NCBI RefSeq assembly: GCF_017352195.1
Contig: NZ_CP071445.1
Location: forward strand, 1,426,001 to 1,490,000
Direction of reading: 5' to 3'
Length of the DNA: 64,000 nt
From: Sedimentibacter sp. zth1
Lineage (GTDB): Bacteria; Bacillota; Clostridia; Tissierellales; Sedimentibacteraceae
In this document: in pieces, positions 1 to 64,000 of the stretch
How the letters are laid out: every line of letters starts with the position of its first letter
How positions within the stretch are numbered: position 1 is the first letter of the stretch
Notes under the pieces: model-generated
Told to the model about the DNA's origin: nothing
The model's input: the letters and a program-made list of their open reading frames with translations, nothing else
The model's database searches: none
Made by a program: the position numbers and the translations under genes

Positions 1-65
1 TTCCTTCCTGCTTGTGTAGAACATTTTTCAGAACAAGAACTACAATTGTGATTACAAGTACTCAT
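1..65 (-). CDS. Mrp/NBP35-family P-loop ATPase, N-terminal fragment
   Basis: Only the first 21 codons lie in the window; the gene runs off the left edge. The fragment begins MSTCNHNCSSCSEKC, a cysteine-rich leader of the kind found at the N-terminus of clostridial Mrp/ApbC-type iron-sulfur cluster carrier ATPases, ahead of the P-loop that would lie outside the window. An ATG at 63-65 follows a GAGGTGAG ribosome site at 68-75. It is divergent from the HD-GYP gene and has its own promoter candidate at 101-129. The family assignment rests on the short cysteine pattern only. Confidence 0.6.
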   Translation of the reverse strand, partial: MSTCNHNCSSCSEKCSTQAGR

Positions 66-100
66 TTCTCACCTCATACATTTTTTTATTACTAATAATT

Positions 101-129
101 ATAATATATCTATTTATTTTTTTTGTCAA
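101..129 (-). promoter_or_regulatory. sigma-A-type promoter for the Mrp-like gene
   Basis: On the minus strand TTGACA (124-129) is followed after 17 bases by TATTAT (101-106), and the ribosome site starts about 26 bases further on. It is back to back with the promoter at 149-177. Confidence 0.55.
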
Positions 130-148
130 TATCTGCATAATATATAAT

Positions 149-177
149 TTGACAATACACTTCTTGTAGTATATATT
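149..177 (+). promoter_or_regulatory. sigma-A-type promoter for the HD-GYP gene
   Basis: A consensus TTGACA (149-154) is separated by 17 bases from TATATT (172-177). The start codon of the HD-GYP gene is 38 bases downstream of the -10 box. Confidence 0.6.
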
Positions 178-214
178 ATTCATAATAAAATGTATATCTT
201 TTTAGGAGGAATTT

Positions 215-1291
215 ATGATATTTGTTCCTATTGATAGAGTCTGTAAAAACATGGTACTTGCAAGAGATATAAAAATATATAGTTATGATTTAAAAAATAT
301 TGATTTACTGAAAAAAGGACTTAAATTATCTTTAAAAAGCATTGACAGATTAAAGCATATAGGTTATTCTGGTATTTATGTCTATGAAGACAATGAAAAA
401 ACAAAAACCCTAGAGAAACCTAAACAAATATTAAATACTGAATTAAGAGAAAAAGCAATAGATAATATTGAAAAATTATTTCAACATATTGATAATAATG
501 ACAAGGTTAACGATATTTTACTAGAAAATGTTAACAATGTGTCAAATAAAATAGTTGATAACATTGTGCACAACAAACGCTATTTAGTAAATATTATTGA
601 CCTAAAGCTATACGATGACTATACTTATCACCATTCATTAAGTGTATCTGTACTGGCAACATCAATAGGTATTTCTCTTAAATTAAGCAAGAAAAGTTTA
701 TATGAGTTAAGCTTATGTGGAATATTACATGACATCGGAAAAATACAAATTCCACATTATATAATAGCTAAACCATCAAAGCTAACTTTTGAAGAATTTG
801 ATATTATAAAAGAGCACCCTCCAAAGGGTAGCAACTACCTAATTAAAAATAGATTGGTAACAGAGAATATATATAATGGTGTTATGAGTCACCATGAAAA
901 ATATGATGGAACAGGATATCCATATAAACTTAAGGGAGATCAGATACCTTTATTTGGTAGAATTATTGCAATTGCTGATGTCTATGACGCGTTAACTTCA
1001 GATAGACCTTATAGAAAATCTGTTTTACCTTCAGAGGCAATTGAATATATCATGGGGAATAACGGAATTATGTTTGACCCTAAGATAGTAAAAGCTTTTT
1101 TGATGAAAATTGCCCCCTACCCAGTTAATGAATGTGTAAAATTAAGCGATGGTAATGTAGGTATTGTAACTAAAGTTTATTCAGAAAATCCAATTAGACC
1201 AGTAGTTAAATTACTTAACAATACAAATAAAATATATGATTTGTACAATAATCTTAATTTAATGAATGTAACCATCGTTGAAATTATATAA
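215..1291 (+). CDS. HD-GYP domain protein, probable cyclic-di-GMP phosphodiesterase
   Basis: This 358-residue cytoplasmic protein has an N-terminal region of about 130 residues and a complete HD-GYP domain. The metal-binding HDIGK is at residues 172-176, HHEKYDGTGYP at 226-236 carries the diagnostic GYP, and IADVYDALTSDRPYR follows at about 253-267. HD-GYP enzymes hydrolyse c-di-GMP to pGpG or GMP, so this protein probably lowers c-di-GMP and favours motility. No membrane segment or receiver domain is seen, so its input signal is unknown. AGGAGGA at 204-210 sets the ATG start. A PilZ protein, a possible c-di-GMP receptor, lies in the same window at 48973. Confidence 0.9.
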   Translation: MIFVPIDRVCKNMVLARDIKIYSYDLKNIDLLKKGLKLSLKSIDRLKHIGYSGIYVYEDNEKTKTLEKPKQILNTELREKAIDNIEKLFQHIDNNDKVNDILLENVNNVSNKIVDNIVHNKRYLVNIIDLKLYDDYTYHHSLSVSVLATSIGISLKLSKKSLYELSLCGILHDIGKIQIPHYIIAKPSKLTFEEFDIIKEHPPKGSNYLIKNRLVTENIYNGVMSHHEKYDGTGYPYKLKGDQIPLFGRIIAIADVYDALTSDRPYRKSVLPSEAIEYIMGNNGIMFDPKIVKAFLMKIAPYPVNECVKLSDGNVGIVTKVYSENPIRPVVKLLNNTNKIYDLYNNLNLMNVTIVEII

Positions 1292-1304
1292 AAGGGATGA
1301 TAGC

Positions 1305-1523
1305 ATGAAAGATCAAATTACATTGTTTGACTTAGTAAAATTCAATGAAATTCCAGATAAATATATACCTGAAGGTGTGCACTTAAAGAACAAACAATTT
1401 TGGTGTCCATATTGTTCTAATATTGTTGTATTTAAAAGAGATAAAAAATCGGGAGTTATGAGATGCCCAATTTGTAATATTTCTAATAAAGATTTCTGGG
1501 TTAAAAAAATAAACAAGCTATAA
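1305..1523 (+). CDS. small zinc-ribbon protein
   Basis: This 72-residue protein carries two CxxC knuckles, CPYC at residues 34-37 and CPIC at 54-57, the usual four-cysteine zinc ribbon. A TTG 27 bases upstream extends the frame, but the ATG at 1305 has the better-placed purine-rich site (AAAGGGATG) and is preferred. It starts 13 bases after the HD-GYP stop and is probably cotranscribed. Function is unknown; a small nucleic-acid or protein-binding role is typical of such ribbons, but nothing here shows it. Confidence 0.75.
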   Translation: MKDQITLFDLVKFNEIPDKYIPEGVHLKNKQFWCPYCSNIVVFKRDKKSGVMRCPICNISNKDFWVKKINKL

Positions 1524-1529
1524 TCTTAT

Positions 1530-2663
1530 TTATTTTTTTATATCTATATTTTTAATATTTTCTAATTGAAAATTTTCCATATTTTTTTCTCTTAACCTTG
1601 CTTTTATAGTATCTTCTATTATAGTCTTTATAAGAACAACGCTAGGAACGCCCAAAATCATTCCTACTGGTCCAAGCATAGAACCTCCTACAATTACTGC
1701 ACTTACAACCCAAAAAGGTGAAACTCCAACGTTATTTCCAACAATTTTTGGATCAATAAAATTTCCATCTAGCTGTCCGATAATTATTATTATTATCAAT
1801 GCTGTCAATGCCTTGCTAGGGCTAATAATAAAACATACAACTACAACTGGAACAGCTCCAATAATAGGTCCAAAATATGGTATTAGATTAAATATTCCTA
1901 TTATACTACCCATTAAAGGTGCATAAGGAACCTTAAATATTGAAAATACAATGATTGAAATTACTCCTACTATCAATGAATCGATTAGCTTACCAACCAA
2001 ATAACTCTTGAAAATTCTATTTGCATTTGTAGCTGTTTCAAATACAAACTCAGATTTTCTTTCAGGGAAAAATGCATACACCAACCTTTTAGCTCTTGCA
2101 ATTAAATCTTCTTTTTCTATCAACATATATAACGCCAATATGAAGCTAGTCACAATTGTTAAAATACTTGAACCAATTGTTGTCACAGAGTTAAGCAAGA
2201 AATTAGAAATAAATTTTATTAATTCATTTATTTTAACTTTAATATCTTCACTTAGTTTCAACGCATCATTTGCCATTTCGATTAGATACTCGTTATCAAT
2301 TTTTCCAATTACTTCTTCTAACATACTATTAAAATCTTCTTTACTGCTATTTATAACAAAGTTCACAACCGCATTAGCGTTATCAATAACTTTAGGTATT
2401 AATACTGAAATAATCAAAGAAATAATTCCTATAAGTAAAATACATGACAAAAGAATAGCTTGTATTCTCCTGATTTTAAACTTTTTAATTAGTGCTCTTA
2501 CTAAGGAATCTAACAAATAAGCAATTGCAAATGATATAATTAATGGTTTACTAACATTAAGCAAAAATACAATAACCTCAGGCCTAAATATAACTAGCAA
2601 TCCAAATAATGATACCAAAATTATAGGTAATACCGTTTTACATAAATTTTTTGTATTGTTCAT
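1530..2663 (-). CDS. AI-2E family transporter (YtvI/PerM type membrane protein)
   Basis: This 377-residue polytopic membrane protein has paired hydrophobic helices at the N-terminus (about residues 10-55 and 65-90), a polar insert with amphipathic helices (about 95-145), and a C-terminal hydrophobic half with the family segments YLVGKLIDSLIVGV and FNLIPYFGPIIGA, rich in glycine and proline. Some family members export autoinducer-2 and others act as Na+/H+ antiporters, so the substrate cannot be told from sequence. ATG follows AAAGGGAG. It begins 11 bases after pyk and is the last gene of the dnaE-pfkA-pyk run. Its end converges with the zinc-ribbon gene with only 6 bases between. Confidence 0.85.
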   Translation of the reverse strand: MNNTKNLCKTVLPIILVSLFGLLVIFRPEVIVFLLNVSKPLIISFAIAYLLDSLVRALIKKFKIRRIQAILLSCILLIGIISLIISVLIPKVIDNANAVVNFVINSSKEDFNSMLEEVIGKIDNEYLIEMANDALKLSEDIKVKINELIKFISNFLLNSVTTIGSSILTIVTSFILALYMLIEKEDLIARAKRLVYAFFPERKSEFVFETATNANRIFKSYLVGKLIDSLIVGVISIIVFSIFKVPYAPLMGSIIGIFNLIPYFGPIIGAVPVVVVCFIISPSKALTALIIIIIIGQLDGNFIDPKIVGNNVGVSPFWVVSAVIVGGSMLGPVGMILGVPSVVLIKTIIEDTIKARLREKNMENFQLENIKNIDIKK

Positions 2664-2674
2664 ACAATCTCCCT

Positions 2675-4432
2675 TTACAATATTTTGGCTTCACCTCTAT
2701 AAACAACACCTGTTTTACCTGAAATTGTTAATAACTCTCCATCATGTATCTTATTCATACAATCTGTTGCACCAACGACAACCTCTTTTCCTAACTCCAT
2801 TGATACTATAAATGCGTGTGAAGTAAGTCCACCCTCTTCAACAATTATACCTGATGCTTTTTCCATATATTCTACTACATCTTTATATGTTGACCTCATA
2901 ACAAGGATATCCCCCTCGTTAAATCTACCTTCTAATTCTTCTGTACGATAAGCTTTTACTGCCTTAGCAGTTACAGTTTTAGTACCATATCCAACCTTTT
3001 TATATAATAATTCACTTACAATATGAATTTTTAGAAGATTTGTACTTCCTGAAACACCTACTGGTACTCCAGCTGTTATGATAACCAAATCCCCGTTTTC
3101 TATATATCCTTCCTCTAATGCTCTATTTACTGACAATTCTATAACTTCATCTGTAGTTTTCATTGTTTTTGTTTTAATTGGATAAACTCCATAGTAAATA
3201 GAAAGTTGTCTCATCACTCTTTCAGATTCTGTTGTAGCAATTATTGGCGATTTAGGTCTAAATTTAGAAATTGCTTTAGCAGTATATCCTGATGAAGTTG
3301 CGCTAATTATTGCAGCTGTTTTTAAATCTAAACAAGTTCTACAAGTTGCTAAACCAATTGAATCCGTGATAGAACAATTGCTACTTGAATATTTTGAATT
3401 TAGTATTTCATTATAATTTAAAGAATCCTCAATCATTACAGCTATCTTATGCATTGTTTTAACTGCTTCGACAGGATAACTACCTGCTGCTGTTTCACCA
3501 GAAAGCATAATAGCATCTGTTCCTTCAAATATTGAAGTTGCAACATCCGATACCTCAGCCCTAGTCGGTCTTGGATTTCTTATCATAGAATCTAGCATTT
3601 GTGTTGCTGTTATAACTGGTTTACCCTCCTTATTACATTTAGTTATTAATTCATTTTGAACTAGTGGAACTTCTTCTAATGGTATTTCAACTCCTAAATC
3701 ACCTCTAGCAACCATTATACCGTCAGATGCATTTAGTATTTCATTGATATTTTGAACGCCTTCTCTATTTTCAATTTTTGATATTATTTGAATATATTCT
3801 GCGTTATTATCTTCTAGTATCTTCCTAATTGATAAAACGTCACTTGCTTTTCTAATAAATGAAGCTGCTATAAAATCAACATCTTGCTCTATACCAAATA
3901 TTATATCATCTATATCCTTTTGTGTAAGTGCTGGTAGCATAATTTTTGTATCAGGAACATTTACACCCTTTTTATTTTTTATCACTCCACTATTAAGCAC
4001 TTCACACTTCACATCAGTATCATTAATTTTTTCTTTAACAACAAGTGCTATAAGTCCATCATCTATCAATACTCTTTCATCTACATTTAATTCTTTTGCA
4101 AAATTTTCATATGTAACACTACAAATATTTTTATTACCCAATATATCTCTAGTTGTTAAAATGAAATCTTGACCTGTTTCAACTTCAATTGAACCATTTT
4201 CAAAATCTCTTGTTCTTATTTCTGGTCCCTTTGTATCTAGCATTATTGCTACGGGCTTATCTAGCTGCTCTCTAACTTTTTTTATTGTATTTATTCTTAA
4301 CGCATGTTCGTCGTGTGTACCATGTGAAAAATTCAGCCTTGCAACATTTAATCCTGCTAAAACTAATTGTTTAAATACCTCTTCTTTTTCAGAAGCTGGA
4401 CCTATTGTACATACTATTTTTGTTTTTCTCAA
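2675..4432 (-). CDS. pyk: pyruvate kinase with C-terminal PEP-utilizer domain
   Basis: This enzyme converts phosphoenolpyruvate and ADP to pyruvate and ATP, the last step of glycolysis. Visible family marks are the N-terminal TKIVCTIGPAS, MLDTKGPEIRT, the metal- and substrate-binding ISKIENREG and the signature around VARGDLGVEIPLEEVP. At 585 residues it is about 110 longer than the short form. The extra C-terminus is the swivelling PEP-utilizer domain, with a TSHA motif whose histidine is residue 539, as in Bacillus and many Clostridia. The start is TTG at 4430-4432 behind a strong AGGAGG. It follows pfkA by 16 bases, so the two irreversible steps of glycolysis are made together. Confidence 0.97.
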   Translation of the reverse strand: MRKTKIVCTIGPASEKEEVFKQLVLAGLNVARLNFSHGTHDEHALRINTIKKVREQLDKPVAIMLDTKGPEIRTRDFENGSIEVETGQDFILTTRDILGNKNICSVTYENFAKELNVDERVLIDDGLIALVVKEKINDTDVKCEVLNSGVIKNKKGVNVPDTKIMLPALTQKDIDDIIFGIEQDVDFIAASFIRKASDVLSIRKILEDNNAEYIQIISKIENREGVQNINEILNASDGIMVARGDLGVEIPLEEVPLVQNELITKCNKEGKPVITATQMLDSMIRNPRPTRAEVSDVATSIFEGTDAIMLSGETAAGSYPVEAVKTMHKIAVMIEDSLNYNEILNSKYSSSNCSITDSIGLATCRTCLDLKTAAIISATSSGYTAKAISKFRPKSPIIATTESERVMRQLSIYYGVYPIKTKTMKTTDEVIELSVNRALEEGYIENGDLVIITAGVPVGVSGSTNLLKIHIVSELLYKKVGYGTKTVTAKAVKAYRTEELEGRFNEGDILVMRSTYKDVVEYMEKASGIIVEEGGLTSHAFIVSMELGKEVVVGATDCMNKIHDGELLTISGKTGVVYRGEAKIL

Positions 4433-4448
4433 TTCAATTACCTCCTAA

Positions 4449-5411
4449 TTAAATAGACAGAATTTTTGTTAATTCGTACGATTCATTATCAAATACTTTT
4501 TCTGTTTTCAAAGCTTCAACTATATCCATATCAAAAACACTACCATCTCTTACACCTAGTGCTCTTGAATAATTTTCCTCTAATAATAAGCTAACTGCCT
4601 TTGCACCCATCTTACTACCAATTAATCTATCAAACGCTGATGGAGTCCCCCCTCTTTGAGTATATCCAAGTACAGAATATTTAGTATTAGTTTTAGTTAT
4701 TTCTCCAATTTTCTTGCTAATAGTTTTAGCATCTCCTGCGCCCTCTGCTAATACTACGATACTATGTCTTTTTCCCCTTATTCTACCTTGCATAATTTTA
4801 TCACATACTTCTTCGATGCTATATGGCATTTCTGGTAAAATTACCATTTCAGCGCCACCTGCAAGTCCAGCATATAATGCAATATCACCGCAATTTCTTC
4901 CCATTACCTCTATAACATTTGTATTACCATGAGAAGAAGAAGTATCTCTTATTTTACTTATTGCATCTAAGACTGTTTCAAGTGCTGTGAAAAATCCAAG
5001 TGTATATTGTGTATAAGCTAAATCATTATCTATTGTTCCAGGTATTGCTATTGTTGGAATCCCGACATCACTAAGTTTTTTTGAACCTTGAAATGTTCCA
5101 TCTCCACCAATTGTAACCAATCCTTCAATACCCAAATATTTCATATTCTTAATTGCTTGATTAAATCCCAGCTCTTCTTTAAACTCTATACATCTTGCAC
5201 TACCTAATATTGTACCACCTCTATGAATTATATCTGCAACAGAAGATAAATTCATATCCATTGTATCATTATCTATTAAACCCTTGTAACCATCTTTTAT
5301 GCCAATTACTTTCACTCCATTGTATATTCCATATCTTACAACCGCCCTTATTGCATCATTCATTCCTGGTGCATCTCCACCACTTGTTAAAACTCCGATT
5401 GTTCTCATCAT
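4449..5411 (-). CDS. pfkA: ATP-dependent 6-phosphofructokinase
   Basis: This enzyme phosphorylates fructose 6-phosphate to fructose 1,6-bisphosphate. The ATP-binding [13 protein letters not shown] is at the N-terminus, GGDGTFQGS follows near residue 100, and the catalytic PGTIDND lies near 125. The length of 320 residues is that of the bacterial allosteric enzyme. An upstream in-frame GTG overlaps the GAGGG ribosome site, so the ATG at 5409-5411 is chosen; the next codon is also ATG and could equally serve. It starts within a few bases of the dnaE stop, pointing to translational coupling in a dnaE-pfkA-pyk operon. Confidence 0.97.
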
Positions 5412-5422
5412 ATTCACCCTCT

Positions 5423-8400
5423 TTACTTAATTATAACATTTTCCTTTCCAAGCAATTTTATCAAATTATTAATTAAATCATTATTATTATTAATATCTAC
5501 CCATTCTTCTTGAGGTATAACCATTTTTGATTTTTCAAGTTTACTATAAAGCAATACCTCATTGCTACCTTTCGAAGCATTTAAAATATCATACAATTCA
5601 GTTTTGATTTTTCTGAAGTGTTTAATACTTTCAATTTGCAAATATAGCTTATTGCTCTTCTTCACTTCACTTATAGGAACTATTTTATTGCATATTATTT
5701 TCAAATTATCATCCTCATGAACACTTAGTATTCCGTAAACCAATATTATACTATCATCAAAAATGTATTTATTATATTTATTAAATATTTTCGGAAACAC
5801 TATAACTTCAATATCTCCGTATAAATCTTCAACAGTTATAAATGACATTGTATTGTTATTTTTTGTAACCTTATTTTGCTTTTTAATTATTAAACCGCCA
5901 ATAACTACTTTGTCACCATCTTTTAATTTGTTACCACTTTTATTTAAAGATGTATCTTTTATATCAAGTAGCTCACTGCAATTCGTAGTAGTATTGCTTT
6001 CCAATAATTCCTCATATTGCGAAAGTGGATGACCACTTAAATATACACCCATAACATCCTTTTCCATTGACAAAATGTCTTTTTGATTAAATTCTTTAAC
6101 ATTAGGTAGATTATTGTCATTATGATAATTATCGGCATCATCATTTCCTTCAAAAAGAGATAACTGACCTTCAATTATTCTTCTTTTCTGATATAGTATA
6201 CCATCTATTATATTTTCATATACTACTATTAACTGGGATCTTTTGCATCCTAATGAATCAAAAGCACCACATTTAATCAAAGACTCTATTTGTCTTTTAT
6301 TCAACACTAAAGTATCAACCTTGTTGCAAAAATCCATAAATGAAGTATATTGGCCTTTTTCTTTCCTAGTTTTAACTATTTCTTGAATTACGTTTGTACC
6401 AACGTTTTTTATAGCTTTTAATCCAAAACGTATTTTACCTTTTGATACAATGAATTTGCCTTCACTTTCATTTATATCTGGAGACAATATTTCTACACCT
6501 ATTTTTTTACACTCTCTAATATAAAGTGCAATAGAATTTGAACTACCCATAACACTAGTCATAAGAGAAGCCATGAATTCAACAGGATAATAACATTTTA
6601 AAAATGCTGTTTGATAGGCGATAACTGCATAAGCAACAGAGTGTGCCTTAGGAAAGGCATATTTAGCAAATTCTATCATTAAATCATATATTTCATTTGC
6701 TATCTTTTCATTAACTCCATTTCTTATTGCTCCTTTAATTTCAATATTTCCATTTAAATAAAGCTTTCCATGAATAAAATTTTCTCTTTCTTCTTGCATG
6801 ATTTTCATCTTTTTCTTGCTCATTGCACGTCTTAGCAAATCAGAACGTCCCATAGAAAATCCTGCTATATCTCTTACTATTTGCATTACCTGCTCTTGAT
6901 ATACCATGCATCCATATGTTTCTTTCAAAATATGTTCAAGTAAAGGATGCAAGTATCTTATATTACTTGGATTTTTACTATTTTTTACATATGTAGGTAT
7001 TTGACCCATGGGTCCAGGTCTATAAAGAGCATTAGCTGCAGCAATATTTTCAAATTTAGTCGGTTTAAATTCTTTTAAAAATGCTCTCATGCCAGTACTT
7101 TCAAACTGGAATACGCCTAATGTATCAGCTCGTGTAAACAATTTGTACACATTTTGATCTTCATAATTGCAGTTATCAAAGTCTATTTTTATATTATGAT
7201 TTTTTTTAATCAAACTTACTGCATCCTGTATAACTGTCAATGTTCTTAAACTTAAGAAATCCATTTTCAATAGGCCTAATTCCTCTAGTTCAGTCATGTT
7301 AAATTGAGTGGTTATTATATCTTTGTTTTTAGATAATGGTACATACTCAGTTACATCATCTTTTGATATAAGAACACCAGCAGCATGTGTAGATATATGT
7401 CTTGGAAGTCCTTCTACTTTTAATGCTATATCTATAAGTTCTTTTATTCTATTGTCATTTTCATATGTTTCTTTTAAATCTTTATTCAACTCTAAAGCCT
7501 TTGTTATAGTCATACCATGAGTCATAGGTATTTTTTTTGCTACAAAATCAACATCAGAATACGGTATACTTAAAACTCTTCCAACATCTCTAATAGCAGC
7601 ACGTGCCGCCATAGTTCCAAATGTGACTATTTGAGCAACTCTATTTTTACCATACTTTTTTATTACATAATCTATAACTTCTTCACGTCTTTCATAACAA
7701 AAATCTACATCTATATCAGGCATACTTACTCTTTCTGGGTTTAAAAATCTTTCAAAAATAAGCTTATGCTTTATTGGATCTATATTAGTGATTTTTAAGC
7801 TATATGCTACTATACTACCCGCGCCAGAACCACGTCCTGGACCTACCATAATATTGTTATCCTTTGCGTACTTTATAAAATCCCATACAATTAAGAAATA
7901 ATCTATATAGCCCATTTTCTCAATAACTGAAATTTCATAATTTAATCTATCTTGTATCTCATTTGTTATTTTTATATATCTTTTTTCTAAGCCTTCTTGG
8001 CATAAATGTCTAAAATATTCATTTTTTTTATAATTATTAGGGATTGGGAATTCAGGTAAATGAACTGTATCAAAGTCTAATTTAACATTGCACCTTTGTG
8101 CAATTCTATATGAATTTTCCAATGCTTCTATTGGAAATAGCTGTTTCATTTCATTATAGCTTTTTAAATAAAATTCACTTGAAGGAAATTTCATTCTATC
8201 TTCATTGATTAGCTTTTGCATTTGTATACACAATAGCACATCATGAAATTTATAGTCTTCTTTATTTATATAGTGTATATCATTTGTTGCAACCAAAGGT
8301 ATATTCAATTCTTTTGAAATATTGATAAGGCCTCTATTGACTATCTTTTGCTTATTCATACCATGATCTTGCATTTCTAAAAAGAAATTACCCTTGCCAA

Positions 8401-8902
8401 ATATATCTTGATATAATAAAGCTTTTTCTTTAGCCCTTTCATAGTCATTATTAATAATGTTAGCTTGAACTTCTCCAGCTAAACATGCACTTAATGCTAT
8501 TATTCCTTTACTATATTTTCTTAATGTATCATAATCAACTCTCGGCTTATAGTAAAAGCCTTCAATAAATCCTGCAGAGCAAATTTTTATGATATTTTTA
8601 AACCCTTCGTAATTTTCTGCAAGTAAAACCAAATGATACTGACCTTTGTCTTTTTGAGGGTTCTTATCATACATACTTCTTGGCGATATGTAAGCTTCAA
8701 ATCCAAGTATTGGTTTAATACCTTCTTTTACAGCTTGTTTATAAAATTCTACGACTCCATACATAACACCATGATCAGTTATAGCCAAGCTATCCATACC
8801 AAGTTCTTTAGACTTTTTTATAAGCTCAGTTATTCTACATGCTCCATCTAGCAAGCTATACTCTGTATGTACATGCAAATGTGTAAATTTTTTTCCATCC
8901 AT
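5423..8902 (-). CDS. dnaE: DNA polymerase III alpha subunit, DnaE type
   Basis: This is a replicative C-family DNA polymerase of 1159 residues. An N-terminal PHP domain opens with [13 protein letters not shown] (residues 8-20). The polymerase core has [10 protein letters not shown] at 354-363 and PDIDVDF at 395-401 with the catalytic aspartates. A C-terminal OB-fold region (about 980-1070) includes [10 protein letters not shown]. It lacks the inserted 3'-5' exonuclease of PolC, so it is the DnaE form, which in Firmicutes works beside PolC. ATG follows AAGGAGGG. Its promoter candidate is at 8924-8952 and it leads the dnaE-pfkA-pyk operon. Confidence 0.97.
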
Positions 8903-8923
8903 AAAATTCCCTCCTTAAAAGCA

Positions 8924-8952
8924 ATTTTAACATTAATACATAGCTTTTTCAA
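8924..8952 (-). promoter_or_regulatory. sigma-A-type promoter for dnaE-pfkA-pyk
   Basis: On the minus strand TTGAAA (8947-8952) and TAAAAT (8924-8929) are separated by 17 bases, just upstream of the dnaE ribosome site. Confidence 0.45.
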
Positions 8953-9031
8953 TAAATTACAAGAAAATTTCTAGCTGTTTTTAGTGTAGAAGAATATAGT
9001 TTTTTATATCTCTAAAACTAACTGTTTGCAT

Positions 9032-9060
9032 AAAAAAAGCTCCTTACTATAAAAAGAAGC
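9032..9060 (-). terminator. rho-independent terminator after the CNNM-type gene
   Basis: On the minus strand a 7-base stem (GCTTCTT with AAGGAGC, one G-T pair) around an 8-base loop is followed by seven T. It begins 13 bases after the stop of the membrane protein gene and separates it from dnaE. Confidence 0.7.
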
Positions 9061-9072
9061 CTATAATTTATT

Positions 9073-10314
9073 TTAAAATTTCTGAACACAAATTTCATTA
9101 ACACGTTTAGATTCTGCCTTTGTAACAGTAATCTTTAAATTATCTATTTCTATTAAATCTCCCTCTTCAGGAATCCTATCAAAGTTCTTGACTACCCAAC
9201 CATTAACAGTAGAATAATCATCATCGTCATAATCAATTCCTAATTCAAGATATTCAACCATATCTTCTATGTCTGCATTACACGAAACAATATATTTATT
9301 ATCGTCTAACTTTCTAAAATGTGTTAATATTTCATCATGTTCATCCCAAATATCACCAACAAGTTCTTCTATGATATCCTCTAATGTAACTAATCCTTCA
9401 GTTCCTCCATACTCATCAACAACTATAGCCATATGTGTTTTAGATTGTTGCAATTCTCTCAATAAGCTTGATATTTTTTTGTTTGGCATAACATACAATA
9501 CATTACTAATAATTGATTTTATACCGGATTTTTCTTTACTAAGAGCCTTATAAAAATCTTTTTCATGTATTACACCGACTATATGATCTATGGTTTCTTT
9601 ATAAACAGGTAATCTTGAAAAACCATTCTCAACAAAAATTTGTTTGACATGTTCTAAAGAATCATTTTCTTCTATAGCTATAACATCAATTCTTGGTGTA
9701 TAAATATCTTCAGCATTAACATCATCAAATTCTATAGCTGAACGAATAAGCTCACTCTCATGCTTATTTATAACACCCTCACTTTCTACTTCATCAATAA
9801 TAGTTTTTAATTCTTCCTCAGTTATTGACGGTTCTACCTTTTTCTTAATTAACTTATCTAATACTTTTCTAACTAAAGAAAAAACAAAGTTAAGTGGTGC
9901 TAAAATAATACTAAAAAATTTAATAATACCTACTGTTGCTAATACAAATTTTTCCGGATATTCTTTTGCCAATGTCTTTGGAGTAATTTCTCCAAATATT
10001 AAAACCAATACTGTCATTACTACCGTAGAAACTGTTACACCTGAATTTGGAAACCACCTAGTAAACAATATTGTTGCTAATGATGCAGAAGTAATATTTA
10101 CAATATTATTTCCAATAAGTATTGTAGATAGAAGTTTATCATATTTTTCTGATATATCCAAAACACTTTGGGCCTTTTTATCTCCCATATTAGCTAAATT
10201 TTTAATTCTGATTTTGTTAAAGCTAGTAAATGCAGTCTCTGTTGCTGAAAAATAAGAAGACAAACAAATTAAAGCAAATAACGCAATGACCAGACTAATC
10301 CCGTCACCGTCCAT
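9073..10314 (-). CDS. CNNM/CorC (HlyC) family membrane protein with CBS pair
   Basis: This 413-residue protein shows the family order: an N-terminal DUF21 membrane domain with about four helices (residues 5-160, including SYFSATETAFTSFN and IFGEITPKTLA), a paired CBS domain (about 200-325, including YTPRIDVIAIE and VDEYGGTEGLVTLEDIIEELVG, given here in part), and a C-terminal CorC_HlyC domain (about 335-410, with VNGWV). Family members are often annotated as hemolysins but are thought to move or sense magnesium or cobalt. It is a single gene with its own promoter (10378-10406) and terminator. Confidence 0.9.
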   Translation of the reverse strand: MDGDGISLVIALFALICLSSYFSATETAFTSFNKIRIKNLANMGDKKAQSVLDISEKYDKLLSTILIGNNIVNITSASLATILFTRWFPNSGVTVSTVVMTVLVLIFGEITPKTLAKEYPEKFVLATVGIIKFFSIILAPLNFVFSLVRKVLDKLIKKKVEPSITEEELKTIIDEVESEGVINKHESELIRSAIEFDDVNAEDIYTPRIDVIAIEENDSLEHVKQIFVENGFSRLPVYKETIDHIVGVIHEKDFYKALSKEKSGIKSIISNVLYVMPNKKISSLLRELQQSKTHMAIVVDEYGGTEGLVTLEDIIEELVGDIWDEHDEILTHFRKLDDNKYIVSCNADIEDMVEYLELGIDYDDDDYSTVNGWVVKNFDRIPEEGDLIEIDNLKITVTKAESKRVNEICVQKF

Positions 10315-10346
10315 TAATTAATCACACTCCGTTTAAAATGAATTTT

Positions 10347-10364
10347 GTAGTATAAATATACTAC
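10347..10364. repeat. 8-base inverted repeat in the leader of the CNNM-type gene
   Basis: GTAGTATA, two bases, TATACTAC form a perfect palindrome between the promoter at 10378-10406 and the start codon at 10314. It could be an operator or an mRNA hairpin; nothing in the sequence decides. Confidence 0.4.
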
Positions 10365-10377
10365 TATATAGTACATA

Positions 10378-10406
10378 ATTATAATATACTATAATATTAA
10401 TGTCAA
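10378..10406 (-). promoter_or_regulatory. consensus sigma-A promoter for the CNNM-type gene
   Basis: On the minus strand a perfect TTGACA (10401-10406) and a perfect TATAAT (10378-10383) are 17 bases apart. Confidence 0.7.
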
Positions 10407-10501
10407 TGTTTCTTGCATAATTAGATATACTTGTACAAAAATATGAATATTTTTTAATAAATAGTAAAAAATAATATCATACTATTACGAAAGGAATGAG
10501 C

Positions 10502-10753
10502 ATGTTGCACAATGTATACATAGACTCCAAAAAGTGGAAAGATAAACTAAATAAGATTATTAAGTATTCACATGATACTAATTTGCCTGAGAGTACAATT
10601 GAAAAATGCATTAAACCAATTATTTCTTTTACTATTTTAACAACTTCACCAGATACAGAACCTGAGAAACTTTTCTACGAAATGTGGCATAAAGCAAATA
10701 GTAAAGAGAAACATTCATTAACAAAAATGCTTTTAAAAATAATTAGAGAATAA
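10502..10753 (+). CDS. small uncharacterised protein
   Basis: I do not recognise this 83-residue, charged, mostly helical protein without signal peptide or membrane segment. An ATG at 10496 sits directly against the GAAAGGA ribosome site, so the second ATG at 10502, six bases after that site, is preferred. It is divergent from the CNNM-type gene and followed by a GC-rich hairpin at 10770-10792. A lone gene with a good ribosome site and a hairpin behind it is likely real. Confidence 0.55.
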   Translation: MLHNVYIDSKKWKDKLNKIIKYSHDTNLPESTIEKCIKPIISFTILTTSPDTEPEKLFYEMWHKANSKEKHSLTKMLLKIIRE

Positions 10754-10769
10754 CATTATCACAATAAAT

Positions 10770-10792
10770 TAGGGGGGATCCACCTCCCCCTA
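10770..10792. terminator. GC-rich hairpin between convergent genes
   Basis: TAGGGGG pairs perfectly with CCCCCTA around a 9-base loop; the right arm includes the stop codon of the ABC permease gene. The T-rich tail is weak on both strands, so it may be a bidirectional terminator or a 3' stabilising hairpin. Confidence 0.5.
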
Positions 10793-11584
10793 GTATTTTA
10801 TTAATTTTTTTTCTAGCAACAGTGCTACATAATACATTACTGCAGCAATTATAGCTAATACAAACACGCCCATCATCACTAAATCGAGTTTAAATACTTG
10901 GCTACCATACACTATCAAATAACCTATTCCCGCCTTTGATACAAGAAATTCTCCAACTATTACTCCAACCCATGATAGTCCAATATTAACCTTTATAACA
11001 CTTAATAGCATTGGAATATTAGCTGGTATAATAAGTTTATGAAGTATTTGAAGTTTATTTGCGCCAAATGATTTTAACAATGTAACTTTATCCTGTTCAA
11101 CGTTTATAAACCCCGTATAAACACTAAGTGTTGTTACAACTACAGAAATAGATGCTGCAGTTACTACAATACCTGAGAATCCAGCACCTGCCCAAAGTAT
11201 AATTATAGGTGCAAGGGCTGTTTTGGGAAGGCTATTTAAAACAATAAGATAAGGTTCAAAAATTCTAGCTGATCTTTTAGACATCCACAATAAAATTGCT
11301 ACTACAATTCCAACTATTGTACCAAGTAGAAATCCTGCAATTGTTTCCATTGTTGATACATATATATGGTTTAGCAAACTTCCATTGCTAATAAAGGTCT
11401 TAACCATGCTTACTATTTTAAGTGGACTACTTGTCAAAAATGTATCTATTAATCCAAATGATGCACTAATCTGCCATATACCAAAAAATAAAACAAATAT
11501 TAGTATCTGACTAATTCGAACAATTTTTGTATCCCTTTTAATATTTAATAAATATTTTTTATGTTCTTTTGAGAAATTACTCAC
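10790..11584 (-). CDS. ABC transporter permease, NitT/TauT (SsuC-like) family
   Basis: This 264-residue integral membrane protein has about six hydrophobic helices. The EAA-type loop that contacts the ATPase is visible in the family pattern around residues 165-190 (SVYTGFINVEQDKVTLLKSFGANKLQILHKLIIPANIP, quoted here as: SVYTGFINVEQ, then LLKSFGANK, then LIIPANIP). The frame is open further upstream, but the GTG at 11582-11584 is chosen because it sits behind AAGGAG and overlaps the ATPase stop (GTGAGTAA). Relatives import sulfonates, nitrate, taurine or thiamine precursors. No substrate-binding protein gene lies beside it. Confidence 0.85.
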   Translation of the reverse strand: MSNFSKEHKKYLLNIKRDTKIVRISQILIFVLFFGIWQISASFGLIDTFLTSSPLKIVSMVKTFISNGSLLNHIYVSTMETIAGFLLGTIVGIVVAILLWMSKRSARIFEPYLIVLNSLPKTALAPIIILWAGAGFSGIVVTAASISVVVTTLSVYTGFINVEQDKVTLLKSFGANKLQILHKLIIPANIPMLLSVIKVNIGLSWVGVIVGEFLVSKAGIGYLIVYGSQVFKLDLVMMGVFVLAIIAAVMYYVALLLEKKLIKY

Positions 11585-12329
11585 CGAGCTCCAACTCCTT
11601 CCATATATCATTGAAATATCCGCCAAATTTATGATTATTACGACAATTCATTGGTGTCCTTTCATCATCTTCTAAGTCAAAGTATATATGAAACTCTTTT
11701 TTTATACATGCAGGTCTAGCCGTTAATACTATCACTCTATCTGACATACTTACGGCTTCAGGTATATCATGTGTAACTAAAATTGTTGTTTTTTTCTCTT
11801 TTCTAAGTATAGTACCCACATCGTTGCCAACTGATAATCTTGTTTGATAATCTAATGCTGAGAAAGGTTCATCTAACAACAATATATCAGGCTCAATAGC
11901 TAATGTTCTAGCTAATGCCGCCCGTTGTCTCATCCCTCCTGAAAGTTGTCTTGGATAATAATTCTCGAATTTTTCTAACCCATACTTTTCAAGCATTAAT
12001 TTAACTTTATTTATGTTATCTTTTGATTTCTTGTTCTTAATTTCTAAACCTATAAGGCAGTTATTTAGTATTGTTCTCCATTCATATAATTGATCTTTTT
12101 GAAACATAAACCCTATATTATTACTCTCTATATAAACCTCACCATATGAAGGCTCCTCAAAGCCTGCAATTATAGAAAGAATTGTTGATTTCCCACATCC
12201 TGATGGACCAACAATAGATACTATTTCACCTTTTTTTACCTCTAGTGATATATTATCAATAGCTTTAGTCTCATTTACTATAGTATGATAGTACTTGCCT
12301 ATATTTTTTAACTTACATACATATTCCAC
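11577..12329 (-). CDS. ABC transporter ATPase, NitT/TauT (SsuB/TauB-like) family
   Basis: This 250-residue ATPase has Walker A GPSGCGKST at residues 41-49, the signature LSGGMRQRAALAR near 135-147 and Walker B ILLLDEPFS near 155-163, followed by the switch histidine in LVTHD. It would energise the overlapping permease. An ATG at 12350 extends the frame by seven codons, but the GTG at 12327-12329 has GGAGGGG six bases ahead and is preferred. A decayed copy of this gene's 5' part lies at 25185-25607 in the same orientation. Confidence 0.88.
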   Translation of the reverse strand: MEYVCKLKNIGKYYHTIVNETKAIDNISLEVKKGEIVSIVGPSGCGKSTILSIIAGFEEPSYGEVYIESNNIGFMFQKDQLYEWRTILNNCLIGLEIKNKKSKDNINKVKLMLEKYGLEKFENYYPRQLSGGMRQRAALARTLAIEPDILLLDEPFSALDYQTRLSVGNDVGTILRKEKKTTILVTHDIPEAVSMSDRVIVLTARPACIKKEFHIYFDLEDDERTPMNCRNNHKFGGYFNDIWKELELGE

Positions 12330-12364
12330 GTTATCCCCTCCACACAGCATAACATTGTATTAAT

Positions 12365-12393
12365 ATATTATTCGCTTGCAGCTATTAAGTTAA
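12365..12393 (-). promoter_or_regulatory. promoter candidate for the ABC transporter
   Basis: On the minus strand TTAACT (12388-12393) and TAATAT (12365-12370) are 17 bases apart, downstream of the terminator and upstream of the ATPase ribosome site. The same boxes are kept in the copy near 25643-25671 (TTAACT and CAATAT). Confidence 0.45.
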
Positions 12394-12404
12394 TCTTTTT
12401 AGGC

Positions 12405-12443
12405 AAAAAAATTGGACCAAATGCTACCTTTCATTTGATCCAA
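12405..12443 (-). terminator. strong terminator between the glycan operon and the ABC genes
   Basis: On the minus strand TTGGATCAAATG pairs with CATTTGGTCCAA (one G-T pair) around an 8-base loop and is followed by seven T. It ends the rfbF-to-acetyltransferase operon, about 107 bases after its last stop. If transcription starts between the two, it could instead act as an attenuator for the ABC genes. The element is duplicated at 25683-25721. Confidence 0.85.
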
Positions 12444-12549
12444 ATTTAAATAAAATACATAATAAATAGAGGGGGAATTCTTTATATTACTAATATACAC
12501 TAAATTGTTAAATTTAAACATGATGATTGTTAAGTTTTTGTAACAATTG

Positions 12550-13086
12550 TTAGTGTGTATTAAATTCACTTGATAATAATGATATAATTCTAGAAGCCCA
12601 CCATCTACCTTCATAGAAATAATTTTGTCTTAATAATCCGTCTTGATTAAATCCTAACTTGTCATATAAAGCTTTTTTCTTATGATCAAATTCATAAATT
12701 TCCGTCCAAATTTTATTAAGATTGAGTTCATTAAAGCCATAATCAAATAATAATTTACATGCTTCCTCTGCATATCCACAATCATCAATATAACATTCAT
12801 CTATCCCAATATATAGTGAAAGATCCGCATATCTATGAACCCAGTTAATATAACACAAACCACAACATCCTATTAATTTTTTAGTACAATTATCAAATAT
12901 AGAGAACATAATTGTATTTTTATCATTCACAACAGTATTTTCAAACCATTTATTTTGCATATTTTCATTTATATCTCTATATTCTCTGAAATACTTCCTA
13001 AATTCCGGAAGATTTCTCCACTCCATAAGTTGTTCCAAATCTTCTTTCTCAATAGCTTTTATTTTTACCTTATTTCCACTAATCAT
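12550..13086 (-). CDS. GNAT-family N-acetyltransferase, PseH/RimJ-like
   Basis: This 178-residue protein fits the GNAT fold: an N-terminal KVKIKAIEKEDLEQLMEWRN typical of RimJ/RimL-like members (here split as KVKIKAIEKEDL and LMEWRN), a central acetyl-CoA region ending in DLSLYIG near residue 95, and FGFNQDGLLRQNYFYEGRW-like C-terminal wording (GFNQDGLLRQ near 150). It overlaps neuB by 4 bases (ATGA). Beside a NeuB-type synthase the best guess is acetylation of an amino sugar nucleotide, as PseH does in pseudaminic acid synthesis, but the substrate is inferred from position only. Confidence 0.75.
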   Translation of the reverse strand: MISGNKVKIKAIEKEDLEQLMEWRNLPEFRKYFREYRDINENMQNKWFENTVVNDKNTIMFSIFDNCTKKLIGCCGLCYINWVHRYADLSLYIGIDECYIDDCGYAEEACKLLFDYGFNELNLNKIWTEIYEFDHKKKALYDKLGFNQDGLLRQNYFYEGRWWASRIISLLSSEFNTH

Positions 13087-14150
13087 TCAACATCACCCCA
13101 AGTTATAGCTTCATCTGCATAAACATCCTTAACAAGACTTTTCCCAATTAATTTTTCTATATCATATGGTGGTATTTGACCATTTCTTATTGGTCTAAGA
13201 GGGAAAATATCTTCCTTAGTTAAAATATGTCCTTTTGAAAAGTTATATTTAAAATATAATGCCCTTCTTTGCACAACAGATGTTTCTTTTTCGTTACTTT
13301 CTATTTTTTTTATACCGTCACCTAATGCATTATATAATTTATTTGCTGAAATAACCATTTCGCACCAAGTAGTAGGATTCATTGAAAATTTATGGTCGGG
13401 ACCAATTCTATTATTATCGTCAGTAAAATGTTTTTCTATAACTCTTGCTCCTAATGCAATTGCTCCTAAAACTGTTTCGTAGCCATATGTGTGATCTGAT
13501 AAACCTAAAATCGCATTAGGAAACTTTTCTTTATAAGTCCTTAAAACATTTAAATTAATATAATTATAATTATCATCATTTGCTGTGTAGTTAGTATTAC
13601 ATTGCATCAATATTAGATTTTCATTATACATTTCTATTGTGTTTACAGCTCTTTCAACATCTTCAATGCTAGAAGCACCTGTCGCTAATAAAACTGGTTT
13701 ACCTTTTTTGGCTATATATTCTACAATTTCTTTCCAGGTAATATCTCCAGAACCTATCTTAAAACAATTAGAATACTTATCAGCAATATCTACATTATGG
13801 AAATCATAAGGGCTTGTTAGATATTCGATTCCAACTTCTTCACACTTTTTCTTTAGTAATGGTGTCCAATCAACTGAAATACTTGCATCTTCATAAACAT
13901 CATAAACTGATTTTTTCCAATTCTTTTGATGTGATAATTGTCCATTCATACTATCAAATCCATTACGACTAACGATAGTACTTGCTTTGAAATTTTGAAA
14001 CTTGGCCGCATCAGCACCAGCTTCTTTAGCTAATTCAATTAATTTAAATGCTCTTTGTAAACTACCGTCGTGATTGGCTGCTATATCTGCAACAAAGTAT
14101 GGCTTGTTAAGCATACTTATTTCTTTTTCTCCTATTTTAATAATTTTCAT
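13083..14150 (-). CDS. NeuB/PseI-family nonulosonic acid synthase
   Basis: NeuB-type enzymes condense phosphoenolpyruvate with a six-carbon amino sugar to give a nine-carbon sialic, legionaminic or pseudaminic-type acid. This 355-residue protein has the barrel domain with VADIAANHDGSLQRA near residue 20, AAKFQNFKAST near 48, IGSGDITW near 138 and LGLSDHTYG near 215, and a C-terminal SAF (antifreeze-like) domain from about 295. It overlaps both neighbours by 4 bases (ATGA). Which acid it makes cannot be read from sequence. No CMP-sugar synthetase and no PseG- or NeuC-type hydrolase is in the window. Confidence 0.85.
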   Translation of the reverse strand: MKIIKIGEKEISMLNKPYFVADIAANHDGSLQRAFKLIELAKEAGADAAKFQNFKASTIVSRNGFDSMNGQLSHQKNWKKSVYDVYEDASISVDWTPLLKKKCEEVGIEYLTSPYDFHNVDIADKYSNCFKIGSGDITWKEIVEYIAKKGKPVLLATGASSIEDVERAVNTIEMYNENLILMQCNTNYTANDDNYNYINLNVLRTYKEKFPNAILGLSDHTYGYETVLGAIALGARVIEKHFTDDNNRIGPDHKFSMNPTTWCEMVISANKLYNALGDGIKKIESNEKETSVVQRRALYFKYNFSKGHILTKEDIFPLRPIRNGQIPPYDIEKLIGKSLVKDVYADEAITWGDVE

Positions 14151-15013
14151 ACATTTAAACTCCTTAAAAATTTATAATTTCTATATATTTCTTTATTATT
14201 AATCATGTATTGTTTCAGTTCTTTAATCATGCAGAAATAACTTTTTTGTATATAATCTATATCTTCCCTATTGGATTTTAAAGAATTATCAGTAAAATTA
14301 TTTTCTATTTTATTAATTGTAATGTTTTTTAAATTAAATTCTTCTTTAACCATGCTTATAAAATCAGCTTTTGACATAGTTTGATTTGAGCATAAATGAT
14401 AAACTCCACTTATTGGATTTCTAATAATTACTTCAATAAATTTAGCAAATTCTAAAGTAGTAACAGCATTAAATAGAGTATTTTTATATCCATTCACAAC
14501 TGCATTTTGGTTAACGAACCAATTAAACAATCCAACACCATCATATAAATCCGGACCAACTATACTTGTTCTAATAGTTAGATTTTTGTCATCTATAAGT
14601 TCACCTAATATTTTAGTTTTGCCATAAAATGTATTAGAATCAGTTAAACTATCCTCGTCATAAGGCGCATTTAATCCTGAAAATACCCCATCAGAACTAA
14701 CTTGTATTATACGAGTTTTAGTATTTTTCAATAACTCTGCAAGCTTATGTGGAAAATAAGAATTTAACATAATAGCATTAGTTTTATTTTCCTCACTTTT
14801 TTTCACTAATATAGCAGCACAATTAATTATATAATCAAAATCATAATTTAATATCATATTTAAACTTTTATTATCTAGAACATCAACTAATATAGTTTTT
14901 TCATTAACTTTTCTACTCTTTGATATATTAATTACATCATATCCCATATTTATTAAATATAAAGTGACCATATGTCCTAGCATACCACTAGATCCTATAA
15001 CTAAAATTTTCAT
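14147..15013 (-). CDS. SDR-family reductase, RmlD-like
   Basis: This 288-residue protein has an N-terminal Rossmann fold (MKILVIGSSGMLGHMV) and the extended SDR tyrosine-lysine pair in FYGKTK near residue 130, with SSDGVF before it. The family reduces 4-keto sugar nucleotides, dTDP-4-dehydrorhamnose reductase being the best-known member. An ATG four codons upstream contains the GGAG ribosome site, so the ATG at 15011-15013 is used. It lies between an epimerase-like gene and neuB and could finish one of the keto-sugars made in this operon, for instance as a YerF-like reductase. Confidence 0.8.
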   Translation of the reverse strand: MKILVIGSSGMLGHMVTLYLINMGYDVINISKSRKVNEKTILVDVLDNKSLNMILNYDFDYIINCAAILVKKSEENKTNAIMLNSYFPHKLAELLKNTKTRIIQVSSDGVFSGLNAPYDEDSLTDSNTFYGKTKILGELIDDKNLTIRTSIVGPDLYDGVGLFNWFVNQNAVVNGYKNTLFNAVTTLEFAKFIEVIIRNPISGVYHLCSNQTMSKADFISMVKEEFNLKNITINKIENNFTDNSLKSNREDIDYIQKSYFCMIKELKQYMINNKEIYRNYKFLRSLNV

Positions 15014-15032
15014 TATTATCTCCATTAATAAA

Positions 15033-15905
15033 TCATTTTGTATTTTTTAATATATCGTAATCAATTATTTTTCTATTTAAATCATACCAATTATATAATT
15101 TTGCAATTGAATCGTCTATTAGACTAATCTTTACGTCAAATTCATTTTTAAGACGTATATTGCTTGCTGTATATGGTAAATTATGTCCATTCTTTAAAAT
15201 ATTTATCGGAAGTTCCTTGCCTGATATTTTCATAATTTTCTCAACTATATCAGTTAAACGTATTGTATTACCAGAAACTACATTATAATCATGATGTTTA
15301 GGTGTTGAAGATATAAACAGGTCTACAATATTAACTAAATCATCTATAAACATATAATCAAATTCACAATCCTGTCTTATACTTAATGGTAATTCAAAAA
15401 TAGCCTTGCAACAAATATTTGAAATAAAGCAACTTCTCCAATTCTCATATGGACCAAAAACTCCAAATAATCTTAAGTTATATATATTTTTAGAATTTCT
15501 TGCTATCAAATTTGCATTATATTTAGATAATCCATAAGCATTATCTGGTATTTTTTGTCCGAACAATTCTTCTGAAACATCCTTTATTGGAAACCTTTTA
15601 TCATATTCAGCACCTGAACCAAAGTATAATACTTTTTCTACTAAATTTGATATATTCTCTATATTTGCAGTCATTTTTATGTTTTTATATAGCTCTATAT
15701 CCGGATTTATATCTCTCTTATTATATACAGCTGTATTAATTACAATATCTATTTCGTTTAATTTAATATATGTTATTAAATCATCAAGTTTACAAATATC
15801 CAGCTGTTTTGAAATAGGAATGTGAAAATTGTACTTATTTTTAAGCATTTTATAAATATTTGCTCCAATGAATCCGCTTCCACCTATTAATAGTATATTC
15901 TTCAT
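15033..15905 (-). CDS. NAD-dependent epimerase/dehydratase (extended SDR)
   Basis: This 290-residue protein starts MKNILLIGGSGFIGANIY, a GxxGxxG nucleotide-binding turn, and has YGLSKYN near residue 135 with the catalytic tyrosine and lysine, preceded by FGSGAEYD. The family epimerises, dehydrates or reduces sugar nucleotides. Placed directly behind the thiamine-diphosphate enzyme it is a good candidate for the ketone reduction that follows acetyl transfer in yersiniose-type sugar synthesis (YerF role), but that is inference from gene order. Confidence 0.8.
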   Translation of the reverse strand: MKNILLIGGSGFIGANIYKMLKNKYNFHIPISKQLDICKLDDLITYIKLNEIDIVINTAVYNKRDINPDIELYKNIKMTANIENISNLVEKVLYFGSGAEYDKRFPIKDVSEELFGQKIPDNAYGLSKYNANLIARNSKNIYNLRLFGVFGPYENWRSCFISNICCKAIFELPLSIRQDCEFDYMFIDDLVNIVDLFISSTPKHHDYNVVSGNTIRLTDIVEKIMKISGKELPINILKNGHNLPYTASNIRLKNEFDVKISLIDDSIAKLYNWYDLNRKIIDYDILKNTK

Positions 15906-15913
15906 ATAATCAC

Positions 15914-17707
15914 CTATATTAGCATATTTTCTTTTACTTCCTGCTCTGATAAAAATGGATACAAATTTTCTAATTTTGAAGATGAAAATGTTCCATCCTT
16001 ATTAACAATAGTCATTGATTTTGGTATTTCATCAAAGTATACGGATGACATTACTTCACATAATACTGGTCTTTCATCATTCATAACTTGTTTTAAGACA
16101 CCGTCTATTTGCTCATTGTTTTCAATTTTATAATAATCTAGTCCATATGTTTTTGCAACATCATTAACCTTAGGAAAGTTTAATCCTGATACTTCATTAC
16201 AAGCTGTAAAATTACTTTTGAAGTTATTTTTTTGCATCATATATATGGAAGCATAGCCACTGTTTGATAGCACAAACAGTTTTATTGGTAAATTATAATT
16301 TTTTATCAACTGTAGTTCCTGAATATTGTGTTGAAGGCTACCATCACCTTCCAATGCAATTGTTCTATGTCTACCACTTGCTATACAGCTTGCTATAGTA
16401 GATGGTACTACAAAACCCATCGAGCCTAATCCCATTGAAGAAATAAACCTTTGTCCCTTTTTAAGCTTTACAGCCATGTGTGAAATACCGCATGTTCTAC
16501 CGGACGATGAACCTACAAAAACATCATGTTCTGTAAAATATGATGATAATTTTTCTGCAAATCTATAACCATCTGTAAAACCTTCGTTATCATTAGGCTG
16601 AATTTCCTTGTTTAAAGGGTATTTAGCTTTTATATCCATACAATATTTTATCCATACATCATAATGTGGCAAAATATATTCACTACTTTTTTCTAACATC
16701 ATATCAATGAATTCACTTGCATCAGCTTGTATTGATAATTCAAATTTCATTTTAAATTTATTCAACTCGTTTTCATCTATATCAACTATAACCTTTTTTG
16801 CATTAGGTCCAAAATTAACTTCATCATATGCAGTCAAAGCAGCATTTAACCTTGTTCCAATTATAATCAATAAATCACTATTTTGTAAAATATAGTTTGA
16901 ATACCTTTTAGCAGGTATTCCCGGTGAATCAAAATAATATGGATAATCTTCTTCAAAAATATCTTTTGATCTCCATGTGTTTAATACAGGCACTTTGAGT
17001 TTTTCTATTAATGCTTTTATAGTGTTCTTAGCACCTGCACCAACAACACCACCACCTACCAAAAATACAGGTCTTTTACTATTCTTTAGCAATTCATAAA
17101 CCTTTTCTACTGATGTATTAAATCCGTCTTTATCGATTGTATATTCAAGCTTTTCTTTTTCAGGGTAGAACTCATATAAATCTTCTATATTTACTTGTGC
17201 TGATTGGATATCTAAAGGAATATCTAGCCATACAGGTCCTTTCCTTCTGTGCGTAGCTAAATAAACCGCCTTTTGAAGGTGGTAACGAATTGAGTTTTTA
17301 TCTGTTATTTGAACCGCATATTTAGTAGTACTTTTTACCATTGAAATAATATCTACTTCTTGTGCTCCATACTGTCTGACACCTCTAAGCCTAGCACTAT
17401 CCTGAGTTTTACATTGTCCTGAAATAGCTAATACGGGAGTTGAATCTAAATATGCAGCTGATATTCCTGTTATAGCATTAGTTGAACCTGGACCTGTAGT
17501 AAGCATGCATACGCCTAATTTATTTGTAAACTTTCCATAACTATCTGCACAAATAGAAGATGCTTGCTCATTAAAATTGCAAATAACATTAATATTGCTT
17601 TTTCCTACTGAATCTAGTAAATGCATCATTCCTCCACCAGATATTAAAAACACATCTTTTACTCCGTAATTCTCTAAATAACTCATTATATAATCTGATA
17701 ATTTCAA
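15914..17707 (-). CDS. thiamine-diphosphate enzyme of the acetolactate synthase family, YerE-like candidate
   Basis: This 597-residue protein has all three parts of the acetohydroxyacid synthase family: an N-terminal pyrimidine-binding domain with the conserved glutamate in NEQAS (E47) and MLTTGPGSTNA near 68-78, a central domain (about 200-340), and a C-terminal diphosphate-binding domain with GDGS at 454-457 and the paired asparagine at 482. A TTG start (17705-17707) behind AGGAG is preferred to an ATG ten codons upstream. In an operon with CDP-3,6-dideoxyhexose genes it resembles YerE, which moves the acetyl unit of pyruvate to C-4 of the CDP-4-keto sugar to build a branched sugar. No ilv genes are near, so a branched-chain amino acid role is less likely. 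Confidence 0.75.
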   Translation of the reverse strand: MKLSDYIMSYLENYGVKDVFLISGGGMMHLLDSVGKSNINVICNFNEQASSICADSYGKFTNKLGVCMLTTGPGSTNAITGISAAYLDSTPVLAISGQCKTQDSARLRGVRQYGAQEVDIISMVKSTTKYAVQITDKNSIRYHLQKAVYLATHRRKGPVWLDIPLDIQSAQVNIEDLYEFYPEKEKLEYTIDKDGFNTSVEKVYELLKNSKRPVFLVGGGVVGAGAKNTIKALIEKLKVPVLNTWRSKDIFEEDYPYYFDSPGIPAKRYSNYILQNSDLLIIIGTRLNAALTAYDEVNFGPNAKKVIVDIDENELNKFKMKFELSIQADASEFIDMMLEKSSEYILPHYDVWIKYCMDIKAKYPLNKEIQPNDNEGFTDGYRFAEKLSSYFTEHDVFVGSSSGRTCGISHMAVKLKKGQRFISSMGLGSMGFVVPSTIASCIASGRHRTIALEGDGSLQHNIQELQLIKNYNLPIKLFVLSNSGYASIYMMQKNNFKSNFTACNEVSGLNFPKVNDVAKTYGLDYYKIENNEQIDGVLKQVMNDERPVLCEVMSSVYFDEIPKSMTIVNKDGTFSSSKLENLYPFLSEQEVKENMLI

Positions 17708-17737
17708 TTTATTTCTCCTATATACATAATAATTCAA

Positions 17738-18742
17738 CTATACATTTATTAACAATTTTCTTAATTGTTCTACAGAAAGCCATTGCGTATTTGTACCTGA
17801 ATTGTACTCAAATCCTTGTTCAATAAGTCTGCCACCTTTTGCATAGTAATTTTCAATATTCCACCAATCAAAATGTGGATAAATAATATAATGTTTATCA
17901 TATTCATAAGTAGTCGTTGAATCATCTGATGTAATCATTACTTCATGTAGTTTTTCACCTTCTCTTATTCCAACTTCTCTAAGCTCAATATCATCTCCAC
18001 CTATTGCTTTTGCTAAATCAGTAATTTTAAATGAAGGTATTTTAGAAATATATGTTTCTCCACCCTTCGATTGCTCCAATGCTTTTATAACTAAATCTAC
18101 TCCCTCATTAAGTGTAATCCAAAATCTAGTCATTCTTTTATCTGTTATAGGAAGACTTCTTTCTCCTGACTCAATTATATTTTTAAAATATGGTATTACT
18201 GAACCTCTGCTACCAGCTACATTACCATATCTAACTATAGAAAAAACAGTTTGTTTAGATGCTGTATATGCATTTGCTGATATAAATAACTTATCTGAAA
18301 CTAATTTAGTTCCTCCATATAGGTTTATAGGATTTACAGCTTTATCTGTAGATAAAGCTACTACCTTTTTAACTTTTTGGTCTATAGCTGCATCAACGAC
18401 ATTTTGTGCTCCGTGAATATTTGTTTTAATTGCCTCAAAAGGGTTATATTCGCAAGTTGGTACTTGTTTCATTGCTGCAGCATGTATTACATAATCAACA
18501 GCATAAAATGCCCTTTTAACTCTATCCTTATCTCTAACATCTCCAATAAAAAATCTTATTTTTTTTGTCTTCTCTTCTCCATACTTTTCAATTAATTTAT
18601 TTTTCATATTAAATTGCTTATATTCATCTCTTGAAAAAACTATAAGTCTCTCAAAATCATAATTTTCTATCAATCTTCTTGTAAAACATTGTCCAAAAGA
18701 ACCTGTGCCACCTGTAATTATTATTCTTTTACCATTAAACAA
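17738..18742 (-). CDS. pseB: PseB-type UDP-GlcNAc 4,6-dehydratase
   Basis: This 334-residue SDR starts MFNGKRIIITGGTGSFGQ and has HAAAMKQVPTCEYNP near residue 84, LYGGTKLVSDK with the tyrosine-lysine pair near 137, and RYGNVAGSRGSV near 166, wording typical of PseB rather than of CapD or FnlA. PseB turns UDP-GlcNAc into the 4-keto-6-deoxy-altro sugar, the first step to pseudaminic acid. The TTG at 18740-18742 is chosen because it gives the family N-terminus and sits 10 bases after AAGGA; a GTG upstream is too close to that site. PseC, PseG and PseF are not in the window. Confidence 0.82.
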   Translation of the reverse strand: MFNGKRIIITGGTGSFGQCFTRRLIENYDFERLIVFSRDEYKQFNMKNKLIEKYGEEKTKKIRFFIGDVRDKDRVKRAFYAVDYVIHAAAMKQVPTCEYNPFEAIKTNIHGAQNVVDAAIDQKVKKVVALSTDKAVNPINLYGGTKLVSDKLFISANAYTASKQTVFSIVRYGNVAGSRGSVIPYFKNIIESGERSLPITDKRMTRFWITLNEGVDLVIKALEQSKGGETYISKIPSFKITDLAKAIGGDDIELREVGIREGEKLHEVMITSDDSTTTYEYDKHYIIYPHFDWWNIENYYAKGGRLIEQGFEYNSGTNTQWLSVEQLRKLLINV

Positions 18743-18761
18743 AATTATCACGTCCTTTTTA

Positions 18762-19988
18762 TTATTTTATTGGTTCAAAAAAGACGTATGAATCTTTACT
18801 TTTATTTAAGGCATCAAACAATTCTAATGCCATCTTTTTCGCACCATTTGTTGTTACAATTATAATTTCATTTGGATTATCTACTATTTTCTCAGGGTTT
18901 TGCGAAATTTTACCTGCAAAATAAACTCTTTTATATTTATCATAAACGTGTTTAAGTATAGCATTAGGACATTTTTTTCTGATATAGCTAACTGTTAATT
19001 CAGACATTTGTGTTAATCCCCATATAGAATACTCATATGGAAAATCCTTATCAATAAATTTGCTATCTATAAATTGTTTTATTGATTCAAATGCATCAAC
19101 TATATATTCATTTTTTTGTCTATCTTCGTAAAACCAACTTAAATCGCAAACTTTACTATACTTATTGAAAGTATTTCTTAATCTGTCTATGGTTATATCC
19201 ATAATAATTTTTTTATGTTCTTCATATTCAATCGTCTGTGGATTCCAATCTATGTCTTTAAAATTATTTATATTATATATTGGCAATAATTTATCCAACC
19301 ATCCAAATCTATATGATATATACTTTTTAGCCAAAACAACCGGTATTCCAGCTGCCATACACGGTACTGAACAATGTAAAAGTGATGTTATAACTAATCT
19401 TGCATCATTTTTATATTTTTCATAATATTCCATTGCCATATATTTTGGATCTTCAATATGTTCAGCATGCATATGTGATAAATATATCGCATCCTTCTTA
19501 ATATCTTCAGGTATAAATTCTAATAACTCATCGCAAACATCTACTATAAATACTTTTTCGCCATCGTTATTTTCTCGTTTTGGCAATAAAGCAGTTATAC
19601 AGCCATGCAAATATGAATCTATACCATATGCTCTTACTGTCGACAATGTCCTTTCATCGCGACAACCTATTGGTTCATATTTTTTTAAGTAGCTTACTTC
19701 CTGAGGCAACAATGAATCCTTAGCTAATGTCAATCCAATAAAAACTGGTATTATATGGTCAGAAAATCTATTGCATATTCCTCCCTCAACATAATCAATC
19801 AGTGGCATAGATACAGGAAGAATTACATATTCCCCATTATAAGTACCTGTTTTATTTTTATCTATATAAATAATATCTTCCTTTGGTATTTTCATATACT
19901 CATAGATCTTATCAATAGTTATTATTTGCATGTTATCACCAAGATTGTTTACACCACGCGCATTAAATATATAATTTGCATATTTCAT
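18762..19988 (-). CDS. polysaccharide pyruvyl transferase-like protein
   Basis: This 408-residue protein has the early NNLGDNMQI turn (about residues 14-22), YEPIGCRDERTLSTVRAYGI near 104-123 (here noted as IGCRDE then YGIDS) and HCSVPCMAAGIPVV near 205, in the manner of the polysaccharide pyruvyl transferase family. These enzymes put pyruvate ketals on surface sugars. The C-terminal hundred residues look like a separate small Rossmann-like domain (KRVYFAGKIS to IIIVTTNGAKK). ATG follows AAGGGAG. It lies between a glycosyltransferase and pseB in the same operon. Acceptor and true reaction are unknown. Confidence 0.7.
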   Translation of the reverse strand: MKYANYIFNARGVNNLGDNMQIITIDKIYEYMKIPKEDIIYIDKNKTGTYNGEYVILPVSMPLIDYVEGGICNRFSDHIIPVFIGLTLAKDSLLPQEVSYLKKYEPIGCRDERTLSTVRAYGIDSYLHGCITALLPKRENNDGEKVFIVDVCDELLEFIPEDIKKDAIYLSHMHAEHIEDPKYMAMEYYEKYKNDARLVITSLLHCSVPCMAAGIPVVLAKKYISYRFGWLDKLLPIYNINNFKDIDWNPQTIEYEEHKKIIMDITIDRLRNTFNKYSKVCDLSWFYEDRQKNEYIVDAFESIKQFIDSKFIDKDFPYEYSIWGLTQMSELTVSYIRKKCPNAILKHVYDKYKRVYFAGKISQNPEKIVDNPNEIIIVTTNGAKKMALELFDALNKSKDSYVFFEPIK

Positions 19989-20000
19989 AAATTTCTCCCT

Positions 20001-21674
20001 TCAATATTGTACTTTCGAATTTTTGCTTAATATAATCCAATTTTCAGTAGTTGTAATTTTTTCATATTCAAATTTCAAATTACTAATAATATTACTATTT
20101 TTAGTCTTTATACACAAATAACCATTTTGCTTCAATAATTTATCAAATATATTTTGAAGCATAGATAAAATATTTTTATATTTTTCTATATTTCCATCAA
20201 ATATTATATAATTATATTTTCCTTCTATTTTTTCAATACTATCATAACAATTGTTAAAATAATCACTTCTATCTGAAATTCCAACTAAATCCTTATAATA
20301 TTCCATTTCATCTGTTACATTATATAAATATACATCTAAATTTTTAACATCTTCCTTTATCTTTTCACGAACCTTTAATGAATTACTACCCATTCCACAA
20401 TTAATTCCAAGAACATCAACATGCCCTGTACAATCACATTTCAACTGTTCAAATAAATAATAATCCCAACAAAAACCCGTTCCCCATGCATCTACACCAA
20501 ATGTTTTTGCAAAACTTTTTCTTCCCTCATTATAGTATTCATGTTCATTGGATTTTTTTATTTCGTCCCTTAATGTTATACTACCAAAATGATAACAGAA
20601 TGAATCTTTTGCTAAAAGTAATTTATAGCCGTTTCTTCTCAATATCAAACTACACTTGTCGTCCGGAAACAATTGAAGATTAGTACCAATATAATAAGTT
20701 GCAGGAATTACGCCACTTGATGAATAAAAAATTTTTGAACTTGATAGTGAAATAGGATCACATAACCTTGTTCTTTGCTCCCATCTAAACATATCTGAAA
20801 CGTTATTTTCACTTGAAAATTCATACATTTTATCTAAATTTGAAAAGTTGCGTACAATAGACTGAAAATTAGAAACATTGGTTGTTGTTGGTACAACTTT
20901 TGCGATTTTATTATCACTCTTTATACATTTCAACATATTGCTTATAGCATTTTCAGTAACTAAGACGTCATTGCTAATAGCTAAAACATATTTTCCTTCA
21001 ACAATTCTTTTTACTGCTGATAGACCCCATCCATTTTCCAAAATATCTAATTGTTTTGTAGGATGAAGTGATTCAAAGTATTCCTTAGTTCCATCCGTAG
21101 AACCATGATTTATAAGGATAATTTCATAATTAATATTTTTAGGCAGATGTTTCAATAAACTGTTTACACATAATTTTGTATAATCCAATTTGTTATATGC
21201 AATTATAATTATTGATAAATCATATTTATATTGATCTCTTTTCTCATAATTATCTACATATTCGTTACAAGATAAAGGTATTCTTTCACTCTCATAATAG
21301 TTTATTAATTTTTCTTCGTCCGGATATACACAGCACCAATAATAAAAGTCTTGCTTCATATCTTTTACTAATGGAATCAGCTCATATTCTAATTTGTTTT
21401 TTAGCTTTATAATATCTTTATCATAGTATTTTATTATTTCTTGCAATGAGTATGTTATATTTTTACACATTCTTGGTATATTAATTATTGTTTCTTCTTT
21501 CAAGTCTATTGTAGAGCTATATATTAAATCCAAGCCTTTCGAAATATCATTGCTCCTAGATATAAACATTGTATATGAATTTTCATATGCCTCATCCAAT
21601 AAATAATTGCATGCTTCTAAAATTATATCAATCGTATCCATGATTTGGACTGGCAGTTCTTTATTAGCTAACAT
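20001..21674 (-). CDS. GT2-family glycosyltransferase with helical N-terminus and Rossmann-like C-terminus
   Basis: This 557-residue protein has three parts. About 140 helical residues come first. A GT2 domain follows from about 150, with YDLSIIIIAYNKLDY, LINHGSTDGTKEYF and the short acidic region around LAISNDVLVTE where the usual DxD stands. The C-terminal part (about 410-557) contains VLGINCGMGSNSLKVREKI, which looks like a decayed nucleotide- or SAM-binding domain. An upstream TTG overlaps the AGGAGG site, so the ATG at 21672-21674 is chosen. It probably attaches one of the sugars made by the operon; donor and acceptor are unknown. Confidence 0.75.
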   Translation of the reverse strand: MLANKELPVQIMDTIDIILEACNYLLDEAYENSYTMFISRSNDISKGLDLIYSSTIDLKEETIINIPRMCKNITYSLQEIIKYYDKDIIKLKNKLEYELIPLVKDMKQDFYYWCCVYPDEEKLINYYESERIPLSCNEYVDNYEKRDQYKYDLSIIIIAYNKLDYTKLCVNSLLKHLPKNINYEIILINHGSTDGTKEYFESLHPTKQLDILENGWGLSAVKRIVEGKYVLAISNDVLVTENAISNMLKCIKSDNKIAKVVPTTTNVSNFQSIVRNFSNLDKMYEFSSENNVSDMFRWEQRTRLCDPISLSSSKIFYSSSGVIPATYYIGTNLQLFPDDKCSLILRRNGYKLLLAKDSFCYHFGSITLRDEIKKSNEHEYYNEGRKSFAKTFGVDAWGTGFCWDYYLFEQLKCDCTGHVDVLGINCGMGSNSLKVREKIKEDVKNLDVYLYNVTDEMEYYKDLVGISDRSDYFNNCYDSIEKIEGKYNYIIFDGNIEKYKNILSMLQNIFDKLLKQNGYLCIKTKNSNIISNLKFEYEKITTTENWIILSKNSKVQY

Positions 21675-21720
21675 AATCCTCCTATCCAATCAATAAAAAT
21701 AAAATTATTTTGTTTTAAAT

Positions 21721-23049
21721 TTATTGTTTTATACTTTCTTTTATTTTTGCAACCATATAATCTAATCTATCTTTATCCATACCTGGATAAACTCCTATCC
21801 AAAATGAATTATTTAAAACAATATCTGTGTTTTCAAGATCACCAATAACTCTATATCCAGTTTCAGTTTTTCTCATTTCGTCAAAGCATGGATTCTTAAT
21901 AAGATTACCTGCAAATAACATCCTTGTTTGAATTCCATTATTCTCTAAAAATCGAACAACATTATTTCTATTTACACCATTTTTACAAGTTAACAAAAAT
22001 CCAAACCAACTTGGTTTTGAATTTTCTTCCCTCTCAGGTAAAATAACTTTATCTTTCAAACACTCTAACTCATTTATTAAATAACTAAAGTTTTCTCTTC
22101 TTATCTTTATAAACTCAGGTAGTTTTTTAAGCTGTGCACAGCCTATAGACGCCTGTATATCAGTTGCCTTTAGATTGTAACCAAAATGCGAGTACACATA
22201 CTTATGGTCATATCCAAGTGGTAACTCACCATACTGCTTATCAAATCTATGACCACACATATTATCTTGACCAGATTTACAACAACAGTCTCTTCCCCAA
22301 TCTCTAAATGAGTTAACTATTTTATTAAGCAGTGGGTTGTTTGTATAAACAGCTCCGCCTTCACCCATTGTAATATGATGTGGTGGGTAAAAGCTTGAAG
22401 TTCCAATATCCCCAACAGTTCCTGTATACACTTCTTTTCCATCTAGATAATATTTTGAACCTAAGGCATCACAATTATCTTCAATTAGCCATAAATTATG
22501 CTTATTGCAAAAATCCCTCACATATTTTAAGTTAAAAGGATTTCCTAGTGTGTGAGCTATCATTATGGCTTTTGTCTTTTCTGATAATGCTTTTTCTAGC
22601 ATTGTACAATCAATATTATATTGTGGAATTGTAATATCTAAAAATACCGGTATTGCACCAAACTGTATCATTGGTGCTACTGTTGTAGGAAATCCTGCTG
22701 CAACTGTTATAACTTCATCGCCTTTTTTTATTGCTCTATTTTTTAACAAGGGTGATGTCAATGCCATAAAGGCAAGTAGATTTGCAGATGAACCCGAATT
22801 AACCAATGAACAATATTTCACATCTAAAAATTTTGCGAATTCCCTTTCAAATTTATCTGTATATTTTCCTGTTGTTAGCCAGAAATCCAATGAAGCTTCC
22901 ACAGCATTACAAATTTCTTCTTCATCGTATACCCTACCACCATATGAGATTTTTTCTCCCTCTACAAAATTGTCATTTTTTTTATGATATTGCTCATAAT
23001 ATTTTTTTACTAGCTCTAATATATCACCACGCGATTTTTCTTCTTCCAT
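21721..23049 (-). CDS. rfbH: CDP-4-keto-6-deoxyglucose 3-dehydrase (RfbH/AscC, E1)
   Basis: This 442-residue protein has the aminotransferase fold but is a C-3 dehydrase. The usual PLP lysine is replaced by histidine in SFYPPHHITMGEGG (H224), the hallmark of E1. A cysteine-rich stretch GRDCCCKSGQDNMCG (252-266) matches the region that holds the [2Fe-2S] cluster in E1. With RfbF and RfbG it leads from glucose 1-phosphate to a CDP-3,6-dideoxy-4-keto sugar. E1 needs an electron-transfer partner (E3, RfbI/AscD) and none is in the window. Confidence 0.92.
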   Translation of the reverse strand: MEEEKSRGDILELVKKYYEQYHKKNDNFVEGEKISYGGRVYDEEEICNAVEASLDFWLTTGKYTDKFEREFAKFLDVKYCSLVNSGSSANLLAFMALTSPLLKNRAIKKGDEVITVAAGFPTTVAPMIQFGAIPVFLDITIPQYNIDCTMLEKALSEKTKAIMIAHTLGNPFNLKYVRDFCNKHNLWLIEDNCDALGSKYYLDGKEVYTGTVGDIGTSSFYPPHHITMGEGGAVYTNNPLLNKIVNSFRDWGRDCCCKSGQDNMCGHRFDKQYGELPLGYDHKYVYSHFGYNLKATDIQASIGCAQLKKLPEFIKIRRENFSYLINELECLKDKVILPEREENSKPSWFGFLLTCKNGVNRNNVVRFLENNGIQTRMLFAGNLIKNPCFDEMRKTETGYRVIGDLENTDIVLNNSFWIGVYPGMDKDRLDYMVAKIKESIKQ

Positions 23050-23050
23050 A

Positions 23051-24112
23051 TTATCCTCTTATAAAATTATTAATTTGATTTTCAGTAAACTTAAATATAT
23101 TATTATTGGCATAAAAGCATTTATACCATTCTATTGTCTCCTCGATACTCTTATAAACATTCCATTTGGGAGTAACGCCAAGCTTATTTATCGTTTTAGA
23201 TGAATCCAATTTTAATAACTTAGATTCATTTGGTCCATTCTGTACTTCAAGGCAAACAAATTTTGCATTTTCGCCCCAATATTTACAAGCCATACCAACC
23301 ACTTTTTCAACACTTATACAATCCTCAATATTAGGCCCGAAATTGAAACTTTCCGCACATAACTTATTACCTTCATACAATTTCTGTGCAAGTACTAAAT
23401 ATCCTGATAATGGCTCTAAAACATGTTGCCATGGTCTTATAGAAAACTTATTTCTTATAATAACAGGTGTATCATTTTTAAATGCTCGAATGCAATCTGG
23501 AATTATTCTGTCGCTTGCCCAATCACCACCACCTATAACATTTCCGGCTCTTGCTGTTGCAATTAAGGTATTATACTTTTCTTTATAAAATGATTCTCTA
23601 TAGGAGTTTGTTATAAGCTCTGAACATGCTTTACTACATGAATATGGATCATTTCCCCCTAATACATCAATTTCACGATATGGCCAATCCCACTCATTAT
23701 TCTTATATACTTTATCTGTAGTAATATTTACTATTGCCTTGACATTTTCTATATCTCTGATTGATTCAAACAGATTAGCTGTTCCCATTATATTTGTATT
23801 AAAAGTATATATGGGATCATTATAAGATTCTCTTACAATAGGCTGAGCTGCCATATGAAACACAATATCAGGTTTTACCATTTTAACAACCTTGTTTAAT
23901 TCTTTAAGATCATTTATATCACCTATATTAGAATTAACCTTATCGTTGAGCTTTAAGATTTCAAATAGTGATGGCTGTGAATTAGGCTTCAAAGCATATC
24001 CGCTAACTTTAGCACCCATCATAATTAGCCAAAATGATAACCATGATCCTTTAAATCCAGTATGCCCTGTTATAAAAACATTTTTATTTTTCCAAAATCC
24101 TTGATTTATCAT
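23051..24112 (-). CDS. rfbG: CDP-glucose 4,6-dehydratase
   Basis: This extended SDR of 353 residues removes water from CDP-glucose to give CDP-4-keto-6-deoxyglucose. The N-terminus FWKNKNVFITGHTGFKGSWL, TTDKVYKN, PYSCSKACSELI with the tyrosine-lysine pair near residue 153 and RAGNVIGGGDWA near 180 are the family marks. The frame opens at 24130 inside rfbF, but the ATG at 24110-24112 gives the usual short MINQ-FW N-terminus and is chosen; the ATG at 24121 is possible. It ends one base short of the rfbH start region, so the three rfb genes are tightly coupled. Confidence 0.93.
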   Translation of the reverse strand: MINQGFWKNKNVFITGHTGFKGSWLSFWLIMMGAKVSGYALKPNSQPSLFEILKLNDKVNSNIGDINDLKELNKVVKMVKPDIVFHMAAQPIVRESYNDPIYTFNTNIMGTANLFESIRDIENVKAIVNITTDKVYKNNEWDWPYREIDVLGGNDPYSCSKACSELITNSYRESFYKEKYNTLIATARAGNVIGGGDWASDRIIPDCIRAFKNDTPVIIRNKFSIRPWQHVLEPLSGYLVLAQKLYEGNKLCAESFNFGPNIEDCISVEKVVGMACKYWGENAKFVCLEVQNGPNESKLLKLDSSKTINKLGVTPKWNVYKSIEETIEWYKCFYANNNIFKFTENQINNFIRG

Positions 24113-24114
24113 AT

Positions 24115-24891
24115 TTACCATACCACCCATGGAGCATTTTTTTGTACTAACAAGTTTTCTAACTGCATTTTATCTCTTTGAGTATCCATACACTGCCAAA
24201 AGCCATCATATTTGTATGCCTGAAGTTGTCCGTCCTTTGCTAAATTTTCCAATGGTTTTCTTTCAAAAATACAGTCTTCGTCTTCTGATAGGTAATCAAA
24301 AACATTATGTTCTAATACCATAAAACCAGCATTTATCCATCCACCAGCTTCTTTAGTTTTTTCAGCAAATTTACATACTTGATTACTATCATTTATATCT
24401 AAAACACCAAATCTTCCACCAGGCTGTATTGCTGTCATTGTTGCAAGTTTTTCATTCTCTTTATGATATTCAACAAGTTTATTTATGTTAACATCACTTA
24501 CTCCGTCTCCATATGTGAGCATAAATGTTTCATCACCAATATATTTTTGAATTCTTTTTATCCTACCACCAGTTTGAGTATTTAATCCGGTATCCACTAA
24601 TGTTACCCTCCATGGTTCAGCTATATTGTTATGTATTATTATTTTATTTTCATCTGTAAAATCGAAAGTTACATCTGAACAATGCAAATAATAATCTGCA
24701 AAGTATTCTTTTATCATATAACCCTTGTATCCGCAACAAATCACAAAGTCGTTGTATCCATAATGTGAATATATCTTCATAATATGCCATAGTATTGGTC
24801 TGTTACCTATTTCAATCATTGGCTTTGGTTTAAGATGTGATTCTTCACTTATTCTTGTACCTAATCCACCAGCTAGTATTACTATTTTCAT
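24115..24891 (-). CDS. rfbF: glucose-1-phosphate cytidylyltransferase
   Basis: This enzyme makes CDP-glucose from CTP and glucose 1-phosphate, the entry step for CDP-3,6-dideoxyhexoses. At 258 residues it has the family length. The nucleotidyltransferase motif LAGGLGTRISEE is at residues 6-17, KPKPMIEIG follows at 21-29, and YGDGVSDVNI near 127 carries a metal-binding aspartate. ATG follows GGAGG by about 11 bases. It is the first gene of the long glycan operon, whose promoter I could not place with confidence in the AT-rich 90 bases upstream. Confidence 0.94.
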   Translation of the reverse strand: MKIVILAGGLGTRISEESHLKPKPMIEIGNRPILWHIMKIYSHYGYNDFVICCGYKGYMIKEYFADYYLHCSDVTFDFTDENKIIIHNNIAEPWRVTLVDTGLNTQTGGRIKRIQKYIGDETFMLTYGDGVSDVNINKLVEYHKENEKLATMTAIQPGGRFGVLDINDSNQVCKFAEKTKEAGGWINAGFMVLEHNVFDYLSEDEDCIFERKPLENLAKDGQLQAYKYDGFWQCMDTQRDKMQLENLLVQKNAPWVVW

Positions 24892-24985
24892 AAATTAGAC
24901 GTCCTCCAACTATTTTTATTATATATTATATTTTTATATTGTACTGAGTATGAATAAATTCAACACATTTAGATATTCAAAAAAT

Positions 24986-25014
24986 TTGATACAGAATGTC
25001 GATTATGATATAAT
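24986..25014 (+). promoter_or_regulatory. orphan copy of the consensus glycosyltransferase promoter
   Basis: TTGATA (24986-24991) and TATAAT (25009-25014) are 17 bases apart, identical in design to the promoter at 30850-30878. It now reads into a 36-codon gene fragment and then antisense into the decayed ABC ATPase copy. Confidence 0.65.
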
Positions 25015-25172
25015 TAAAAGAAAATTTTAAATTATGAAAAATATATAATTAATATGTAAAAATTATACGGAGGTTACATATGTTACTGTCAATAGGAATG
25101 ATAGTTAAAAATAAAGGAAAGTATTTGGATGAATGCCTAAATGCATTGAAACCTATTTTAGATAATATAGAT
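24986..25172. repeat. direct repeat R2', truncated copy of the 30850 promoter and gene start
   Basis: This segment matches 30850-31036 at a constant offset of 5864 bases: promoter, leader, AGGAGG-like site ACGGAGGTT and the first 30 or so codons. Similarity stops after AATATAGAT. The far end joins R1' across about 12 bases. Confidence 0.9.
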
Positions 25173-25190
25173 AAGGTTCAGAAATTCTAG
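25080..25190 (+). pseudogene. 5' fragment of the TPR glycosyltransferase gene, fused to ABC ATPase sequence
   Basis: The ATG at 25080 follows the same ribosome site as the gene at 30944, and the first 31 codons read MLLSIGMIVKNKGKYLDECL and on to DNID, as in the intact gene. The frame then runs into sequence of the ABC ATPase (minus strand) and stops at TAG 25188-25190 after 36 codons. The GT2 fold is lost, so it cannot be active. Promoter and ribosome site are intact, so a short peptide could still be made. Confidence 0.85.
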
Positions 25191-25607
25191 CTAATGCCGC
25201 CCTTTGTCTCATACCTCCTGAAAGTTGTCTTGGATAATAATTCTCGAATTTTTCTAACCCATACTTTTCAAGCATTAATTTAACTTTATTTGTTTTATCT
25301 TTTGATTTTTCGTTCTTAATTTCTGAACCTAAAGACAGTTATTTAGTATTGTTCTCCATTCATATAATTGATCTTTTTGAAACATAAACCCTATATTATT
25401 ACTCTCTATATAAACCTCACCATATGAAGGCTCCTCAAAGCCTGCAATTATAGAAAGAACTGTTGATTTTCCACATCCTGATGGACCAACAATAGAAACT
25501 ATTTCACCTTTTTTTACCTCTAGTGATATATTATTAATAGCTTTAGTCTCATTTACTATAGTATGATAGTACTTACCTATATTTTTTAACTTACATACAT
25601 ATTCCAC
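25185..25607 (-). pseudogene. decayed 5' part of the ABC ATPase gene
   Basis: From the GTG at 25605-25607 the first ~90 codons match the ATPase at 11577-12329, including Walker A GPSGCGKST. A one-base loss near 25335 (CTAAAGACAG where the intact copy reads CTATAAGGCAG) shifts the frame and stops it. The homologous sequence continues to the LSGGM signature region and ends at 25185, so the Walker B half is missing. It is dead as an ATPase. Confidence 0.88.
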
Positions 25608-25682
25608 GTTATCCCCTACACACAGCATAACATTGTATTAATATATTGTTCAATTGCGGCTATTAAGTTAATCTTTTTAGGC

Positions 25683-25721
25683 AAAAAAATTGGACCAAAT
25701 GATATCTTTCATTTGATCCAA
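25683..25721 (-). terminator. terminator after rmlB (copy of the one at 12405)
   Basis: On the minus strand a 13-base stem (TTGGATCAAATGA with TCATTTGGTCCAA, one G-T pair) around a 6-base loop is followed by seven T. It lies about 175 bases after the rmlB stop and probably ends that operon. One pair is added at the stem base by a compensated change compared with the first copy. Confidence 0.8.
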
Positions 25722-25895
25722 ATTAAAATAAAATATATAATAAATAGAGGGAGAAATCTTTATATTACTAATATACACTAAAATGTTAAGTTTAAACATG
25801 ATGATTGTTAAGATTTTATAATAATTCATTACTATTTATACTTTAAAAACCAAATTATATAATCACATTGGTTCACGCTTAACATTTTTTATAAG

Positions 25896-26876
25896 CTATT
25901 TTTCAATTAAATCCATCCACCATTTTTTGTTATTTAAATACCATTGTATAGTATTACTAATTCCTTCATCAAATTTTATCGTTGGATTCCAACCAAATTC
26001 ATTACATATTTTTTCTGGATTTATTGCATATCTTCTATCATGACCCGGTCTATCAGAAACATATTCTATCAATGATTCATCACAATTTAGTTTGTTTAGA
26101 ATTGTTTTTACAACCTCAATATTTGATTTTTCATTATGACCACCTATATTGTATACTTCACCTACTTTATCACTATGAATAATTAAGTCAATAGCTTTAC
26201 AATGGTCTATTACATAAAGCCAATCTCTAACATTTAACCCATTTCCGTATACGGGAAGTTTTCCCTTGTTTAATGCTTTTATTATCATTAATGGAATTAA
26301 TTTCTCAGGAAATTGAAATGCACCATAATTATTTGAACATCTTGATATTGTAATAGGAGTTCCGTATGTTCTATAATAAGCTTGTACCAATAAATCAGCT
26401 GATGCTTTACTTGCCGAATAAGGACTTGAAGTATGTATTAGTGAATTTTCTGTAAAATATAAGTCTTTTCTCTCTATAGGTAAATCACCATACACCTCAT
26501 CTGTAGAAATTTGATGAAATCTGAGAACACCATATTTATTGCTTGCATCTAGCAACACTTGCGTCCCTAATACATTTGTCACTAAAAAAATTTCTGGATT
26601 TGTAACAGATCTGTCTACATGACTTTCAGCTGCAAAATTTACAACAATATCGAATTTCTCTTTTTCAAACAAATCATAAACTAATTTTCTATCAGCTATG
26701 TCTCCCTTAATAAACTTAAATCTACTATTTTTTAGCGCTGTAGCAAGGGTTATTATGTTACCAGCATATGTAAGCTTATCTAAACAGACAATTTCATAAT
26801 CATCATATTTATTAAGCATATAATAGATAAAATTCGAACCAATAAAACCGGCTCCACCTGTTACTAATATTTTCAT
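25896..26876 (-). CDS. rmlB: dTDP-glucose 4,6-dehydratase
   Basis: This 326-residue extended SDR converts dTDP-glucose to dTDP-4-keto-6-deoxyglucose. It has MKILVTGGAGFIGSNF at the N-terminus, the STDEVYGDL motif with catalytic aspartate and glutamate near residue 122, SPYSASKASADLL with tyrosine and lysine near 150, and RCSNNYGAFQFPEKLIP near 180, all typical of RmlB. Its ATG overlaps the region of the rmlA stop behind GAGGTGATG. No RmlC or RmlD is next to it, so with the aminotransferase upstream a 4-amino-4,6-dideoxy sugar is a likelier product than rhamnose. Confidence 0.95.
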   Translation of the reverse strand: MKILVTGGAGFIGSNFIYYMLNKYDDYEIVCLDKLTYAGNIITLATALKNSRFKFIKGDIADRKLVYDLFEKEKFDIVVNFAAESHVDRSVTNPEIFLVTNVLGTQVLLDASNKYGVLRFHQISTDEVYGDLPIERKDLYFTENSLIHTSSPYSASKASADLLVQAYYRTYGTPITISRCSNNYGAFQFPEKLIPLMIIKALNKGKLPVYGNGLNVRDWLYVIDHCKAIDLIIHSDKVGEVYNIGGHNEKSNIEVVKTILNKLNCDESLIEYVSDRPGHDRRYAINPEKICNEFGWNPTIKFDEGISNTIQWYLNNKKWWMDLIEK

Positions 26877-27749
26877 CTACATCACCTCATTTGAAATCTG
26901 TACTAGATATTTTCCATAATCAGTTTTTACCAGAGGTTGTGCTAATCTAACAAGCTGTTCTTTACTTATATATCCTCTACGATAAGCAATTTCTTCTAAG
27001 CAAGCTATGTATAATCCTTGTCTTTTTTGCAAAACTTGAACAAAGTTTGCTGCTTCTAATAGAGATTCATGTGTGCCAGTATCCAACCACGCTAAGCCTC
27101 TACCTGTTAATTCAACTTTTAATTCATTATTTTTTAAATACACATCTATAACAGATGTTATTTCTTTTTCTCCACGTTCTGATGGTTTCACTTGCTTAGC
27201 AATATCAATTACTTTGTTGTCAAAAATATACAATCCAGGAACTGCTAATGAAGACTTAGGATGTTTAGGTTTTTCTTCAATAGAAATGGCATTATTGTTA
27301 CTATCTATCTCAACTACGCCATAGGCACTTGGATTATTAACATAACATCCAAAAATAACAGCACCGTTTTTTAATTTTGAAACTTTCATAAGCCTGTTAC
27401 CAAAATTTGATGCGTAAAATATGTTATCTCCCAAAATTAATGTAACATTATCCTTACCTATAAATTTCTCTCCAATAATAAATGCTTCTGCTAATCCATT
27501 AGGATATTCTTGAACAGCATACTCAAATTTAATACCAAGTTCTTCGCCACTTCCTAACAGTGATTTAAATTGTGATAAATCTCTTTTTGTGGAAATAACT
27601 AATATTTCTTTTATACCAGCCAACATAAGTACAGAAATAGGATAATATATCATTGGCTTATCGTATATTGGAAGTATCTGCTTTGAAATAGATTTAGTTA
27701 CAGGATATAATCTAGTTCCACTTCCTCCTGCTAATACAATTCCTTTCAT
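26877..27749 (-). CDS. rmlA: glucose-1-phosphate thymidylyltransferase
   Basis: This 290-residue enzyme makes dTDP-glucose from dTTP and glucose 1-phosphate. The motif [16 protein letters not shown] opens the protein, [15 protein letters not shown] follows near residue 24, LILGDNIFY near 105 carries the metal aspartate, and [13 protein letters not shown] near 220 is the allosteric RmlA family mark. ATG follows TTGGAGGAATT. It supplies rmlB directly downstream. Confidence 0.96.
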
Positions 27750-27765
27750 AATTCCTCCAAAATTA

Positions 27766-28860
27766 TTAATTTAAAATAATATCACATATCATATCTACAT
27801 CTTCAAGTTTTAAATCTGCATACAACGGTAACGACAATACTCTTTCTGACACATATTTTGCAATTGGAGTTTCTTGAACCACAAATTTATCTAGAATAGG
27901 TTTTACTTCACTTGTTAATGGAAAGAAATATCTTCTTGCAAAAATATTTCTTTCTAATAATAGCTTTTCAACCTGCTCTCTATTATACTTATAATTTTCA
28001 AATACTATAGGGAAATAAGCATAATTTTGTTTATCCACACTGTTGCTATTGGATAATTTTATACCTTGTATATTTGATAATCTTTGTATATATCTTTCAA
28101 ACACTTTTTTCCTTTTTACAATTTCTTCATTAATATGCCTTAGATTACATATACCCATGGCAGCTTGAAACTCATTCATTTTTGCATTACCACCTATATA
28201 ATCACAATTACCATCTGTATTTATTCCAAAGTTTTTCAAACTTGTAAGTTTATCATAATATGACTCATCTTTAAAAATTGCAGCTCCACCTTCAATAGTA
28301 TTGAAAACTTTTGTTGCATGAAAACTAAAAATAGACGCATCCCCATAGTTTGCTATACTTTTCTTATTTTTAAACACTCCAAAAGCATGAGCAGCATCAT
28401 ATACTACTTTTAAATTATACTTTTTTGCTATTTTATCTATTGCCTCACAATTGCAAACACTGCCATATACATGTACAGGTACAATTGCTGTTGTTTTTTT
28501 AGTAATAAGACTTTCTATTTTTTTTGCGTCAATCGTATAGTCATCATAGTTTATATCGCAAAACACAGGAGTTAATCCATTTCTTATTATTGCATTGGTT
28601 GTAGATATAAATGTAAAAGGCGTAGTTATTACTTCACCTGATAAATCGAAAGAATCAATAATATTTTCTAAAGCCAAATGTCCATTAGTAAACAAAACTA
28701 AATTTTTTACATTTAAATATTTTTTTAATTTTTGCTCTAATTGTACATGCTTACAGCCACTATTAGTTAACCAATGACTATCCCATAAGTCCTTTATTTC
28801 TTCAATATACTCGTCAAATTCTGGCATAGATGATTTAGTAACTAGTATTTTATCTCTCAT
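27766..28860 (-). CDS. DegT/DnrJ/EryC1 sugar aminotransferase, VioA/WecE-like
   Basis: This 364-residue PLP enzyme of the sugar aminotransferase family keeps the catalytic lysine ([16 protein letters not shown]184) and the cofactor aspartate in YDAAHAFG (near 154-161). Such enzymes aminate a 4-keto (or 3-keto) 6-deoxy sugar nucleotide. Directly upstream of rmlA and rmlB the natural substrate is dTDP-4-keto-6-deoxyglucose, giving a viosamine- or thomosamine-type sugar. It could also supply the missing PseC step for the other operon; sequence alone does not settle this. A GTG one codon upstream is passed over in favour of ATG at 28858-28860 behind AGAGGTG. Confidence 0.82.
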
Positions 28861-28870
28861 CACTACACCT

Positions 28871-30436
28871 CTAATACTCTAACAAACATTCATCTAATAA
28901 TAAAACATCCTCGTCATTCGGTAAAAGTTTAAGCAAATCATCTACAATAATATGAGCTTCATTTATTTTTGAATTTAGAATATAATATCTAGCTAATTGT
29001 TTATTTGCATAAATATATACTTCAACATCTTCTAAATATGAAGATATATTAATTAATAACTTCAACAATTCCTCTTCAAATTTTATACAAGCATTTGATT
29101 GGGATATAGTAATTATTTCATTAATAGCTAAGTTATAGTTTTCTTTAAATACGCTTAGAATAATTGAACTATATTGCTTTAGAAAATTGATATTTTCAAA
29201 ATTATTTAAAAACATATTTTTACTAATCAATTGTCTTATAGACACTTCAATATTGTTTGCTATTTGTTGTTTTTCTAAAGATAGCAATGCAAATTTTAAC
29301 ATTTCACTCGATTTACAAAGGCAACTTCCACAAATAAATTGCTGCTCTTTAGCAAAATTATATATGTTGTTGATATTTAAGTAATTTACAAAATTATTAT
29401 TTATAATTATTAAGCACTCATAAACTAACTTAGCTTGTTCAATTTCATTACATGAATTTAGCATAAAGATTAGGCATGTAACTATCTCTTTTATTTTCTC
29501 ATTAATATCTTTTGCAATTCTTATTTTCAAAAAATAATTAAGAATTTGTTTAGATAAATCTTGATTTATTATTTTATAAAAACATTTTATCTTTTCACTT
29601 GTATCAATTTGACTATTTTTTATTACATTCAATTCATCAATTATTGAATAGAAATAAACTAAATTAATAAAGTAATAATTATTAGGGTTAATTTCTCCAT
29701 ACCCTTTTAATAATTGAGTTGATTGCTTATATAAAACATCCTTAGTATACATTCTTAATGGTTGTAACTTATAAGATATAGACTTTTTATGAATTCTATA
29801 ATTATGTAATACTTTATCATACATACCTATTTTTGTACATTTATCAAGATATGCTAACATAAAAGCTGTATCTGAACCATATCCACCATATTCTAAGTTT
29901 TTAATTTGATATTGAATATCAGTAGATAAAACAATGTCTAATATCATTATCTTACCCCAAATAGTTCTAAGAAACTGGTATAAATTAATAAAATTATCAG
30001 GCAAACTACTTTTATCAATAATACATTTACTATTTGGTATTCTAAGTATACCGGTTTTTTCTGTATCAACTATTTCATAACGCGTACCACAAACTGCTAA
30101 ACTTAAATTATTTTCTGAAATAAAATAATACATTTCTTCTAAAAATGTATCATCAATATAATCATCACCATCAACTACAACTAAATATTCACCCGTAGCA
30201 TATTCATTAAGATACTTAATAAAAGGAACAGATGGGTTTCCATATATGTCTACAAATTTTATACGTTTATCTCTTTTTTCATATTCTCTTATTATATCTT
30301 TTGTTTTATCTGTAGAGCCATTATCACGAATTATATACTCAAAATCCGTAAATGTTTGATTTAAAACACTTTCAATGCATTGAACAATATATTTTTCAGC
30401 ATTATATGAACAACTATAAACAGTTATTTTAGGCAT
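28871..30436 (-). CDS. GT2-family glycosyltransferase with long helical C-terminus
   Basis: This 521-residue protein has a GT2 domain in the first 240 residues, with TVYSCSYNAEKYI, IRDNGSTDKTKDII and the DGDDYIDDTF metal-binding region near residues 95-104. The rest is helical and asparagine/isoleucine-rich, with TPR-like helix pairs at the end (NEAHIIVDDLLKLLPNDEDV). The start at 30434-30436 sits five bases after GGAGG; an upstream TTG frame overlaps that site. It is the first gene of the operon with the aminotransferase and rml genes, and likely transfers their product. Confidence 0.82.
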   Translation of the reverse strand: MPKITVYSCSYNAEKYIVQCIESVLNQTFTDFEYIIRDNGSTDKTKDIIREYEKRDKRIKFVDIYGNPSVPFIKYLNEYATGEYLVVVDGDDYIDDTFLEEMYYFISENNLSLAVCGTRYEIVDTEKTGILRIPNSKCIIDKSSLPDNFINLYQFLRTIWGKIMILDIVLSTDIQYQIKNLEYGGYGSDTAFMLAYLDKCTKIGMYDKVLHNYRIHKKSISYKLQPLRMYTKDVLYKQSTQLLKGYGEINPNNYYFINLVYFYSIIDELNVIKNSQIDTSEKIKCFYKIINQDLSKQILNYFLKIRIAKDINEKIKEIVTCLIFMLNSCNEIEQAKLVYECLIIINNNFVNYLNINNIYNFAKEQQFICGSCLCKSSEMLKFALLSLEKQQIANNIEVSIRQLISKNMFLNNFENINFLKQYSSIILSVFKENYNLAINEIITISQSNACIKFEEELLKLLINISSYLEDVEVYIYANKQLARYYILNSKINEAHIIVDDLLKLLPNDEDVLLLDECLLEY

Positions 30437-30448
30437 TTTTACCTCCAA

Positions 30449-30849
30449 TTTATAAACATAAGCATTTAGGTTTTAATACAATGCTTTTATTTAATTTTTT
30501 ACTATATATTTTTTTATCTGTTTCTTCTAACTTATTCTTTAATATAGAACTATCACTTTGTCCCCGATATACAATTAAATCTTTAAGCAAATAATCCTCA
30601 GCTAAGTAAACTCGTCCAACTACGCCGAACATCGATGAATCAGGTGGAAAGTCTACTACACCTGATTAGAAATTTCCACTTACATAAGTGGAAGTCTTAA
30701 CTCTAAAAAGAATTGAGATAAACACTTTCCCATTCCTTTACAAACTAAGCTAAAATATATATCGACAATTTTCGATTAAATTTAATACGACTTATTATAA
30801 ATATATTTTTCAAATAACTTCATTCATTTATTGTATAGTATCATATTAT
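30449..30849. other. gene-free stretch between the glycan operon and the TPR glycosyltransferases
   Basis: Apart from the possible TnpB remnant and hairpin at 30600-30700, I see only AT-rich sequence. A 60-codon minus-strand frame at 30450-30632 has no ribosome site and no recognisable product. The stretch separates divergent transcription units. Confidence 0.5.
30600..30700 (+). mobile_element. possible right-end remnant of an IS200/IS605-type (TnpB) element
   Basis: An 18-codon open tail ending VRP-like TRPTTPNIDESGGKSTTPD then TAG (30661-30663) resembles the C-terminal tails of TnpB/OrfB proteins, where a conserved VRP precedes a variable acidic end. Directly after it a perfect 9-base hairpin, TTCCACTTA with TAAGTGGAA (about 30667-30686), stands where these elements carry their right-end hairpin. 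No TnpB catalytic part and no TnpA remain, and an in-frame stop lies just upstream. The call rests on recalled family patterns. Confidence 0.4.
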
Positions 30850-30878
30850 TTGATACAAATTGTCGATTATGATATAAT
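30850..30878 (+). promoter_or_regulatory. consensus sigma-A promoter for the TPR glycosyltransferase pair
   Basis: TTGATA (30850-30855) and a perfect TATAAT (30873-30878) are 17 bases apart, 65 bases upstream of the start codon. The same promoter is duplicated at 24986-25014. Confidence 0.7.
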
Positions 30879-31036
30879 TATAACACAATTTGAAATTATA
30901 GAAAATATATAATTAATATGTAAAAATTATACGGAGGTTACATATGTTACTGTCAATAGGAATGATAGTCAAAAACGAAGAAAAGTATTTGAATGAATGT
31001 TTAAATGCATTAAAACCTATTTTGGATAATATAGAT
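30850..31036. repeat. direct repeat R2, intact copy
   Basis: Promoter, leader and the first 31 codons of the intact glycosyltransferase; the truncated copy is at 24986-25172. Confidence 0.9.
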
Positions 31037-33046
31037 AGTGAACTTATAATTGCTGATACAGGTTCGACAGATAATACAATTGAAATAGCAAGGAAATATA
31101 CAAGCAACGTATATAATTTTAAGTGGAATAATGACTTCGCAGCTGCACGTAATTCTACTTTAGAGCATTCAAATGCCGAATGGTATATGTATTTAGATGC
31201 TGATGAAATACTTGAAAATACAGATGAAATCATTAATTTTTTTAAATCAGAAAGCTACAAAAAATTTGATTGTGCAAGATACAAAATCACGAGCTTTACA
31301 AATATAGATAAAAAATCCTTTGCTACAGTCTTTTTATTTAGAATGTTTAAAAAAACTAATGCAATTAAATTTGTCGGAGCAATACATGAACATATTGTTT
31401 ACCAACCAAATTATACAACTTTAGAAAAAACAAATTTTTATCACTATGGTTATATGTTTAAAGATAGCAAACAGGCAAAAGAAAAATCAAATAGAAATAT
31501 CGAGCTTCTTCTTAAAGAAATTAAATACGGCAATGATTCTCCAATACTTAGAAACCAGTTAGCAGATTCTTATTGCATGTGTCATGAATTTGATGAAGCA
31601 ATTAACCATTGTATAGAGGGAGTAGAATTATCTAAGCATTCAAAAATAACATCCGCAACATATGCCATATATGCAAACTTAGTGTACTCTTATTTTTGTA
31701 AAGATTTATTTACTAAAGCAATAGAGTCATCAAAGTCTTATTTTGATATTAAAAATAAGACTCTAGCTACAGACATTGATATATATTATATTTTAATGTG
31801 TTGTTATTATCATCTAAATGATTTTGAAAACTGTATACTTTATTTTAATAAATATTATGAGATATTTATGACTAATAAAGCTAATCCTATAAACACAATA
31901 GATACAATTTCAAGAGCTTTACTTTTTGCATATGATAAAAACTTTTTTGAGGCGGCTAAGATTGCTATTAAATCATATAGTAACTTAAAAAAATATGATG
32001 AAGCCATTACTCTTTATAAAAAAAATAATTATTTTGTGAATAATGATACTAAAGATAGTCTTCAAGAATTTTTTTACTCGTATATTGAGTTGTGCAACAT
32101 AAGTGATAAACTAATTAATTTAGAAGCAATATACAAATACATAATTAAAGACAATGATGAAGATATAAATAAGCATTTTGAAACTTCATTGGAAAATTAC
32201 ATATTAAATAACAAGGAACATAAAGAATATATTATCAATATTTTCAATAACTTAAACATCAAAAGTGACTATTGCAAATATATGCAACTACGTTATGCGT
32301 ATATAAACAATTTATCAAATGTACTGGAATTAATTTCAGAATTTATTAATAATACACAAACATTTAACTCAAATTACTATGATGTTGTTTATTATATATT
32401 TAAATTAAATTTTAACTTGAATATAATTTCCTCAAAAGTCAATATTAATGAGTTATCTCTAACTTATAAACTTATACAAAAAAACTATGATGATTATCTT
32501 GAAATAGTAGCAAATTATAACCTTAATACAGATAGCTTACTTGATAAATACATATTAACTATGGCGTATGAAAATGTATTAATATATACCGATAAAGAAA
32601 ACTCTGGAAAATGTTTGGAAGTTTTCAACAAATATATAACATACAGTAGAGAATTTATTGAATATACTTATAATCCTCAAATATTTGAACAGGAAAATTT
32701 GTTTTTAGTTCCTCAAAATATACAATTTGCATATTACTGCATTTGTGCAACAGATAAGCTTAAAACAAATACTGATAGTGAATACATAAAGTTACTCAGC
32801 AAAGCACTAAAATCTAATGAAAATATGAAAGATATAATTTCATTACTTTTAGAAGAATTTAAAAAAGAACATACCATCAGCAAAGAATTGTCCGAATTTG
32901 AATTATTAGCTATCGAAGTAAAGAAAAATATAAATCAGCTAATACAATCTAAAAATTATTCAGAAGCAATACTAATTTTAGAAGAATACAAATCAATCAA
33001 TCCGACTGATGCTGATATATACGCAATAGAAAAATTGTTAAATTAA
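30944..33046 (+). CDS. GT2-family glycosyltransferase with TPR-like C-terminus (1)
   Basis: This 700-residue protein has an N-terminal GT2 domain: MLLSIGMIVKNEEKYL, ADTGSTDNTIEIA near 38-50, and YLDADEIL with the DxD motif at 85-87. From about residue 190 it is all helical with TPR-like pairs and ends in a conserved stretch (LEEYKSINPTDADIYAIEKL, about 675-697, quoted only in part as ILEEYKSINP). Proteins of this design act as peptide or flagellin O-glycosyltransferases near flagellin genes in Clostridia. Its position next to a like gene and facing two flagellins supports that role. A strong promoter and ACGGAGG site precede it. Confidence 0.8.
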   Translation: MLLSIGMIVKNEEKYLNECLNALKPILDNIDSELIIADTGSTDNTIEIARKYTSNVYNFKWNNDFAAARNSTLEHSNAEWYMYLDADEILENTDEIINFFKSESYKKFDCARYKITSFTNIDKKSFATVFLFRMFKKTNAIKFVGAIHEHIVYQPNYTTLEKTNFYHYGYMFKDSKQAKEKSNRNIELLLKEIKYGNDSPILRNQLADSYCMCHEFDEAINHCIEGVELSKHSKITSATYAIYANLVYSYFCKDLFTKAIESSKSYFDIKNKTLATDIDIYYILMCCYYHLNDFENCILYFNKYYEIFMTNKANPINTIDTISRALLFAYDKNFFEAAKIAIKSYSNLKKYDEAITLYKKNNYFVNNDTKDSLQEFFYSYIELCNISDKLINLEAIYKYIIKDNDEDINKHFETSLENYILNNKEHKEYIINIFNNLNIKSDYCKYMQLRYAYINNLSNVLELISEFINNTQTFNSNYYDVVYYIFKLNFNLNIISSKVNINELSLTYKLIQKNYDDYLEIVANYNLNTDSLLDKYILTMAYENVLIYTDKENSGKCLEVFNKYITYSREFIEYTYNPQIFEQENLFLVPQNIQFAYYCICATDKLKTNTDSEYIKLLSKALKSNENMKDIISLLLEEFKKEHTISKELSEFELLAIEVKKNINQLIQSKNYSEAILILEEYKSINPTDADIYAIEKLLN

Positions 33047-33057
33047 AGGGGAAAATT

Positions 33058-35157
33058 ATGTTACTTTCAATAGGAATGATTGTAAAAAATGAAGAAAAGT
33101 ACTTAGATGAATGCCTTAAGTCCTTAAATCCAATTTTGGAAAGCATTGAAAGCGAATTAATAATTGTAGATACTGGCTCTACTGACAATACAATAGAAAT
33201 AGCAAAAAAATACACTAATAATTTATACACGTTTGAATGGTGTAATGATTTTTCTGCAGCTAGAAACAAGTCATTAGAGTTAGCAAAAGGCAAATATTAT
33301 ATGTATTTAGATGCTGATGAAATACTTCAAGATTCTTCTGAGATAATAAACTTATTTAAAACTAATGAACATACAAAGTATAATACATACTTTTATAAGG
33401 TATACAACTTTATAACCAACAACAATTTAGATGATTATAATATAAGCCACCCTGCAAGAATTTTTAAAATGGATAGTGGAACTAAATTTTTAGGTATAAT
33501 ACATGAGTACATACCATATGCGCACCCAATTAAGATATTAGAAAATACAAAATTTTATCATTATGGATATATAAATGATAGTAAAATATTAAAAGATAAA
33601 AAGCTGTACAGAAATCTATCTCTTTTGAATAATGAATTGCAAATTGAAGGAAACAGCCCCAGATTAAGTATTTTATTATATGACAGTTACATATCTCTTG
33701 GTGATGTTGATAATGCAATTAAATTTTGTGATTTAGGAATAGAAATTGCAAAAACAAATAATGAATTTGATTACTTATATGTACTAACTGTAAAAAAAAC
33801 ATATGCATACTATTTTGATAATAAATTTAATAAAGTAATAGAAGAAGGATTAAATTATTTTAAACTTATTGGCAATGATGAGATAGCGACTAACATAGAT
33901 ATGTATTATATGATGTCTATTTCTTATTATAATCTTAAGGATTTTTATAACACTATAACCTGTTATAATAAATACAATGAATTACTTAGTTTATATAAAT
34001 CAAACTTGCTCAACACTTCCGATTTATTGTTATATTCACTTGGTTTTATATCAAATGATCAACAAATTTTTTTGGATTTACATGTTGTAATTGCTTATTT
34101 TAAACAAAATAATTTACAAAAAGCAAAATTACTATTTTCAAACACTAACTTGAACAATGCAACGCAAACAAAAGAGATAGTTAGACTTATAACAATATGT
34201 AAACTTAGCTTTATGAGAAGCAAAGAAAACTATCTTGAAATTATAAATCTATATAATAGAATAGGCATTGATAACCACAATTATGTTAACCATTCTATAG
34301 AAAAATTTTTAAATGAAAATCCATCACAAACCGAAAAATTATTGGAAAGCTTTTATATAAACTATTTTAAGAATTTTAATACTTGTAACCAATACATACA
34401 ATTAATGATAATTAGATACATTGATATTTATAAAAAGCAACGTGTTAATAACCTTTTAAATATTGTTATAAATATGGAAAATAAGCTTACAGAAGAATTA
34501 TCTGATATACTATATTATGTATTAAAATGTAATTTCCCAATTAGCAAAATAGCTAATTACATAAATTCAGACAATGTATTTGAGTATCTAGAAATTATTT
34601 CTAAACTTCATAATGACTTGTTTGATATTATTTTAAATTATGATTTTATTATAGAAAATACAAAAGATATTATTATAACAAAAGAAATTCTACGCTACGA
34701 ATTAAAAATTATCAAATCCATTGATAATGATGTCGGTTTGCAAATTTTTGACTTTTATATCGATATAGTCAAAAAATATTTTGATATTGCATACACTAAA
34801 GACTATTTAACAATAGATAATATTAATTTTATATCTATACAGGATAGATTTGATGCATATTGTTATTTTGCATCTATTGTTTCCCAAACTAATAAAGTAA
34901 ACTGTATAAAATTATTAAAATCATGCCTATTAGAATTTCCATCAATGATTAATATAATTTCTATTATATCAGATAATATTGTACAAAATAATGATGTGGA
35001 TAAATCAGAGTTTAATCAATTAGCAGTAGAGGTTAAAAACAATATAAAACTTTTCATAAATAATAAAGATTTAAAGTCAGCATTAGAACTATTAAAACAA
35101 TATAAAGAAATAAATCCTAATGATTCTGATATTTTAATATTAGAAAATCAAATATAA
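33058..35157 (+). CDS. GT2-family glycosyltransferase with TPR-like C-terminus (2)
   Basis: This 699-residue paralogue of the previous gene starts 11 bases after its stop behind AAAGGGG, so the two form one operon. The N-terminal 110 residues are close to the first copy (MLLSIGMIVKNEEKYLDECL, then VDTGSTDNTIEIA and YLDADEIL), while the helical C-terminal 500 residues have diverged, as expected if the two add different sugars or recognise different acceptor sites. The last 40 residues are again similar (LKQYKEINPNDSDILILE). A bidirectional terminator follows and separates it from flagellin. Confidence 0.8.
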   Translation: MLLSIGMIVKNEEKYLDECLKSLNPILESIESELIIVDTGSTDNTIEIAKKYTNNLYTFEWCNDFSAARNKSLELAKGKYYMYLDADEILQDSSEIINLFKTNEHTKYNTYFYKVYNFITNNNLDDYNISHPARIFKMDSGTKFLGIIHEYIPYAHPIKILENTKFYHYGYINDSKILKDKKLYRNLSLLNNELQIEGNSPRLSILLYDSYISLGDVDNAIKFCDLGIEIAKTNNEFDYLYVLTVKKTYAYYFDNKFNKVIEEGLNYFKLIGNDEIATNIDMYYMMSISYYNLKDFYNTITCYNKYNELLSLYKSNLLNTSDLLLYSLGFISNDQQIFLDLHVVIAYFKQNNLQKAKLLFSNTNLNNATQTKEIVRLITICKLSFMRSKENYLEIINLYNRIGIDNHNYVNHSIEKFLNENPSQTEKLLESFYINYFKNFNTCNQYIQLMIIRYIDIYKKQRVNNLLNIVINMENKLTEELSDILYYVLKCNFPISKIANYINSDNVFEYLEIISKLHNDLFDIILNYDFIIENTKDIIITKEILRYELKIIKSIDNDVGLQIFDFYIDIVKKYFDIAYTKDYLTIDNINFISIQDRFDAYCYFASIVSQTNKVNCIKLLKSCLLEFPSMINIISIISDNIVQNNDVDKSEFNQLAVEVKNNIKLFINNKDLKSALELLKQYKEINPNDSDILILENQI

Positions 35158-35188
35158 TAAAAAAAGAGCTATAAGCTCTTTTTTTATT
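35157..35188. terminator. bidirectional terminator between glycosyltransferase 2 and flagellin
   Basis: A-rich run, AGAGCT, loop ATA, AGCTCT and a T run give a perfect stem with U-tract on both strands, serving the plus-strand glycosyltransferase operon and the minus-strand flagellins. Confidence 0.9.
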
Positions 35189-35198
35189 ATATTTAAAA

Positions 35199-36032
35199 TT
35201 ATTGTAATAATTGTAATACACCTTGTGGTTGCATATTGGCTTGTGCAAGCATTGCTTGAGCAGCTTGTGTAAGAATGTTGTTCTTAGTAAAGTCCATCAT
35301 TTCTTTAGCCATATCAACGTCTCTTATCCTTGATTCAGAAGCTGTTAAGTTTTCTTCTGTTACTGATAAGTTACTTACTGTATGCTCTAATCTGTTTTGA
35401 GCAGCACCTAATGCTGATCTTTGTGTAGATACTGCTTCTATAGCAGCGTCTACAGTTGCAATTGCTGCATTAGCATTAGTTTCATCATCTATATCTAAAG
35501 CGTTTACTGTTAATGAAGTAGCATCCATTGAATTTATATCAACTGTAATTCTTTGATCTGCTGCATTTTCAGTACCTATTTGGAATGTAAATGCTGCAGA
35601 TGAATTTGCTGTTCCATCACCATTTGCTAATGTCATACCATTGAATTTAGTAGATTTTGATATTCTGTCTATTTCTGTTGATAAAGCAGTAGCTTCAGCT
35701 TGTAATTTTGTTCTATCCTCATCAGTATATGTTCCATTTGATGATTGAACTGATAATTTTCTCATTCTTTGTAAGATTGAGTGTGTTTCATTTAAAGCAC
35801 CTTCAGCTGTTTGTATTAATGAAATACCATCTTGAGCATTTTGTTGAGCTTGTGATAAGCCATTGATTTGTGCTCTCATTTTTTCTGATATTGCTAATCC
35901 TGCAGCATCGTCTCCTGCTCTGTTGATTCTAAATCCTGATGATAATTTTTCTAAATTTTTAGATGATTTTCCAGTGTTTACACCTAAATTTCTGTGTGAA
36001 TTTAACGCGTTAATATTGTGTTGAATTCTCAT
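35199..36032 (-). CDS. fliC: flagellin (second gene of tandem pair)
   Basis: Flagellin builds the external filament. This 277-residue protein is a short form: conserved N-terminal D0/D1 (MRIQHNINALNSHRNLG, LSSGFRINRAGDDAAGLAIS) and C-terminal D1/D0 (ESRIRDVDMAKEMMDFTKNN to GVLQLLQ) with only about 90 variable residues between, exposed serine and threonine residues being possible O-glycosylation sites. Residues 1-103 and the last 77 are identical to the upstream flagellin. No sigma-28 boxes lie in the 78 bases between the two, so it is probably cotranscribed from the promoter at 37051-37077. A GGAGG site precedes ATG. Confidence 0.97.
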   Translation of the reverse strand: MRIQHNINALNSHRNLGVNTGKSSKNLEKLSSGFRINRAGDDAAGLAISEKMRAQINGLSQAQQNAQDGISLIQTAEGALNETHSILQRMRKLSVQSSNGTYTDEDRTKLQAEATALSTEIDRISKSTKFNGMTLANGDGTANSSAAFTFQIGTENAADQRITVDINSMDATSLTVNALDIDDETNANAAIATVDAAIEAVSTQRSALGAAQNRLEHTVSNLSVTEENLTASESRIRDVDMAKEMMDFTKNNILTQAAQAMLAQANMQPQGVLQLLQ

Positions 36033-36110
36033 AATTTAATTCCTCCATGAATTTTATTTTGGGACTCATTCCCTATATTTTTGTTACTATAAAATAGTTA
36101 ATTTACTTAG

Positions 36111-36944
36111 TTATTGTAATAATTGCAATACACCTTGTGGTTGCATATTAGCTTGTGCAAGCATTGCTTGAGCAGCTTGTGTAAGAATGTTGTTCTTAGT
36201 AAAGTCCATCATTTCTTTAGCCATATCAACGTCTCTTATTCTTGATTCAGAAGCTGTTAAGTTTTCTTCTGTTACTGATAAGTTACTTACTGTATGCTCT
36301 AATCTGTTTTGAGCAGCACCTAATGCTGATCTTTGTGTAGATACTGTTTCTATAGCTGTGTCTACAGTTGCAATTGCTGTATTAGAATCAGCTTCATTTG
36401 CAATGCTAATTCCTGAAACTCCTAAAGTATCAGCATCCATTGAAGATATTGAAACTGTAATTCTTTGGTCTGCTGCATTTTCAGTTCCTATTTGGAATGT
36501 AAATGATTTAACTGAATCTTTTGCTCCAGTACCATTTGCTAATGTCATACCATTAAATTTAGTTGAAGCAGAAATTCTATCGATTTCAGTTGTCAAAGCA
36601 GTAGCTTCTTCTTGTAATTTTGTTCTATCTTCATTAGTATATGTTCCGTTTGATGATTGAACTGATAATTTTCTCATTCTTTGTAAGATTGAGTGTGTTT
36701 CATTTAAAGCACCTTCAGCTGTTTGTATTAATGAAATACCATCTTGAGCATTTTGTTGAGCTTGTGATAAGCCATTGATTTGTGCTCTCATTTTTTCTGA
36801 TATTGCTAATCCTGCAGCATCGTCTCCTGCTCTGTTGATTCTAAATCCTGATGATAATTTTTCTAAATTTTTAGATGATTTTCCAGTGTTTACACCTAAA
36901 TTTCTGTGTGAATTTAATGCGTTAATATTGTGTTGAATTCTCAT
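36111..36944 (-). CDS. fliC: flagellin (first gene of tandem pair)
   Basis: This 277-residue flagellin is the twin of the one downstream. The differences are confined to about residues 104-200, where the exposed face of the filament subunit lies. It is the promoter-proximal copy, with a sigma-28 promoter at 37051-37077 and a leader of about 100 bases containing a 24-base near-palindrome. The 50 bases before the start codon, with GGGA...TCCC and TCATGGAGGAATT, are almost the same in front of both genes. Confidence 0.97.
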   Translation of the reverse strand: MRIQHNINALNSHRNLGVNTGKSSKNLEKLSSGFRINRAGDDAAGLAISEKMRAQINGLSQAQQNAQDGISLIQTAEGALNETHSILQRMRKLSVQSSNGTYTNEDRTKLQEEATALTTEIDRISASTKFNGMTLANGTGAKDSVKSFTFQIGTENAADQRITVSISSMDADTLGVSGISIANEADSNTAIATVDTAIETVSTQRSALGAAQNRLEHTVSNLSVTEENLTASESRIRDVDMAKEMMDFTKNNILTQAAQAMLAQANMQPQGVLQLLQ

Positions 36945-36997
36945 AATTTAATTCCTCCATGAATTTTATTTTGGGATTCATTCCCTATATTTTTTTT

Positions 36998-37021
36998 ATG
37001 TATACCGGTACCTGTATACAT
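36998..37021. repeat. 24-base near-palindrome in the flagellin leader
   Basis: ATGTATAC and GTATACAT flank CGGTACCT, itself holding the palindrome GGTACC. It lies about 30 bases downstream of the -10 box, so it would be a strong hairpin at the 5' end of flagellin mRNA, or a DNA operator. It is absent before the second flagellin. Confidence 0.75.
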
Positions 37022-37050
37022 CTTTTAGCATTTTTATTTGCTTATTATAT

Positions 37051-37077
37051 ATATCGAATAGTATCTAAAAAACTTTA
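37051..37077 (-). promoter_or_regulatory. sigma-28 promoter for the flagellin pair
   Basis: On the minus strand TAAAGTTT (37070-37077), 11 bases, TTCGATAT (37051-37058). The -35 box is a full match and the -10 a close match to the sigma-28/sigma-D consensus TAAAGTTT-N11-GCCGATAA. The matching sigma factor is at 57481. Confidence 0.85.
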
Positions 37078-37102
37078 GCATAATTTGATATTTTTTTTTA
37101 AT

Positions 37103-37498
37103 TTATCCTTTATATTTTATAAAAAATCCTTTTTCCTTCACTAATTGATTATTTTTTGTATAATTTTTCATTTCAATATTTTTGTCTATTTCTTGTATTT
37201 TCATTTGAACTTCAACTTTTTTTTGTGATAATCTACTGTTAAGCTGATAATCCATATCCATAATTTGTTTTAATACATCTTTAATTTTTTGTTTGATTTG
37301 ATTGCAATTTTCTTTTTTAATTAAAGTAGAATTTATTTTTTTATCCAATTCATCAATATTATCCATAATTTTTCGTCTTTCCATAACTTGAGTATCAAAC
37401 TTATTGGCAACATCATCTAACGAAATATTTAACATGTTTTTTGTAACTTCATATAGCTTTTCAACTAATTTTAATTTTTCACTATATAGTTCTATCAT
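37103..37498 (-). CDS. small coiled-coil protein, FliT/FlgN-like chaperone candidate
   Basis: This 131-residue protein is nearly all charged helix, with heptad-like spacing through about residues 5-115 (IDELDKKIN, IKQKIKDVLKQI, VEVQMKIQEIDKNIE). It sits directly after fliS and fliD, the position of FliT in other flagellar clusters. FliT and FlgN are export chaperones for cap and hook-associated proteins and are too short and diverged for a firm call by eye. A long hairpin lies between fliS and this gene and may reduce read-through. Confidence 0.55.
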   Translation of the reverse strand: MIELYSEKLKLVEKLYEVTKNMLNISLDDVANKFDTQVMERRKIMDNIDELDKKINSTLIKKENCNQIKQKIKDVLKQIMDMDYQLNSRLSQKKVEVQMKIQEIDKNIEMKNYTKNNQLVKEKGFFIKYKG

Positions 37499-37518
37499 AT
37501 ATCCACCTTGTTATTTTA

Positions 37519-37550
37519 AAAGACCACAAAGAAATTACTTTGTGGTCTTT
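37519..37550 (-). terminator. 13-base hairpin after fliS
   Basis: AAAGACCACAAAG pairs perfectly with CTTTGTGGTCTTT around six bases. On the minus strand the stem is followed by a short T tract, so it is a terminator or attenuator between fliS and the FliT-like gene, or a processing hairpin. Confidence 0.65.
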
Positions 37551-37553
37551 ATT

Positions 37554-37928
37554 TTATTTATTGATTCTTGCTAATTTTTCTGCTTCTTTCCAAGTATCTC
37601 TAAGTTCTATTACAATCGGTATTAAATTATCTATTGCTGTTTTATCCTTTTTACCGGCAGCCTTAACTATTTCTGCATTGATAAAAGAATATAACTGCAA
37701 TAAATCGGTCGCAAATTCAAACTTTTTATCTAAACAAGCCATAAGATAATTAAATATATCTCTTGTTTTATTTAAATTAATTATTGCTTCTGTAAAATTC
37801 CCATCTTCCATCATTAAACTTACAATTGTTAATCTTTGTACAGCCTTATCAAGTAACAAAATAAGCTGTTCCCCTCTTGTCATAGTATTAATAGAGTTAT
37901 CTTTGTAATTTTTATATGGATCATTCAT
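37554..37928 (-). CDS. fliS: flagellin export chaperone FliS
   Basis: FliS binds the C-terminus of flagellin in the cytoplasm and stops it from polymerising before export. The 124-residue length is typical. The protein begins MNDPYKNYKDNSINTMTRGE, and the family pattern QLILLLDKAVQRL near residue 21, KTRDIFNYLMACLD near 67-80 and the helical bundle are visible. It follows fliD by 29 bases and belongs to the fliD-fliS-fliT-like unit driven by the sigma-28 promoter at 40581-40607. Confidence 0.9.
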   Translation of the reverse strand: MNDPYKNYKDNSINTMTRGEQLILLLDKAVQRLTIVSLMMEDGNFTEAIINLNKTRDIFNYLMACLDKKFEFATDLLQLYSFINAEIVKAAGKKDKTAIDNLIPIVIELRDTWKEAEKLARINK

Positions 37929-37957
37929 TATTTATATTCACCTACTAATAATTTTTA

Positions 37958-40516
37958 TTAATATTGTTGAGCTAACCACGAACTTTGACTATTCATTCTA
38001 GCTAAAGCTGACTCAAGTGCTGAAAATTGTGCCCAATATCTTTTCTTTTCTGTTTCCATGCTTTCCTTAAGTTTTGTAATAATTTCTTGGTACTCATCTA
38101 TTCTATCTGTTAAATAATTGTCTTTTTCAGTTTTAGTGCTTTTAGTACCAGCTTGTTCTGCCATATAACCTTTTTCTCCTGAAAATCCAACATTTTCATA
38201 TAAAACTGCTTTAAGCTGCAATGCAATTCCTTTACCATTTGTTTTGTCTACATCTGAAGTAAACAACTGAGCTACCTCATCAGGATCTTTGCTATATTTT
38301 TCTTTGAATTTATCCTCATTAAATACAAGTTTTCCAGTATAATCTCCTATAGGTGTTGTTATTCCTATATCATCAAGCATCGTACTTGTTTCACCTACTA
38401 TAGATGATGCTGCATCACGAAGTGAAGACAAAACATTCTGTACAGTAGAATTACAATAAAGCATTCCTTCTCTAGCTTTCTCTTCCCAGGCCTTTATTTC
38501 TGATTCAGACATTTCCTTTTTCTGAGCATCTGTTAAAGGTGGATACTCTTTGTTTGGTGTTTCCATTAATTTTGAATCTAATTCATCTATTAATTTATTA
38601 TAATCTTCTACGAATTGTGCTACCTTTTCAGTAACCTCGTCTGTATTGTTTGCTACTGCAAAATCAATAGGTTCTGTGATACCAGCTGCATTTTTATTAA
38701 GCTCTAAATTAATTCCATCAATACTAAATGAATCACCACTTCTTGTTATATTTTGTGTTACTCCATTGATTGTTACATTCATGACTGTATCTTGCCCACC
38801 AGTAATAGTCATATTAGATGAATCTCCAAATAAACAATTAGCAAGATTGTTACCACTTGCATCATTAATTTCTATTTTTGTATGTGCACCTGTTTCATCA
38901 GAAATAGCAGAAAATTTATCAGTTGTTGATGAATATGAAATAGTCACTCCTGCATTTTCATCTTTATTTATCTCACTTATTATTGAACTAATGGAATCAT
39001 TGTTATTAAAAGTAAAATCAGCACCGTTTACATTCATAGAATATTGTTCTGTCACAAGACCAACAAGTGATGAGTCTTTTAATGCTTTCGTAGTATCTAA
39101 ACTTTTATTTTCTCTGTTAAATAATGCAAAAGCTATATTTCCACCACCTTCAACATCCTCAGCAACATATGTTTTAGTTTCATCAGTTTTATCTGTTATT
39201 GTAAATTTACCTGTATCACTAACATATGTTACATTTACGTTTGCATCAGCTTCAACTTTTGCAATAATACTATCTATAGTATCATCTTTTTTAAAAGATA
39301 CTTCAGTACCGTTTACTTTTACTATATAATCTTCTTTAATAGTACCTGTTAATCCATTTAATGTACTTGATGAAATAGCAGCGTTACTATTTATTCTATT
39401 TGAAGACCCGTAGGATAATCCAAGCAATGCGCTAATATCAGCACTTATTGAGCCTACACTTAGAGTATTATTAGTACCACTAGTTGAAAATGAAAGTTTA
39501 CCATCGACTGAAGATATATTTATTTTACCATCACCAAAAGCGTTATTTAATTTATTTTGTAATAAATCTTTGATGCCTGTTTGTGTAGTAATATTACTAA
39601 TATCTGTAAAATCAATACCCGATAACTCATCTTCAGAAAATGTTAATGACTTTTTAACTCCATTATATGAAAATGATATTTCTCCGGCAAGTAATGCATC
39701 CTTTAAATCTACCTCGTCTACTATTTTGTCTATATCGATAGCTGTAATTGATTCTGATGAATTTCCATCCGCACTAGCTTTTATTTTTAATATATCTTCA
39801 ATGTTTTTGCTAACTGCAGCTACTTTTGTATCCTTTACATTAGCATCAATTTTTTGTAATTCTAATTTATCACCATTTACAGCATACAGAACCTTACCTT
39901 TAAGTTTACTGTTATCATCATTTATTTGTTTGTTTAATTCAGCTACAACATCATTTAAATTATCTCCCACAAAATCAGAAGAAATCTTTAATGTTTGAGT
40001 AGATGTATTTGTAACACCATCAACGTCCTCTTCAATAGAAATTGAAATTGACTGACCTGCTAATTGATTTTTTAATATTTCACTTTCACTTGAGAATATT
40101 GCGTCAAAACTTTCATTTGAAACTGTTTTATCTGAAACCAAGCTAGAATTAGTAGCCACACTTGTTATACTATTAATAGTAAAATTTTTAATAGCATCTG
40201 AATCACCTGTAACTTTTACATTATCATTTGATGATGTGATTGTACTTGATTTAAAGAAACTACTGCTTAGCATATTTGTTTTTGATGAAAATGAAAAATA
40301 TTTATCACTAAAGGATACACATTTTGAAATTATATCTCTAAATGCGTCTTGTTGATACACAAGCTTTTGTTGAGCTTGATATTGTTTATTTATTTTAATT
40401 TGTGATGCTGCAGCTAATTGCTCAACTATACTTTTTGTATCAAGACCTGAAATAAGACCACCAATACCACCAGTACCAACTACTGAACCATAAATACTTG
40501 ATGTACTATCTGCCAT
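37958..40516 (-). CDS. fliD: flagellar filament cap protein FliD, long form
   Basis: FliD caps the filament and helps flagellin fold at the tip. The N-terminus (GGIGGLISGLDTKSIVEQLA) and the C-terminal segments (FVEDYNKLIDEL near 650, then DDIGI and EKYSKDPDEVAQLF, and the final helical MNSQSSWLAQQY) are family marks. At 852 residues it is far longer than the usual 450-550; the extra length is a serine/threonine/asparagine-rich middle with repeated beta-type units (NGADFTFNNNDSISSIISEI and NGTEVSFKKDDTIDSIIAKV). The ATG at 40514-40516 behind AAGGA is chosen over one six codons upstream. Confidence 0.92.
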   Translation of the reverse strand: MADSTSSIYGSVVGTGGIGGLISGLDTKSIVEQLAAASQIKINKQYQAQQKLVYQQDAFRDIISKCVSFSDKYFSFSSKTNMLSSSFFKSSTITSSNDNVKVTGDSDAIKNFTINSITSVATNSSLVSDKTVSNESFDAIFSSESEILKNQLAGQSISISIEEDVDGVTNTSTQTLKISSDFVGDNLNDVVAELNKQINDDNSKLKGKVLYAVNGDKLELQKIDANVKDTKVAAVSKNIEDILKIKASADGNSSESITAIDIDKIVDEVDLKDALLAGEISFSYNGVKKSLTFSEDELSGIDFTDISNITTQTGIKDLLQNKLNNAFGDGKINISSVDGKLSFSTSGTNNTLSVGSISADISALLGLSYGSSNRINSNAAISSSTLNGLTGTIKEDYIVKVNGTEVSFKKDDTIDSIIAKVEADANVNVTYVSDTGKFTITDKTDETKTYVAEDVEGGGNIAFALFNRENKSLDTTKALKDSSLVGLVTEQYSMNVNGADFTFNNNDSISSIISEINKDENAGVTISYSSTTDKFSAISDETGAHTKIEINDASGNNLANCLFGDSSNMTITGGQDTVMNVTINGVTQNITRSGDSFSIDGINLELNKNAAGITEPIDFAVANNTDEVTEKVAQFVEDYNKLIDELDSKLMETPNKEYPPLTDAQKKEMSESEIKAWEEKAREGMLYCNSTVQNVLSSLRDAASSIVGETSTMLDDIGITTPIGDYTGKLVFNEDKFKEKYSKDPDEVAQLFTSDVDKTNGKGIALQLKAVLYENVGFSGEKGYMAEQAGTKSTKTEKDNYLTDRIDEYQEIITKLKESMETEKKRYWAQFSALESALARMNSQSSWLAQQY

Positions 40517-40580
40517 ATATAACATTCCTTTCATAATAAAGGTGGAATAAACTTTCCACTCTATTTCTTTGTTATTATAA

Positions 40581-40607
40581 ATATCGTCATTATTTATTCT
40601 TTGTTTA
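40581..40607 (-). promoter_or_regulatory. sigma-28 promoter for fliD-fliS
   Basis: On the minus strand TAAACAAA (40600-40607), 11 bases, GACGATAT (40581-40588). It overlaps the last codons of cheB. A small hairpin (GTGGAA with TTCCAC) lies in the leader at about 40541-40558. Confidence 0.8.
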
Positions 40608-41637
40608 GTTGTTTAATTAAAATATTAGCTATGTTCTCAACAGGACTTTGAATTTGTACTCCACCAATTTCGTATGCTACCTTAGGCATACCATATACTA
40701 CACAACTAACTTGGTCTTGTCCTATAGTATAGGCACCCTCGTTTTTCATTTTCAACAGTCCGTTAGCACCATCCTTGCCCATACCTGTTAATATTATACC
40801 TATTGTATTTTCACTTGCTACATTTGCAACAGACTCAAATAAAACATCTACTGAAGGACAATGTCCACTCACTTTTTCGCCTTCTTGACATTTCACATAA
40901 TATCCTTTTGAGTCCTTTGCAAGTCTCATTTGTTTGTCTCCGGGTGCTATAAGAGCAAGTCCATCAACAACTCTATCTCCATTTACAGCTTCTCTAACTT
41001 CAAATTTACATATTTTATTTAACCTATCTGCATACATTTTAGTAAATCCAGCAGGCATATGCTGGGTTACAAGTATTGCCGGTACTTCCTTTGGCAATTG
41101 TTTCAATACTGCTAGAGTAGCTTCTGTTCCACCAGTTGAAGCACCTATTGCAATAACTTTTTTTTGAGGCTGTTTATATAATAATATGTTATTTGAGCTT
41201 GTAAGTGTAGGTACAGCCTTATATTCAATATTTGTTTTTAACTTTGCTAACGAAGCTATTTTGATTTTTGATACTAATTCATAAAAGAAATTTTTTAATT
41301 CATTTTCAGAACTCATGCTTGGCTTCTTTACAAAATCAACAGCCCCAGCGTCTAATGCATCAAAAACATTAATATTCAATGAACTAACTAAAACGATTTT
41401 TTTAGGGTCATCCTTCATTAACTTCTTTAAAAATGTAATTCCATTCATTTTAGGCATCTCAACATCCAAAGTTATAATGTCTGGAGATAACAATTTGATT
41501 TTCTCTCTAGCATCTATTGGATCAAATGCAACACCTACAACCTCAATTAAAGGATCTTTTTCTATTTCTTTTTTAAGTATATTTCTAAAAAATAATGAAT
41601 CATCTGTAATTAATACTTTAATTTTTTTATATGCCAT
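40594..41637 (-). CDS. cheB: chemotaxis response regulator protein-glutamate methylesterase
   Basis: CheB removes methyl groups from chemoreceptors and lets the cell adapt. This 347-residue protein has a receiver domain (ITDDSLFFRN near 10-19, phosphorylatable D58 in TLDVEMP) and a C-terminal esterase with GASTGG (active serine), QHMPAGFTKMYADRL (active histidine region) and LTGMGKDGANGL (active aspartate). The ATG at 41635-41637 behind GAAGGTG is preferred to one ten codons earlier inside cheR. It is the last gene of the cheA-cheW-cheR-cheB unit. Confidence 0.95.
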   Translation of the reverse strand: MAYKKIKVLITDDSLFFRNILKKEIEKDPLIEVVGVAFDPIDAREKIKLLSPDIITLDVEMPKMNGITFLKKLMKDDPKKIVLVSSLNINVFDALDAGAVDFVKKPSMSSENELKNFFYELVSKIKIASLAKLKTNIEYKAVPTLTSSNNILLYKQPQKKVIAIGASTGGTEATLAVLKQLPKEVPAILVTQHMPAGFTKMYADRLNKICKFEVREAVNGDRVVDGLALIAPGDKQMRLAKDSKGYYVKCQEGEKVSGHCPSVDVLFESVANVASENTIGIILTGMGKDGANGLLKMKNEGAYTIGQDQVSCVVYGMPKVAYEIGGVQIQSPVENIANILIKQLNKE

Positions 41638-41639
41638 AT

Positions 41640-42452
41640 TTACACCTTCTGATATATTGCAGGACAAATATATTTGAATTTTGATTTTTCTCGCTGTACA
41701 GTTTCAGAATGTCCAATAAACAAATATCCTCCAGGTTGAATAGCTTCATAAAATCTATTTATCAAATCATTTTTAGTTTTTTGATCAAAATATATCATTA
41801 CATTCCTGCAAAATATAACATGATATTTGTTCTTATATATAGAAGGCATTGGATTCATTAAATTAAATACACCAAATTGTACTTGCTTTTTTATATTAAC
41901 AGCAATCTGATATTTGCCATCCTCAGTTTTATTCAAATATTTAGTTTTCCATGTTGGAGGTAATCCTTTTATACTATCCTCTTGATAAATCGCTTTTTTT
42001 GCCTTGTTTAATACATTTTGTGAAATATCTGTTGCTAAAATTTTAGTATTCCACTGAGCTTTTTTTATGCCAAAATAATCATCAAGTGCCATAGCAGTAG
42101 TAAATGGTTCTTCACCAGAAGAACAACCAGCACTCCAAATATTTAGTATCTTAGTTCGATTGTTTTTTTCCTGTTCAGGAAGAACAATTTCTTTTAAAAA
42201 TTTATAATGATTATCTTCTCTATAAAAAAAGGTATGATTAGTAGTTAATTTATTAATCAGTGTTGTAATCTCTTCTACATTATTTCTTTTAATAACTGTT
42301 ATATATTCTCCGAAACTTTTCATACCTTTTTTTTCTAGTAAATTGCACATTCTGCCTTCAATAAGCTGTCTTTTCTTTTCTAGATTTATCCCATAATTTT
42401 TTTTCATAAAAGTCACAAGCTCAATGAATTCACTATCAGTTATTGTAATCAT
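41640..42452 (-). CDS. cheR: chemotaxis protein methyltransferase
   Basis: CheR methylates glutamates of chemoreceptors with S-adenosylmethionine. The 270-residue protein has an N-terminal helical domain (EGRMCNLLEKKGMKSFGEY, about 47-65), the SAM-binding ILNIWSAGCSSGEEPFT near residue 100 and the FCRNVMIYFD motif near 215, followed by GGYLFIGHSET. ATG follows AGGAGGG. It opposes cheB, which begins two bases downstream of its stop. Confidence 0.95.
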   Translation of the reverse strand: MITITDSEFIELVTFMKKNYGINLEKKRQLIEGRMCNLLEKKGMKSFGEYITVIKRNNVEEITTLINKLTTNHTFFYREDNHYKFLKEIVLPEQEKNNRTKILNIWSAGCSSGEEPFTTAMALDDYFGIKKAQWNTKILATDISQNVLNKAKKAIYQEDSIKGLPPTWKTKYLNKTEDGKYQIAVNIKKQVQFGVFNLMNPMPSIYKNKYHVIFCRNVMIYFDQKTKNDLINRFYEAIQPGGYLFIGHSETVQREKSKFKYICPAIYQKV

Positions 42453-42474
42453 ATTCCCTCCTGCTGCTATTTAA

Positions 42475-42936
42475 TTACTCTATTTCAAAAATTTGCATGC
42501 AATTTATTATCAATTTTACTTTCCCATTTTGATTTGAAATTCCACTAACAAATCTATTATGTGCAGAACTATTGTTTTTGGGTGGTGCCATTATTTCAGA
42601 TATTTTTATATCTTCAACTTCTGAAACAGAATCTACAAGTATACCAACAACAACATTTTCATACTCCATGACAATTATACATGTAGTATCTGTGTATTCT
42701 ATCATTTCACTACCAAATCTTAATCTCATATCGATAATAGGTACTATCTTACCTCTTAAATTGATTATACCTTTTATATAATTTGGAAGTTGTGGCAAGA
42801 AAGTTATTGGCAAAACCTTTATTATATCTGTTACATATTTTATATCAACTGCATATTCAGCATCGCTTGAAAAAAACGATAAAAATTTATTAGTTTCTAC
42901 ATCATCTATAACTTTATTTACAGTATTTTCTTGCAT
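42475..42936 (-). CDS. cheW: chemotaxis coupling protein CheW
   Basis: This single CheW-like domain of 153 residues joins chemoreceptors to CheA. The hydrophobic core strand patterns of the family are seen in NKFLSFFSSDAEYAVDIKYV, PNYIKGIINLRGKIVPIIDM (each quoted at the 20-residue limit) and VVGILVDSVSEVEDI. The gene starts one base after the cheA stop, so they are made together. Confidence 0.95.
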   Translation of the reverse strand: MQENTVNKVIDDVETNKFLSFFSSDAEYAVDIKYVTDIIKVLPITFLPQLPNYIKGIINLRGKIVPIIDMRLRFGSEMIEYTDTTCIIVMEYENVVVGILVDSVSEVEDIKISEIMAPPKNNSSAHNRFVSGISNQNGKVKLIINCMQIFEIE

Positions 42937-42937
42937 A

Positions 42938-44974
42938 TTAATCCTCCATTACATTTTCATAAATATTTACAACATCAAGAATTAAACTTATGCTTCCATC
43001 ACCTAGAATTGAGCATCCAGCAATTCCTTTGCCTTTTATATCGAATCTATTTAATAACGTTGGTATAGGTTTAACAACTACTTTTTGTTCACCTAGAAGA
43101 TGATCCGCAAATATTCCATAGCCTTTATCCTCAACTTCTACAAGTACCAATATACCACTTTCCAAATCTTTAACATTTGTATCAATGTTATAAAGTTCAT
43201 GCAATCTAACTATAGAATAACATTTATTTCTCAGCATAATACTTTCACTATCGTCAGTGTTTTTAATGATTTCATTTTTATTTATATTTAATGATTGTTG
43301 GATATTTTTAATAGGTATAATAAACTTAGAGTCTCCTACTCCAATTTGCATACCATCAACTATTGCTAATGTCAATGGAATTTTAAATGTAATTGTAGTT
43401 CCTTTATCAACCTTACTATCTAATATTACGCTTCCATTAACGTTTTCAATATTTTTCTTAACTACATCCATTCCAACACCACGTCCTGAAAATTCAGTAA
43501 CTGATTCATTAGTTGAAAACCCAGGTAACATAATTAAATTTAAAATATCTTTTTGAGAATATTCGCTTTCTGGTTTTGTTAATAAATTTTTGCTCTTGGC
43601 CTTTGTTAAAATATAGTCTGGATTTAATCCTTTTCCATTATCTTGAACAGTAATTAATATTTCTCCACCTGTATTTAATGCTGTTAAAATTATTGTTCCT
43701 TTAGGATTTTTACCCTTTGCTATTCTTTCTTCCGCTGATTCTATTCCATGATCCATAGAATTTCTAACAACGTGCATTAGTGGATCGGCTATACCATCAA
43801 CAATATTTTTATCAACCTCTATATCATCACCAACTAGAACAAGTTCTACATCTTTACCAAGACTTTTGTTCATGTCTCTAACAATTCTCTTCATTTTTTG
43901 GAAAACACCAGAAACAGGTACCATTCTAAGTGACATAACAATATTTTGTAAATCATCAGTCAATTTTTCTAATTGTCTAGTTGCTTTTGTGAAACTATCT
44001 AAATTAAGGTTTTTAATTTCTGGATTAGACATAACCATTGATTCTGTTATTACTATCTCTCCAACTAAATTTGATAACTGGTCTAATTTAGATAAATTAA
44101 CACTTATCAAGCTTTGCTTATTGTGCTTTATACTTGTTGTTGATTTAACAGCTTTATTTTCTTTTGTTGGAACATTAGTTTTATTTGCACAACTGTTATC
44201 CTTAACTTCATTGCTAACTTCAGTGTTTTGTTGCACCTCTTGCTCAATTACTATGTAGTTTTTTACATTTAAAGCATCTTTAACAACATTTATACCTAAA
44301 TTCAACTCAGCTTCATTTTCAAAAAATATTCTGAAACCATTTTGTAAAATATCTTTTATTGTTTCCTTATTAGTCTCAACATCTGTCGGTTCAAATGTAA
44401 AGTTAGTTGTTATATCTTTCAGTTGATTTGTAATCATAAATGCTCTTAAATTTTCCATGCCACAATCATCATCAAAATCAACTCTTATACAAAATTTTTT
44501 ATCATTATTATTTAATTTTTCATTATTTGTTGAGCATTGAGATGGATTTTTTTTATCATTATCTTGTTTACCTGAAATTACATCTAGTAAATTAGCTATT
44601 TCATTTTCATAGCCTACAATATTTTCTGTCAATGGTTGTTCATCTTGTATTTTACTTATTTCACCTTTAATAAAGTCTGTACATTTAAATACCAAGTTAA
44701 TTAAATCCTCATTGTGATTACTAGATAATGCACCATTTTCTCTAATATAGTAAAATAAATCTTCTATTTTATGTGATATTGTCATTATGCTGTTGTATTG
44801 CATCATAGCTGCTGAACCTTTAATTGTATGCATTATTCTAAATATCTCATTTATATAATCTGTACTAAATTCTTGTTGCTCTTCTACTCTTAAAAGTATC
44901 TCATCTAATTGTTCCAATAAAGTATTAGCTTCATATAGGAACATCTCTACAACTGAATCAAAATTATTTTCCAT
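42938..44974 (-). CDS. cheA: chemotaxis histidine kinase CheA
   Basis: CheA autophosphorylates in response to receptors and passes phosphate to CheY and CheB. The 678-residue protein has, in order, an HPt domain with H49 in IMHTIKGSAAMM, a linker and P2-like domain (about 165-255), a dimerisation helix pair (LDQLSNLVGEIVITES near 296), the ATP-binding HATPase (NSMDHGIES, DNGKGLNPDYI, and FSGRGVGMDVVKKNI) and a C-terminal CheW-like domain. ATG is the first gene of its unit, with a sigma-28 promoter at 45016-45042. Confidence 0.97.
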   Translation of the reverse strand: MENNFDSVVEMFLYEANTLLEQLDEILLRVEEQQEFSTDYINEIFRIMHTIKGSAAMMQYNSIMTISHKIEDLFYYIRENGALSSNHNEDLINLVFKCTDFIKGEISKIQDEQPLTENIVGYENEIANLLDVISGKQDNDKKNPSQCSTNNEKLNNNDKKFCIRVDFDDDCGMENLRAFMITNQLKDITTNFTFEPTDVETNKETIKDILQNGFRIFFENEAELNLGINVVKDALNVKNYIVIEQEVQQNTEVSNEVKDNSCANKTNVPTKENKAVKSTTSIKHNKQSLISVNLSKLDQLSNLVGEIVITESMVMSNPEIKNLNLDSFTKATRQLEKLTDDLQNIVMSLRMVPVSGVFQKMKRIVRDMNKSLGKDVELVLVGDDIEVDKNIVDGIADPLMHVVRNSMDHGIESAEERIAKGKNPKGTIILTALNTGGEILITVQDNGKGLNPDYILTKAKSKNLLTKPESEYSQKDILNLIMLPGFSTNESVTEFSGRGVGMDVVKKNIENVNGSVILDSKVDKGTTITFKIPLTLAIVDGMQIGVGDSKFIIPIKNIQQSLNINKNEIIKNTDDSESIMLRNKCYSIVRLHELYNIDTNVKDLESGILVLVEVEDKGYGIFADHLLGEQKVVVKPIPTLLNRFDIKGKGIAGCSILGDGSISLILDVVNIYENVMED

Positions 44975-45015
44975 TTTTTTACTCCTCTCGTGCTGATTCT
45001 TCTAAATATACTTAT

Positions 45016-45042
45016 ATATCGTTCTTTTTAACAAAATGTTTA
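45016..45042 (-). promoter_or_regulatory. sigma-28 promoter for cheA-cheW-cheR-cheB
   Basis: On the minus strand TAAACATT (45035-45042), 11 bases, AACGATAT (45016-45023), the same design as the flagellin and fliD promoters. Confidence 0.8.
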
Positions 45043-45120
45043 GCTTTTTTAATGTTAATAAAATAATTAATATAATTAATATGTTTTTTGTAAAATAGTA
45101 TTAATTTTAGCAAATTTATA

Positions 45121-45149
45121 GTGCAATTATTTGATTTTTTAGATATAAT
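45121..45149 (+). promoter_or_regulatory. weak sigma-A-type promoter candidate for the FliK-like gene
   Basis: A perfect TATAAT (45144-45149) lies 17 bases after GTGCAA, a poor -35. The start codon follows 34 bases downstream. Confidence 0.35.
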
Positions 45150-45182
45150 AGTAGATATATATTCTTAGGAGGATAGCCCTAT

Positions 45183-46634
45183 ATGTTAGAAAATATAAAA
45201 ATTACTGCTAATAACATAAATAACACAAATAATAATACAAGCAGGCCTAAAGTACCTGATCAAACAGAAAACTTAATACCTTTTGACATATTAGATCCTA
45301 CTCGTGTAAATAAGCCTTTAAAACAGGAAGGTTCCGAACTAAACAATCAAGCAAATGTTGCAAAAAACCCATATTCAGTAATTGAAAAGTTTTTGCAATC
45401 TTTAGATTCAGCACCTACACTAAGTGAGAATATGCGTAAAATTCTATTTAGCAAACAATTTATAAATTCTAATATTAAAACTGATCCATTACTTAAATCA
45501 TTCTTTGAAGAATTTGTTAAAGACATTAATATGGATAAAGAAAAAATGTTAGAATTTGTCAAATTTCAATATAATAATAATACAAAATTTTCTGGCAAAT
45601 TTTTTGATTTTATAAGAGACGCTATAAAGTTAAACCCTAATAGCGATTTCAAAAATGTTGTTTCTAGCTTTATGAAAAGCTATGATTGCTATTTGTCTGT
45701 TGATGAAACCACAACTGCAATTGCTAACATTTTAAAAAATATTAATCAAAATATGCCAGACATTTTAAAAGAAACTTTTTCAAATTTTATAGACAAACTA
45801 ATACTTGACAGCCCTACTAATAGTGCTGATATAAATCTTAATCTATTAAAAAATGAAATCATTCCGTACCTAAGTAAATATATTTCTAAAACAAATGACT
45901 TTGGCATAGTAAGAGACTATGTATCTGTATTAATACACAATATTGCTAGACTTGAAACAGGTTTAAAAGATAATTTTTCATATAGTGTTGAAAATATGTT
46001 CAACTATTTAAAATTCAGCTTTAATTTAAGTGATAAAGAAATTTCAGAATTAAAATATTCGTTAATTAACAGTTTTAGAGAACATTCAGCTGTAAAAAAC
46101 AATGCATTAGATTATATGTTTAAAATGATTGAAGCTGGCACAAAGGATAAAAATAACTATGTAAATAAAACCACATTTGATGATATAACAGAAAGCTTAT
46201 TGATAAGCAATAGCGTGCAAATTCCGTTAGTTCATATTTTTTTACCTGTGAATTTCAATGGTGTTTTTATGTTTTCAGAATTATGGATTAACAAAGAAAT
46301 AAATAATAATACTGAAAAAGATAAAGAAAATAAAAAAAGTAACGATATTAAGAATGAGGTGTTTAAAATTTTCTTAACATTTGATTTACAAAATGTAGGA
46401 TATTTTGAAACTACAATTGTATCTCAAGGAAATAAATTATCACTAGAAATATTTGTCCCTAATGCCCTTAAATGTAATGAAATCAATATAAAAAAAGATG
46501 TACAAAATATTATCAAAAAAAATGGTATTGAAGTAACAAACATATATATAAATGAAAGTACAAAGCAAAGAAAATTCAATGAAGTATTCGGAACTAAATT
46601 TATAAAGGAACGTGGTATAAATGTCATCGCATAA
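45183..46634 (+). CDS. FliK-like (YlqG-type) flagellar protein candidate
   Basis: This 483-residue protein has an asparagine-rich, low-complexity N-terminus, a helical middle, and a C-terminal beta-rich part from about residue 355 (IPLVHIFLPVNFNGVFMF, IFLTFDLQNVGYFETTIV, KLSLEIFVPN) that resembles the hook-length-control C-terminal domain. Its immediate partner is a stand-alone FlhB C-terminal domain, the same pairing as ylqG-ylqH in Bacillus. FliK-type proteins switch export from hook to filament subunits by touching FlhB. I saw no sequence motif that proves the role; pairing and layout carry the call. Confidence 0.55.
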   Translation: MLENIKITANNINNTNNNTSRPKVPDQTENLIPFDILDPTRVNKPLKQEGSELNNQANVAKNPYSVIEKFLQSLDSAPTLSENMRKILFSKQFINSNIKTDPLLKSFFEEFVKDINMDKEKMLEFVKFQYNNNTKFSGKFFDFIRDAIKLNPNSDFKNVVSSFMKSYDCYLSVDETTTAIANILKNINQNMPDILKETFSNFIDKLILDSPTNSADINLNLLKNEIIPYLSKYISKTNDFGIVRDYVSVLIHNIARLETGLKDNFSYSVENMFNYLKFSFNLSDKEISELKYSLINSFREHSAVKNNALDYMFKMIEAGTKDKNNYVNKTTFDDITESLLISNSVQIPLVHIFLPVNFNGVFMFSELWINKEINNNTEKDKENKKSNDIKNEVFKIFLTFDLQNVGYFETTIVSQGNKLSLEIFVPNALKCNEINIKKDVQNIIKKNGIEVTNIYINESTKQRKFNEVFGTKFIKERGINVIA

Positions 46635-46914
46635 AAATGTTAATAGAGCAGTAGCATTAAAATATAATCAAGAAAAAAATACAGCACCAGTCATTGTAGC
46701 ATCTGGAAATGGTTATGTTGCATCTAAGGTTGTAGAAATAGCCGAGGAAAATGGTGTTCCAGTTTATAAGGATGATTCATTAGCTGTAATGCTATCACAA
46801 CTAGAATTAGGAAGCGAAATTCCTGAAAATTTGTTTAAATCAATTGTTGACATTTATGTTTATTTTTTAAATTATAATAAAAATGATACCAAAGGAGAGA
46901 TAATAAATGAATGA
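46621..46914 (+). CDS. stand-alone FlhB C-terminal-like protein (YlqH/FhlB type)
   Basis: This 97-residue protein aligns by eye with the part of FlhB after its NPTH site: RAVALKYNQEKNTAPVIVAS here matches FAIAIKYDEKANRAPIVIAK in the window's own FlhB, and the pattern continues to the PEN/PFE segment near residue 78. There is no membrane part and no NPTH. Such stubs can stand in for the C-terminal half of FlhB in export switching. It overlaps the FliK-like gene by 14 bases and the next gene by 8. Confidence 0.85.
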   Translation: MSSHKNVNRAVALKYNQEKNTAPVIVASGNGYVASKVVEIAEENGVPVYKDDSLAVMLSQLELGSEIPENLFKSIVDIYVYFLNYNKNDTKGEIINE

Positions 46915-48952
46915 TAATATAATATTCTCTCTTGATATTGGAACTAGATCAATAGTTGGAGTAGTTGCTGAAAAATATGAAGAGACCATGAAAGTAATTG
47001 CATATAAAAGTGTTTTTCATGAACAAAGGACTATGGTTGATGGTCAAATAGAGGATATAAAAAAAGTAAGTAAGGGTATTGAAATTGTAAAAAGCAGTTT
47101 AGAACAAGAGCTTGGAATGAAATTCACTAAAGTTTACATAGCAGCTGCAGGAAGATCTTTAAAAACCGAAAAAGTTATTTATGAAAAAATACTAGATTCT
47201 AAAAAACCATTGGATGAGAATATTAAAAAAATACTAGAAATGGATGCACTCCAAAAAGCTCATGATAAATTCTATGATAACTATGATAACAAAGGTTCTT
47301 TTTATTGCGTAGGATATAGTGTTTTAGGTTATAAAATTGATAACAACAGTATAGCAAATATAGAGGGTCATAGAGCTGAAAAAGTTTCAGTAGAAATTAT
47401 AGCAGCATTTTTACCACACATAGTAGTTGAGGGACTATACTCTTGTATGGACTATAACAATCTTGACGTACAAAGCTTGACACTAGAACCTATTGCAGCA
47501 ATGAATCTTGTCATACCTGCTGATTTAAGATTATTAAATATTGCTTTAGTTGATATAGGTGCAGGTACTTCAGATATAGCAGTATCCAAAGATGGTACAA
47601 TAATTGGTTATGACATGGCTACAATTGCTGGAGATGAGATTACAGAAAGCATAATGAAAAGTCATCTTGTAGACTTTAAAACTGCTGAAAAAATAAAAAT
47701 GTCTTTAGACGATGATATGGAGAAAATTGAATTTACTGATATACTAGGCATGCATTATTCATTGACAAAGGAAAATATAATTGACTCTATTTCTAATACA
47801 TCTCTTCAATTGTGCCAAGAAATTGCAACTAAAATACTTAGCTTAAACAATGAGCCTCCAGTTGCTGTATTTTTGATTGGTGGTGGTAGTAAAACTTCCA
47901 ATTTGAGAAAGTATTTGTCAGAATTTTTGAATTTGCCTGAGTATAGAATAGCTATAGGTTCAGAAAGCACTGTGAAAAATGTTGATATTTCCATTATAGA
48001 TAATTTTGGTCCTGAGCTTATCACACCTGTTGGTATTTCCTATTCAAGTATAATTAACAATAACTACGATTTCTTTAGCGTAATAGTTAATGGAATAAAA
48101 ATAAGATTATATAATATTAGACAAATGAAAGTTATGGATGCACTTTTAATGGCTGGATTTGATTCACGTAAATTAATGGGGTTTTCAGGCAAAACTCTTA
48201 GCTTTATATTAAACAATAAGGAGTATTTTTATAAAGGTGAGTATTCTACTCCAGCTCAAATTTTTGTAAATTCTAATGTGTCTAATATTGAGACAAAAAT
48301 TTGCCCCGGTGATATTATAGAAGTTATTGCTGCAGTAGATGGTGTAACACCTGTAGTAAAAATTTCTGATATTGTAGATAATTCAGAAAGTGGTAAAATT
48401 ATTTTTAATAATACTGAAGTAACAATAGGTACAAAATATCTAGTCAATAATATCGAAGTTGAAAGTGATTATATAATTGGAAATTCAGATATTATTGAAA
48501 TAATTAACATAAAAACACTAAACGATTTAGTTGACTTATTAGAAATCAATCCAGAGTTTTATGTTTTCAAAGTTTCTAATAAAGTAATTGATTTAAGTAC
48601 TATTTTAATTGATAATTCTACGATAGAAGTCATTTCAAAATCCAATTACAATGATGAAGAAGTTTCCAAACGAAATCAAACTTATAGCCAAAATATAAGT
48701 GATATACATGAATACAGTATCGTAAAAGACTATATAACTGTTAGTATTAATGGCGAAACTAAGAAGTTAAATTTTAAAGAGGATAAATTGCCATACATTT
48801 TTGCTGATATGTTAATTTACACAAATATTGACCCTACTAAACCACAGGGTAAAATAATAATATTACATAATGGTAACGAAGCCTCTTATACTAGTATAAT
48901 AAATGACGGTGATGATATAGTAATTAAATGGCAAAATAGCAATAATATTTAG
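46907..48952 (+). CDS. FtsA-like actin-family protein with long C-terminal extension
   Basis: The first 390 residues carry the actin/FtsA fold: FSLDIGTRSIVGVVAE (phosphate 1) at about 6-21, LVDIGAGTSDIAVSK (phosphate 2) near 215, and VFLIGGGSKTSNLRKYLSEF near 322 (adenosine site). FtsA is usually near 420 residues; this protein is 681. The extra 290 residues are mostly beta strand with two similar modules (KVMDALLMAGFD..., and ITVSINGETKKLNF...) and no membrane helix at the end. It is not next to ftsZ but in a flagellar setting, 8 bases inside the FlhB stub. Role unknown; a scaffold or localisation ATPase is possible. Confidence 0.75.
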   Translation: MNDNIIFSLDIGTRSIVGVVAEKYEETMKVIAYKSVFHEQRTMVDGQIEDIKKVSKGIEIVKSSLEQELGMKFTKVYIAAAGRSLKTEKVIYEKILDSKKPLDENIKKILEMDALQKAHDKFYDNYDNKGSFYCVGYSVLGYKIDNNSIANIEGHRAEKVSVEIIAAFLPHIVVEGLYSCMDYNNLDVQSLTLEPIAAMNLVIPADLRLLNIALVDIGAGTSDIAVSKDGTIIGYDMATIAGDEITESIMKSHLVDFKTAEKIKMSLDDDMEKIEFTDILGMHYSLTKENIIDSISNTSLQLCQEIATKILSLNNEPPVAVFLIGGGSKTSNLRKYLSEFLNLPEYRIAIGSESTVKNVDISIIDNFGPELITPVGISYSSIINNNYDFFSVIVNGIKIRLYNIRQMKVMDALLMAGFDSRKLMGFSGKTLSFILNNKEYFYKGEYSTPAQIFVNSNVSNIETKICPGDIIEVIAAVDGVTPVVKISDIVDNSESGKIIFNNTEVTIGTKYLVNNIEVESDYIIGNSDIIEIINIKTLNDLVDLLEINPEFYVFKVSNKVIDLSTILIDNSTIEVISKSNYNDEEVSKRNQTYSQNISDIHEYSIVKDYITVSINGETKKLNFKEDKLPYIFADMLIYTNIDPTKPQGKIIILHNGNEASYTSIINDGDDIVIKWQNSNNI

Positions 48953-48972
48953 AATATATAAGGGAGATTTTT

Positions 48973-49590
48973 ATGATAGACAATTCACTTTTAGTAAAAA
49001 TATTTGATAGAAATAAGCAGTATCTTGGCAAAGGTAAACTAGATAAAATAGTTGGCAGTAGAATTGTAATTAAGGGAAATAACTTGCCTATAATACATTC
49101 TAAAGAAACTATATTTTTAAATGTTTTTAACGAATTGAGGGGTGTTTTAATATACGAATGTATTGTAAACATAGGAGCTAATATGCAATTAACAGCTACT
49201 ATACTTAAGCAGCATGGCACAATTGAAAGAAGAAGAACATTAAAAATCAGAACAGCTTATACAACTTCTATTCGACTTGTAATACGTGACAATAAAGCAT
49301 TAAGTATAAAAGATCCAATAGTTATTAAAATGCTTAATTTAAGTATTGGAGGCATGCTATTTACATCTAAAGAAACATTTTGCATAAATGATATAATTAC
49401 ATTTACTTTTGATCACTATCAAAATTGCTCAATTGATTTAGAAGCAAAAATTATTAGAGTTGATAAAACAATTGATGAGTATAATAATGATAATTATGGT
49501 TGTATTTTTATAGGTGTTACTCCATATGATGAAAATGTTATCTGTAAATACCTATACGAAAGACAATTACAAATTTACAAGAAAAAATAA
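48973..49590 (+). CDS. PilZ-domain protein (YcgR-like)
   Basis: This 205-residue protein has an N-terminal YcgR-like beta domain (about 1-85) and a PilZ domain with the c-di-GMP-binding RRRTLKIR near residues 84-91 and NLSIGGM near 127-133. PilZ proteins of this design bind c-di-GMP and slow the flagellar motor. AAGGGAG precedes ATG. The HD-GYP enzyme at 215 would be an opposing activity. Here the PilZ gene follows the FtsA-like gene by 20 bases. Confidence 0.85.
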   Translation: MIDNSLLVKIFDRNKQYLGKGKLDKIVGSRIVIKGNNLPIIHSKETIFLNVFNELRGVLIYECIVNIGANMQLTATILKQHGTIERRRTLKIRTAYTTSIRLVIRDNKALSIKDPIVIKMLNLSIGGMLFTSKETFCINDIITFTFDHYQNCSIDLEAKIIRVDKTIDEYNNDNYGCIFIGVTPYDENVICKYLYERQLQIYKKK

Positions 49591-49619
49591 CAAACTATTT
49601 ACATTAAGGAGGAACATAA

Positions 49620-51686
49620 TTGAATAAAAAAATATTATCAATAATTCTTCTTTTTACTATGCTTTTTAGCTTTATATTATCAAGCACAGTAATAGCAGAT
49701 ACTACTATTCCAGCACTTAGGTCAATCTCTCTTAATAGCGGTAAAAGCTTATATTTAGAAGTAGGAGATATAAAAACTTTATCAGTATCAACTAGACCTA
49801 AAAATGCAGCAAAAACTGAAATTAAATTTACAACTGGTGATGAAAAAATTGTTACTATAAATAAAACAGGTACAGTTAAAGCAATAAAAACTGGTAAAAC
49901 CACTTTAACTGCTGAAATGAATGGAAAAAAGTCTACTATTTATGTAACGGTTTATATAAATAATAATTTACAGGCAAGTTTTGTAGAAACAGATATTGTA
50001 AAAGATAAAATAAAAAATATTACAATTAATGTATCTTCTAAAGATGGGAATACAGATAATTTTTATATATATTTACCTACTGGCTATAGAATTTCAGGAA
50101 CGACTGCTACTTTTGCGGCAGATAGAAATGGCTCATATCCTTTTACGGTATATGATAATACCGGTACTAAAAAAACATTTTATTATGAGATTACCAATAT
50201 AAAAGACAAATATTATGAAAAACCACATACAGATTATGATGATAACATATTTGACATAAATATTCTATATAATAATATGAATTTGAAGTATGATTATGAA
50301 AAAAAGCAACTATTATTTAATGCTGATTTAGATAAAATACGTACTGTTAAATTACCTAACAACACTGTAACTGAAAGTAATGAAATTAATTATTATATTT
50401 CTGCAATAAACAATGGATTATTTTATGAATATAGCTTTGAAGTAGATAATCAACCAATGAATTGTAAAATTATAAGACAAGGTGAATTTTACCTAATGAT
50501 GATATGGAAACATTATAAAAACGATGATAGAAATATTTTAGTTGATTACAAAGCTTATAACTTTACTATTAATAGCGATGTTATGACCTATCCAACAAGT
50601 GATTTCATAACTGATAACGGTAATTATATAATAGAAGCATATACTAAATTAGGACAAAAAGAAATATTTTCATTATCAATTGATAATATTGATTATATGA
50701 AACCGTCTGCAAGTATTGCTATAACTTATGATGATTTGTTTGAGTTAAATATTGTTGATAACGCTATGCTTGATTATATTATTACTTTCGATGGCAAATA
50801 TATAGATATCCCAAACAATTACGTACCTAATACAATTTATACATATAAACACGATATACCATTTAAATATAATGGAGAATACTTATTTATTATTGTTGAT
50901 GCCAGTGGCAATAGAACAATTGCTAAATCAACTATTACTAGCAAGCATAATGTTTTGTTTACTAAAAAGCTTGGTCCAGATGTTCACAATTCATTAGAAA
51001 CCATTTCATTATTTAAAGAAACTGGTATCTTATATGATAAGGTAGAAGCAAATAGCGCCTATTATAATAATATTTTTCCATCGTATATGAAGGGTATATC
51101 TAACACAAGCTTTAAACCCGATTCTACGATAACACGTGCACAAATGGTTACAATATTATGTCGAGTAACAGATTTACCATATGATATAAACCTACTTGAT
51201 AAGTCTAGATTAACAGACGTAACCAACCATTGGGCAGTAAATTATATTTGTATGGGAAATGCTAAAAAATATATTAGAGGCTACAGAGATAAAACATATA
51301 AACCAGATAATTCCTTGAAAAGAGGTGACTTTTGCAAAATGATTTGCAATATATCATCACTTAAATCAAAGATTTCTGCGATACCTTCTGTTAATAATTA
51401 TGCTTATAATGATATAAATGGACATTATGCAAAACCTGAAATATTGAAACTAGTTAATAGAGATTTGGTTTTAGGAAATGGTGAAAATTTTAATCCAGAT
51501 AAACCTATTACAAGAGCAGAGGTTATTTACGCAATCAATAAACTTTATAATCTAAAGCCCTCTGATGATGAAATGAACTATATAGAATCTTTATATAATA
51601 AATATTATAATTTCAATGATATCAATAACCACAAGTATTATGAAGATATTTTAATCTCACTTATAGGAATGTACAGAGAAAAATAA
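49620..51686 (+). CDS. secreted protein with Ig-like (BIG2) and three SLH domains
   Basis: The 688-residue protein starts at a TTG seven bases after AAGGAGG and has a clear signal peptide (basic NKK, hydrophobic core, cleavage near SSTVIADT at about residue 27). A bacterial Ig-like domain follows (about 32-120, with VTINKTGTVKAIKTGKTTLT). The middle is beta-rich and unrecognised. Three SLH motifs close the protein, centred near residues 500 (SFKPDSTITRAQMV), 560 (GYRDKTYKPDNSLKRGDFC) and 635 (ENFNPDKPITRAEV). SLH domains hold proteins to cell-wall secondary polymers, which often need pyruvylated sugars. It ends at a terminator. Confidence 0.88.
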   Translation: MNKKILSIILLFTMLFSFILSSTVIADTTIPALRSISLNSGKSLYLEVGDIKTLSVSTRPKNAAKTEIKFTTGDEKIVTINKTGTVKAIKTGKTTLTAEMNGKKSTIYVTVYINNNLQASFVETDIVKDKIKNITINVSSKDGNTDNFYIYLPTGYRISGTTATFAADRNGSYPFTVYDNTGTKKTFYYEITNIKDKYYEKPHTDYDDNIFDINILYNNMNLKYDYEKKQLLFNADLDKIRTVKLPNNTVTESNEINYYISAINNGLFYEYSFEVDNQPMNCKIIRQGEFYLMMIWKHYKNDDRNILVDYKAYNFTINSDVMTYPTSDFITDNGNYIIEAYTKLGQKEIFSLSIDNIDYMKPSASIAITYDDLFELNIVDNAMLDYIITFDGKYIDIPNNYVPNTIYTYKHDIPFKYNGEYLFIIVDASGNRTIAKSTITSKHNVLFTKKLGPDVHNSLETISLFKETGILYDKVEANSAYYNNIFPSYMKGISNTSFKPDSTITRAQMVTILCRVTDLPYDINLLDKSRLTDVTNHWAVNYICMGNAKKYIRGYRDKTYKPDNSLKRGDFCKMICNISSLKSKISAIPSVNNYAYNDINGHYAKPEILKLVNRDLVLGNGENFNPDKPITRAEVIYAINKLYNLKPSDDEMNYIESLYNKYYNFNDINNHKYYEDILISLIGMYREK

Positions 51687-51717
51687 AAAGATGATTTTAA
51701 TCATCTTTATTTTTTTT
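51687..51717. terminator. terminator between the SLH gene and the acidic protein gene
   Basis: AAAGATGAT pairs with ATCATCTTT around TTTA and is followed on the plus strand by ATTTTTTTT. It starts right after the SLH stop and contains the stop codon of the minus-strand gene; on the minus strand its T tract is shorter. Confidence 0.85.
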
Positions 51718-52533
51718 GTTTATATCCATAATTACTTTTATAATCTCTAATATTATATCAACACTTTTTTTGTTTTTTTCTTTTTCTACTTCTTGATTTA
51801 CTTTTTCTTCAGTTCCTTCAAAATAATACTCCGGACACTTTTTAAGTACCATATTTACAATATCTTGCTTTTTTATTAAGCTATCGCTAATTTGAAATCT
51901 ACCCAAAATGTTGTCTATTTTTTCTTGAATCATCAATTCATATATGTTCACTTGTAAAATAGCTTCTTCAACCTCTTGTTTAGATACATTTTCGTCAATA
52001 TTATCAACAGCATCAAGATTATTGTTTTCTTCAATAATACTTTCATCTTCTATGTCTAAAATTGTCTGATTTTCAAAATTCTCTTCTTCAATTATATTTT
52101 TTTTAAGTTCTTCTGTTGTTTCCTCTAATTCTTTATTTTTATTATATATTGTAATTTCCTTCATTTCCTTATTAGGTTCTTCTCTTGATTTCAAACCTAT
52201 AGAAACATAGCTTATGTCATCTTTTTTGCCAATATAATACCTTATACTACCTTCATCTTCAGCCTGTTCAATACTATTTGAATTATTAACTTCTTCACTT
52301 ACAATATCATTTTCATTATGACCATTAATTTCTTGAAGTTCACTAAGAATTTTATTGCTAATACTAGATATATTAGATTTGATTTTATTACTTCCATCTG
52401 CATGTTTTTTAGATTGTAATTTATTATTATCTTTATCTTCTATCAAATTTTTTTCATTTGCATCATTAAACATTGAAGGCATTATTTTTTTGTACATAGC
52501 CTCTTTGCTAAATTCTTTTTTTCTTTTAGCCAT
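51697..52533 (-). CDS. acidic protein paired with the ParA-type ATPase, function unknown
   Basis: I do not recognise this 278-residue protein. A basic start (MAKRKKEFSKEAMYKK) leads to a long acidic, asparagine-rich, probably disordered middle (about 25-195), and then a short predicted helical domain (about 195-245, IYELMIQEKIDNILGRFQIS and MVLKKCPEYYF) before a charged tail. It starts 3 bases after the parA stop and is the last gene of the flagellar/chemotaxis operon. By position it could be the partner (ParB- or ParP-like adaptor) of the ATPase; no HTH or ParB box is seen. Confidence 0.6.
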   Translation of the reverse strand: MAKRKKEFSKEAMYKKIMPSMFNDANEKNLIEDKDNNKLQSKKHADGSNKIKSNISSISNKILSELQEINGHNENDIVSEEVNNSNSIEQAEDEGSIRYYIGKKDDISYVSIGLKSREEPNKEMKEITIYNKNKELEETTEELKKNIIEEENFENQTILDIEDESIIEENNNLDAVDNIDENVSKQEVEEAILQVNIYELMIQEKIDNILGRFQISDSLIKKQDIVNMVLKKCPEYYFEGTEEKVNQEVEKEKNKKSVDIILEIIKVIMDINKKNKDD

Positions 52534-52535
52534 TA

Positions 52536-53297
52536 TTATATTCCTCTAGTAATTAGTTCTTTTACAAAATTCATGTAATCTTTTACTGCATTGTTTCGAG
52601 AAGCATATTTATACATATCTTCTTGTTGTGTATGTACTTCTTGAATACTAACACTTGCCCTAATATATGTATCAAATATTGTAGTACCTAACTGTTGAGC
52701 AATCATTTCAGCTGTCTCCCTAATTTCTGAGCTTAAAATTAATCTTGGGTTATATCTTGTAAGAAGTATTCCTTCAATTTTTATAGCTGGATTACAGTAT
52801 TTTTTTACTCTAGTTATCGTCTCATATAATTGTGTTATACCTTGCAAACTAAAAATATCCGCTAACATAGGTATAATAATACAATCTGCGACTGCGAAAG
52901 CATTAATTGTCAAAATATTTAAAGAAGGTGGTGTATCTATTACGATATAGTCATATTCATTTTGAACACTTGACAATGCTTCTTTTAATAAGAATTCTCT
53001 TCCCGTATGTGTAAATTCTAAATCAACACCACTTAGTATAATATTAGACGGTATAATATCTATAATTTCAGTTTTTTGTATAGCATCATGTACACTAACA
53101 TCGCCCTTCAAAACATCATATATGGTAGCACTCTCATCAACTTCAGCTTTAACACTAAAACTTAAATTGCCCTGTGGATCTAAATCAATTAATAATACTT
53201 TATATCCCTTTTTCTTAAATCCAAGTCCAATAGCATTAGAAGTCGTAGTTTTAGCAACCCCGCCTTTCTGATTAGTAACACAAATTGTTTTAGCCAT
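52536..53297 (-). CDS. ParA/Soj-type ATPase in a chemotaxis operon
   Basis: This 253-residue deviant Walker ATPase has KGGVAKTTT at residues 10-18, LIDLDPQGNLSFS near 36-48 and IVIDTPPSLNIL near 117-128. It is Soj/ParA-like by length and pattern, not MinD/FlhG-like, as it has no C-terminal amphipathic membrane helix. ParA-type proteins place plasmids, chromosomes, chemoreceptor arrays or flagella by gradients on nucleoid or pole. In an operon with cheC and cheD a role in placing chemotaxis arrays is the natural guess. No parS-like repeats were seen next to it. Confidence 0.85.
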   Translation of the reverse strand: MAKTICVTNQKGGVAKTTTSNAIGLGFKKKGYKVLLIDLDPQGNLSFSVKAEVDESATIYDVLKGDVSVHDAIQKTEIIDIIPSNIILSGVDLEFTHTGREFLLKEALSSVQNEYDYIVIDTPPSLNILTINAFAVADCIIIPMLADIFSLQGITQLYETITRVKKYCNPAIKIEGILLTRYNPRLILSSEIRETAEMIAQQLGTTIFDTYIRASVSIQEVHTQQEDMYKYASRNNAVKDYMNFVKELITRGI

Positions 53298-53327
53298 TTT
53301 TTCTCCTTTCCAGCTATATTAAGCAAT

Positions 53328-53819
53328 TTAAATAACTTTTATACCTTTTGCAAATGATTTAACAGTTAAATCTCCATTAGTACAATCAAAAAATATTGTT
53401 CTACCATAGTTAAGCCCTGTATCCTCTGCTACTAAACGTATTTTCAAATCTTGCAAGGTTTTTTTTACAGCAATTACGTTTCTTTCACCTATATTTCCTA
53501 TACTACTTTTTCCGTCATCTTTTACTTCAAACATCTTGGCCCCACCAGCAATTTTAGCGGTCATTCTAATTTTGACACAACCTTTTTGTTCTAATAAGTG
53601 AACCATTTCTGTGATTCCAGTATCTGCAAATTTATATATTTGATTTATATCATCTAGATTGTTGTTTTTTGGTAACATTATATGAACCATTCCACCAATT
53701 TGTTTAATCTTATCTAATATACATATTCCTACACATGAACCTAAAGCATATGTTGCTATTGTATCGGGAGCTGACACAATTTGCATATCAGATATCCCTA
53801 CGTTTACTGTATTTTTCAT
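53328..53819 (-). CDS. cheD: chemoreceptor glutamine deamidase CheD
   Basis: CheD deamidates receptor glutamines and binds CheC. The catalytic cysteine C29 lies in ALGSCVG and the histidine H46 in GGMVHIMLP, the two family marks; AKIAGGAKMF near residue 90 and NIGERNVIAVK near 109 follow. Length 163 is usual. It overlaps cheC by 4 bases. Confidence 0.95.
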   Translation of the reverse strand: MKNTVNVGISDMQIVSAPDTIATYALGSCVGICILDKIKQIGGMVHIMLPKNNNLDDINQIYKFADTGITEMVHLLEQKGCVKIRMTAKIAGGAKMFEVKDDGKSSIGNIGERNVIAVKKTLQDLKIRLVAEDTGLNYGRTIFFDCTNGDLTVKSFAKGIKVI

Positions 53820-54439
53820 ATTTCAATTCCTAATCCTTGTAACAATTTATTTAAAGAGTCTACATCAGGAATCATTATTATATGACTGTCAACAGTATCT
53901 TCATCTGCGTAAAATTTTTCTTGAATGAATACCACTTTATCAGAAACATTTGCAAATTCTATTGCTGGGACACTTAAAATAGCACCTGCCATATCAATTG
54001 TTAATGCTGGAACTGATATGTCAATTGTTAAACCAGTTAATCCTGCTATTGAATTTATATAAGAAGCTATCATTATATTACCTATTTCAGATAAAGCTGA
54101 TATCTCCATTTCTCCAATTTCCTCAAATTTATCTATGTTAGTACCAAGCAATGAATTAACTACCATACATACAAAATCACGTTTTAATAAAAACATAACC
54201 ATACCATTAAGGTCAATGGACATTCTTATCAAAATTCCTAAAACTATATTTTCAGGTCCCCCCATCAAATCTACTGCTTCGTTAAATTTAAGTAATTTAA
54301 CCTCAGGTACTTCCATATCTACCTTTTTCATTAACATTTGCGATAGCGACGTAGCAGCATTACCAGCTCCTATATTACCAATTTCTTTAAGAATGTCAAT
54401 GTGCATTTCATTTAGCTGTTCAAAATTTTTTATAATCAT
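53816..54439 (-). CDS. cheC: CheY-P phosphatase CheC
   Basis: This 207-residue protein has both CheC phosphatase helices: DILKEIGNIGAGNAATSLS near residues 14-32 and EISALSEIGNIMIASYINS near 108-126, each with the conserved E-x2-N pattern. CheC dephosphorylates CheY-P and is stimulated by CheD, encoded just downstream. Start ATG follows GGAGGG at the end of the FapA gene. Confidence 0.95.
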   Translation of the reverse strand: MIIKNFEQLNEMHIDILKEIGNIGAGNAATSLSQMLMKKVDMEVPEVKLLKFNEAVDLMGGPENIVLGILIRMSIDLNGMVMFLLKRDFVCMVVNSLLGTNIDKFEEIGEMEISALSEIGNIMIASYINSIAGLTGLTIDISVPALTIDMAGAILSVPAIEFANVSDKVVFIQEKFYADEDTVDSHIIMIPDVDSLNKLLQGLGIEI

Positions 54440-54441
54440 AA

Positions 54442-55959
54442 TTAACCCTCCGCGCTTAATTCTGATGGTAATAATGGGGTTATTTGTATATCACTTCCGT
54501 CATTGTATAACTTAGAATAAGATAAATCTTCCCTTACAACATATTTCAACCATCCAATACTAATACGAGTATTTGCATAAATAATACCACTACACAAAAT
54601 TTTGTGATCTGAAATCTTTTTATTTTCTTCTTTTTGCTCCAATAATTTTGCTTTTAATAAACCAATATCTTTATTTTGCTCCACTTTTTTTAGAATCGCA
54701 TATTTATATATTTTTTCATTCTCTGGACTTTTTTTTATATATGGTAAAAGCATTTTTATTTTTTCTTCTAATTGTTTTAGTGAATCCTCTTGTTTTTTTA
54801 TTTCTTTTTCTATTTTAATACTAGATTGTTTATTTTTCGACTTCAAATTTTCAGCATTAAAATATTTATTTAAATCAATAACAATTTTTGTTTGAATATT
54901 GTTCTTAGTCCCTATTGTTTTAGCTTGTATAATCTCTCCAGCTATACACTCTCCACCAATAATAGTCGCCCTAGCACCCTTAAGTATAATACTTTGACGC
55001 GCATTTACATTGCAATTAATTATTGCACATGAATAAATATTTTTATCAGCACATACAATACTATTTTCCAAATATTTACTTGTTATATTACCCCCTGCTG
55101 ATATTTTTCCAACATCCCTGCCATTCATACCATTGCTAATAGTTATATCACCACCTGCTTCCAATGTAGCACCTTCGACCATACCTTTAACAGTGATATT
55201 ATTTTTAGCTTTTACGGTGAAACCAGCTTTTACATCTTCTTTAATTAGTACACTACCTAAAAAATCTATATTTCCTGTTCTGTGATCTACACATTTTACT
55301 GTGTAAACATTATCTACATCTACTGAATTGGCCTTTTTATAAATGCAACCACTAACATTTGCGTATAATTTCAAACCATCTTCAGATACGTAAGTGTTTT
55401 TACCAGTTGGTAACCCTACATCTCTTGCTTTATTATGTGGTACCTCTTTACCAAATATATCAAAACCATTTTTACCAAGCTCAATAGGAATTTTAGTACA
55501 CAATAATCCATCTTTTTCTACAGACTTTATAGCGTTAATATTTTTAAAATCAATACTCCCATCTTTTTTTTCTGTAAATTGTATATTATTATCAATATCA
55601 AAATTATATTTTAGATATGCATTTTTTTCATTTATAGGTATTAGTCCTTCTGCTACAATAAGTTCTTTAAAATATTCTTTTTTTTCACAAAATTCTTTTA
55701 TATCATTTTCATTAATGCCATAAACTATATCTAACTCTTTAAGCTTTTGCAAAATTTCTTCATGATTTATTTCAACACTTTTATCAAGTAGTCGAACTCG
55801 CAAATAAGCCTTCAACTTATTTACGGAAACAACAATATCTAAAATATATTTTTGCTCGTCACCTTTTTTTTGAACATTATCAACAGTTTTATTTTCTTTT
55901 GTACTTTCTTCTTTTATGTCAATATTGCTTTCATTTAACGTGTACTTGCTACCATTCAT
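54442..55959 (-). CDS. FapA family (DUF342) flagellar assembly-associated protein
   Basis: This 505-residue protein has the DUF342 core: GLLCTKIPIELGKNGFDIFG near residue 150, a right-handed beta-helix stretch with repeated GNITV-type strands (SVLIKEDVKAGFTVKAKNNI, GDITISNGMNGRDVGKIS), and a C-terminal coiled coil (about 375-450, EKEIKKQEDSLKQLEEKIKM). The family is common beside flagellar genes in Firmicutes and Vibrio; its job is not settled. It starts 33 bases after the downstream rod gene in the same operon. Confidence 0.85.
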   Translation of the reverse strand: MNGSKYTLNESNIDIKEESTKENKTVDNVQKKGDEQKYILDIVVSVNKLKAYLRVRLLDKSVEINHEEILQKLKELDIVYGINENDIKEFCEKKEYFKELIVAEGLIPINEKNAYLKYNFDIDNNIQFTEKKDGSIDFKNINAIKSVEKDGLLCTKIPIELGKNGFDIFGKEVPHNKARDVGLPTGKNTYVSEDGLKLYANVSGCIYKKANSVDVDNVYTVKCVDHRTGNIDFLGSVLIKEDVKAGFTVKAKNNITVKGMVEGATLEAGGDITISNGMNGRDVGKISAGGNITSKYLENSIVCADKNIYSCAIINCNVNARQSIILKGARATIIGGECIAGEIIQAKTIGTKNNIQTKIVIDLNKYFNAENLKSKNKQSSIKIEKEIKKQEDSLKQLEEKIKMLLPYIKKSPENEKIYKYAILKKVEQNKDIGLLKAKLLEQKEENKKISDHKILCSGIIYANTRISIGWLKYVVREDLSYSKLYNDGSDIQITPLLPSELSAEG

Positions 55960-55992
55960 AGATCTTACTCCTTAAATAAATTAGATTATTCA

Positions 55993-56691
55993 TTATCCCC
56001 GTAGTGAATTTATTGTTTGCTCAATCTCATCTGCTACCTGTATAATTTTAGAGTTAAATTGAAATGCTCTTTGTGTTTGAATCATCTTAACCATTTCTTC
56101 TGACAAACTTACACCCGATCCTTCTATATATCCTCTTTTAATATTAGCCCTTTCAGCCATTTCATAGTATGCATCTTCATTTGATAACTTGAACAAACTC
56201 TCTCCAACTCTCTCCAAATCACCATTGTTTTCAAATAAATAAACACCAATATTCATATCCGATGTTTCATCATCTATAATTATAGGATCTTCGTTATTGT
56301 CCAAGACAAATCCAGAGTCTAGCATCAAATACTTTTCATCATCTATACATCCTATAGTAAAGTTACCTGTTCTTGTGTAATAGATTTCATCATTCTTCAT
56401 TATTCCAAAAAATCCATCGCCTTCAATTGCAAAATCATTTTGATTTTCTGTTTGCATTATTGGACCTTGTGTAAATAATGTATTTGTTTTTCCTATTTTT
56501 GAACCGCTACCAACCATCAAATTAGGTTGTCCAGGAACTTGGTTTAAATTTGAATACAACAATTCTGAAAATTCTGCTTTTACTGTTTTATAGCCATTAG
56601 TTTGTAAATTAGCCATATTGTTAGAAATTACATCTAAATATGTTTGGTTACTTTTCGAGCCACTTGCAGCTGTATAAAAAGCTCTTATCAT
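55993..56691 (-). CDS. flagellar basal-body rod/hook protein, FlgG/FlgF family (2)
   Basis: This 232-residue protein starts MIRAFYTAASGSKSNQTYLD and has SNNMANLQTNGYKTVKAEF, the rod-protein N-terminal motif, a central beta domain (FAIEGDGFFGIM, YYTRTGNFTI), and the C-terminal GVSLSEEMVKMIQTQRAFQF helix. It is shorter than standard FlgG (about 260). It is a rod or hook-basal body subunit outside the membrane. FlgG and FlgF cannot be told apart here with certainty, so no symbol is given. Confidence 0.88.
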   Translation of the reverse strand: MIRAFYTAASGSKSNQTYLDVISNNMANLQTNGYKTVKAEFSELLYSNLNQVPGQPNLMVGSGSKIGKTNTLFTQGPIMQTENQNDFAIEGDGFFGIMKNDEIYYTRTGNFTIGCIDDEKYLMLDSGFVLDNNEDPIIIDDETSDMNIGVYLFENNGDLERVGESLFKLSNEDAYYEMAERANIKRGYIEGSGVSLSEEMVKMIQTQRAFQFNSKIIQVADEIEQTINSLRG

Positions 56692-56709
56692 AATTTTAAC
56701 TCCCTTTTA

Positions 56710-57462
56710 TTAATTTAAACTACCAATTCTAGTAGCAGCTAATTCCATAATTTGATCATACATTTTTATTGCTTGAGAAGCATTTTGTAAAGCTCTTTGT
56801 GAAGACATTACCTCTACCATTTCATCTGCCATATTGACATTTGATCTCTCAATCATACCTTTTTTTACAACAGGATATTCCATTAATTGAGCTTGAACAG
56901 TTGCTCCATACATTCCCTCTGATATTTTATCAATTACGTCATACGTTTCAAAATCGTATATTGCAATTTTATCAATTAATTCTCCTTCAACATATATACC
57001 GCCATCCTCAGTACAATTATATTTATCTGTACCTATGAAAATATCCCCATATTCTCCTTGAACACGTCCTTTATCTCCAAGTACCAAATACCCTTCATTG
57101 TCTAAGTCAAAGCTACCATTGCGTGTATATTGAACATTTCCATTATTATTGATACCAAAAAATCCTGAACCTAATATTGCAAAATCGAAAGCTCCATCCG
57201 TTTGATCCAATGCACCTTGTGAATGAATTGTATTATTATCTTCAGCGATTCTAATTAATGATACCTGTCCCAATTGTTCTGTTGTTTGTTTTATTCCATT
57301 TTGATTAACCTTACTAAGCAATAAAGAACCAAAATTAGTTGTAACTGCCTGTTCTTTCTTATAGCCAGCTGTATTTATATTTGCCAAGTTATTACTTGTT
57401 ATGTCTATTTTTCTTTGTTGTGTAATCATTCCTGAAGTTAATGTGTACAAACCTCTTGACAT
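56710..57462 (-). CDS. flagellar basal-body rod/hook protein, FlgF/FlgG family (1)
   Basis: This 250-residue protein opens MSRGLYTLTSGMITQQRKID with TSNNLANINTAGYKKEQAV, has the central FAILGSGFFGINNNGN and YTRNGSFDLDNEGYLV segments, and closes with NVNMADEMVEVMSSQRALQN, the paired helix that packs with the N-terminus in the rod. It follows the sigma-28 gene by 18 bases and precedes a paralogue, as flhO-flhP in Bacillus or the flgF-flgG pair. Confidence 0.88.
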   Translation of the reverse strand: MSRGLYTLTSGMITQQRKIDITSNNLANINTAGYKKEQAVTTNFGSLLLSKVNQNGIKQTTEQLGQVSLIRIAEDNNTIHSQGALDQTDGAFDFAILGSGFFGINNNGNVQYTRNGSFDLDNEGYLVLGDKGRVQGEYGDIFIGTDKYNCTEDGGIYVEGELIDKIAIYDFETYDVIDKISEGMYGATVQAQLMEYPVVKKGMIERSNVNMADEMVEVMSSQRALQNASQAIKMYDQIMELAATRIGSLN

Positions 57463-57480
57463 ATTCTCACCTCATATATT

Positions 57481-58245
57481 CTAATATTCTAAATATTTTT
57501 TTATGTAAATATTTAACTTTTGTAATGCTCGTGAATGTATTTGCGAAGCTCTTGAATTACTTATATTTAATAAATTAGCAATATCTTTGAGTTTAATTTC
57601 TTCTTTATAATACAAAGATATTAATAATTTTTCTTTTTCATTAAGCTTATCTATAGCATTTGCTAACACAGATTGCAGTTCTTTTTTTATAAAATTATCT
57701 TCTGGTGATGAATCATTTACACCACTTGTTTTCAAAGTAGACAATTGATTAATCATATCCTCAAAGGATAATAAATTTACATTATATGTTTCAGCAATTA
57801 TTTTATTATAGCTTATAACATCAATATCTAAATATGATGCAATTTCTTTTTCAGTTGGATTTCTTCCTAGTTTGTTACTTAATTCTTTCTCTGCGGATTC
57901 AATAAGTTTTTTATTTCTATTAACTCTTCTAGGTGTCCATGCTTGTCTCCTACAATAATCAATTATAGCACCTTTCACTCTAATTGAAGCGTAAGTTTCA
58001 AATTTTGTATTTTTTGACAAATCAAACTTGTTAATAGCATCTATTAGAGCTAAAATACCTTCGTTAATTACATCGTCCATATCTCCATATTGTTGATACA
58101 TTCCTCTAATACGAATAGCAATAATCTTTACAATATAGCTATATTTTTCAATGATTTCATTTCTAGTAGCAATATCTTTTGTTATTGAGTACTTTTTCCA
58201 TAGTACATCATCATTTTTAATAATTTGTGCTTCTATCATGTTCAT
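57481..58245 (-). CDS. fliA: flagellar RNA polymerase sigma-28 factor
   Basis: This 254-residue sigma-70 family protein has region 2 (INEGILALIDAINKFDLSKN near 83-102, then FETYASIRVKGAIIDYCRRQ, quoted at the limit), region 3 (VNRNKKLIESAEKELS, LGRNPTEKEIASYL) and region 4 (KEKLLISLYYKEEIKLKDIA and SNSRASQIHSRALQKL), the design of FliA/SigD. It should read the three TAAA-N15-CGATAT promoters in this window, at 37051, 40581 and 45016. A GTG just upstream or ATG at 58239 are possible alternative starts. Confidence 0.95.
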   Translation of the reverse strand: MNMIEAQIIKNDDVLWKKYSITKDIATRNEIIEKYSYIVKIIAIRIRGMYQQYGDMDDVINEGILALIDAINKFDLSKNTKFETYASIRVKGAIIDYCRRQAWTPRRVNRNKKLIESAEKELSNKLGRNPTEKEIASYLDIDVISYNKIIAETYNVNLLSFEDMINQLSTLKTSGVNDSSPEDNFIKKELQSVLANAIDKLNEKEKLLISLYYKEEIKLKDIANLLNISNSRASQIHSRALQKLNIYIKKYLEY

Positions 58246-58254
58246 CACTCTCTA

Positions 58255-60315
58255 CTATTTAATTTCAACGTTACCTATTGCTTGTATTTGAACTGAATTG
58301 TCAATTTCATTAAATGATAATACTGTAGCATTAGGGTAAAACTGATCTATAAGCTTTTTAAAATATATTCTAACAAATGGTGAAGTTAAAATTATTGGTG
58401 TACTTATAACTTCCTTCAAGTTTTGAATTTGCTCTAATAAAGATTTAACAATTTTTTGTATTGTATCTGGGTCTATTGTTAAATACGAGCCATGATCATT
58501 TTTATTTACAGAAGTAATCATTAATTTTTCTATATCTGTACTTAATGTTATTACTTTAATTTGACCACCATCGGCCCATTTTCTAGTAATAGTTCTCTTA
58601 AGTGCCTGTCTCACATACTCGGTCAACATTTCTGTATCTTTTACTGAAACACCATAATCACCAATTGTCTCTAAAATTGTTTCCATATCTCTTATTGGAA
58701 TACTCTCTTTTAACAGGTTGCCAAGAATTTTTTGTAGATTTCCATAACTCATTAATGATGGTATTACCTCATCAACAATTGTCTCATTAGTCTTTTTAAC
58801 ATTTGTCAATAATTGATTAATATCTTGTCTAGACAATAATTCATTAGCATGCTTCTTAACAATTTCTGATAAATGAGTAACTAATACTGATAATGGATCA
58901 ATAACTGTATATCCATATATTTCGGCTAAATCTTTCTTATCCTTAGTTATCCATTTGCTTGGGATTCCATATGCAGGCTCTATTGTATCAATACCATCTA
59001 CAGAACCCGTAACATTTTTAGGTTCTAATGCTAGAAAATAATCTACTAGTATTTCACCTCTAGCTATTTCTTCTCCCTTAATTTTAATCAAATATTCATT
59101 AGGATTTAAATATCCATTGTCCTTTAGTACAACTGAAGGAACAACCATACCCATCTCCATAGCAAATTGTCTTCTAAACATTACAATTCTATCTATAAAA
59201 CTACCACCAGAATTTTCATCAACAAGTGGTATTAAGCTATATCCAACTTCCATCTCAATTGGGTCAACTTGAATAAGCTCATATATATTATCTATATTTC
59301 TATAGTAAGTTTCGTCATTAACAATTTCTTCTTTTTCATTTTCATTCTGTAAGGCGGATTCTTCGATCTCTTTATTAGTGTTTTGTGTTCTTAATAATCT
59401 AACTCCTAATAATATTAAAATTGTAGCTAAAAATAAAATTTGAGGTTTTGGAAATCCTGGTATAAAACACATTAATACTAACACTATTCCAGAAATAATT
59501 AAAACCATAGGTTGAGATAAAAACTGCCTTGAAATTTCTACACTTAAGCTTGATTCTGATGCTGCCCTTGTAACTACCATACCTGTAGCAGTTGATATCA
59601 AAAGTGCTGGTAACTGTGATACAAGTCCATCACCAACCGTAGCAATAGTATATGTTGACAAAACATCAGTAAATGAACCAGTTCCTTGTACCATCCCAAT
59701 TACAACACCGGCAATAAAGTTAATTAATGTTATAACTATAGAAGCAATAGCATCACCTTTTACAAATTTGGTAGCACCATCCATAGCCCCATAAAAATCT
59801 GCTTCTTTTTGAATCTTATGTCTTCTTATTCTTGCTTCTTGCTCTGTTATTATACCAGAATTCAAATCAGCATCTATTGCCATCTGCTTACCTGGCATAG
59901 CATCTAATGTAAATCTAGCAGAAACCTCTGCAACTCTCTCTGTACCTTTTGTGATAACAAGGAATTGTATAATAACTATAATTAAGAATATAATAAATCC
60001 TATAACTGCTTTCCCTTGTAAAACAAAATCACCAAAAGTAGCTATAACAGCTCCCGCCTGTCCACCATTACTCAATATTAATCTTGTAGATGAAATATTT
60101 AGAGCTAGCCTAAATATAGTCGTAATCAACAATATTGAAGGAAATATTGAAAACTGTAAAGATTCAGTTATATACATTGTAGTTAATAATATTATAATTG
60201 ACAAAGTTATATTAATAATAAACATCATATCCAACATAAAAGCTGGCAATGGAATTATTATCATCAAAATTACTAACATTATAAATAAGGTGATTGTATT
60301 GTTCATTAATTTCAT
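58255..60315 (-). CDS. flhA: flagellar export gate protein FlhA
   Basis: FlhA forms the cytoplasmic ring of the flagellar type III export gate. The 686-residue protein has about eight transmembrane helices in the first 310 residues, with the FHIPEP-family cytosolic loop RFTLDAMPGKQMAIDADLNS near 140-159 and KEADFYGAMDGATKFVKGDA near 178-197. The C-terminal half is the soluble export domain (GYTVIDPLSVLVTHLSEIV near 455). ATG follows AAAGGA. The next gene downstream is sigma-28, not flhF. Confidence 0.97.
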   Translation of the reverse strand: MKLMNNTITLFIMLVILMIIIPLPAFMLDMMFIINITLSIIILLTTMYITESLQFSIFPSILLITTIFRLALNISSTRLILSNGGQAGAVIATFGDFVLQGKAVIGFIIFLIIVIIQFLVITKGTERVAEVSARFTLDAMPGKQMAIDADLNSGIITEQEARIRRHKIQKEADFYGAMDGATKFVKGDAIASIVITLINFIAGVVIGMVQGTGSFTDVLSTYTIATVGDGLVSQLPALLISTATGMVVTRAASESSLSVEISRQFLSQPMVLIISGIVLVLMCFIPGFPKPQILFLATILILLGVRLLRTQNTNKEIEESALQNENEKEEIVNDETYYRNIDNIYELIQVDPIEMEVGYSLIPLVDENSGGSFIDRIVMFRRQFAMEMGMVVPSVVLKDNGYLNPNEYLIKIKGEEIARGEILVDYFLALEPKNVTGSVDGIDTIEPAYGIPSKWITKDKKDLAEIYGYTVIDPLSVLVTHLSEIVKKHANELLSRQDINQLLTNVKKTNETIVDEVIPSLMSYGNLQKILGNLLKESIPIRDMETILETIGDYGVSVKDTEMLTEYVRQALKRTITRKWADGGQIKVITLSTDIEKLMITSVNKNDHGSYLTIDPDTIQKIVKSLLEQIQNLKEVISTPIILTSPFVRIYFKKLIDQFYPNATVLSFNEIDNSVQIQAIGNVEIK

Positions 60316-60318
60316 GTT

Positions 60319-61380
60319 CTATTTCCTTTTTTCCTTCAGTTTGTATACCCAAGCTAAAATTTCTGCAATCTGCTCATAATATTCAAATGGCACTTCCTGA
60401 TTAATTTCAACATTATTGTAAAGTGCCCTTGCTAAAGGTCTATTCTCTATCATATATATTTTATTTTCCATAGCTTTTTCAATAATTCTTTTAGCCACAT
60501 AATCTTGTCCTTTAGCTATGACAATTGGTGCTCTATTTGCTTTTTCATCATACTTAATTGCAATAGCAAAATGAGTGGGGTTTCTAATTATTACGTCTGC
60601 CTGTGGTACCTGTTGCATCATTCTAGACATTGACATCTTTCTTTGAGTATCCTTAATCTTGCCCTTAATTTCAGGATTACCTTCAGTATTTTTATACTCA
60701 TCTTTAACATCTTGCTTAGACATTTTTATATTTTTTTCATATTCCCACCATTGATATAAATAGTCTATAACAGCTAAAGCTAAAAAATAAATAATAACAC
60801 TATTTACAGCACTCATTATCATTTTAAATACAAAATGAATAGCATTTTTTATATCGTAATTCATCAACTGTGGAATATATTTTAAATTTCTATATATAAC
60901 TTTGTATAGTATAAAACCTATAATTGATATTTTCAAAATGTTTTTTACTAATTCTACTAAGGACCTTAAAGATACCATTCTTTTTAAACCCTTAAGCGGA
61001 TTTAATTTAGACATTTTAAACTTAAGTGAATCCTTAGACACTAAAAACTTCGTTTGCGAACCAGTAATTGCTATACATACAATCATTATTGCAATTACAA
61101 TTATTCCAACTGAGCTTGCAACAATTTTAGCTATGTCTACAAATACATTTACAATAAATTGACTATTAATATCAATAGTCGTATTTATTAAGCCAAAATA
61201 TTTAATCATAGCTTCACTAGTAAATTTATATATGTATGGCACCCAAAATTTTAATAAATAAAAGGAAATTGCAATAACACCAACTGTAACAATATCTTTA
61301 CTTTGAAAGACATTACCTTTCTTCCGTTCGTCTTGCCTCTTTTTGGGGGTTGCTTTCTCCGTTTTTTCTTGACTTGACAT
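60319..61380 (-). CDS. flhB: flagellar export switch protein FlhB
   Basis: FlhB is a membrane component of the export gate whose self-cleavage switches substrate class. The protein has 353 residues, four hydrophobic segments (about 30-50, 88-108, 145-165, 185-207), the conserved start EKTEKATPKKRQDERKKGNV, and the cleavage site NPTH at 267-270. The part after the site is paralogous to the separate 97-residue protein at 46621. It lies 3 bases before flhA. Confidence 0.97.
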   Translation of the reverse strand: MSSQEKTEKATPKKRQDERKKGNVFQSKDIVTVGVIAISFYLLKFWVPYIYKFTSEAMIKYFGLINTTIDINSQFIVNVFVDIAKIVASSVGIIVIAIMIVCIAITGSQTKFLVSKDSLKFKMSKLNPLKGLKRMVSLRSLVELVKNILKISIIGFILYKVIYRNLKYIPQLMNYDIKNAIHFVFKMIMSAVNSVIIYFLALAVIDYLYQWWEYEKNIKMSKQDVKDEYKNTEGNPEIKGKIKDTQRKMSMSRMMQQVPQADVIIRNPTHFAIAIKYDEKANRAPIVIAKGQDYVAKRIIEKAMENKIYMIENRPLARALYNNVEINQEVPFEYYEQIAEILAWVYKLKEKRK

Positions 61381-61392
61381 ATTATTTTCCCT

Positions 61393-62160
61393 TTACATTA
61401 ATAAACTCAAACTTTTTTGTATTGCCTCAAACATAAGTGTTATTAATTTTTCTAAAAATGAAGAAAATGTCGGTACTAAGATTAGTAATGACATAAATCC
61501 TATAAATATCTTTACAGGAATATTTACTACAAATAAATGTATTTGAGGTATCGCTTTCATCATTATTCCCATACCAACTTCGACAATGAATTCCATAGCC
61601 ATAATTGGCAAGGTCAATTTAACTGCATAAATTAAAATGTATGAAAATAATTCCACTGCATATAAAATTACCTCTTTACTAATATGAACATTACCAATAG
61701 GTATGATTTTACATGACGATATAAATATTTTTATTAAAGTTAAATGACCTCCAACACTAAAAAACAATAACATAAAAAATACATTTAACAAACTGCCTGA
61801 TATACCCATTGAAATATTAATTTTTGGATCGTATATTTTAGCCATTGACAGTCCCATTTGCAAATCCAATACATCTCCGGCAATTACAATAACTGACATA
61901 AACAACTTAATAATATGTCCTATTATAAAACCTACAAAAAGTTCCTTTAAAATGAGAAAAACATACTCTAGTAGAAGATTAACTTCCATAAAATTATCCA
62001 CCGGCAATATACCATATACAGTAATAGATAACATCAAGATTAAGCCAATTTGAAATACGACTGGTACATTTCCTCTACCAAATACTTGATTAAAAATTAT
62101 ACATCCAGATATACGAGCAAGTATAAAAATAAAATATGTAATATCCTGTGTTATCTCCAT
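61393..62160 (-). CDS. fliR: flagellar export protein FliR
   Basis: This 255-residue protein with about six membrane helices begins MEITQDITYFIFILARISG, contains LLEYVFLILKELFVGFIIG near residue 63 and ends VFIGFMSL-like (VKIFIGFMSLLILVPTFSSF near 215). It is part of the FliPQR export channel core. It follows fliQ by 11 bases and precedes flhB by 12. Confidence 0.95.
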   Translation of the reverse strand: MEITQDITYFIFILARISGCIIFNQVFGRGNVPVVFQIGLILMLSITVYGILPVDNFMEVNLLLEYVFLILKELFVGFIIGHIIKLFMSVIVIAGDVLDLQMGLSMAKIYDPKINISMGISGSLLNVFFMLLFFSVGGHLTLIKIFISSCKIIPIGNVHISKEVILYAVELFSYILIYAVKLTLPIMAMEFIVEVGMGIMMKAIPQIHLFVVNIPVKIFIGFMSLLILVPTFSSFLEKLITLMFEAIQKSLSLLM

Positions 62161-62171
62161 AATTGCCTCAC

Positions 62172-62438
62172 TTACGTTAATTTAGTCATAAGACTAAAAA
62201 TGTATGTTATAAATTCTGTCATTATACTAATTATAAACGATCCCATTATAATCAACAAAAATGCTACTGTTACTAATTTGGGAACAAAAGTTAATGTTTG
62301 CTCATGTATTTGTGTTGCTGCCTGAAATATTGCTATTATTAATCCTACAATCATACTTATACCAAGCAATGGTAATGATATTTTCAATATAACCAAAAGT
62401 GCTTGTTGCATTATGTCCATAACTAATGACGAATTCAT
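62172..62438 (-). CDS. fliQ: flagellar export protein FliQ
   Basis: This 88-residue protein has two hydrophobic helices (about 13-38 and 52-78) with the family loop IAIFQAATQIHEQTLTFVPK between them. Four copies join FliP and FliR in the export pore. It has the usual place between fliP and fliR. Confidence 0.95.
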   Translation of the reverse strand: MNSSLVMDIMQQALLVILKISLPLLGISMIVGLIIAIFQAATQIHEQTLTFVPKLVTVAFLLIIMGSFIISIMTEFITYIFSLMTKLT

Positions 62439-62452
62439 ATTTACCTCCCAAT

Positions 62453-63223
62453 TTAAATGTTAAAAGACATCACTAGAGTTTTAAACAATAATGACCAACC
62501 GTCTACTAACACAAACAATAATATTTTAAATGGTAAGGATATCATAATTGGTGGTAACATCATCATACCCATAGACATTAGCACCGTAGATACTATTATA
62601 TCAATGATTAAAAATGGTATAAATAATAAAAATCCAATAATAAATGCTCTTCTAAGCTCACTTGTCATAAAAGCAGGTATTACTACTGTCATTGGAAGTG
62701 ATGCAAAATCACCATCATTAACAAAATTCTCATCTTTTGACAATGTAATAAACATATCAAGTTCTTTTTTTCCTGTTTGTTTTAGCATGAACTCTTTAAT
62801 AGGTTTTGCTGCTTTTTCGTAAAACTCTTCCTGTGATATTTCTTCACTTTTATACGGCTCATATGCCGTTGTATTTATTTCTTTTATAACAGGCATCATT
62901 ATAAACAATGTTAAAAATAAAGCTATCCCTACCAATACTTGATTTGGAGGTGTTTGCTGAATACCTAGAGCATTTCTTAAAAATGACATTACTATTATAA
63001 TTCTTGTAAAAGATGTCATCATTATAATGATTGAAGGTAATAATGCAAGTACCGTCATTAAAATGATAATTTCAAGAGTATCACTTTTTGTACCATTGAC
63101 ATCTACATTTATTACGCCCGCGTAAACATTTACACTAGTTACAACTATTAACATGAGAGCAATCAAAATTATTTTAAAACTACATTTTCTTTTTTGTTCT
63201 TTCACCAAATTTATCAATCTCAT
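62453..63223 (-). CDS. fliP: flagellar export protein FliP
   Basis: FliP forms most of the export pore. The protein has a signal-like N-terminal helix (CSFKIILIALMLIVVTSVNV), then TVLALLPSIIIMMTSFTRII, FLRNALGIQQTPPNQVLVGI and the C-terminal GMMMLPPIMISLPFKILLFV, all diagnostic. The frame opens 44 bases inside fliO and no clear ribosome site marks the start; a GTG at codon 7 or the ATG at codon 24 are alternatives, the latter losing part of the signal helix. Confidence 0.95.
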   Translation of the reverse strand: MRLINLVKEQKRKCSFKIILIALMLIVVTSVNVYAGVINVDVNGTKSDTLEIIILMTVLALLPSIIIMMTSFTRIIIVMSFLRNALGIQQTPPNQVLVGIALFLTLFIMMPVIKEINTTAYEPYKSEEISQEEFYEKAAKPIKEFMLKQTGKKELDMFITLSKDENFVNDGDFASLPMTVVIPAFMTSELRRAFIIGFLLFIPFLIIDIIVSTVLMSMGMMMLPPIMISLPFKILLFVLVDGWSLLFKTLVMSFNI

Positions 63224-63563
63224 CGCTAATAATGCCTTTCTTAAATTTAGATGATTTTCTATTTTTTATTGCTTCATTTAATATTTTACAAAATGAAGCA
63301 TTGTTTACTTTTGAACTATCTGTATTTTTTACTATATTATCATCTAACTCTTTTAGTATGTTAATATTATTGTCAGTAACACTAACTAAATAATTTTTGT
63401 CGCATACATCTATTATAATTAAATACTTATTTTGACCTAATGGGACTTTATCAATAATTTTAATGTTTTTAGATGTAGAATACTTTAAAATTCCCTTTGA
63501 TAATGACTTCGTACAATAATAAGTTAAAAACAATACTAAAATTATACCTATAATGGCTATCAA
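63180..63563 (-). CDS. fliO: FliO-like flagellar export accessory protein
   Basis: This 127-residue protein has a single N-terminal membrane helix (IAIIGIILVLFLTYYCTK) and a small soluble domain (IDKVPLGQNKYLIIIDVCDK), the layout of FliO/FliZ, which helps FliP assemble. Its place between cheY and fliP is canonical. The called start is TTG (63561-63563), but the only clear ribosome site, GAGGTG at about 63590-63596, is too far upstream for it and no standard start codon stands at the right distance in frame. The true start may therefore be unusual or the first codons differ. Confidence 0.75.
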   Translation of the reverse strand: MIAIIGIILVLFLTYYCTKSLSKGILKYSTSKNIKIIDKVPLGQNKYLIIIDVCDKNYLVSVTDNNINILKELDDNIVKNTDSSKVNNASFCKILNEAIKNRKSSKFKKGIISDEIDKFGERTKKKM

Positions 63564-63599
63564 AAGTTGAACTATATTTTCTAAGATATTAACACCTCA

Positions 63600-63962
63600 T
63601 TATCCCAAAACTGCTGTAACAGTTTTTAGTATTCTATCTGCCTTAAACGGTTTAACAATAAAATCTTTAGCTCCAAGTTTTATTGCTTCAACTACCATTG
63701 ACTCTTGTCCCATTGCTGAACACATTACTATCTTAGCATTGCTATCATATTCTTTAATTTCCTTTAATGCTTGTAAACCGTCCTTATTAGGCATCGTTAT
63801 ATCCATAATTACTAAGTCAGGTGACTCTGTTTTGTATGTATTTACTGCAATTTCTCCATCACCAGCCTCTAAAAGTTCCTCATACCCATTCTTTTTAAGA
63901 GTATCTTTAATCATCATTCTCATAAAAGCCGCGTCATCTACTATCATTATTTTGCCACTCAT
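63600..63962 (-). CDS. cheY: chemotaxis response regulator CheY
   Basis: This single receiver domain of 120 residues has the acidic pair D9-D10, the phosphorylation site D54 in IMDITMPNKDG, the switch serine-threonine position in MCSAMGQ and the lysine in FIVKPFKA. CheY-P binds the flagellar switch. It is located at the head of the fliO-fliP run as in Bacillus fliY-cheY-fliZ-fliP. ATG follows GGAGGTT at 63971-63977 with a spacing of about 10. Confidence 0.95.
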   Translation of the reverse strand: MSGKIMIVDDAAFMRMMIKDTLKKNGYEELLEAGDGEIAVNTYKTESPDLVIMDITMPNKDGLQALKEIKEYDSNAKIVMCSAMGQESMVVEAIKLGAKDFIVKPFKADRILKTVTAVLG

Positions 63963-63968
63963 TTGTTC

Positions 63969-64000
63969 TTAACCTCCATAAAACAAAACTTTTTCATTGT
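63969..64000 (-). CDS. 3' end of an upstream gene, possibly fliY/fliN
   Basis: A frame entering from the right edge reads NEKVLFYGG and stops at TAA (63969-63971), its last codons forming the cheY ribosome site. Gene order in related operons puts fliY or fliN here, but ten codons are too few for a family call. Confidence 0.3.
   Translation of the reverse strand, partial: NEKVLFYGG

Follow-up and report, generated by a model that had tools for sequence, protein, structure and literature searches.

The window analysed here, a stretch of 64,000 nucleotides from Sedimentibacter sp. zth1, belongs to a 3.13 Mb genome assembled as a single contig and placed in family f1 and genus g1, a genus other than that of the Sedimentibacter members of the family. 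On its minus strand, flhA is followed by a sigma-28 gene, two flgG/flgF-type genes, fapA, cheC, cheD, a gene encoding a ParA-type ATPase (parA), and a gene encoding a second protein, referred to below as the partner. The features relevant to this analysis are as follows:

48973..49590, plus strand: PilZ-domain gene of the c-di-GMP receptor type in the same cluster (Pfam PilZ, 36.4 bits)
49620-51686, convergent with the partner gene: S-layer homology domain gene, the next gene past the partner
51679..51716, no strand: AT-rich inverted repeat at the convergent junction, a possible end for both transcripts, although the terminator scan did not call it
51697..52533, minus strand: partner gene (278 aa), encoding an N-terminal peptide, an acidic linker and a C-terminal ComFB domain
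51700..51963, minus strand: degenerate ComFB domain of the partner, residues 191-278 (Pfam, Foldseek, residue check)
51964..52461, minus strand: acidic linker of the partner, residues 25-190, mostly of low confidence (charge, AlphaFold pLDDT)
52462..52533, minus strand: basic N-terminal peptide of the partner, residues 1-24, MAKRKKEFSKEAMYKKIMPSMFND, presumed to activate ParA
52536..53297, minus strand: parA (253 aa, NQKGGVAKTTT, neither N- nor C-terminal extension)
53328..53819, minus strand: cheD, directly upstream of parA
53816..54439, minus strand: cheC, upstream of parA on the same strand
57481..58248, minus strand: sigma-28 gene, the first gene past flhA (label read from the sequence)
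58255..60315, minus strand: flhA, upstream of the sigma-28 gene

The spacings are 30 nt between cheD and parA, 2 nt between parA and the partner gene, and 6 nt between flhA and the sigma-28 gene. A preliminary description of this locus had reported the ATPase and its 278-residue partner after cheC-cheD, and sigma-28 directly after flhA; the two ORFs are exactly as it gave them, and neither flhF nor flhG lies between flhA and sigma-28. A promoter scan was uninformative (24 found, 22.5 expected), and a terminator scan found none. Elsewhere in the window, a FliK-like gene and an FlhB-C-type gene (45183-46914, both labels from reading) precede a gene within the flagellar region that encodes an FtsA/PilM-like protein with a ThiS-like stretch (46907-48952), and a 36% identical protein is encoded near the parA-partner pair of genome G373. 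In Erysipelotrichaceae and genus g422, the pair likewise lies next to an FlhB-C-type gene, in most cases accompanied by a FliK-like gene. Two nearly identical tandem flagellin genes (277 aa) are found at 35199-36944, and an ABC-transporter gene (11577-12350) recurs about 13 kb off as a near-identical 99-aa fragment (25329-25628).

The ATPase matches Pfam AAA_31 with 190 bits, and its profile matches solved ParA/Soj chains. Both lysines of the deviant Walker A motif (K11 and K16) and the Walker A' and B aspartates (D40 and D121) are present; in an alignment with Soj, R185 coincides with a Soj Arg and R213 lies one residue off the next. It had been called Soj-like on the basis of KGGVAKTTT and the lack of a membrane helix, which agrees with our results: the motif is present, and in the alignment both termini are about level with those of the Soj encoded in the same genome, which indicates that there is no membrane-targeting tail. 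That Soj is accompanied in the genome by two ParB-type genes, and further ParA-like genes are present; the window ParA is 35% identical to that Soj and 60-65% identical to the ParAs of ten other such pairs in the family. At the ends of contig C1 of genome G000 (L005 and L007), a ParA-like gene seemingly spans the contig start, as if a circular chromosome had been cut inside the gene. Places matching the window ParA at E<=1e-58 are rare, occurring in 6 of 391 genomes of the class and 8 of 398 of the phylum when the window's own is counted.

The partner was initially described as acidic and disordered. The first part holds, with a net charge of -21 made up of a linker at -23 and 24 N-terminal residues at +4, and the second holds only for part of the protein. 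In an AlphaFold model built from a 20-row alignment, the linker has pLDDT block means mostly below 60 (above 60 at residues 51-70), while residues 191-278 are folded with block means of 80-96 and resemble ComFB. This ComFB domain and the conserved N-terminal peptide had both been overlooked. For the window partner, Pfam gives one weak match, to ComFB (PF10719) over residues 195-273, with 18.9 bits against a cut-off of 25; a profile of the partner and 11 family homologues, however, matches Bacillus subtilis ComFB (4wai, E=1.4e-6), and seven of nine partners tested from other lineages exceed the Pfam ComFB cut-off (39.1 to 108.6 bits), the partners at L095 and L190 having no Pfam ComFB match. 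The top five Foldseek hits of the full-length model were 4wai (ComFB) and 8hja (CdgR, a c-di-GMP receptor) at probabilities of 0.97-0.99; the E-values, 0.075-0.13, are weak, which may be due to disorder in most of the model. Taken from the predicted model, the C-terminal domain of the partner has the ComFB fold. Searches of Pfam and NCBIfam found in the partner no CheW-like, MCP, ParB-type, other DNA-binding, output or known array-binding domain.

The available part of PMC4381287 lists N4, E7, D33, N40 and Y46 as the dimer interface of B. subtilis ComFB, and C25, C27, C30 and C88 as its zinc site. We compared these with the partners in an alignment of 20 rows (A3), 19 of which were picked by an exact MYKKIMP pattern; one further locus, L101, was excluded because it is cut by the end of its stretch. 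Outside the N-terminal motif, the only invariant columns are N196, E199, D224 and Y237, which align with N4, E7, D33 and Y46, so that four of the five dimer-interface residues are kept, the position of N40 being K231 in the window copy. At five other positions, the window copy has I215, S216, S218, K221 and D277, as opposed to C, C, C, C and H in all 19 other rows. In the clostridial proteins the C-terminal His would be the fourth metal ligand, and judging from the alignment none of the presumed zinc ligands is left in the window ComFB domain. Given an uninterrupted reading frame and an unaltered N-terminal motif, this looks like a loss of sensing or metal binding and not like decay.

The N-terminus of the partner (MAKRKKEF..EAMYKKIMPS) is basic. 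In family alignment A1, built from sequences found by a whole-protein search, the pattern MxKxKKxF....MYKKIMP accounts for 12 of the 22 invariant columns, and residues 13-19 are identical across the 12 sequences. These residues are also invariant in A3, but there by construction, since the rows were selected by pattern, so A1 is the fairer set. Variants of the motif are MYNKIMP (G012), LYQKIMP (G717) and MFNKIMP (G847). A search for MYKKIMP in one genome per species (84,980 species) returned 45 stretches, 20 of which encode partner proteins that carry it close to their N-terminus; the remaining 25 are unrelated or have no fitting reading frame. A ParA gene was seen beside 18 of these 20 partners, and the other two lie at contig ends. 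Twelve come from Sedimentibacter relatives, three from Erysipelotrichaceae, two from Oscillospiraceae, one from Peptococcaceae, and two from records labelled only 'Clostridiales'.

Besides this A-type N-terminus, a second type (B) begins like KSSKTAHVLNLI and continues into a long linker. B-type partners carry ComFB in G353, G274, G233 and G817 (by Pfam) and in G682 and G706 (by sequence; the G706 partner is at L183), and those of G373 and L190 have a C-terminus that Pfam does not recognise. L190 (L190:4001-5386) comes from a record named 'Bacteriophage sp.' (MT835480) with genes for PilZ, a diguanylate cyclase, ParA and a B-type partner, and this record looks like bacterial chromosome. Accessible portions of PMC7993993 and PMC10241942 describe a basic N-terminal stretch, carried on varied domains, as a feature shared by partners that activate ParA/MinD ATPases. 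Among 33 ParAs placed in a tree, all 14 with A-type partners, the window's included, form one group (moderate support of 82/89; 88% of bootstrap trees), all eight with B-type partners form another (support 99/98), and those followed by short ribbon-helix-helix-like (RHH-like) partners fall outside both. That the peptide type tracks the ParA group is what would be expected if peptide and ATPase touch.

The RHH-like partners bear on whether the pair is a DNA partition system of plasmid origin, remnant or active, that has landed in a flagellar cluster. Close ParAs (about 45-50% identical) are found on plasmids and mobile elements followed by short RHH-like proteins, a label that was read from sequence except in L187, the only one of three tested with Pfam matches, the best of which is just below the cut-off. 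Among the 13 ParA places at E<=1e-58 besides the window's, an A- or B-type partner comes next in nine and an RHH-like one in four. By eye, the N-termini at L098, L180 and L187 resemble the A motif, but we rejected this likeness as strong evidence, since a scoring test over nine RHH-like partners favours L098 only (p=0.0022, before correction for nine tests; L180 gave 0.037 at another position and the other seven 0.09-0.88). At L098:1453-2611, G233 encodes another close ParA; it is followed by an RHH-like partner, and an MCP gene adjoins. Several observations argue against partition. The partner has no DNA-binding domain recognised by Pfam or NCBIfam, no clear centromere-like repeat occurs in 51400-54000, and the window contains no parS-like site at up to three mismatches, contrary to the parS-linked role in chromosome segregation that the preliminary description had named as the competing case. 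Further, the genome already has Soj with its ParB-type genes, and the motility context of the pair recurs across lineages. We discarded plasmid or chromosome partition on the missing domain, site and repeat, and regard it as very improbable that the pair is a remnant or active partition system.

Within the family, a full partner was found in 16 of 27 genomes, each with FlhA and CheW as well, and in none of the five without FlhA (Fisher p=0.006, a value that ignores kinship and genome incompleteness). ParA adjoins the partner in all 15 Sedimentibacter-group genomes, with a whole P-loop in 13 and ParA cut by a contig end in G017 and G025. The gene cheW is near the pair in 11 of these 15: it lies 529-573 nt from parA in nine, and next to the partner gene, downstream, in G017 and G025. 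Of the nine, six continue with an MCP gene, a second cheW, flgM, flgN, flgK and flgL, two have a second cheW-type gene with the same flg genes, and one ends with the stretch. Around the pairs of G003, G005, G020 and G022, the sequence read shows no motility gene up to 6 kb away.

Of the 18 pair loci outside the family, 15 lie no more than 6 kb from a flagellar or chemotaxis gene; L161 and L190 have only PilZ and L178 (G717) has nothing, although a flgB-type gene occurs 4.2 kb away at L161. Within 1.5 kb the count is 13 of 18, with only PilZ at L181 and L183 and none at L161, L178 and L190. L178:5294-6619 encodes a 441-aa partner in which an A-type N-terminus is followed by two tandem ComFB domains, with no motility genes in 14 kb. 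By comparison, flagellar or chemotaxis neighbours are absent from all 29 stand-alone ComFB loci examined outside the family, in stretches of about 3.2 kb each (flanks of about 1.5 kb per side, as opposed to 6 kb for the pairs); these are the best-scoring of the 111 genomes of the class, the window's excluded, with a ComFB-type match, and not a random draw. One of nine ParAs with RHH-like partners (L098) is near an MCP gene, again with shorter flanks. A counter-control came from the family itself, where 11 of 15 stand-alone ComFB loci (11 of 14 besides the window's own) lie beside cheC or cheD with no ParA, and ComFB may possibly have a functional tie to cheC-cheD. In Sedimentibacter relatives (L080-L093, e.g., L080:1501-1770), cheD and an S-layer-domain gene have a stand-alone ComFB gene between them, in the slot that parA and the partner gene occupy in the window.

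As to whether the pair is conserved with cheCD in relatives, conservation near motility genes was found, but the linkage to cheC-cheD is not general. In Sedimentibacter the neighbours are cheW, mcp and flgM/N/K/L, and in other lineages fliD, flgK or flhB-C genes. G353 and G274 have the order flhA, sigma-28, flgG/F, cheC, cheD, cheV, an EAL-HDOD gene, the pair, fliD and fliS, which is close to that of the window up to cheD and likewise has sigma-28 directly after flhA.

This last feature is relevant to the view that the pair governs the place or number of flagellar basal bodies and stands in for FlhG where flhF-flhG are missing. The two genes had been described as missing from the operon, and the genome-wide search largely agrees: nothing exceeds the TIGR03499 cut-off for FlhF, the best matches being FtsY and Ffh, and no FlhG is evident among the 11 PF13614 places of the genome. 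The nearest FlhG candidate is a divergent MinD-like ATPase near C1:356,000, which scores 78.9 bits where the MinD cut-off is 212.9. FlhF is above the cut-off in none of 31 genomes (27 family members plus four genomes with B-type partners; 20 have the pair), as compared with 2 of 14 control genomes, and pairs often adjoin flgK, flgN, flgL, fliD or flhB-C genes, which would fit a flagellar role as does the order in G353 and G274. FlhF is, however, below the cut-off in all 31 genomes with or without the pair, for which reason we dropped substitution for flhF-flhG as the main reading. Six of the 22 flagellated family genomes (G001, G007, G010, G014, G015 and G024, the last only 62% complete) lack both FlhF and a full-length partner match, so flagella do not depend on the pair, which cannot be called a replacement of FlhF-FlhG; the suggestion that it makes up for their loss is weak. 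The window ParA has no membrane-targeting extension, and chemotaxis neighbours also weigh against a purely flagellar role (cheW in most Sedimentibacter-group genomes, cheD in the window, and cheV one gene off in G353 and G274). We consider the placement or counting of basal bodies fairly unlikely, though it is the strongest of the alternatives.

The neighbourhood also contains genes of second-messenger signaling. The pairs at L102, L130, L128, L158, L137, L182, L190 and L095 have PilZ, GGDEF or EAL-HDOD genes no more than about 1.2 kb away, and together with the receptor fold these genes suggest that c-di-GMP or c-di-AMP may play a role. The pair could then be a regulator instead of a positioner, with ComFB sensing c-di-GMP, c-di-AMP or zinc and ParA serving as an ATP-driven output acting on motility genes or the motor. 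PilZ, GGDEF and EAL-HDOD genes are common in flagellar clusters anyway, which lessens the weight of these neighbours. Cyanobacterial ComFB/CdgR binds both c-di-GMP and c-di-AMP according to the available text of PMC12313861, and the portions of PMC13075795 and PMC10519070 at hand name no CdgR residues that contact c-di-GMP. With the Cys/His ligands lost from the window copy, and an output domain missing from the Pfam and NCBIfam matches, a purely regulatory pair seems improbable.

Our favored explanation, which we hold to be probable, is that parA and the partner gene form a two-gene system that positions chemosensory arrays or flagella through a ComFB adaptor. ATP-bound ParA dimers would coat the nucleoid, and the adaptor, dimerising via its ComFB domain, would carry a motility cargo, most likely the chemosensory array and otherwise a flagellar component. 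Its N-terminal peptide would trigger ATP hydrolysis and release of ParA, by which the cargo would be distributed along the nucleoid and passed to both daughter cells. Where relatives retain the Cys/His site, the system could be gated by a cyclic dinucleotide or by zinc; in the window species gating has probably been lost, with the ComFB domain kept mainly for dimerisation or docking. The neighbours favor chemotaxis in the window, most Sedimentibacter, L128, G353 and G274, and flagellar genes elsewhere; since the flagellar late genes (flgK, flgN and fliD) are as frequent as chemotaxis genes, they do not settle which cargo is carried. The likeness to ParC-ParP proposed at the outset, with an unrelated partner, was upheld in part: the ParA-plus-adaptor layout, the lack of a CheW-like domain and a link to motility in several families are found, the last in different arrangements.

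More speculatively, the pair may belong to a widespread class of cargo-positioning systems in Bacillota, in which a ParA derived from plasmid partition would have had the DNA-binding domain of its partner replaced by ComFB, a second messenger would switch the segregation of arrays or flagella, and the window lineage, having lost sensing, would be constitutive. We think this broader scenario unlikely as a whole. In the literature searched, whose scope left out preprints and most subscription papers, we found no description of a ParA with a ComFB adaptor; of the papers that mention both ComFB and ParA, one names ParA as the B. subtilis soj gene in an expression table, and the available passages of the other concern competence genes of another organism. 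ParA positioning of chemosensory arrays is documented in Proteobacteria, namely Vibrio, Rhodobacter and Halothiobacillus, in the available sections of PMC10241942 and PMC5706961. If our explanation is true, such positioning extends to Bacillota, a major phylum, with an adaptor class of its own, and many ComFB proteins gain a role outside competence. Second-messenger gating of a partition-type ATPase would become testable, and the two peptide types that follow two ParA groups offer a ready test of how ParA chooses its adaptor.

Several known systems resemble the pair in part. FlhG (MinD2/YlxH) is likewise a ParA/MinD ATPase within a flagellar cluster, and carries an N-terminal activator motif ahead of its P-loop and a C-terminal membrane helix. 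The window ParA, in contrast, begins MAKTICVTNQKGG with no N-terminal extension, has no C-terminal membrane-targeting extension, and has no flhF neighbour (FlhG features in part from PMC12826062). The pair differs from ParABS partition in that the partner lacks a ParB-type DNA-binding domain and the window a parS-like site. From PomX, McdB, ParG and ParB, in which a basic N-terminal peptide is likewise joined to an unrelated domain (PMC7993993, in part), it differs in that the joined domain is ComFB. Compared with ComFB/CdgR (PF10719; 4wai, 8hja), the partner shares the fold and four dimer-interface residues, and its relatives also the clustered Cys, but it is fused to a ParA-type N-terminal peptide and a linker, and the window copy is without metal ligands.

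Closer in presumed function is PpfA-TlpT of Rhodobacter sphaeroides, in which, as far as the available text of PMC7993993 and PMC5706961 goes, a nucleoid-based ParA positions a chemoreceptor cluster and the N-terminus of TlpT is basic. A basic N-terminus on the ParA partner is common to both; TlpT, however, is a predicted cytoplasmic chemoreceptor, whereas the partner described here has no MCP domain. ParC-ParP of Vibrio is similarly composed of a ParA-type ATPase and an adaptor and serves chemotaxis arrays, the N-terminus of ParP contacting its ATPase (PMC5706961, in part). Instead of ending in a CheW-like AIF domain as ParP does, the partner ends in a ComFB fold, with CheW at most a separate neighbour.
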